From positions 1 through 35,107 of the forward strand of contig JAGTRV010000011.1 in assembly GCA_018262245.1 (NCBI GenBank): a stretch of DNA of 35,107 bases, in the 5' to 3' direction. The stretch comes from Pseudomonadota bacterium (GTDB lineage: Bacteria > Pseudomonadota > Gammaproteobacteria > Burkholderiales > Rhodocyclaceae). Each line of letters starts with the position of its first letter. Position 1 is the stretch's first letter. Below the pieces are notes generated by a model. It did no database searches. It worked only from the letters and a program-made list of their open reading frames with translations, and had not been told where the DNA came from. Below, one piece after another: positions 1-35,107 of the stretch. Both the position numbers and the translations under genes were made by a program.

Positions 1-1
1 T

Positions 2-238
2 GCATGGGGTTGTCTGTTCGGGTTCTCTGCGTGCTCGCGCTTTGCGATCTTTAGCTGGATGTCGAAATTCTTCGAGCGACATACCGTTGTAGTAGATATG
101 CAAGCGAAGTATTACTTCGTGCTACCCGAATACATCTACCAGTTTTCAATTGACTGGCCTTCCATTCGAGGGGAAGGTCAGTTGTCAGTTGGCAAGCAGT
201 ATGTCTTTACAGGACAGGAGCAATGGCGGCCATATTGA
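2..238 (+). CDS. 3' part of an unknown cassette ORF (open at window start), ...FERHTVVVDMQAKYYFVLPEYIYQFSIDWPSIRGEGQLSVGKQYVFTGQEQWRPY*
   Basis: Open frame from position 2 to TGA at 236-238, ending 1 bp before an attC-like R' box (CCCTAAC 240-246). Confidence 0.5.
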   Translation, partial: AWGCLFGFSACSRFAIFSWMSKFFERHTVVVDMQAKYYFVLPEYIYQFSIDWPSIRGEGQLSVGKQYVFTGQEQWRPY

Positions 239-239
239 A

Positions 240-323
240 CCCTAACCCTACGCTCAAGGCGCTTCCTTCGGTCGCCGGGAAACGCTGCAAGCCGCGTGCC
301 CCTTACCTAAAACGTTGGGGCGC
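240..323 (+). other. attC-like recombination site 1
   Basis: R' CCCTAAC (240-246) and R'' GTTGGGG (314-320), about 80 bp apart, complementary with one wobble mismatch. The cassette start TTGGGGCG matches the reverse complement of the next cassette's end CGTCCCAA with one difference. Confidence 0.6.
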
Positions 324-332
324 TTAGCTCGT

Positions 333-770
333 ATGCGCAAACTTGTCCTTGCAGCAATCACCGTATACCAACGCTACGTATCCCCGCACAAGGGTTTCTG
401 CTGCGCGTATCGCGCACACACAGGGCACAAGAGTTGCTCGGTTCTCGGTTTCAGAGCCGTGCGTAGGTACGGCGTTCTCGCTGGCCTCACGGTTCTTAGG
501 CACCGCACCTATTTGTGCGGAGTGGTTCATCGGCGTTACACAAAACCGCGTAACCGCATCCTTCACTCACAGCAAGGATTCTGCGACGTTGGCTGTGATT
601 TCCCCTGTGATGTTCCAAGTATTGATGGGTGCATTTCGCTGGGCGATTTCGCTAGTTGTTGCGATTATGGAAGCTGCGACTGGCCTAGCCGAAATCGGAA
701 GAGTCAAGAGGGAGAGCAATACGTGTACATCCCTCCGAACGTCGAAGGCAAAAAAGAAAACCGTACTTGA
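333..770 (+). CDS. YidD-like (membrane protein insertion efficiency factor) small protein with Cys-rich C-terminal tail, gene cassette
   Basis: MRKLVLAAITVYQRYVSPHKGFCCAYRAHTGHKSCSVLGFRAVRRYGVLAGLTVLRHR resembles the YidD pattern (YQR-ISP...C...SCS..A...G...G). The ORF ends just before attC-like site 2. Confidence 0.6.
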   Translation: MRKLVLAAITVYQRYVSPHKGFCCAYRAHTGHKSCSVLGFRAVRRYGVLAGLTVLRHRTYLCGVVHRRYTKPRNRILHSQQGFCDVGCDFPCDVPSIDGCISLGDFASCCDYGSCDWPSRNRKSQEGEQYVYIPPNVEGKKENRT

Positions 771-780
771 ATCCCCTCCG

Positions 781-850
781 CGTCCCAACCCATCATTCGA
801 GCGAACCTGCGCAAAAAGCCGCGCAGGCCACTCAATTCAAACATTAGCGC
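781..850 (+). other. attC-like recombination site 2
   Basis: R' TCCCAAC (783-789), inner hairpin CTGCGC-aaaaagcc-GCGCAG, R'' ATTAGCGC (843-850). The inner hairpin is shared with the site at 1704-1771. Confidence 0.75.
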
Positions 851-866
851 TTATCAAGGAGTTTTC

Positions 867-959
867 ATGCTTCGCAACGCATTAGTCTTGCTTTTGGCAA
901 CCGCTACATTCCCACTCGTCAAGACATCGCATATGAGCTCATTGTGCAATGAGCGCTAA
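867..959 (+). CDS. 30-aa leader-like micro-ORF in a ~170-bp cassette (MLRNALVLLLATATFPLVKTSHMSSLCNER)
   Basis: AAGGAG-like SD upstream, hydrophobic N-terminus, TAA overlapping the R' box GCGCTAAC (953-960), which is the exact reverse complement of GTTAGCGC. Confidence 0.4.
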   Translation: MLRNALVLLLATATFPLVKTSHMSSLCNER

Positions 960-1020
960 CCACTCATTCCACCCTATCTGTGGGAATACCTCGCTGACTG
1001 GTGAATTCAAACAGTGTGCC
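953..1020 (+). other. attC-like recombination site 3 (degenerate R'')
   Basis: R' GCGCTAAC; inner inverted repeat attccac-cctatct-gtgggaat; 3' end gaattcaaacagtgtgcctt aligns with site 2 caattcaaacattagcgctt. Confidence 0.5.
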
Positions 1021-1052
1021 TTCCGTTCCATTCTCTCAGGAGCTATCGAACA

Positions 1053-1679
1053 ATGACTTGGCGTCTGACGCGCATCCTCATACTCACCTCATTAATAGTT
1101 CTCTGCCATCAGTCCTACGCGGCCGATGCCTATTACGACTACGTAGCAGATTTCTATCTTCACGAAAGTCATCAGGCTCGCAACCCGGACCAGGTAATTC
1201 GATATACCGATGGAGAGAATGGCGCGCTTCTTCAATCAGTCCTTGAGCCGACGCGGGTCAAGGCGGTACTGAACTCCTATTTAGAGTCCATGAAGCGCAG
1301 CGAGAAGATTCCTGAGGTTCCCAAGCTCTTGCAGCCTTTAGCTGCTCGGTATGACGGAGCATTCAAGAAGGAACCACGAGCTTACGAAAAGGAGTTTTTG
1401 GACAGCCTTGAAGCCTCGGTCGAGGTGATCTCTATTGCTTCGGCGATGACTAATGTATCTATGCCGCCTTCCACAACCAACAAAACCTCTGGGGCGGATG
1501 CTGAAAAGCAGAAGGCGCTAACAGATAGTATTCAGTCACTTGCAAAAATGACCCGCGACTTGAGTACTGTTGCCTATAAAGCAATGGCAACGGAAATCCG
1601 CAACAGGGTTGGCAAAGGAATGTTTTCCGAAAGTGGTGCCAAACGCGCCCTGGCAATCGCAGAAAGAATTTCTCCGTAG
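1053..1679 (+). CDS. Exported protein of unknown function, gene cassette
   Basis: ATG with signal peptide MTWRLTRILILTSLIVLCHQSYAADA; ends just upstream of attC-like site 4. Confidence 0.7.
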   Translation: MTWRLTRILILTSLIVLCHQSYAADAYYDYVADFYLHESHQARNPDQVIRYTDGENGALLQSVLEPTRVKAVLNSYLESMKRSEKIPEVPKLLQPLAARYDGAFKKEPRAYEKEFLDSLEASVEVISIASAMTNVSMPPSTTNKTSGADAEKQKALTDSIQSLAKMTRDLSTVAYKAMATEIRNRVGKGMFSESGAKRALAIAERISP

Positions 1680-1703
1680 CTGATATGGGCGCTATCCACG
1701 GTA

Positions 1704-1771
1704 GACCCAACCCGGCGACCAACTGGAGCTGCGCAAAAAGCCGCGCAGGTCAGTTACCTCTACGTTAGAGC
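1704..1771 (+). other. attC-like recombination site 4
   Basis: R' GACCCAAC (1704-1711), inner hairpin CTGCGC-aaaaagcc-GCGCAG, R'' GTTAGAGC (1764-1771). Confidence 0.8.
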
Positions 1772-1773
1772 TC

Positions 1774-2121
1774 ATGAAAACCGTCACTTACCTCGGAGCC
1801 ATTCTCGTCGCATGTCAAGCCACCGCTGGGTCTGCCGCTGATTTGCCCTCCGACCGAGGTCAGTTCCAGGCGCTGGTCGAGCGAGAGATCGTTATAGGTT
1901 CATCTATAGAGTCCGCAAAGGATCGGCTGAAGGCCGTCGGACTCGAGTGCAAGTCGGTCGCCAGGGGATGGACAAACAACGTTCACGACACGACGGAGTT
2001 CATCTTCTGCTCTCGAAACTCTGATGAATGGCCCGTGTTCAGGCGCTGGCAAGTGGCACTGCTACCTCGTGACGGGAAGGTTGCGGAGATACGTTCAAAC
2101 GTCGGTCTCATTGGGCCGTAA
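1774..2121 (+). CDS. Exported protein of unknown function, terminal gene cassette
   Basis: ATG 3 bp after attC R''; signal peptide MKTVTYLGAILVACQATAGSAA; stop TAA overlaps a possible R' box GCCGTAAC. Confidence 0.7.
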   Translation: MKTVTYLGAILVACQATAGSAADLPSDRGQFQALVEREIVIGSSIESAKDRLKAVGLECKSVARGWTNNVHDTTEFIFCSRNSDEWPVFRRWQVALLPRDGKVAEIRSNVGLIGP

Positions 2122-2148
2122 CGTGACCTCTATCGAAAGCAAACAAGA

Positions 2149-2628
2149 TTAGCTTCGCATACATGTAGGAGCAGCCTTTTTCCCCTGACCAATAGTCAGA
2201 TCACAGCCTGCTAGCGGCATCAGCTTACCTGGCGTCCGCAGCAGGTCGGCCAGTGTGTAGCCATCAAGAACGAGGAACATGGCCTTCAAGGCTTCATTGA
2301 GAATCGCAGGCAGGCAGCAGGCGCCCTGAATCCGGCAGGTGCTTTTATCAGCGAAGCATTCGGCCAGCGTGAAATCGCTTTCGGTCTGGCGAATCACCTC
2401 GCCGACGACAATTTCCTGCGGTTCATGCGCCAAGCGCAGGCCGCCGCCCTTGCCACGCACGGTCTCGATATATCCACCTCGCCCGAGCTGATGGGCCACC
2501 TTCATCAGGTGACTCTTTGAAATATCGTGGGCGGCGGCGATTTCGGCGATCGTCGCCAGCCGGTTTGTTTGCGCGCCGAGGTACATCAGAACGCGCAGGC
2601 TGTAGTCGGAAAAGGCACTCAGTCGCAT
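2149..2628 (-). CDS. nsrR: Rrf2-family transcriptional regulator, NsrR-like (NO-sensing)
   Basis: MRLSAFSDYSLRVLMYLGA..., Rrf2 wHTH and Cys cluster CFADKSTCRIQGACC typical of NsrR. Confidence 0.85.
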   Translation of the reverse strand: MRLSAFSDYSLRVLMYLGAQTNRLATIAEIAAAHDISKSHLMKVAHQLGRGGYIETVRGKGGGLRLAHEPQEIVVGEVIRQTESDFTLAECFADKSTCRIQGACCLPAILNEALKAMFLVLDGYTLADLLRTPGKLMPLAGCDLTIGQGKKAAPTCMRS

Positions 2629-2638
2629 GGTCGCTCAA

Positions 2639-2661
2639 AAGATACATTTAAAATATTGCTT
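2639..2661. promoter_or_regulatory. Putative NsrR operator 1
   Basis: AAGATACATTTAAAATATTGCTT resembles the NsrR palindrome AAGATGCATTTNAAATGCATCTT. Confidence 0.55.
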
Positions 2662-2685
2662 ATAGCGATCTTGGTTGATAGCATC

Positions 2686-2708
2686 AAGATTCATTTTATT
2701 TATATCTT
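2686..2708. promoter_or_regulatory. Putative NsrR operator 2
   Basis: AAGATTCATTTTATTTATATCTT, an imperfect palindrome of the same type. Confidence 0.5.
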
Positions 2709-2757
2709 ATGCCAGCCTGTGGCGCAATTCGCCCGGCTGGTCATCGCCGGAATAGTC

Positions 2758-4161
2758 ATGGCCAAGCAGCCCGCAAAAAAGATCTTTGAAATCAAGCAGG
2801 TCGTCGATCCGGATGCCAAGGTCTATCCGCGTTCGATCAGCGGACCTTACACCCGCTGGCGCTGGGTCTTTGTCTGGCTGACCCAGATCGTTTTCTATGG
2901 CCTGTGCTGGCTACCCTGGCATGGTCGTCAGGCCATCCTGTTCGACATCGACACCCGCAAGTTCTATTTCTTCGACCTGGTACTCTGGCCGCAGGACACG
3001 ATCTATCTCGTGCTGCTGATGATTCTCGGGGCCTTCACCCTCTTCCTGTTTACCGCCGTGGCGGGACGATTGTGGTGCGGCTATACCTGCCCGCAAACCG
3101 TTTATACGGAAATCTTCCTGTGGTTTGAAAAGGTCATCGAAGGCGAACGGCCGCAGCGCATCAAGCTTGATGCCGCCCCGTGGTCGCCGCGCAAACTGGC
3201 GATCAAGAGCGCCAAGCACGCGACGTGGATCCTCTTCTCGCTGTGGACCGGGATCACCTTTGTCGGTTATTTCATGCCGATCCACGATCTGGTCAATGAT
3301 CTGATTACCCTGTCGCCCGGTGCCTGGTCGTCCTTCTGGGTGGTCTTTTATGCCTTCGCCACCTATGGCAACGCCGGCTTCCTGCGCGACCAGATGTGCC
3401 GCCAGATCTGCCCCTACGCCCGCTTCCAGTTCGTGATGTTCGACCCCGACACGCTGATCATCGCCTACGACACGGCGCGTGGCGATGCCCGCGGCCCGCG
3501 CGCCAAGGGGGCCGACCCCAAGGCCCTGGGCCTGGGTGATTGCGTCGATTGCGGCATCTGCGTTCAGGTCTGCCCGACCGGCATCGACATTCGTAACGGC
3601 TTGCAGAACGAGTGTATTGGCTGCGCCGCATGCATTGACGCCTGCGATCAGGTCATGGACAAGATGGATTACCCGCGCGGCCTGATCCGCTATTCGACTG
3701 AAAACGCTGTTTCAATGCGCTTTACGACGCTGGAAATCATCAAACGTGCAGCCCGGCCGCGGGTCATCATCTACACGGCGATCCTGCTGGCCCTGACGGG
3801 CGCCATCGCCTGGTCGCTGGCCACCCGCGTGCCGCTGAAGGTCAATGTCCTGAAGGATCGCAACGTGCTGTCCCGGGAAGCGGACGATGGCTCGATCGAG
3901 AATACCTATCGCCTGCAGATCATGAATACCGGCGACCAGACGCGGAAGTTCCGGATCAGCATTGGCGGTGTCGAAGGCGCCCGCCTGAAGGGTGACAGCG
4001 AAATTACCGTACCCGGCGGTGAGATTGGCAGTCAGAGCGCCATTGTCAGCGCTGAACCGGGGGCCACCCGATCCGGTGCAACGCCGATCACTTTCAGCGT
4101 GACCGACGTGGCCGACGAAAAAGTCTCGGTCACCGAAAGCTCGAAGTTCTGGATGCCCTGA
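2758..4161 (+). CDS. ccoG: Cytochrome c oxidase accessory protein CcoG (FixG/RdxA family, 4Fe-4S)
   Basis: MAKQPAKKIFEIKQVVDPDAKVYPRSISGPYTRWRW; CGYTCPQTVYTEIF; CVDCGICVQVCPTGIDIRNGLQNECIGCAACIDACD. Confidence 0.92.
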   Translation: MAKQPAKKIFEIKQVVDPDAKVYPRSISGPYTRWRWVFVWLTQIVFYGLCWLPWHGRQAILFDIDTRKFYFFDLVLWPQDTIYLVLLMILGAFTLFLFTAVAGRLWCGYTCPQTVYTEIFLWFEKVIEGERPQRIKLDAAPWSPRKLAIKSAKHATWILFSLWTGITFVGYFMPIHDLVNDLITLSPGAWSSFWVVFYAFATYGNAGFLRDQMCRQICPYARFQFVMFDPDTLIIAYDTARGDARGPRAKGADPKALGLGDCVDCGICVQVCPTGIDIRNGLQNECIGCAACIDACDQVMDKMDYPRGLIRYSTENAVSMRFTTLEIIKRAARPRVIIYTAILLALTGAIAWSLATRVPLKVNVLKDRNVLSREADDGSIENTYRLQIMNTGDQTRKFRISIGGVEGARLKGDSEITVPGGEIGSQSAIVSAEPGATRSGATPITFSVTDVADEKVSVTESSKFWMP

Positions 4162-4394
4162 CCAGCAAACTGGTTTGACGGCCGGCCGAACGATCTTGAT
4201 GGACGATCGGCTTATTCAAATTAGAATACCGGCTTTACAAGCTGGCGGTAACGGCTGCTTTCAAAAACTGATTTACCATGCAAAATGCTTATGCATTTTC
4301 CCATTCCGCGCTGCTTCATATTCCTAAAAAAGCCCCAGGCGCCTGCACCGCGGAATCTTTCCGACCCATTTCACAGAAGTCCTGACCCCAACTC

Positions 4395-7300
4395 ATGGCC
4401 AGCCTCACCCCTCAAGACAGCCCCCGGCCACGCCGCTGGAAGCTTTACCTCACCCTTGGCATCCTCGTATTGGGTACCGCCGTTGCCACCGCCGGCTGGA
4501 TCGAACTGCAGGAATCCAGTTTCCAGGCCCGCTATTTCACCGAACAGGCGAAAACCTCCACTTGGACCATGGAATCCGGCGCTGACAAGGACATCTGGTT
4601 TCCAGCCACCGGCCCGTACGAGCAACGCCTGGGCTACGCACAGCTAAGCAATTTCCTGCCGCGCCTGGCCAGTTCGGGGTTCATCATCGACACCCAGGCC
4701 CGGCAATCCGCTGGTTTCCGCCACATTGTTGGTCTTGGCCATTTCCCCATTTACCGTGAAAAATCCCGGGCGGGCTTGAGCATTCTCGATCGTCACGATC
4801 AACCGCTCTATGACAGCCAGTATCCGCGTGTCCAGTACGCTGACTTCGAAGCTATTCCACCGGTCCTGGTCGAAGCGCTGCTGTTCATCGAAAACCGCGA
4901 CCTGCTTGACACCACTTACCCGAAGCGCAATCCGGCCGTCGATTGGGGCCGGTTGGCCCGGGTCGCGGCAGGTCAGGCACTGCGCCACGTCAATATGGGT
5001 GGCGGCCGTGCCGGCGGCAGCACGCTGGCGACGCAGATCGAGAAATTCCGCCACTCCCCCGGTGGGCGCACGCGCGATACCGACGACAAATATCACCAGA
5101 TGATGTCGGCTGCCCTGCGCGCCTATCAGGATGGCGAGGAAAACCTGCCGGCCCGCCGCCGCATCGTTCTCGATTTCATCAATTCCGTACCGCTCGGCGG
5201 CATTCCGGGCTACGGCGAGGTCAATGGGCTGGGCGATGGCCTGTGGGCCTGGTACGGGCAGGAATTCGCCCGCACCAATCAACTGCTGGCCGACCCCAAG
5301 GCCGCCCTCACCGAGCGGGCCAAAGCCTTCAAGCAGGCACTCTCCCTGTTCGTTGCCCAGCGCCGGCCATCGGGCCTGCTCGGCGACACGACGGGGCGCC
5401 TCAATGCGCTGACCGACAGCTATATCCGCCTGCTGGCTGAAGACCAGCTGATCCCCGCCGACCTGCGCGAAGCCGCCCTCCAGGTACAGATCAACCCGGC
5501 ACGTCAGGCCCGCCCCGGCGAAGAAGTCTCTTTCGTCGAACGCAAGGCGGTCAACGAAATCCGCGGCACGCTGGGCGACCTCCTCAACATCGAGAATCTC
5601 TATTCCCTCGACCGCTACGACCTGACCGTCCATAGCACCCTCGATGGTCCCAGCCAGCAGGCAGTGACGCGTATCCTGAACCGTCTCGCCGACCCGGCTT
5701 TCCTGGCCTGCGCAGGTCTCAAGGAAGGCCGGTTGCTGGACAGAGGTGACCCGAAACAGGTCAACTACAGCCTGACCCTGTACGAGCGCACACCGACCGC
5801 CAACGTGCTGCGCATCCAGGCCGACAATCTCGATCAGCCGCTGGACATCAACGCCGGCACCAAGCTTGATCTCGGCTCCAGCGCCAAGTTCCGGACCCTG
5901 GTTTCCTACCTGCTGGTCGTCACCGACCTGCACCAGCGCTACAGCCAGATGCCCCCGGCAGAACTGGCCAAGCTGCCCCGCCACCCGGCCGACCGTCTGA
6001 GCAACTGGGCGATAGATAGCTTGCGCGCCAAGCCGGAGATGACGCTGGAGGCTTTGCTCGAAGCTGCCATGGAGCGCCGCTATTCGGCCAGCCCCGGTGA
6101 AACCTTCTTCACCGGCGGCGGCATTCACCACTTCAACAATTTCAAGCACGAAGACGATGGCAAGGTACCGAGCGTCGCCGAAGCGCTGGAACAGTCGGTC
6201 AATCTCGTTTTCGTCCGGATCATGCACGATGTCGTGCACTACCACGCCTACGAGGCGGTCGACGCGCCGGCCCGCGGCCTGCGTGATAAGGACGACGAGG
6301 AGACCCGGCAGGCCTTCCTCAACCGCTTTGCCGAACGGGAAGGTCTCGGCTTCCTGCGTACTTACTGGCACAAGTACCGTGACGTGGCACCGGAAGACCG
6401 GCTTGAAGTCCTCAGCGACTCGGTTCCCGCCCGGCCCGTGCCGCAGGCTGCCGCCTACCTGAGCGTCCTGCCGAAGAGCGATTTCGCCAGCTTCCTCGCC
6501 TTCATGCGCAAGCAACTCGGGGAAAAGGCCGGCACTGACGCCGGCCTGCGCCGCCTGTTCGACACCCACGCCACGCGCCAGTACAACCTGGCCGACCAGG
6601 GCTACCTGGCCCGGGTGCATCCGCTCGAACTGTGGCTGGTCCGCCATCTGCAGGACCAACCGAAAGCCACGCTCAAGGACATCGTGCCGGCCAGCGTCGA
6701 GGCTCGCCGCGATGCGTCGAAGTGGCTGTTCTCGACGCGATTCAAGCATGCCCAGCAGGTCCGTATCGACATCGTTGTCGAAGTCGCTGCCTTCGAGCGC
6801 ATCGCCGACGAGTGGCGGCGCCTGGGCTACCCCTTCGAACATCTGGTGCCCTCGCTGGCCACCTCGATCGGCAGCTCCGCCGACCGGCCAGCGGCCCTCG
6901 CAGAATTGATGGGCATCGTGGTCAATGACGGTATCCGGCGCCCGACGGTGCGCATCGACGAATTGCTGTTTGCGGCCAACACCCCGTTCGAAACGCGCCT
7001 CAAGCGCCAGCCCGAAGCCGGCGAACGGGTCATGCCGGTCGAAGTCGCCCAGGTTACCCGGCGCGCCTTGCTCCGCGTCGTCAATAGCGGCACTGCCCGA
7101 CGTATAAAGGACGCCTACCGCGACAACGAGGAAAAACCGTTGCTGGTCGGTGGCAAGACCGGCACCGGCGACCACCGCTCCAAGGTCATTGGCGCAGATG
7201 GTGGCGTGCGTAGCGCCAAGGTCATGAATCGTGCCGCGACCTTTGCCTTCTACATCGGTGACCGCTTCTACGGTGTCGTGACCGCCTTCGTGCCCGGCTC

Positions 7301-7421
7301 CAAAGCGGCCGCCTACGACTTCACCTCGGCGCTACCGGTCCAGATTCTCAAGGAAATGGAACCGGTCTTGCGACCGCTGGTTGCCGATCGCCCCGCGGCG
7401 GAAGGCAAGTGCAAAGGCTAA
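4395..7421 (+). CDS. Class-A penicillin-binding protein-like bifunctional transglycosylase/transpeptidase (1008 aa)
   Basis: N-terminal TM; GT51-like ALLFIENRDL...GGSTLATQIEKF; transpeptidase motifs SSAK (SxxK), SVN (SxN) and KTGTG. Confidence 0.8.
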   Translation: MASLTPQDSPRPRRWKLYLTLGILVLGTAVATAGWIELQESSFQARYFTEQAKTSTWTMESGADKDIWFPATGPYEQRLGYAQLSNFLPRLASSGFIIDTQARQSAGFRHIVGLGHFPIYREKSRAGLSILDRHDQPLYDSQYPRVQYADFEAIPPVLVEALLFIENRDLLDTTYPKRNPAVDWGRLARVAAGQALRHVNMGGGRAGGSTLATQIEKFRHSPGGRTRDTDDKYHQMMSAALRAYQDGEENLPARRRIVLDFINSVPLGGIPGYGEVNGLGDGLWAWYGQEFARTNQLLADPKAALTERAKAFKQALSLFVAQRRPSGLLGDTTGRLNALTDSYIRLLAEDQLIPADLREAALQVQINPARQARPGEEVSFVERKAVNEIRGTLGDLLNIENLYSLDRYDLTVHSTLDGPSQQAVTRILNRLADPAFLACAGLKEGRLLDRGDPKQVNYSLTLYERTPTANVLRIQADNLDQPLDINAGTKLDLGSSAKFRTLVSYLLVVTDLHQRYSQMPPAELAKLPRHPADRLSNWAIDSLRAKPEMTLEALLEAAMERRYSASPGETFFTGGGIHHFNNFKHEDDGKVPSVAEALEQSVNLVFVRIMHDVVHYHAYEAVDAPARGLRDKDDEETRQAFLNRFAEREGLGFLRTYWHKYRDVAPEDRLEVLSDSVPARPVPQAAAYLSVLPKSDFASFLAFMRKQLGEKAGTDAGLRRLFDTHATRQYNLADQGYLARVHPLELWLVRHLQDQPKATLKDIVPASVEARRDASKWLFSTRFKHAQQVRIDIVVEVAAFERIADEWRRLGYPFEHLVPSLATSIGSSADRPAALAELMGIVVNDGIRRPTVRIDELLFAANTPFETRLKRQPEAGERVMPVEVAQVTRRALLRVVNSGTARRIKDAYRDNEEKPLLVGGKTGTGDHRSKVIGADGGVRSAKVMNRAATFAFYIGDRFYGVVTAFVPGSKAAAYDFTSALPVQILKEMEPVLRPLVADRPAAEGKCKG

Positions 7422-7445
7422 AACACCGCCACGCCTTCCATCCAT

Positions 7446-7497
7446 CCCGAAAAGCGGGAATCCAGACGACCGATCGACTGGATTCCCGCTTTCGTGG
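7446..7497. repeat. REP-like palindromic hairpin after the PBP gene
   Basis: aaagcgggaatccag-(spacer)-ctggattcccgcttt inverted repeat. Confidence 0.65.
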
Positions 7498-7602
7498 AAA
7501 CATCCAAAATCACCAATAATCCGTAAAAACCACACTTTGCTGCGGCGCAACAAAATGGTAGTCTTTGACGCATAAAATAAAGCGATCAAAGCGAGCAACA
7601 GC

Positions 7603-9921
7603 ATGAGTGAAATCGATCTGAAACGTTTCTTCCTTGAACAGGTTCGCCTGTTCGAGAACTTCCCGGCCGACAAGGTCGAGGAAATCGTCATCAAGTCCCG
7701 ACTGGCGACCTACGAGGGTAATGAGGCCATCCTCGAAACTGGCGATGAAGGCCGTTTTATCGGCGTCATGATCAGCGGCCATGCCGAGATTTCGATGACC
7801 GACAACACCGGCACCCGCGCCGTGATCACCCAGCTGGGCACCGGCGATGTCTTCGGTGTGATGTCCCTGCTGACCGGCGACCGCATCGTCGCCGACGTCA
7901 TTGCCGGTAATCGCTGCTTCGTGCTGATGATTCCGCAGGACGTCTTCAACACCCACATCCTGACCAACCCGAAGGCCGTCGGCTACCTGTCCCGCCTGCT
8001 CGCCGAGCGCACCCGCGCCATGTCGGTCGATCTGGTCACCGCCCAGGCCAACGCCATCACCCGCTCGACGGATCCCTATGCGCTGTCGCTGACCACCAAC
8101 CAGCCGGGCAAGGTCGTCGTCATCAATGTCGGCATCAGCCAGATTCATTTCGGCATCTACGACACCGAGGAAAGCGGTGCCGACGTGCACGGCATCATCG
8201 ACCACGCCGACCAGCAGGTGACCCTGATCAGCGTCATGGTTGGACCGCAGCAAAAAACCATCGAGCATGCACCCTTCAAGCTTTCCGACCTCTTCAAGGT
8301 GATGCAGGAAGCCACCGCCCTGCTCGGCGAGGCCTTCACCTTCCACCCGGAAGATGTCACCGCTATCGGCCACCGGGTCGTTCACGGCGGCAACAAGTTC
8401 TCCAGTTCGGTCGTCATCACGCCGTCCGTCATTGCCGAGATCGAGGAACTGGCGCTCTTCGCGCCGCTGCACAACCCGGCCAACGTCGCCGGCATCCGCG
8501 TCGCCATCAAGCAGTTCCCGAACGTGCCGCAGGTCGCCGTGTTCGACACTGCCTTCCATCAGACGCTGCCGCCCTACGCCTACCTCTACGGCCTGCCCTA
8601 CGACCTTTACAAGCAGCACGGCATTCGCCGCTACGGTTTCCACGGCACCTCGCACCGCTATGTATCGCTGAAAGCCGCCGAAGTCCTGAAGCGCCCGCTC
8701 GGTGAGCTGGAAATCGTCTCCTGCCACCTCGGCATTGGCGCCTCGCTGTGCGCCATCGACCATGGCCGTTCGGTCGACACCAGCATGGGCATGACCCCCA
8801 GCGATGGCCTGATCATGCCCAGCCGCTCGGGCAGCATCGACCCGGCCGTGATGATCCACCTGATGGAACAGCACAAGATGACGCCGGATCAGCTGTCCAC
8901 GCTGATCAACAGTGAAAGCGGCCTGAAGGGCATCTCCGGCATTTCCAGCGACATCCACGACATTGAGACAGCCGCCAGCGAAGGCCACCATCGCGCCCTG
9001 CTCGCCCACAAGGCCTACTGCTATCAGGTCCGCAAGAATATCGGCGCCTACGTTGCGGCCATGGGCGGTATCGATGTCCTGGCCTTCACCGGCGATGTCG
9101 GCGAAACCAGTGCCGCCGTGCGCAGCCTGGCCTGCCAGGGCCTTGGCTACATGGGCATCAAGCTCGACGAGGAAAAGAACCGCAACTTGGGCCGCATCGA
9201 TGGCTATGCCGTCATTTCGGCCGACGATTCACCAGTCACCATCCTGGTCGTCGCCAATGACGACGAGCGCCTGGTCGCCTGGGAAACGCTGCGCGCCATC
9301 GAACGTAATGCCCTGCTGCTCGCGGCCAATGCCGAAGATGCGCCAATCCCCGTTGAAATCTCCGCCCACCACGTGCATCTGTCGCAAGTCGATGTCGAAA
9401 AGCTGTTTGGCCCCGGCCACCAGCTGACGCCGATGCACGAACTGTCGCAGCCCGGCCAGTTCGCCTGCGAGGAACAAGTGCATCTGGTCGGCCCCAAGGG
9501 CCGGATCGCCAAGGTTCGCGTCCTCGGCCCGACACGCAAGGAAACCCAGGTCGAAATCGCGATGACCGAGCAGTTCAAGCTCGGCGTCCAGCCGCCGATC
9601 CGCCAGTCCGGCGACCTGACCGGCACACCTGGCGTGACGCTGGAAGGCCCGTACGGCAGCACGACCATCGAACGCGGCGTGATCTGCGCCCAGCGCCACA
9701 TCCACATGACGCCGGAAGACGCCATGCGCTTCCACGTACGTGACAATTACGTCGTTCGCGTCCGCATCGAAGGTGAGCGCCAGTTGATCTTCGGCGACGT
9801 CGTCGTCCGCGTTAACCCCGGTTTCCGCCTGGCCATGCACATCGACACCGACGAGGGCAATGCCGGCAACATCCAGACCGGCATGCTGGGTTATATCGAA
9901 GAGATCCAGAACCGGCACTAA
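7603..9921 (+). CDS. Three-domain fusion: CRP/cNMP-binding-like domain + acetate kinase + PduL-type phosphate acyltransferase
   Basis: N-term cyclic-nucleotide-binding fold (GDVFGVMSLLTGDRIVADV); AckA motifs GHRVVHGG, FDTAFH, YGFHGTSH, SVDTSMGMTPSDGL, RSGSIDPAV; C-term PduL motifs ISAHHVHLSQ, RHIHMTPEDA, MHIDTDEGNAG. Confidence 0.93.
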   Translation: MSEIDLKRFFLEQVRLFENFPADKVEEIVIKSRLATYEGNEAILETGDEGRFIGVMISGHAEISMTDNTGTRAVITQLGTGDVFGVMSLLTGDRIVADVIAGNRCFVLMIPQDVFNTHILTNPKAVGYLSRLLAERTRAMSVDLVTAQANAITRSTDPYALSLTTNQPGKVVVINVGISQIHFGIYDTEESGADVHGIIDHADQQVTLISVMVGPQQKTIEHAPFKLSDLFKVMQEATALLGEAFTFHPEDVTAIGHRVVHGGNKFSSSVVITPSVIAEIEELALFAPLHNPANVAGIRVAIKQFPNVPQVAVFDTAFHQTLPPYAYLYGLPYDLYKQHGIRRYGFHGTSHRYVSLKAAEVLKRPLGELEIVSCHLGIGASLCAIDHGRSVDTSMGMTPSDGLIMPSRSGSIDPAVMIHLMEQHKMTPDQLSTLINSESGLKGISGISSDIHDIETAASEGHHRALLAHKAYCYQVRKNIGAYVAAMGGIDVLAFTGDVGETSAAVRSLACQGLGYMGIKLDEEKNRNLGRIDGYAVISADDSPVTILVVANDDERLVAWETLRAIERNALLLAANAEDAPIPVEISAHHVHLSQVDVEKLFGPGHQLTPMHELSQPGQFACEEQVHLVGPKGRIAKVRVLGPTRKETQVEIAMTEQFKLGVQPPIRQSGDLTGTPGVTLEGPYGSTTIERGVICAQRHIHMTPEDAMRFHVRDNYVVRVRIEGERQLIFGDVVVRVNPGFRLAMHIDTDEGNAGNIQTGMLGYIEEIQNRH

Positions 9922-9941
9922 GCGACCGTTCGCTGGATAAA

Positions 9942-9975
9942 AACAAGGGGATCACCGCCAGGTTATCCCCTTGTT
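9942..9975. terminator. Bidirectional Rho-independent terminator candidate
   Basis: aacaaggggat-caccgccaggtt-atccccttgtt hairpin between convergent genes. Confidence 0.75.
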
Positions 9976-9978
9976 CGT

Positions 9979-10362
9979 TTAGAGCCAGCCAAGCTGCTTA
10001 CAGGCTGCACGGACGAGAAAAAACCCAAGGCCACATACAAACAGGCCAAAGATCAGATGAAGATACTCAGCATTCATCCGATTGGCGAGAAATGCCCCCA
10101 GCCACGCCCCGATAAACATCGTTGCCGCCAGAATGATGGCCGCCCGGATGTCGACATTTCCATGTCGGTAATACTCATAGGCGGCAGCAAGACCAATGGG
10201 GGGAAGCAGTACGGCCAGGGTGGTACCGGTTGCCATGTGTTGCGAGAAGCCGGCCCAGTAAACCAGTGCGGGCACGATGATGACTCCGCCGCCAATACCA
10301 AAAATACCTGCCGCCAGACCGCCGATCAGACCAATGAATATGAATACGAGCAAGGATGGCAT
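9979..10362 (-). CDS. Short TauE/SafE (DUF81) family membrane protein, single-repeat length
   Basis: MPSLLVFIFIGLIGGLAAGIFGIGGGVIIVPALVY... typical TauE/SafE N-terminal motif. Confidence 0.85.
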   Translation of the reverse strand: MPSLLVFIFIGLIGGLAAGIFGIGGGVIIVPALVYWAGFSQHMATGTTLAVLLPPIGLAAAYEYYRHGNVDIRAAIILAATMFIGAWLGAFLANRMNAEYLHLIFGLFVCGLGFFLVRAACKQLGWL

Positions 10363-10412
10363 CAGTGTTTCCTTCACGCGCCAGGACAATGGTTTGACAT
10401 CAAAAGATCAGC

Positions 10413-11765
10413 CTACTCATCAAACGACTTGAGTTTTCTCCAGAGCGACACCCTGTCGATACCCAGCATCTTTGCTGCCTGAAACTTGTTGCCGTTGCAG
10501 TGCAATAGCGCTTTCTGGATGTGCTCTTTTTCAAGCTGCTCCAAAGTCTGAAAACCGCCACTCGCCGAATCGATCGGACTCGGAGACGCTTGCTCGAACA
10601 GGTTTGCCGGCAAAAGATCCTGCTCAATGAGCTGCGTGGAACATAAAGCGATCGCCCGCTCAATGATATTTTCCAGTTCGCGAATATTGCCGGGATAGTC
10701 ATAGGCCATTAGCACGGACAGCGCCTGCGGCGAAAGACTGGGTAAAGCCTTGCCCATTCTCTGGGCGTGAGTCGCAATCAGGTGAGAAGCAAGCACAGGG
10801 ATATCCTCCTTTCGATCGCGCAGGGGTGGAATACTCAATGCCACCACATTCAGGCGAAAGTAAAGGTCCGAACGCAGGATGCCCGCAGCGACCGACTCTT
10901 CCGGATTACGATTGGTTGCCGCCAAGATCCGGAGATTTATTTTTATTGCTTGCGTACTGCCCAAGCGGAAGAATTCTCGCTCCTGCAAGACTCGCAAAAG
11001 CTTGACCTGAATGGCCGGCGGCATTTCCGTGACTTCATCGAGAAACAAGGTCCCGCCCTCAGCCGCCTCCAGCAGTCCGGTTTTCACACCAGCGGCTCCG
11101 GTAAAGGCACCCCGCTCATGGCCGAACAGTTCATTGGCCAACAATTCCTCGGACAACACACCGCAGTTGATTGCGACAAAAGGGGATGCGGATCGATCGC
11201 TGCAATCGTGCAAATAGCGGGCGATCAACTCTTTCCCGGTCCCCGTCTCGCCGTGGATCAGCACCGTGCAGTCAGTTGGTGCGACACGCCTTGCTGTGTC
11301 CAGCAGGCGCTGCATCGCCTCTGAACTCGCGATGATCCGGCGAGACATGGTGGTTTTGGCCAGCTCCTGCTTGAGCGCCAGAACTTCACTTTTAAGGCGG
11401 ACCTTCTCCAGGGCTTCGTGGACTATCTTTCGTACCTCGGCAATGCGAAAGGGCTTTTCCACATAGAAGAATGCGCCGGCTCGCATCGCCTCGACGGCGG
11501 ACCCAGCACTCGCATGCGCGGTAATCACGATTACCTCGGTATCAGCTGCCTGCGCCTTGATCTGCCTGAGCAACGCCAGACCATCCATACCCGGCATACG
11601 AATATCCGTCAGCACCAGTTGATAAGTTTGCTTGCCCAGACAAGCCGTTGCCTGCTCTCCATCGGCAGCGGCATCTACGTGCCAGCCCTCGCGCTTCAAA
11701 ACATGCACGAGATTCTGGCGGGCAATTTCTTCGTCATCGACAACCAGGATTCTTGTCTCAGACAT
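10413..11765 (-). CDS. Sigma-54-dependent response regulator (REC-AAA+-Fis HTH)
   Basis: REC domain MSETRILVVDDEE...; GETGTGKE Walker A; GAFTGA loop; C-term Fis-like HTH NKFQAAKMLGIDRVSLWRKL. Confidence 0.93.
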   Translation of the reverse strand: MSETRILVVDDEEIARQNLVHVLKREGWHVDAAADGEQATACLGKQTYQLVLTDIRMPGMDGLALLRQIKAQAADTEVIVITAHASAGSAVEAMRAGAFFYVEKPFRIAEVRKIVHEALEKVRLKSEVLALKQELAKTTMSRRIIASSEAMQRLLDTARRVAPTDCTVLIHGETGTGKELIARYLHDCSDRSASPFVAINCGVLSEELLANELFGHERGAFTGAAGVKTGLLEAAEGGTLFLDEVTEMPPAIQVKLLRVLQEREFFRLGSTQAIKINLRILAATNRNPEESVAAGILRSDLYFRLNVVALSIPPLRDRKEDIPVLASHLIATHAQRMGKALPSLSPQALSVLMAYDYPGNIRELENIIERAIALCSTQLIEQDLLPANLFEQASPSPIDSASGGFQTLEQLEKEHIQKALLHCNGNKFQAAKMLGIDRVSLWRKLKSFDE

Positions 11766-13182
11766 CGCTTTCCCCACTTGTTTTACCTTCATCCGGTACG
11801 TGAATCCAGATTCGTGTACCGCCGCTGACGACAGATTCGGCAGCGATCGTCCCACCATGCTGCGTAACAATCTCGCTTGCCACAAAAAGACCGAGCCCTA
11901 TCCCCTTGCCTGTTGGCTTGGTTGTATAGAAAGGATCGAAGATGCGTAGTGCCGGCTCGCCGGCTATGCCTTCGCCATCATCCTCAATCTCGAAGGTGGT
12001 TCCTCTCCCTTCTGGAAACTCCTCTCGCCAGGCTCGCAACACAATATTTCCCTCGCCATGGATCGCTTCGGCAGCGTTCTTGATCACATTGATCAAGACC
12101 TGCTGGAAACGGGTACGATCAATCACGACCACGACATCTTTCGCCACCTCAAGCTTCACCACAATCGAAGCCGGAATCTGGTTGCGTAGCAAGGTCAAGG
12201 TTTCATCGAGCAGCAGGAGAACGTTCTGGCTCCTCCGCTCCAGGCTTCCACTCCCCGAATTATTGAGCAGTGCCGAAACAATGCGTTGTGAACGCATGAC
12301 CTGATCGTCAATTTGACCAAGCAAGGTACGAATCTGCTCATCAGGCAGCTCGTTCATCTCCTCCTGAAGAATTTGGCAGGATGAGGAAATATTGGAAAGC
12401 GGGTTGTTCAACTCATGCGCAACGCCTGACAACATGGTTCCCAGCGCCATCAGGCGAGAAGACCTGGCCATCGTGCTTTGTCGCGCCTCCAGTTCATGCA
12501 AGGTATCGTTGATGGATCGCGTCAGTGAGGCCATCTCATCGCCAGAATCTTCGCCTTCGAGTCTCCCCGCCTCGCCCTTGGCGATTTTTTGCAGGCTCCG
12601 CTCCAACTCACGGAGTGGCCGAACCACGCTGCGCGTCACCAGTATTCCGACCAGCAGCCCCAGGGCCAGCATCACCCAGATAATGCGCTGAAGGTTGATT
12701 TCGTGATGTCGAATGGCTTCATCGACGCGTCTCTGCGCATCGTCATCCAGGCGTTCGCCCAAGCGCAGGGCGCTGCTTCCTGCGACGAAGGTTTCTTTCA
12801 ATATTTCGGCAGACAGCCCTGGTGCAGAAAGCGCACTTTGAAAATCGAGCAATCTGTCGCGATATGTCGCGACCGAACCGACCTCTTCAGCCGACAACTC
12901 AGGCTGCTTACGTAAAAGCGCCTCGAGAAGTTGTGTTGCCTTGTTGGCCTGCTCGACAGCCTCATGAAGATCGGCCTCCTTCTTGTAAAGCAGGAAGTTC
13001 TTTTCAAGGCGCCGCGCATCTCTCAGCAAATCAAAAAACGACACGATCCCCTGACGCCTGTTCAACTCGTCTTTCAGGACGCGAAACTGGATGATCGAAG
13101 TTCCGACGAAAACAACGAACAAGAGTCCCACCACGGCATAGCCGAAAAGGATTTTAGAGTGCAGGGAGCGAAACAATTTCAT
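11758..13182 (-). CDS. Membrane sensor histidine kinase (HAMP, HisKA, HATPase)
   Basis: Two TMs, HAMP, H-box GVAHELNNPLSNIS, G-boxes; overlaps the regulator gene by 8 nt. Confidence 0.92.
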   Translation of the reverse strand: MKLFRSLHSKILFGYAVVGLLFVVFVGTSIIQFRVLKDELNRRQGIVSFFDLLRDARRLEKNFLLYKKEADLHEAVEQANKATQLLEALLRKQPELSAEEVGSVATYRDRLLDFQSALSAPGLSAEILKETFVAGSSALRLGERLDDDAQRRVDEAIRHHEINLQRIIWVMLALGLLVGILVTRSVVRPLRELERSLQKIAKGEAGRLEGEDSGDEMASLTRSINDTLHELEARQSTMARSSRLMALGTMLSGVAHELNNPLSNISSSCQILQEEMNELPDEQIRTLLGQIDDQVMRSQRIVSALLNNSGSGSLERRSQNVLLLLDETLTLLRNQIPASIVVKLEVAKDVVVVIDRTRFQQVLINVIKNAAEAIHGEGNIVLRAWREEFPEGRGTTFEIEDDGEGIAGEPALRIFDPFYTTKPTGKGIGLGLFVASEIVTQHGGTIAAESVVSGGTRIWIHVPDEGKTSGESDV

Positions 13183-13206
13183 TTGTTGCATTCTGAAATA
13201 TCGATG

Positions 13207-13221
13207 GTTGCAATATGAAAC
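13207..13221. promoter_or_regulatory. Degenerate copy of putative sigma-54 activator UAS
   Basis: GTTGCAATATGAAAC; left half identical to the palindrome at 13295-13309. Confidence 0.35.
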
Positions 13222-13239
13222 AGTATGCAGATGCATACT
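13222..13239. repeat. Perfect inverted repeat AGTATGC-agat-GCATACT
   Basis: Direct reading of the intergenic region between the divergent histidine kinase and pal-like genes. Confidence 0.6.
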
Positions 13240-13294
13240 TTTCATTGTTATTCATCTACTTATGCGCATTCTGGGCACTTCCAATCGGGACATG

Positions 13295-13309
13295 GTTGCA
13301 AATTGCAAC
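13295..13309. promoter_or_regulatory. Putative activator UAS (perfect palindrome GTTGCAAATTGCAAC)
   Basis: 15-bp perfect palindrome about 80-95 bp upstream of a -24/-12 candidate. Confidence 0.5.
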
Positions 13310-13381
13310 AATTACACCTTAAACCCATCCCCCGCGCGAATCAATCGCCTTTAGGAATCAACAACTTACAAAAGAACACGA

Positions 13382-13397
13382 TGGCACACCATGTGCT
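13382..13397 (+). promoter_or_regulatory. Putative sigma-54 (-24/-12) promoter TGGCACACCATGTGCT
   Basis: GG and GC doublets separated by 10 nt; close to consensus TGGCACGNNNNTTGCW. Confidence 0.5.
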
Positions 13398-13489
13398 AGC
13401 AATGAATGGTCCATGCCCACGGTCGATGGATCAAATCCTGTTCAAACCTCCGACTCTCTGCACAAACCTCATTCCAGATTGAATTCATC

Positions 13490-14017
13490 ATGTCAAAGAA
13501 AATTGCACTAGCCCTCCTTTCCTCTGCGGTCTGCCTGTTGGCCGCGTGCTCAACAACCGCTACCGCCCCCACTGAAACGACCACACCACAGAAAGCGCCG
13601 GATTCCGTTCGTCCGGTCGCCGCAGCGCCGAGTGGCCTTTCCGCAGCCGATCTGGCCGCCTTGCGCGATCCTTCCAACCCGCTTTCAAAACGCAGCATCT
13701 ACTTCGATCTCGACAGCAGTGCCATTAAGCAGGAATACCGTTCTGTCGCCGAAGCTCACGGAAAATTCCTCGCGAATAGACCCGGGGTAAAGGTGACCGT
13801 GCGCGGCAACACCGATGAGCGAGGCAGCCGTGAATACAACCTGGCGCTGGGGCAACGTCGTGCCGATGCCACCAAACAGGCACTGAGCGCCTACGGTGTT
13901 GTCAGCGACCAGATTGAAACCGTCAGCTACGGCAGCGAAAAACCGGCTGCTGAAGGCCATAACGAAGCAGCCTGGGCAAAAAATCGCCACGCGGACATTG
14001 CCTATCCTGGGGAATGA
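13490..14017 (+). CDS. Peptidoglycan-associated lipoprotein (Pal/OmpA-like)
   Basis: Lipobox CLLAAC; OmpA_C IYFDLDSSAIKQEYR...VRGNTDERGSREYNLALGQRRADA. Confidence 0.9.
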   Translation: MSKKIALALLSSAVCLLAACSTTATAPTETTTPQKAPDSVRPVAAAPSGLSAADLAALRDPSNPLSKRSIYFDLDSSAIKQEYRSVAEAHGKFLANRPGVKVTVRGNTDERGSREYNLALGQRRADATKQALSAYGVVSDQIETVSYGSEKPAAEGHNEAAWAKNRHADIAYPGE

Positions 14018-14018
14018 T

Positions 14019-14624
14019 TTGGCAAGGCATTCAGTAGCGAAGACGGTTCTCATCACCTTGAAGGACCGTCTTTGCAAGGTCAAAAGCAGATTGGATGGCA
14101 GGTCAACGCCCATCGCCATCCTTCTGCTTCTGAGTGCTTGCGGCACAACGCCGCCGGCAGCAACAAATGCACCTTCGCAAAATCTCGCGACAAGCGAAGT
14201 CGCACCGCTCAATCCCCCGGATGCTGCCCGAGAGGAAGCCCCTCCACTCATTGCCGCTTCCAGGCAAGACAACATTCGTAGTGAAAAGAAATTATCCAAA
14301 AGATATATCTCGTTTGCTCCGAACGAACTGAGCCTGGACGAAGCGAACCGCAAGAAACTTCACGGCTACGCCCAAGAACTAAAAAATCGGCCCAAAACCG
14401 TGGTTGTCATCAAGGCTTTTTCCTATGGTGCCGGCAGTCGCGCCTACACATTGGCCGCCCTGGAAAATCAGCTGCGCGCAGTCTCTGGCGCACTACAAGA
14501 GTCCGGAATTCAGAAAACCCGAATTCGACAAGTGCTAATGGGGCAGCGCTTTCAGAAAAAGTTTTGCCCGACGCAAGAATGCAGCAATGGTTACCAGATA
14601 GTAGAGATCGACTGGAAAGACTGA
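14019..14624 (+). CDS. OmpA-like domain lipoprotein
   Basis: Lipobox LLLLSACG; divergent OmpA-like region ISFAPNELSLDEANRKKLHGYAQELKNRPKTVVVIKAFS. Start codon uncertain (no ATG in place; TTG candidate). Confidence 0.6.
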   Translation: MARHSVAKTVLITLKDRLCKVKSRLDGRSTPIAILLLLSACGTTPPAATNAPSQNLATSEVAPLNPPDAAREEAPPLIAASRQDNIRSEKKLSKRYISFAPNELSLDEANRKKLHGYAQELKNRPKTVVVIKAFSYGAGSRAYTLAALENQLRAVSGALQESGIQKTRIRQVLMGQRFQKKFCPTQECSNGYQIVEIDWKD

Positions 14625-14626
14625 GC

Positions 14627-15142
14627 GTGTTTCAAAACCAATCCTTTCAAGTCATTCGGATAGCGACATCCTGGGCAATCAAGCTCATTTTGCTGTTCCT
14701 GGTCGGCGGAGGCATTGGCAGTATTGCGTTTGCACTAATCCCTCCCGAAGCGGCCAGCGAATTGATTACCCAAGGTTCGGATTGGCAGAGATTAAGCCCG
14801 GAGGAGCAGTTGGCGCTCGCCCCACTGGCAGAGAAATGGGCAACTTTGAATAGCTTGCAACGGGACAAATGGCGCTCGACCGCCAGAAAATTCAGTCACC
14901 TTTCTCAAAGACAAAAAGATAGATTCCATCGGCGTTTAGTGAGATGGAGCGAAGTCACCAGCGTCCAGAAAAATATCGCCAGAAGCAACTACAAAGCATT
15001 CAAAACAAAACCGGTCCAGGACAAGATGAAAGCGCTTGCCACCTGGAAAGCTCGCTCAAAATCCGGGGAAGAGGTAGCAACGCTTGAGCCAAAGCATACC
15101 GATCAGAGCATGCCCCCCCAGGAAACGGTCACCGAACAATGA
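14627..15142 (+). CDS. DUF3106-like protein with N-terminal TM
   Basis: WQRLSPEEQLALAPLAEKWATLNSLQRDKWRSTARKFSHLSQRQKDRFHRRLVRWSEV repeat pattern typical of DUF3106; GTG start inferred. Confidence 0.7.
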   Translation: MFQNQSFQVIRIATSWAIKLILLFLVGGGIGSIAFALIPPEAASELITQGSDWQRLSPEEQLALAPLAEKWATLNSLQRDKWRSTARKFSHLSQRQKDRFHRRLVRWSEVTSVQKNIARSNYKAFKTKPVQDKMKALATWKARSKSGEEVATLEPKHTDQSMPPQETVTEQ

Positions 15143-15579
15143 ATTCCGGCAACGTCACTATGGTTCTGCTGACCTGTGCAGCGCTGGTCGTGTTCGGATG
15201 TGATTCGGAAAAACAAGGCACATCGAAGCATTCTGATTTTCCAGAGAGAATGCAGATTGTAGAAAACATCAGCAGACTGACTGCAAGCGATCATCGCGAT
15301 ACAACCTATCGCTATGAGTTGATTGGCGGATGCCAGCTCCTCATCACCAAATTGCTGAATGGAAGTCGGTTCAGTCAGGCCAATATCGACTTATCGAATA
15401 CAGACTTCGAAATATTCGAATATGCCAAGGGGCTCGGTTACTCGCTTAGAACACCGGGTTCACATGGAAAGTTAACGATTTTTGAAACTCCTTCACCGGA
15501 AAGGGTGGAAACCGCGATCCACGAATTCAACGAACTGAGTTCAATGTGCCGCACCAAACAGCCATTGGCGACAAGGTGA
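15139..15579 (+). CDS. Hypothetical lipoprotein
   Basis: Lipobox-like LVVFGCDSE; ATGA overlap with the preceding gene. Confidence 0.7.
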   Translation: MNSGNVTMVLLTCAALVVFGCDSEKQGTSKHSDFPERMQIVENISRLTASDHRDTTYRYELIGGCQLLITKLLNGSRFSQANIDLSNTDFEIFEYAKGLGYSLRTPGSHGKLTIFETPSPERVETAIHEFNELSSMCRTKQPLATR

Positions 15580-15638
15580 AGCTCAGGGCGTGAACCACTC
15601 CGCCGCCCAAAGATCAGGAACTGATCCAGCGGGAAGCT

Positions 15639-16970
15639 TCAAACGGGTGGATGAGCCTGAAGTCTTTGGCGTCTCAGGTCGAGTTGTCGGGTGACGATTG
15701 CGATGATGCCGATCTGGTCCGCATCGGGTACCTTGCCTTGATCAAACGATCGAATAACAAGGTCGGAGAGTTCATCGTCCAGCCGATCAAGAAGTGTCAA
15801 ATTGGCATTTCGAGCGTTGCGCATGATGCTCACCAGTCGCTCGATATCAATGCCACCGCCTGTCGCTGAGTCGGACTTTCTTGCACTGAACAACCAGACG
15901 ATGCACGAGCCGAGAATACCCAGAATAATCGATATCAAATAGAAGATGCTCACGGCGCTGTCGACCAGTGAGTTTTGCTCCCCCTCGAAATACGCGGCAG
16001 CCCCGGGATGGATAGGCAAGCCGGAGCCATCGTCGCTATCCGGAGCCTCGATGTTCCGGGCCAGAGGAGAGGTTGAGATCAGCCGCGCCTTGGTCAGGGT
16101 GAGCAGGCGTGCAATTTCACCCGTGGCAAAGTCCGGCAGCGAGTGCCGTCCAACCAGGCGAAAGGTGACGGCCAAGGTCTCCAGCGCCTCCTCCGGCTTC
16201 GGTTTCGCGCCGCCGAAATCGCCCTCTTCGATTTCGTTGGCCTCCGTACCCTGGATTGTTTTGGCAATGGCAGCCGCCTGTTTTTCGCCAATCAACTTCG
16301 GTGAGGTTTTGGATGCACTGCCGATTGCGGCGATGGCCTTGCTAACCGGGCCGGTGCCCGATGGACCAAGCGCAAGAATGCCGGCCACTTGTTTTTTTGC
16401 GATGGCCGGACCAATTTCATCCAGCGTCAGTAATTCCTGATGAACCGTTTCGGGGTTGATATTATAAAAATTCAGAACGCCATTCAGCAGCCGCACCAGG
16501 CTTTCATTGCGCTCCGCTGAATCCGACTTGAGCAAGCCGATTTTCTGGCCCGACAGCCCCTGAAAACTGCTCAGGCTAGCGTTTCCCGGCACGATCAGCA
16601 CCAGATTGTCACGACGGAGAACTGCAATCGTCAGTCCGTTGCTCGGCATCGCGATATCGCTGCGGACGATAGCAAGATCGGCTTCCCCGTTTTCCAGGGC
16701 CTTGGCGCTGGCAGCGAAACTCTCTTTCTTGATGCGCTTCAGATGAATGATCGGACGTTCTTCAGCGAATACCTTTGTGATCGTATTCAGGAAGTCCGCA
16801 CCGCCAATCATGGCGGGTCCAGTCGCCACTTTCAGCGGCCAGCGGACCAAACCCTGCTTGATGACCAGCGTGCCAATGGCACCAATACCCAGAACAATCA
16901 TCATTCCGAGAAACAACTGCTTAACCCAGACAGGCCTTGAGCCAAGCAGTCGTCTAGCAGAACGGATCAT
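15639..16970 (-). CDS. TAXI-family TRAP-type solute-binding protein with extra C-terminal TM segment
   Basis: VATGPAMIGGADFLNTITKVF...GEADLAIVRSDIA...; C-term TM IFYLISIILGILGSCIVWLF. Confidence 0.8.
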   Translation of the reverse strand: MIRSARRLLGSRPVWVKQLFLGMMIVLGIGAIGTLVIKQGLVRWPLKVATGPAMIGGADFLNTITKVFAEERPIIHLKRIKKESFAASAKALENGEADLAIVRSDIAMPSNGLTIAVLRRDNLVLIVPGNASLSSFQGLSGQKIGLLKSDSAERNESLVRLLNGVLNFYNINPETVHQELLTLDEIGPAIAKKQVAGILALGPSGTGPVSKAIAAIGSASKTSPKLIGEKQAAAIAKTIQGTEANEIEEGDFGGAKPKPEEALETLAVTFRLVGRHSLPDFATGEIARLLTLTKARLISTSPLARNIEAPDSDDGSGLPIHPGAAAYFEGEQNSLVDSAVSIFYLISIILGILGSCIVWLFSARKSDSATGGGIDIERLVSIMRNARNANLTLLDRLDDELSDLVIRSFDQGKVPDADQIGIIAIVTRQLDLRRQRLQAHPPV

Positions 16971-17029
16971 CAGCCATTCCTGAGTAGTAGAAATCGGGCC
17001 TGCGGCCCTGGCGGCCAGGTTGGCCGGTT

Positions 17030-17383
17030 TCAGTCGCGCCTGACCAGGACATAGGGACTGCGAAACTTTGCCCCTTTGATCTCTGAGACAGCGAACGAGC
17101 TTCCTGACGATAACAGTTTCGCCCGCCCGGCAACCTCTTTACTGCCATCGGTTGATGTCTCTTTCATTTCAACGATGACCGGCTCCGGCGCGATCAAGCG
17201 CAGTTCGCACGTCGTGCTTGGCGTGTCTCTTGGCGAAAATTTCACGGTGGAGTTTGGTCCAACCAGTGAGACAGACTGCTCCAGGGTGCCCGCCAGGTAG
17301 ACATCGATTTTGACGGCATCTACGGCAAAGGCGTGAAGGGGAGCGGCCAGCAGTGCAGCGAGAAGCAGGGACAGGGATTTCAT
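17030..17383 (-). CDS. Hypothetical exported protein
   Basis: Signal peptide MKSLSLLLAALLAAPLHAFA; start chosen at MKSL. Confidence 0.65.
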   Translation of the reverse strand: MKSLSLLLAALLAAPLHAFAVDAVKIDVYLAGTLEQSVSLVGPNSTVKFSPRDTPSTTCELRLIAPEPVIVEMKETSTDGSKEVAGRAKLLSSGSSFAVSEIKGAKFRSPYVLVRRD

Positions 17384-17571
17384 CGACAAATTCCGATTAT
17401 GTGGAGTTGGCGCGCCAAGCCAAAACCGAGGCAAAACAGCGCGCCGGTCACGAAAAACGGAAAATACTAACGCCACCGCTCAATTTTTTCAGTCACAGAT
17501 TGTAATTGCGTAACCATCTCTATCGCCAAGGCTGCCCAAACCCGCATCAATTCGCCCTTCCCCCAGAATAA

Positions 17572-17961
17572 TCAACCCTCAATGACCCCCATCTCCTTCA
17601 GCACCTCCTGCGCTGAACGAAAGGCATCGATAGCCAGTGGAAAACCGCAGTAAACGGCAGCGTGGAGCAGGGTTTCCTGGATTTCCCGCATCGTCGCCCC
17701 ATTGTTGATGGCCCCGCGCACGTGGCCCTTGATTTCGGTAGCACGACCGAGGGCGGTAAGCATCGAGAGGGTGAGCAGGCTGCGGGTTTTCAGGTCGAGT
17801 CCCTCACGACACCAGGTCGTTCCCCAGGCGTTGCGGGTCACGAACTCCTGCAACGGCGCGGTAAAGGCATCGACATTGGCGAAGGCCTTGTCGACGAAAG
17901 CCTCGCCCATCACTTGTTGGCGCATCTGCAAGCCTTGTTTGAACTGTTCGTCGCGATTCAT
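17572..17961 (-). CDS. Carboxymuconolactone decarboxylase family protein
   Basis: TRNAWGTTWCREGLDLKTRSLLTLSMLTALGRATEIKGHVRGAINNGATMREIQETLLHAAVYCGFPLAIDAF. Confidence 0.88.
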   Translation of the reverse strand: MNRDEQFKQGLQMRQQVMGEAFVDKAFANVDAFTAPLQEFVTRNAWGTTWCREGLDLKTRSLLTLSMLTALGRATEIKGHVRGAINNGATMREIQETLLHAAVYCGFPLAIDAFRSAQEVLKEMGVIEG

Positions 17962-18126
17962 GTGGTTTCTCCGGAAAGCTGGACGTTAGGTCTATTTGAA
18001 ATATCCGTTCAGCTTACGAAAGCAACGCCAGGCCGTCCATTTTTTTGCGGCAGCGCGACGATTCCTCCGAAGCTTTCCCGCACCATCGCTTAGACTGCGC
18101 CCCTCACTCTTTCGACAGGACGCCCG

Positions 18127-19863
18127 ATGCAAAACGAACACTTCATTCCGGGCAAGGACGCCTCGCTCGAACACTCCATCGCCTCCATGCAGGCCAAGCT
18201 GACTGCCCTCGGTTTCGATATCGAGGAATGCTCCTGGCTCAATCCGGTTGATAACGTCTGGTCGGTGCACGTGCGCAATCGCGCCTGCCACCTGATGTTT
18301 ACCAACGGCAAGGGCGCCACCAAGCTGGCCGCCCAGGCCAGCGCGCTGGGCGAATATTTCGAGCGCCTGTCGTGCAACTACTTCTGGAATCATTATTACC
18401 TCGGCGACGCCGTGGCCAACGGCGAATTCGCCCATTACCCGCGCGAACGCTGGTTCCCGGTCACCGGCTCCGACTGGCCGAGCGAACTGCTGACGCCGGA
18501 ACTGCAGGCCTTCTACAACCCGGAAGGCAGCATCCCGGCCGAAGCGCTGATCGACATGAACACCGGCCACTACGAGCGCGGCATCTGCGCCATTCCCTAC
18601 GTGCGCCAGCGTGACGGCGCCGAGGTCTACGTGCCGGTCAACATCATCAGCAACCTTTACGTCAGCAACGGCATGTCGGCCGGTAACACGCCGGCCGAGG
18701 CGCGCGCCCAGGCGCTGTCGGAAATCATCGAACGCCACGTCAAGTTCAAGGTTATTGCTGAAGGCCTGTGCCTGCCCGATGTGCCAGAAGAAGTCATCGC
18801 CCGCTACCCGACCATCGCCGCCGGCATCCAGGGGCTGCGCGATGCCGGCTTCGGCATTCTGGTCAAGGACGCCTCGCTCGGCGGCAACTACCCGGTGCTC
18901 TGCGTGACCATGCTCAACCCGCGCGACCAGGGCATTTTCGCCAGCTTCGGGGCGCATCCGCGTTTCGAGATCGCCCTTGAACGGGCCCTGACCGAACTGC
19001 TGCAGGGCCGCGCCCTGGAAGCGCTGGACGGCTTCCCGCCCCCCGGCTTCGACCTCGATGAAGTGGCCAGCGCGCCGAACATCGAGATCCACTTCGTCGA
19101 TTCGAGCGGCATCGTGCATTGGGAATTCTTCGGCGACACGCCCGATTTCGAATTCGCGGACTGGAATTTCAACGATCTCGAAAACGGCAAAACCACCGAC
19201 GACTACGCCTGGCTGGCCGAACGCATCCACGCCGACGGCCACGACATCTACGTCGCCGACTTCGACCACCTCGGCGTCTATGCTTGCCGCATCCTGGTTC
19301 CCGGCATGTCGGAAATCTATCCGATCGACGATCTGGAATGGGAAAACAACAGCAACGGCGCCGCCGTCCGCCCGGCCATCCTGAATCTGGCCGAACTCGA
19401 CGACGACCAGTGCGGGCAGTTGCTCGACCTGCTGAACGAACTGAACATCGCCGACGAACGCCCGGTTGCCGCGTTGATCGGCCTTGCTCCGGATGCCGGT
19501 TCGCTATGGGCCGATCTGCGCATCGGCGAACTGAAGACCATGCTGGCGCTGGCCGTCGGCGATACCGATGCAACGCTCGAAGGTTGCGAATGGGTGCGCC
19601 AGTTCGAACAACTCGATGCCGGACGCCGCCGTGTTTATCAGTGCATCGCGACACTGCTCGAAATGGAAGACCCGAACATCTTCGAGGACGCGCTGGTCAG
19701 CCTCTACGGTGAGGACACACTGGACATGGCGACCGACCTGATCGATGGCGAAATCCGTTTCTTCGGGCTAGTTTCACCGGGACTCGAGCTGACCGGTTGT
19801 GAATTACACCAGCGGCTGCTGGCTGAATACGCCAAAGCCCACCCAACTAAGGTGCACGGCTGA
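18127..19863 (+). CDS. ycaO: YcaO-type protein (E. coli YcaO-like, 578 aa)
   Basis: YcaO-domain sequence GKGATKLAAQASALGEYFERLSCNYF...ARAQALSEIIERHVKFKVI...RFEIALERALTELLQG; length and C-terminal extension like E. coli YcaO. Confidence 0.85.
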   Translation: MQNEHFIPGKDASLEHSIASMQAKLTALGFDIEECSWLNPVDNVWSVHVRNRACHLMFTNGKGATKLAAQASALGEYFERLSCNYFWNHYYLGDAVANGEFAHYPRERWFPVTGSDWPSELLTPELQAFYNPEGSIPAEALIDMNTGHYERGICAIPYVRQRDGAEVYVPVNIISNLYVSNGMSAGNTPAEARAQALSEIIERHVKFKVIAEGLCLPDVPEEVIARYPTIAAGIQGLRDAGFGILVKDASLGGNYPVLCVTMLNPRDQGIFASFGAHPRFEIALERALTELLQGRALEALDGFPPPGFDLDEVASAPNIEIHFVDSSGIVHWEFFGDTPDFEFADWNFNDLENGKTTDDYAWLAERIHADGHDIYVADFDHLGVYACRILVPGMSEIYPIDDLEWENNSNGAAVRPAILNLAELDDDQCGQLLDLLNELNIADERPVAALIGLAPDAGSLWADLRIGELKTMLALAVGDTDATLEGCEWVRQFEQLDAGRRRVYQCIATLLEMEDPNIFEDALVSLYGEDTLDMATDLIDGEIRFFGLVSPGLELTGCELHQRLLAEYAKAHPTKVHG

Positions 19864-19876
19864 AAATAAGCGAAAA

Positions 19877-19901
19877 AAGGGCGTCGCCACGCGACGCCCT
19901 T
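19877..19901 (+). terminator. Rho-independent terminator candidate
   Basis: agggcgtcg-ccacg-cgacgccct hairpin between convergent genes. Confidence 0.65.
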
Positions 19902-19917
19902 GGCGTGAGCTTTCCGC

Positions 19918-21540
19918 CTAGATTTTGAAGCGGTCGGTATTCAAGCGCATCGTGTGCGCCAGTTCGCCCAGTCGATGGGCCGACGAGGCGGTTTCATCCG
20001 CCGCCGCGTTGTTTTCTTCCGCTGACTGAGCAACCATCTCCAGTTGCTGCGCCAGCGATTGAGTGGCCGAAGACTGCTCGGCAATCGACCCGGCAATATC
20101 CGCCACCACGGAAACGACCTCACCGGCCGCCCGGCGGATATCGACGATGGATTGTCCGGCCTGCTCGGCCAGTTCGGTGCCGGTACGCACCTCCTGCACC
20201 GTCTCATGCATTGCATCAACAGCCGAGAGCGAACTGGACTGGATCGTCTCGATCATGGTCGAGATTTCGCCGGTGGCCTTGGTCGTCCGTTCGGCCAGCT
20301 TGCGCACTTCGTCAGCAACCACGGCAAAACCACGCCCGGCCTCGCCGGCCCGCGCTGCCTCGATCGCGGCATTGAGCGCCAGCAGATTGGTCTGGTCAGC
20401 CACGTCCTTGATGACCTGGACGATGCTGGAAATTTCCTTCGACTGCTCGCCCAAGGCTCCGATCATGTTGGCCACACGATCGATCGCGTCGGCAATGTGC
20501 CGGATCTTGGTCACCGCATCGCCGATGACACGGCCGCCCTCGTCGGACAAACTCCCGGCTTGGCGAGCCAAATCCGAGGCCGTATGTGCATTGTCGGAAA
20601 CCTGGTTGATGCTGACTGAAACCTGTTCGACGGAAGCCGCCATTGCTGCTGCCGACTCGCTGGACATCGCCGAGGCCTGGGCCGACTGGCTGGCCGCTGA
20701 GGACAGGGAGTGAGCCGAAACGTCCACCTCTCCGATTGAGCGTTTTAGCTCGTCCAGCGTCTTGCGCAAGGTCGCCAGCAGTTCGTTGAAAGCTTTCGCC
20801 GCCTGCCCGACTTCATCTTCGGAATCGACACGCACAGTAGCCGTGAAGTCATTTTTGTCACACACCAGCGTGATGACGTCGCGCACCGAACTCAGCGGAC
20901 CGGTAATCGAGCGGATGATCCAGACAGCTGCACCGAACGCGAGCAAGACACCGACAATCAAACCGCCAATGGCGCGATTTCTTGCGCTTTCGTACTCTGC
21001 ACGATTGCGGGCGACATCACTCTGCATGTTCTCATCCTGCAGGCTGGCCATTTCCTTCACGGCGCTGATCAGCGCATCGTTCTTCGGGGCGAACTCCTTG
21101 GTCAGAAGCAATCTGGCTTCGGCAGGACTCCGATCAAGTGCTTCAAAATACTTGCCGTACAAGCTGCTTTGCGCCGCACGCGTTTCCTTGATGTGATCGA
21201 GGATTTTCCTTCCCCGCTCCGTACGGACCAGCGGATCCAGTTTTTCGATCAGTTCGCTGTTCAGCTTCCGGTTGGCACTGATTTTGGCTTCCAATGCAGC
21301 CCGTTCTTCATTGCTATCAACCAGCAGGATGGCGCGCAACATGCCTCCGTTTTTGAGCACGCTCTCGACAAGTTTGTAGGATGTATTGAGCTTGAACACC
21401 CGGTCTTTAACCAAGGTATCCATGTCCTGCATCGATTCGGCCAAGCGCTGCAATGCCAGGATGTTGCTGACCAGCAGCAGGATGATCAAAGCGGTGAATG
21501 CAAATATCAAGCGGACTTTTATTGTTAGGCGACTGAACAT
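19918..21540 (-). CDS. Methyl-accepting chemotaxis protein (4HB-type sensor, HAMP)
   Basis: MCP signalling hairpin [51 protein letters not shown]. Confidence 0.95.
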
Positions 21541-21788
21541 CGACCCCCCCTAGAAAAAGAAAAACAGAATTCAACAACATTGTGTTTTTCTTATACACAA
21601 TCAAAAAAGAGGTATCAATTTACTTTTGTCACTTTCGAAAAATAAATCGCTGAAACTGGCAGATCGTGGTCGCAAAGCCCTCCGCACGCGGGCGCAAGGC
21701 ACAACAAAAACCACTCACCGGCCGCTGCCAGAATGTTTCCGCTCAAGAATTCGAACTTGGGTACCGGTGTCCGGGCCGCGACACCATT

Positions 21789-24668
21789 TCAGGCGGGCGA
21801 CTTGCTCAGCCACTTGCTCAGCCACTTGACCAGCATCGCGTACAGATGGCCGGGATCGACCGGCTTGGCGATGAAATCGTTCATGCCTACCTCAAGGCAG
21901 CGCACTTTATCCTCGGCAAAGGCATTTGCCGTCATGGCCAGAATGACAATCCCGGCCTTGCCAGCCTGCTCGCGAATCTTCCGGGTTGCCGTCAGGCCAT
22001 CCATTCTCGGCATCTGCATATCCATCAGGATCAGGTCATAGTCATTCCGGTCAAGCATTTCGATGGCCACGACACCATCTTCCGCCACATCGGCGATCAG
22101 GCCGACATCGTCCAGCATGGCCAGCGCGATCTCCTGATTAATCGGCTCATCCTCGACCAGCAGAATGCGGCAGCCCCGATAATCTCCTCTCAGAACTTCA
22201 CCGGCACCATCGAGCAATTCAATACCAGCCGCCACATCGCCCGCTGCCCCTTTCTTCAAGCGGGCGGTCAGCCAGAAAGTACTCCCCTGTCCCAGCACGC
22301 TGCTTGCACCAGCATCCCCCCCCACCAAACGGGCGATCTTCCGGGTGATCGCCAGCCCCAGGCCTGTGCCACCATAGCGGCGGGTGATCGAGTTGTCGGC
22401 CTGCTCGAAGGCAGAGAAAAGTCTGGGCAAGTGCTCGGGAGCAATGCCGATTCCCGTATCCTCAACCTCGAAGCGCAGGAGCAGGCTGTCGGCATCCTCA
22501 TAGACGCGCCTGGCCCGCAAGGTAATACGGCCGGATTCGGTGAACTTGATGGCATTGGACATGTAGTTCAGCAAGGCTTGCTGCAAATGAACCGGGTCTC
22601 CGAGCAAGGGAGGTAGCGTTGGGTCGCTCTCGACTGAAAGTTGCAGATGCTTTGCCTGGGCGCGATCCTGGAGGATGGCCACCACGTTATCAAGAATGCC
22701 TGCCACCCGCAGTGGTGCCTCCTCAAGCGAAAACTTCCCGGCCTCGATCTTGGACAGGTCGAGAATGGCGTTGATGGTCTCCAGCAGATGCTCGCTGGCC
22801 AGTTCCAGCCGGTCGAGTCGTTCCATCTGTTCGGGTGCCAGACCACCACGCCTGATCAGATGTGCCATGCCGGAAATCGCATTGAGCGGGGTACGTATCT
22901 CGTGCGACATGTTGGCCAGAAATTCACTCTTCGCCACGTTGGCAGCCTCGGCAGACTCTTTCGCGACAGCCAGCTCCTCGGTGCGCTCGGCAACGAGTTC
23001 TTCCAGATGCAGGCGGTGCTGCGCCAGTTCTTCTTCGTTGCGGACCTGCTCGGAAATATCCCGGCTGACGCCGAAAAGTCCGACGACCCGTTTTTGCTCG
23101 TCAAATAATGGCCACTTGTAAGTCTGCACGTAGCCGCGCTGACCGTCGGCGTCGTAGTACGGCTCGATCTTGTTCAGCAAGGGGCGGCCTTCAGTGAGGA
23201 CCCGGTATTCCTCCTCCTGATAGACCCGTGCGGTATCCGGCGGAAAAATTTCCCGGTCGTGCTTGCCGATCATCTCGCGCCAGCTGGCATGTCCGGAAAT
23301 CTCGGCCATGGCCTGGCTGCAAAAACGGAAACAGCCCTTGGCATCCTTGAAATACACAAAATCTGTGGTCTGATTCAGGAATGCCTCGAAGTCCCGGTTG
23401 AAATCCGCCAGCTCCTTCTCAGCCTGCTTGCGGTCGGTAATATCGACATCCATGCAGACGAGGATCGGTTTTTCAGGGCTTTCCCCGGGGATGGAAAACA
23501 TCGTCGCCTCGACCCAGCGCAGTTCGTCATCACGAGTCCGGACTGGATATTCAGCCGGACCGATGGGCTTTCCGCTCGCAGCCACCTCGTCCAGCAGGCG
23601 CGTGAAATTGGCAGTCTGCTCCCGGTCAAAAATCAGCCGATCCAGTCGCTGACCAATCGCCTCCTCGGCAGACCAGCCATAAAGTTGCTCCGAGGCATGA
23701 TTCCAATAGATCACCCGGCCCTGCAAGTCGTACCACTGGACAGCCACATCCGGCGTGTTCTCCAAGGTCGCCGAAAGCTGCCGCCCGGAAGATTCGGCGC
23801 GTGCCCAAGCCCGCGAGGCCTGGTTCAAGGCCCGCCAGAGCACCAGAAACGCCCCCAGCACCAGCAGCGCTACGACAGCCATGCCCAGACGTAACAGCCA
23901 GACATTGTCCGCCCTGGTCGGCCAGCCGCCTCGCGGCAGCGCGGCCAGTTGCCAGGTACCGCTGGGTAGATTGATTTCGGCCAGCACCGGTGACTCGGCA
24001 AACAATGCCGGGCGACCGAAGAAGACGCCCCCTTCGCTCCCTTTCCCATCGGTGCCGCGGATTGCGATCTCGATCGGCGAGTTGTCATCCCGCAAACCGC
24101 TATTCCGGTACAGCAACTCTGCATCGACGACCGCGCTGACAATCCCCCAGAAACGCTCCTGCCCCTCACCATCCGGCAGAAATACCGGCAAGCGTGCCAC
24201 GATGCCGACACCGCCCTGAACCAGACTCAACGGGCCAGCCAGGACGATCTGACGAGTCAGCCTTGCCCGATCCGCTGCCTCGAACTGTCCAGGGCTTTTC
24301 CGGTAGTCGAAACCAATGGCCTTCTGGTTGCCCTGCGTGGGGTAAATCAGGCGAATCACCATGTCGGGGGCGACGGCAATACTGCGCAACTGCGTGCGGC
24401 CTGCAAACAACGGCTGGACGGCCCGTTCAAAACGAGCCTGAACCAGGTCCGGCTCCAAAGCGATGACCCCGACCAGACCTCGAACCAGCTGGATATCGCT
24501 GTTGAGATTGCTGTCCAACCGATCCCGGGTCCGGATCAGATTCTGCTGAACTTCGCCGCGGACAGCACCGACATAACGCTCATCGTTGATTCGCTCGCCG
24601 ACATAGGCCGCCAAAGCCATGCCGCAGACCAGCACGGCCATGACCGTATTAAAGACGCCGCGCCTCAT
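21789..24668 (-). CDS. Hybrid sensor histidine kinase (CHASE-PAS-PAS-HisKA-HATPase-REC)
   Basis: CHASE-like periplasmic domain, PAS motifs, [24 protein letters not shown]-box, C-terminal [24 protein letters not shown]. Confidence 0.93.
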
Positions 24669-24973
24669 CGCTCGCCAATCCAAAGTGTGGCCACAACGCC
24701 TTCCTGGGGCCGGAATGGCAGCCAACCGCAGCACTCGACAAGCATCGACATCAATCCACAGCTCCGGTAGGAATAAGGAAATAGCTCTTTTTTGGTGATT
24801 CTAGCGATGCAGCAAGGCCGGAAGCAAAAACTATCGTTAATGATGCTCCGCTCCGGTAGTCAAAAGCATGAGCAAGGCAAGCATATCCGCCATGTCAGCG
24901 AACTAACTGCTTCGCCTGAGTTCAAATCAGTAGGCTCAATCAAACATGTCGGCAAACCGACGAGGAGCACGTG

Positions 24974-26380
24974 ATGGAAGCTGGTGCTCGGACCCGCTTG
25001 GAAAACGACTCATTCGGCAGCATCGAAGTCGCCGCCGAACGGCTCTGGGGTGCGCAAACGCAACGGGCGCTGGAAAATTTTGCGATTTCATCCGAGCGCA
25101 TGCCCAGTGAACTGATCCATGCCCTGGCCACGATCAAGGCCGCCTGCGCCAGCGTCAATCGGGAACTCGGTCTGATGAAACCAGCCCTGGCGGCAGCCAT
25201 TGTCATTGCTGCCAACGAAGTCGCAAGCGGCCGCCATGACGACGAATTCGTGCTGCCGGTCTGGCAGACCGGTTCCGGCACGCAAACCAACATGAACATG
25301 AACGAGGTGCTGGCCAACCGCGCATCAGAACTGCTCAACGGCCCGCGCGGCAACGCCCGCCTCGTTCACCCCAACGACGAGGTCAATCTCGGCCAGTCAT
25401 CCAACGATATTTTTCCGACGGCCATGCATGTCGCAGCGGCTACCGCCATCACAAGACAACTGTTGCCGGCCATCCAGCAACTGACTGCAACGCTGGAAGA
25501 AAAAACAGCCGAATTCGCTGACATCATCAAGATCGGTCGCACCCATCTGCAAGACGCCACCCCGCTATCGCTGGGCCAGGAATTTTCGGCGTATGTAGCC
25601 CAACTGCAGCACGCCGAAACCTTGATCAGCGCCAGCCTGTGTTCGCTCTTCCCGCTGGCTGTGGGGGGAACGGCCGTCGGCACCGGCTTGAACACGCATC
25701 GTGAATTCGGCAGTCGAGTCGCCGCCGAGCTTGCCATCCGCACCGGCCAGCCCTTCACCAGCGCCGCCAACAAGTTCGCCGCGCTGGCCGCGCATGATGC
25801 CCTGGTGGCCGCCCACGGTGCCCTGAAAACCCTGGCCGTGGCCCTGATCAAAATGGCCAATGACATTCGCTGGCTAGGTTCAGGCCCCCGCTCGGGCTTG
25901 GGCGAAATCAGGCTGCCGGAAAATGAACCGGGTAGCTCCATCATGCCAGGCAAGGTCAACCCGACCCAGTGCGAGGCGCTGACCATGCTCTGCTGCCAGG
26001 TGATGGGCAACGATGTGACGATCGGCATCGCCGGCGCCTCCGGCAATTTCGAACTGAACGTCTACAAACCGGTGATTGCCCACAATTTCCTGCAGAGCGT
26101 ACGCCTGCTGGCAGACGGCATGCTCAGTTTCGAACGCCACTGCCTGCGCGGCATCACGGCCAACAAGGAACGCATTGCCGATCTGATGGAAGGCTCGCTG
26201 ATGCTGGTCACCGCGCTGACCCCGCACATCGGCTACGACAATGCGGCTGAAATCGCCAAACTGGCACACCGTCAGGGAATGACACTGAAGCAGGCAGCAC
26301 TGGCCCTCGGTCATGTCTCGGCAACGGACTACGACCGCTGGGTCGTGCCGGCCGACATGATTCATCCGGGAAGGCCCTAA
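24974..26380 (+). CDS. fumC: Fumarate hydratase class II
   Basis: [25 protein letters not shown]...[13 protein letters not shown]...[19 protein letters not shown]. Confidence 0.95.
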
Positions 26381-26667
26381 AGCCTTAGCAGTCAATTCTT
26401 CATCCCCGAGGCTCCGCCGGCGGGATTCAGTGTCTTGAAGCCATGGATTCCCGTTGGCGCGGGAGCGAAAAATTGATCAGCGGCGTCCCAGATAGGGCGA
26501 TGGCAACGATCCACCGGGCTGGCTACGGAACACAAATACCGTCATTTTTGAAATCTGTTCAAACAAGCTAGCCCCTGTTTGAACTTCCTGGCATCTCAAA
26601 TGTCATTAAGTCTGTGAGTGGAATCACAGCAGCCTGAGGCTCGTAGGCGTTGATGGGGAGAACACGT

Positions 26668-29289
26668 ATGAAACGTACTCTGCTGGCCGCTATCGCGGCA
26701 TTCGTCACCCTTGCCGCTGGCATCGGAATATTCCAGAACCAACACCACAGCATCGGCGACGCCTTGGCCGCGAATGCGCCAGTCAGCGTTGCAGCGCCGC
26801 CCGCCGGAAAATCCATCCCAGAAGTCTCTTCCGTCGATCAGGACGCGCCCTATCACGAGGCCTGCGCCCGTGAGGGGCTGAACGAGTCCGAATGCGTCGG
26901 CCGCCTGATCTGGTTCAAGGCCACCGCCGGCAACGACCGTTTCCACACCTACACCTTCCAGCAGCGCATTGGCGTGCTGATCGACTGGTTCCGCGTGCTG
27001 CGCGCTGACCAACGCGACGACCGTTTCTGGGCCTGGGGCATCATCAACGACCCGGCCTGCTGCAAGCCGGGCGACCCGGACTGCCCGGCCAAATCGGCCG
27101 AGGAGACCTATGGCTTCGACTGGTGCCCGGGCGACGACGTGCTGCTCAAGTACGTCGGCAAGCCCGGCTACGTGGACCCGGCCTGCAGCCTGAAGGACGC
27201 CGCGCTCGACCCGGACGATCCGCACAGCCAGGGCGGCAAGGTGGATCAGCGCCATTCGGCCTGCGACCTCAAGTTCGGCACCTCGACCGGGGCGCTCGGT
27301 ATCCGCAAATTCCCCAACCCGCGCTTCGACGCCGCCAAGTGGCAAGTGCTGAACGGCGGCAATGCCAGCTGGGCCGGCTTCAACGCCACCAAGGTGGCCG
27401 CCACCGGCGTCGAGTCGGACGCCCGCGTCAGCAAGCTGGCCGATGCCTCGGTCGAACCGCCCTTCCTGATCGGCACCGCCTGCGGCTCCTGCCACATCGC
27501 CTTCGACCCGCTCAACCCGCCGGCCGACCCGGCGCATCCGAAGTGGGACAACATCAAGGGGCTGATCGGCAACCAGTACACCCGGATGTCCGAACTGCTC
27601 ACCTCCGGCATGCCGAAGAGCAGCCTGGAATACCAGATGTTCGCCCACGCCCGCCCCGGCGTCACCGACACCTCGGCCATCTCGCACGACCAGGTCAACA
27701 ACCCCGGCACCATCAACGCGCTGATCAACGTCGCCCAGCGCCCGGTGTTCAAGGGCGAAATGGTCACCAAATGGCGCAAGGCCAACACCTGCGGTACCGA
27801 GAAGGATGAGGACAAGTGCTGGTGCGAACCGGGCCGCAACGGCAAGTGCTGGCAGAAGAGCACGCGCGACGACGACACCACCACCATCTTCCTCGGCGGC
27901 CAGAAGGTCGTGCTGCCCGGCGTGCATCACATCCTGAAGGGCGGCGAGGATTCGATCGGTGCCCAGGAAGCCATCCAGCGCGTCTATTTCAATATCGGCT
28001 CGTGCTCCGAACAGTGCTGGGTCAACAACTTCACCGACATGCGGCAACTGGACCCGGAACAGCGCGGCTACGGCCAGACGGCATTCAACATCGGCCAGTG
28101 CCGGCGCGACTGCCCGAACTTCCGTGCCGTCGAGGACCGCCTGCAGAACATCCTCGATTTCTTCGCCTCGGCCGAATCGGATGAAAGCGACCTGTACGCA
28201 GCCCGCGCCAACCAGCGCAAGGCGAAAAATCCGGCCGCCACGTACACACGGGCCGAGCTTGCCGCCGACCTCGAGAAGGAATTCGGCAAGGGCGCCGTCG
28301 GACGCGGCCAGACGGTCTTCGCCGACAACTGCGCGCGCTGCCATTCGAGCATCCCGGAAAGCGCCGGCGGCGCCTTCAAGAACCGCGACTTCACGGCGCC
28401 CAACGATGCCCATCCGCGCAAGGTGCGCGCCGATTTCCTGGGCAACGACCAGCCGACCGCCGTCACCGAAGTCGGCACCTTCCGCTGCCGGGCGCTGCAC
28501 TCCAACCACAAGCCGGGCCATCTCTACATGGAATACGCCTCCAACACGCTGCACAAGCAGCCGCCGGTCGCCGACATTCCGGAACGCCCCGAACTGAAGG
28601 ACGGCGGCCGCGGCTATATGCGCAACGTCTCGCTGGTCAATGTCTGGGCCACCGCGCCGTTCATGCACAACAACGCCGTCGGCCCGGAAATCTGCGGCAA
28701 GCCGGCCAACAAGGACAACGATTTCCACCGTGCCCGCTACGTCAGCGCCGATGGCAAACTGCTGCCCGAACAGCCCGACTGCGTGCGCTACGACCCGACG
28801 GTGGACGGCCGCTTCGACCTCTACAAGCGCTCGATGTTCGAACTGCTGCACCCCAGGGAGCGCGGCGCCAAGCGCACGCTGACCAATGCCGACCTGCTGC
28901 TCGACGTCGGCATCCGCCCCCTCGACGGCAAGACCGAGAAACCGCTCGGCGGCTTCGGCCAGGTGAAAATTGCGGCCGGCGCCAGCGCCGGTTTCCTGAA
29001 TGGCCTGGAGTACAAGCAACTGGTCGGCGACCTCTTCCTCGCCAAGCGCCACCCCGAGCAGCTGGAAAAGGCCGGCCGCAAGGCCCTGCAGCCAACCCTG
29101 CTGGAGATTGCCGACGAGGTTCTGAAAAATCCGTCGCGCTTTGTTGAAATCCTGCGCGAGAAGCGCGATTTCCTCAGCGCCCATTACGAGACCTGCACCC
29201 AGGAGATCGAAAACGAGGGTCACCGCTTCGGCGAGGATCTTTCCGAAGCCGACAAGAAGGCGCTGACTGCCTTCCTCGCCACCCTCTAA
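26668..29289 (+). CDS. Large exported c-type cytochrome (two CxxCH), RoxA-like/di-heme peroxidase-like
   Basis: Signal peptide; CGSCH and CARCH; VNVWATAPFMHNNAVGP motif. Confidence 0.8.
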   Translation: MKRTLLAAIAAFVTLAAGIGIFQNQHHSIGDALAANAPVSVAAPPAGKSIPEVSSVDQDAPYHEACAREGLNESECVGRLIWFKATAGNDRFHTYTFQQRIGVLIDWFRVLRADQRDDRFWAWGIINDPACCKPGDPDCPAKSAEETYGFDWCPGDDVLLKYVGKPGYVDPACSLKDAALDPDDPHSQGGKVDQRHSACDLKFGTSTGALGIRKFPNPRFDAAKWQVLNGGNASWAGFNATKVAATGVESDARVSKLADASVEPPFLIGTACGSCHIAFDPLNPPADPAHPKWDNIKGLIGNQYTRMSELLTSGMPKSSLEYQMFAHARPGVTDTSAISHDQVNNPGTINALINVAQRPVFKGEMVTKWRKANTCGTEKDEDKCWCEPGRNGKCWQKSTRDDDTTTIFLGGQKVVLPGVHHILKGGEDSIGAQEAIQRVYFNIGSCSEQCWVNNFTDMRQLDPEQRGYGQTAFNIGQCRRDCPNFRAVEDRLQNILDFFASAESDESDLYAARANQRKAKNPAATYTRAELAADLEKEFGKGAVGRGQTVFADNCARCHSSIPESAGGAFKNRDFTAPNDAHPRKVRADFLGNDQPTAVTEVGTFRCRALHSNHKPGHLYMEYASNTLHKQPPVADIPERPELKDGGRGYMRNVSLVNVWATAPFMHNNAVGPEICGKPANKDNDFHRARYVSADGKLLPEQPDCVRYDPTVDGRFDLYKRSMFELLHPRERGAKRTLTNADLLLDVGIRPLDGKTEKPLGGFGQVKIAAGASAGFLNGLEYKQLVGDLFLAKRHPEQLEKAGRKALQPTLLEIADEVLKNPSRFVEILREKRDFLSAHYETCTQEIENEGHRFGEDLSEADKKALTAFLATL

Positions 29290-29307
29290 GGCACGGGAGA
29301 TCAGATC

Positions 29308-30210
29308 ATGGGACTGCACACCTTCACCCCGCGCACTGGCCGGATCGCCCTCACCACTCTCAGCGCCCTCGCCATCCTGATGCTGGCCGCCTGCAGCAAA
29401 CCGGAGCCGCCGAACATCGGCTTCGCCCCCTACGGCAAGGACTACGCGACCAAGATGAGCCTGGCCCAGGTCGAGTACAAATACCCGATCCCGGCGGCAG
29501 AACTCGCCAAGATCACGCCGGACTACCTGGCCAAGCTGGACCAGGAGCAACTCGACCAGATCTACGCCCGCTTGCCGGCCGGCCCCATTCCGGATGGCGC
29601 TTTCGACGGCCGCATCCTGCTGCCGCGCGGCGAGAGCGGCAAGTTCCGGCTATCCGAAATCGTCGGCGGTTTCACCGGCATGGGCCTGCACCTCAAGGGC
29701 CTGCTGATCGAGGATGTCGGCGAGGCGCTTTGGCGCGGCAAGGTCTTCTTCCGTGACGAACGGGTACTGCGCAACCGCATCGAAGACCTGTCGGTGCTGA
29801 AAAAGATCGGGCTGGTCGAAGGCGAGCCGAAGAAGATGAGCTATGGCGGCAAGGAAACCTGGCTGCTCTTCCCGGCCAAGCTCTACTGCGGGCAAAGCCT
29901 GCTCGACGCCCGCCGCGAATCGATCATCATCGATTATTCCTTCACCGACGAAATCGCGGGCTACCAGGAGAGCCCGGACTTCCTCGCCGGTCGCCGTGGC
30001 CTCAAGGTACGCGACGAAATCCGCATGATCCACCCCGGTCTCTACCTTGGCCGCGCCTACCTCGACCGTGGTTTCGCGCTGAATTTCACGCTCTATGACA
30101 AGACCACCGACGACAAGGCGCGGGACGATTTCGTGAAGACCGGCAAGGTTCAGGAAGACTGTTGGCCGGGCACACAGGCACGGACCACCGTTGCCGCCGC
30201 CAAGCCCTGA
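29308..30210 (+). CDS. Conserved lipoprotein of unknown function in cytochrome cluster
   Basis: Lipobox LMLAACSKP; 18-bp gap from the upstream cytochrome gene. Confidence 0.75.
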   Translation: MGLHTFTPRTGRIALTTLSALAILMLAACSKPEPPNIGFAPYGKDYATKMSLAQVEYKYPIPAAELAKITPDYLAKLDQEQLDQIYARLPAGPIPDGAFDGRILLPRGESGKFRLSEIVGGFTGMGLHLKGLLIEDVGEALWRGKVFFRDERVLRNRIEDLSVLKKIGLVEGEPKKMSYGGKETWLLFPAKLYCGQSLLDARRESIIIDYSFTDEIAGYQESPDFLAGRRGLKVRDEIRMIHPGLYLGRAYLDRGFALNFTLYDKTTDDKARDDFVKTGKVQEDCWPGTQARTTVAAAKP

Positions 30211-30244
30211 GCGACGCGGATACATACAGCCATGAGGATTCGTC

Positions 30245-32518
30245 ATGACGCTGCCCCTGGCTCTTTGCACGGGACTCTGCTTGCTGGCTTTCAGCGGGGC
30301 AACGGCCATGGCTGCCGGGAAGTCTGAAGCCACCTGGGTAGTCGACCCGGCGCTTCCCGGCGAAAACCTGCCGCCTGTCGGGCGTTCGCAATTCGACCGT
30401 TTGTTTGCTTCCGAGCGCGCAGGCAAGGTCGACTACGACCTGCCCTTCCCCTTCGAAGCGCTGCTCGGCCGCATCGACTCCCAACTCAGCGGTGATCCAT
30501 CCAGCCCGCTGCCGCCGGCCAAGCGGGTTCTGATTCCACTCGGGCGTTCGCTGCAGCGCACTGCCGCCGCGCCCGATTATTTCGCGTTCCCGCGCGTGGT
30601 GGTCGCCGTCGATTCACCGCCGGCCTCGCCGTCAAACCTGCTGCTGAAGGATCGCCTGTACATCGGCTATCAGGAAAAATCGGCGGTACTGGAAGTGATC
30701 AGTTACAACGAAACGGTCGGACGTTTCGAGTTCCAGCTGGTCAAGGACTATCGGGCCGGCGGAGAACCGCAGGTGGTCTACGCCAATCGCACACTCTGCT
30801 ACGCCTGCCACCAGAACGGCGCGCCGATCTTCTCGCGCGCCCTGTGGGACGAAACCAACGCCAATCCACAAGTCGCCGCGTTGCTTGCTGCCAGTGGAAA
30901 AAGCTTCTACGGAATCCCGCCCGAACGGGGCGTCGACGTCCCCTACGCCATTGACATCGCCATCAAGCGTTCCAACGGCTTTGCCCTGACCCAGCGCCTG
31001 TGGCAAGAAGGTTGCGGTGACGCCGACCTGTCTGGCCGCCGCTGCCGTGCCGGCCTGTTCACCGCCGCGTTGCGTCATGTTCTCGCCGATGGCCGCAAGG
31101 CTGCGGTAGCGGCACTCTTGCCTGCCGAAATCGCGCGGCGCTGGCCCGGCGGACTCGCCACCGCCCCCGCAGACATTCCCAACCGGAATCCTCTGCAGGG
31201 CCTAACCAGTTGGCCCGATGACGCGGCCCGACAGGTGGCCTACTCTCACGTTCCGGCCCGCTTCGAACCTTTGGCGCCACGTCAGCCTCAGGCAATCTGG
31301 CGAGCCGATGCCACCGATGCGATGGATCAACTGGTCAACGGCTTGGCCGAATTCGTCGCCGCCAGCGACCGTCAACGGCTCGAAAACGCGCTCGCTGCCC
31401 GACCAGCACATGTCGTCCGCCATGAAGTACCCTGCCGCTTTGAAACCCGAGCTTCCCGCTGGTCGGTGCGTTGTCAGCCGGCCGCTGGCGAGACCGGTCC
31501 GCAACTGACTGCGACACTCGAAATAACACGTGGAAAGGTATCGGGCGGGAGGCTGGAACGCTTAGCCCTGCCGGGCGGTGATACCCTGAGTTCCGTAGCG
31601 CTAATCGGCACAGCCCCTCGCTCCAATGAGCAATTCTCCCTTGTCCCAGAGGCTACCTCTAGGCAATCACAGATACGCCCGTCACACCGGCGAAAGCGAC
31701 CGCAGGAAGTGCAGAGCCCGGTGTCCAGTTCCACGGTTGTTCTGGATTCCGGCTTTCGCCGGAATGACGATTCTCCGACCAATCGTCCCAGGGGTGCCGA
31801 CGGCAACCCGCTGACGCGCATCGCCTTTCAGGTTTCATCGAACGATCCGACTGATGGCCGTGTGACCGTCGATTTTCGCCAGGAGTTTTCCGGCGTCGAG
31901 AAAGCCGTCATGGACATGGCTGAAGGTCCGGACGGCGCGGCGCTTTTCGGCGCCCGCCCGTTTCCGCGCGAACAGCTTTTCGCGGCGCTGCTTTCCCGGC
32001 TGGACGCACCGGTTGTAGCGGCCTGTTGTCAGGCCGCCGACAAGCTTCCGCCACCGCACCTCGAAGTACCCGCTATCGCACCGGGCAGCTCGGCCACGAT
32101 GCCGATGGAAAAGGCCCTGCAGGGCTTCTACCCCTACTGTGCCACCTGCCACCAGAGCGCCGAGACATTCCCACCGAATTTCCTTTCCGGCAATGCCACG
32201 CAGGTCGCCGCCCAACTGCGCCAATGCGCACCGCGTCTTTACGTGCGACTAGCCATGGCGGACCTGACACCCGAGCAACGGGACAAGACCCCGATGCCGC
32301 CGGAGAGCCTGCTGCCTGCCTTCGCCACAACTAGTGCCGGCTGGCGTACCAGCCCCGCACGCGCCGCGCTGTTCGCCCAAGTTAGCGACTGGCTGAAAGC
32401 CGAAACCGGACAGCCCCCAAACCTGAGCCAGCTGCTGGCCGGTGGTTACGAGGCTCTGCGCCCCTGTCTGCCGACAAATGACTCCGTGATGCACCCACCA
32501 CGAAGGGAAGCACCATGA
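30245..32518 (+). CDS. Exported c-type cytochrome-like protein (two CxxCH) with internal REP-derived segment
   Basis: Signal peptide; CYACHQNG and CATCHQS; internal LDSGFRRNDD peptide encoded by a REP sequence. Confidence 0.8.
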   Translation: MTLPLALCTGLCLLAFSGATAMAAGKSEATWVVDPALPGENLPPVGRSQFDRLFASERAGKVDYDLPFPFEALLGRIDSQLSGDPSSPLPPAKRVLIPLGRSLQRTAAAPDYFAFPRVVVAVDSPPASPSNLLLKDRLYIGYQEKSAVLEVISYNETVGRFEFQLVKDYRAGGEPQVVYANRTLCYACHQNGAPIFSRALWDETNANPQVAALLAASGKSFYGIPPERGVDVPYAIDIAIKRSNGFALTQRLWQEGCGDADLSGRRCRAGLFTAALRHVLADGRKAAVAALLPAEIARRWPGGLATAPADIPNRNPLQGLTSWPDDAARQVAYSHVPARFEPLAPRQPQAIWRADATDAMDQLVNGLAEFVAASDRQRLENALAARPAHVVRHEVPCRFETRASRWSVRCQPAAGETGPQLTATLEITRGKVSGGRLERLALPGGDTLSSVALIGTAPRSNEQFSLVPEATSRQSQIRPSHRRKRPQEVQSPVSSSTVVLDSGFRRNDDSPTNRPRGADGNPLTRIAFQVSSNDPTDGRVTVDFRQEFSGVEKAVMDMAEGPDGAALFGARPFPREQLFAALLSRLDAPVVAACCQAADKLPPPHLEVPAIAPGSSATMPMEKALQGFYPYCATCHQSAETFPPNFLSGNATQVAAQLRQCAPRLYVRLAMADLTPEQRDKTPMPPESLLPAFATTSAGWRTSPARAALFAQVSDWLKAETGQPPNLSQLLAGGYEALRPCLPTNDSVMHPPRREAP
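31678..31769. repeat. REP pair (inverted orientation) inside a coding sequence
   Basis: cccgtcacaccggcgaaagcg (31678-31698, degenerate) and ctggattccggctttcgccggaatgacg (31742-31769); the latter is identical over 28 nt to the copy at 34395. Confidence 0.8.
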
Positions 32519-34032
32519 CTGACAATTTCAAACGCGCGGATAACCCGTGGAAGCGGCGCTTCCTGATCCTCTTCATTATCACCATAGTCATTCCGGTGCT
32601 TATTGCCGTGTGGCTGTTCAATCGCTTCGGCGGCGACGTTCCGGTCGATTACGACAGTCCGACCGAGCACTTCAAGTACGGGTCGACCGGTGGCGAGCAC
32701 GAAATGGGCTTTCCCTACTGGATCTGGCGGGCGCTGCCGGAAGTCTGCCCGCAGTATCTGCCGGGAAAGGGCTACCAGTCGCTGGGCATGATCTATGAGA
32801 AGAACCCGGACGGTAGCGAGCGAGATGTTCCGGTCGGCACTTCGAAACGGCGTTTTCAGGGCATAGACCGGGTTTTCTTGAATTGCGCCGTGTGTCATGT
32901 CAGCACCGTGCGCACCGCCATCGACCAGCCGCCGGCGCTTGTGCTTGGCATGCCTGCCGCGACCTTCAACATCAAAGGTTTCGAAGAGTTTTTGTTCCGC
33001 TGCGCCGCCGATCCGAAATTCTCCAAGGAATACGTCGTTCCTGAAATTCAGCGCCAGGGCGCCGACCTTGATCTGCTCGACCGCTATCTGGTTTATCCGG
33101 TTGCCATCGCCATCATGCGCGACCGGGTGCTGGCACTGGCCGGACGCTTCGACTGGGTGTTCAAGCAGCGCGAGTGGGGCCCGGGCCGGGTCGACACCTT
33201 CAATTCGGCCAAGGTCATCTTCAACTTCCCGATGGCGCATCTCGACCCGAAAGAGCTGGACGCGCCCGCCGACTTCCCTTCGATCTGGCGACAACGCCAG
33301 CGTAAGGAGCCAAAGGAAATGCAACTGCACTGGGACGGTAACAACACGACCGTCGAGGAACGCAACAAGAGTGCCGCCTTCGGTACCGGCACAACACCGC
33401 CGACCATCGATCTGGCGCGCATCAAGCGCGTCGAGGACTGGCTGCTGGACGCCAAGCCGCCGTCTTTCAAGGACTTCTTCTCGATTGACGCGCAACTCGC
33501 CGCAACGGGTGCGCCGATCTATCAGGAGTACTGCGCCGCCTGCCACGGCGCCTCAGGCAGCAATTTCACCGGCGAATACGTCGGCCAGGTGGTGCCGCTG
33601 GAAAAGATCGGCACCGACCGCCGCCGTCTCGATTCCTACACCTATACGCTGGCGGTGAACCAGGCCACGCTCTATGCCGGCTACCCGTGGCGATTCACTC
33701 ATTTCCAAAAGACCCACGGTTACGCCAACATGCCGCTCGATGGCCTCTGGCTGCGCGCGCCGTATTTGCATAACGGCGCAGTGCCCAGCCTGCGCGACCT
33801 GCTCGAACCTGCAGCCACGCGACCAAAGGACTTCTATCGTGGCAACGACGTCTTCGACCCGGTCAAGGTTGGTTTCGTCTCGGACGTTCCGGAAGCCAAC
33901 GGCAAGAAATTCTTCCACTTCGACACCGCACAAGCCGGCAACGGCAACGCTGGCCACGAAGGCAAGGCCTACGGTACCGAACTCTCCGACGCCGAGAAAA
34001 CGGCGCTGGTCGAGTTCCTCAAAACGTTTTGA
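32515..34032 (+). CDS. Membrane-anchored c-type cytochrome, RoxA-like (two CxxCH)
   Basis: N-term TM; CAVCH and CAACHG; LDGLWLRAPYLHNGAVPSLRDLL; overlaps the upstream gene by 4 nt. Confidence 0.82.
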   Translation: MTDNFKRADNPWKRRFLILFIITIVIPVLIAVWLFNRFGGDVPVDYDSPTEHFKYGSTGGEHEMGFPYWIWRALPEVCPQYLPGKGYQSLGMIYEKNPDGSERDVPVGTSKRRFQGIDRVFLNCAVCHVSTVRTAIDQPPALVLGMPAATFNIKGFEEFLFRCAADPKFSKEYVVPEIQRQGADLDLLDRYLVYPVAIAIMRDRVLALAGRFDWVFKQREWGPGRVDTFNSAKVIFNFPMAHLDPKELDAPADFPSIWRQRQRKEPKEMQLHWDGNNTTVEERNKSAAFGTGTTPPTIDLARIKRVEDWLLDAKPPSFKDFFSIDAQLAATGAPIYQEYCAACHGASGSNFTGEYVGQVVPLEKIGTDRRRLDSYTYTLAVNQATLYAGYPWRFTHFQKTHGYANMPLDGLWLRAPYLHNGAVPSLRDLLEPAATRPKDFYRGNDVFDPVKVGFVSDVPEANGKKFFHFDTAQAGNGNAGHEGKAYGTELSDAEKTALVEFLKTF

Positions 34033-34057
34033 ATAACGTATGAGCCAATTTCACCCG

Positions 34058-34086
34058 CCGTCATTCCGGCGAAAGCCGGAATCCAG
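34058..34086. repeat. REP element, left inverted copy
   Basis: ccgtcattccggcgaaagccggaatccag; exact reverse complement of 34395-34423. Confidence 0.9.
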
Positions 34087-34096
34087 AAAAGGCACA

Positions 34097-34382
34097 TCAG
34101 ACAATGTCGCCGTACAAATCTCGCCACTCTGGATTGTTGGACTCAATGAGCGAGAGCTTCCATGCACGTCGCCACTCCTTGATGGCCTTTTCACGCTCAA
34201 TGGCCGGTTGCATCGTATCGTGAAGCTCGTACCACACCAGCGTATGGACGCCGTACTTCTTGGTAAATCCTTCCACGAGGTTTTTTTTGTTGCCAAATCC
34301 TTTGGACAAGATCGGACGTGACGCCAGTGTAAAGCGTACCGTTTCTGCGACTGGCAAGGATATAGACACATGGCTGTTTCAT
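34097..34382 (-). pseudogene. GIY-YIG nuclease family ORF, split by a frameshift at an A8 run
   Basis: MKQPCVYILASRRNGTLYTGVTSDLVQRIWQQK (frame 1) then KKNLVEGFTKKYGVHTLVWYELHDTMQPAIEREKAIKEWRRAWKLSLIESNNPEWRDLYGDIV (frame 2); T8 on the + strand at 34281-34288. Confidence 0.85.
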
Positions 34383-34394
34383 CCACGCAGATTA

Positions 34395-34423
34395 CTGGAT
34401 TCCGGCTTTCGCCGGAATGACGG
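34395..34423. repeat. REP element, right inverted copy
   Basis: ctggattccggctttcgccggaatgacgg; exact reverse complement of 34058-34086. Confidence 0.9.
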
Positions 34424-34459
34424 AATGGATGTGCATCGATTCTCTGAGGGGATAACATC

Positions 34460-35107
34460 ATGACCACCACCGGCTCCCGCAAAACCTGGCTCAAAATCAT
34501 CGGCATTTTCGTATTCGTTCTGCTCGCCGTTGGCGCCTGGATTGGTTACGACCGGGGCTTCCGCGAATACCCGCAGCCGGACTGGGTTAACGCCACGCCG
34601 GAAATGCGTTTCAAGTACGGCTCGATCGGCGCCGAATACGACGCGGGAATTCCCTACTGGATTTTCTACGTTCTGCCGCGCATCTTCCCTGAAAAGCTGA
34701 CACAGGACGGCGTGGTCTTACCCGGTGGTTATGCCGCCCTCGGCGTTCCCTGGGAGATGGGCCAGGAACTGCCCGCCGGCTTCACCAAGAAGCGAATCGG
34801 TTTCGACCGCGTAGCCAACAACTGCGCCGTCTGCCACACCACCAGCTATCGGGAAACGCCGGATTCCAATCCGGTCTTCGTCGTCGGCGGCGGATCGCAC
34901 ACGACCAATGTTGAAGGCTTCTTCCGCTACCTGATCGACTGCGCCAAGGACCCGCGTTTCAACAGTGACATCCTGATGGCCGAGATCAATCGCGTCACCA
35001 AGCTCGACTTCATCGACTCGCTGCTCTATCGCTTCGTGATCATCCCGATCACCAAGAAACGCCTGCTGGAGCGCGAGGCCCAGTTCGCCTGGATCTACCG
35101 CAAGGAC
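34460..35107 (+). CDS. Membrane-anchored c-type cytochrome, paralogue of 32515-34032 (truncated by window end)
   Basis: MTTTGSRKTWLKIIGIFVFVLLAVGAWIGYDRGF...FKYGSIGAEYDAGIPYWIF...NNCAVCH; frame open to the window end. Confidence 0.82.
   Translation, partial: MTTTGSRKTWLKIIGIFVFVLLAVGAWIGYDRGFREYPQPDWVNATPEMRFKYGSIGAEYDAGIPYWIFYVLPRIFPEKLTQDGVVLPGGYAALGVPWEMGQELPAGFTKKRIGFDRVANNCAVCHTTSYRETPDSNPVFVVGGGSHTTNVEGFFRYLIDCAKDPRFNSDILMAEINRVTKLDFIDSLLYRFVIIPITKKRLLEREAQFAWIYRKD

Follow-up and report, generated by a model that had tools for sequence, protein, structure and literature searches.

Results

A row of small cassettes with attC-like sites occupies the first 2.1 kb of the window and runs up to an nsrR-like gene, with no integrase in view. 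The question is where this array came from, and what became of its integrase. The window is one whole contig (C20, base 1 to 35107; 35,107 nucleotides) of a draft genome in 379 contigs, 84% complete, from a Dechloromonas-like betaproteobacterium. Because the window spans the entire contig, the array stops on its left where the assembly breaks off, and in a draft of this kind the missing integrase is therefore uninformative when the window is taken alone. An Rfam scan of the window gave zero matches.

attC sites and their independent scoring

To score the sites we used an attC covariance model, R1, trained on 19 sites from contigs C210, C171 and C202 of the same genome and from the relatives G005 and G043, with the window sites excluded; the stems of this training set are backed by covariation. 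A scan by folding and motif alone was discarded as an attC finder, since it was noisy and gave many false matches. The unfiltered R1 scan of window positions 1-4000 recovered attC 1 (238-321, forward strand; 47.8 bits, E=4e-12), the best preserved, attC 2 (781-850, forward; 21.4 bits, E=1.3e-4) and attC 4 (1703-1771, forward; 20.6 bits, E=2e-4), all E-values being those of the 4-kb scan. Three of the four window sites thus show the R''-L''-L'-R' fold and GTTRRRY core by an independent model. The remaining one, attC 3 (952-1017, forward; 9.5 bits, E=0.31 in the same scan), keeps its 5' half intact and has lost its 3' core, carrying AAACAGTGTGCC where GTTRRRY is expected, and is degraded and probably dead.

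At genome scale the E-values of 781-850 and 1703-1771 are 0.12 and 0.20, marginal alone; we regard both sites as secure because of their spacing, their orientation and the matching cassette ends. By direct reading, TTGGGGCG near 316 pairs with CGTCCCAA at 781 with one difference, and TTAGCGC near 844 pairs exactly with GCGCTAA at 953. Across the genome, R1 matches fell on C171, C202, C20 and C210, plus one marginal match on C163, and in 97 kb of the host genome nothing exceeded 10.4 bits beyond the ends of the array contigs.

The first-pass annotation had proposed integron-type, co-oriented cassettes with their distal end abutting nsrR, and the R1 scan and blastn bear this out. Of its four attC-like sites, three hold firmly and the fourth survives as a degraded remnant, and its cassette box pairs read as it described. 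It had named failure of covariance models to score any site as counting against an array; three scored clearly and 952-1017 weakly. Its observation that two sites have a common inner hairpin is correct, CTGCGCAAAAAGCCGCGCAG occurring in exactly two copies genome-wide, both within the window, but the lineage-specific attC family drawn from it is weak, as the inner parts differ in other attC sites of the genome and its relatives.

Cassette content and the right junction

The window opens with the 3' part of a cassette ORF truncated by the contig end (2-238, forward, at least 78 aa, no Pfam match). Cassette 1 (ORF 333-770, forward) encodes a YidD-like protein (PF01809, 29.4 bits against a cut-off of 27). 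Its homologues, at 52-70%, lie in scattered genomes of the family and none has an R1-type attC within 1.5 kb, so YidD is not shown to be a travelling cassette gene; a literature search found no report of YidD in integron cassettes among the papers it covered. Cassette 2 is a mini-cassette read directly from the sequence, with a 30-aa hydrophobic ORF (867-959, forward) whose stop lies inside the next attC.

Cassette 3 (ORF 1053-1679, forward) encodes a putative exported protein of unassigned function. A homologue at 72%, present in one of 150 other family genomes, lies in G109, a member of another genus, with its own attC directly after it. We therefore take cassette 3 to be a real mobile cassette, and its homologue documents cassette mobility between genomes. 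Cassette 4 (ORF 1774-2121, forward, 115 aa) encodes a further putative exported protein, has no attC after it and found no relatives among the genome contigs or plasmids searched. By eye, cassettes 3 and 4 have signal-peptide-like N-termini. The right junction of the insertion falls at 2122-2150 by blastn against G005 and G048, homology to relatives starting at 2151, and the chromosomal flank begins with the nsrR-like Rrf2-family regulator (2149-2628, reverse; PF02082, 120.9 bits).

Three side observations concern other sequences. A 578-aa ORF at window 18127-19863 resembles YcaO-type proteins by eye. In G003 an attC array near a contig end (L087 14438-16845) lies about 3 kb past a homologue of the window's 1008-aa ORF (4395-7421). 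In G043 (L091 4500-7430) a short cassette, with an AAGGCT start followed by TTTATGCTTCTTCGC-like sequence, is present in about five near-identical copies in one array.

Synteny places the array between cysH and nsrR

In the relative G005, cysH and this same nsrR-like gene are adjacent, with 218 bp between them. By blastn, G005:C88 aligns with C171 as far as 23267 on one side of this gap and with C20 from 2151 onward on the other. C171 carries cysH near its end, followed by a 5' fossil of intI, an attI site (attI'), a cassette, and then an attC (E=4e-20) whose orientation agrees with that of the window sites. The synteny therefore places the array as an insertion between cysH and nsrR, with the window as its distal end. 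On this comparison C171 and C20 would join, the middle of the cassette array between them being absent from the assembly. The two contigs also flank the same locus in G048, with about 16 kb of other DNA between them (blastn).

A second locus is defined by C210 and C202: by blastn, they align on either side of the hrpA-intI array in G005:C13. Taken with the synteny of C171 and C20, this means that the host genome carries two arrays, each at its own locus, and contig ends fall within both.

Beside nsrR, no attC was present in the stretches read from G048, G005, G043, G002, G035, G020 and G041. The cysH side likewise had none in 28 further genomes of the genus, where the single weak match lay inside cysH itself. 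The array is thus not conserved in relatives, the opposite of the fixed gene order that the first-pass annotation had named as counting against it. As an aside, the G048 segment at the cysH-nsrR junction (L082 2562-18354) is unrelated DNA, and the junction may be an insertion hot spot.

A fossil integrase and an intact one

The sole full-length intI in the assembly (494.8 bits, no stops) lies on C210, a 3465-bp contig, beside hrpA and followed by attI, a cassette and an attC. A complete integron, hrpA-intI-attI-cassettes, is therefore present on C210/C202, elsewhere in the genome.

On C171, the 330 bp just before attI', downstream of cysH, hold an intI 5' end in reverse orientation. Its translation reads AKHYSMQAEMQYSLWVF*IFVFHGN against LKHYSIRTETQYVQWIRRFILFHDK in the intact intI. 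For most references, this region shows little ungapped identity (z 0.8-4.3) to the sequence upstream of the intact attI, an effect that indels probably explain, and a gapped profile took the place of this comparison. The protein profile gave 11.0 bits against a maximum of 6.8 in 1000 shuffles; the DNA profile, from which the 12 nt adjoining attI' were omitted, gave 35.4 bits over 195 bp against a maximum of 6.6 in 3000 block shuffles. In addition, the ATGCTGTAATGCTTG stretch lies about 143 bp from attI' and at nearly equal distance from attI on C210. This fossil is short, spanning a few tens of codons that include a stop. Where a complete integron would have an intact intI adjoining attI, C171 has a decayed intI 5' end.

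A separate case appears in G047, a one-contig genome, where an intI 5' stub (E=1.8e-9) stands with an attI of the C210 type and four attC sites (L107 9248-12160). A complete intI, with an attI of a different type, lies about 25 kb away from this stub array.

An identical docking site heads the array

The attI' (C171 23618-23661) heads the array and is identical to the attI of C210 over 46 nt, from CCCCTGCAG to CGTTAG, the last four nucleotides lying in the first cassette. The two contigs diverge at once on both sides of this identity. The attI of G005, next to an intI region sharing 92% identity with the C210 one, already differs at 4 of the 46 positions. The identity of attI' stands beside an intI' that has decayed to the edge of recognition. 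Such identity might reflect selection on attI' through its use by IntI in trans, or recombination that made the copies alike. We hold only tentatively, and consider rather unlikely, that attI' is a living second docking site for the intact IntI in trans, with the attI copies homogenised by mutual recombination. Among 81 genomes, six hold seven copies of the C210-type attI, five adjoining a full intI and two adjoining a stub; G028:C190, of the same genus as the window, has the same attI.

In attI sites whose integrases share at least about 75% identity with the C210 IntI, two 11-bp arms separated by a 4-nt spacer form an inverted repeat that stops 4 nt short of the GTT core. It is found on C210 (L004, 2543-2587), in attI' on C171, and at L054, L055, L056, L061, L063, L067, L107, L150, L159, L160 and L161. 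With the arm located from its right half alone, 8 or more of the 11 positions pair in every one of the 17 such loci that carry the right-arm motif; the attI sites of more distant integrases mostly have fewer. In 15 distinct sites, both-side changes occur in 7 of 11 pairs and the covariation score is 0.484 against 0.188 in shuffles; these sites were selected for pairing, which biases the percentage paired and affects the covariation less. This covariation would be expected both of a protein-bound DNA dyad and of a hairpin. We found no description of the repeat in the literature, our coverage of which is thin for subscription journals.

Discussion

The window's attC sites, an insertion point fixed by synteny, a fossil intI' next to an identical attI', an intact integron at another locus, and a cassette 3 homologue that carries its attC in another genus together lead us to conclude, with considerable confidence, that a second chromosomal integron was inserted between cysH and nsrR and has since lost its integrase, and that the first 2.1 kb of the window are its distal end.

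Three other explanations were weighed against this one. The window could belong at the far end of the hrpA-linked integron, which is intact, with intI missing through the contig break only; the genome does hold one complete integron, and contigs do break inside arrays. However, the distal flank of the hrpA-intI array in G005 matches C202, not C20, and the partner of nsrR is cysH on C171, so that synteny contradicts this explanation, which we hold very improbable. We give marginally less credit still to the idea that an outside IntI put the cassettes into a secondary site of the chromosome (attG), at a locus that was never an integron. Insertion off target has been proposed as one way in which CALINs arise (PMC8618304), and an intact IntI exists in the same genome, but the first cassette would then adjoin ordinary chromosomal DNA, whereas here attI' and the intI' fossil head the array in correct orientation and spacing. 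That the sites are chance hairpins between small ORFs, with no integron at all, we regard as close to negligible: structure alone is noisy, as the folding scan demonstrated, yet the E-values of the independent model, the lack of comparable matches elsewhere in the 97 kb and the attC that follows the cassette 3 homologue in another genus all contradict it.

A lost second integron would have the layout cysH, terminator, intI' fossil (reverse), attI', cassette, attC, unassembled cassettes, the four cassettes of the window, and nsrR. Cassettes would have been loaded singly at attI', IntI recombining attI' with a folded single-strand attC. Newer cassettes would have entered on the cysH side, making those of the window the oldest, which would account for the dead attC 3 and the absent terminal attC. 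The intact IntI of C210 may still be able to act in trans on the surviving sites.

Today the array is a CALIN, reached by decay of a second integron, because the intI' on C171 is merely a decayed 5' fragment; at least two attC sites stand here without a neighbouring intI in an array whose middle is unassembled, and a further intI could lie there or in the 16% of the genome that the draft lacks. Both options of the first-pass annotation, the distal part of a longer integron or a CALIN, hold in a sense, with the proximal part on C171 and its intI' decayed. The array resembles CALINs in having at least two attC sites, co-oriented cassettes, no intI nearby and a complete integron at another place in the genome. 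Such arrays have been proposed to arise, among other ways, by loss of intI (PMC8618304), and they occur away from the integron locus in about half of Xanthomonas genomes (PMC12444791). The present array differs in that its attI, which matches the resident one exactly, is retained beside a recognisable intI 5' fossil, and its origin is therefore readable.

Pseudogenes make up about a third of the intI genes surveyed, and Dechloromonas aromatica is a documented integron carrier (PMC2426708); frequent intI pseudogenes are a trait of this class of elements (PMC2426708, PMC12444791). The Xanthomonas chromosomal integron with an intI pseudogene likewise combines a decayed intI with retained cassettes, but here a second integron exists beside an intact copy, and its intI' is down to a few tens of codons. 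The C210/C202 integron has the same attI over 46 nt and the same kind of attC, and differs in its full-length intI and its place beside hrpA. The window array is thus essentially an ordinary integron with a lost integrase, by a route already proposed (PMC8618304) and in a host group known for integrons; the readable path and the surviving docking site are less usual.

CALINs are frequent, and how they arose can usually not be read. In the present case the steps are legible in one genome and its relatives: insertion between two named genes, loading of cassettes, loss of the integrase and survival of the docking site. If attI' is indeed still used in trans, one integrase would serve two arrays at separate loci.
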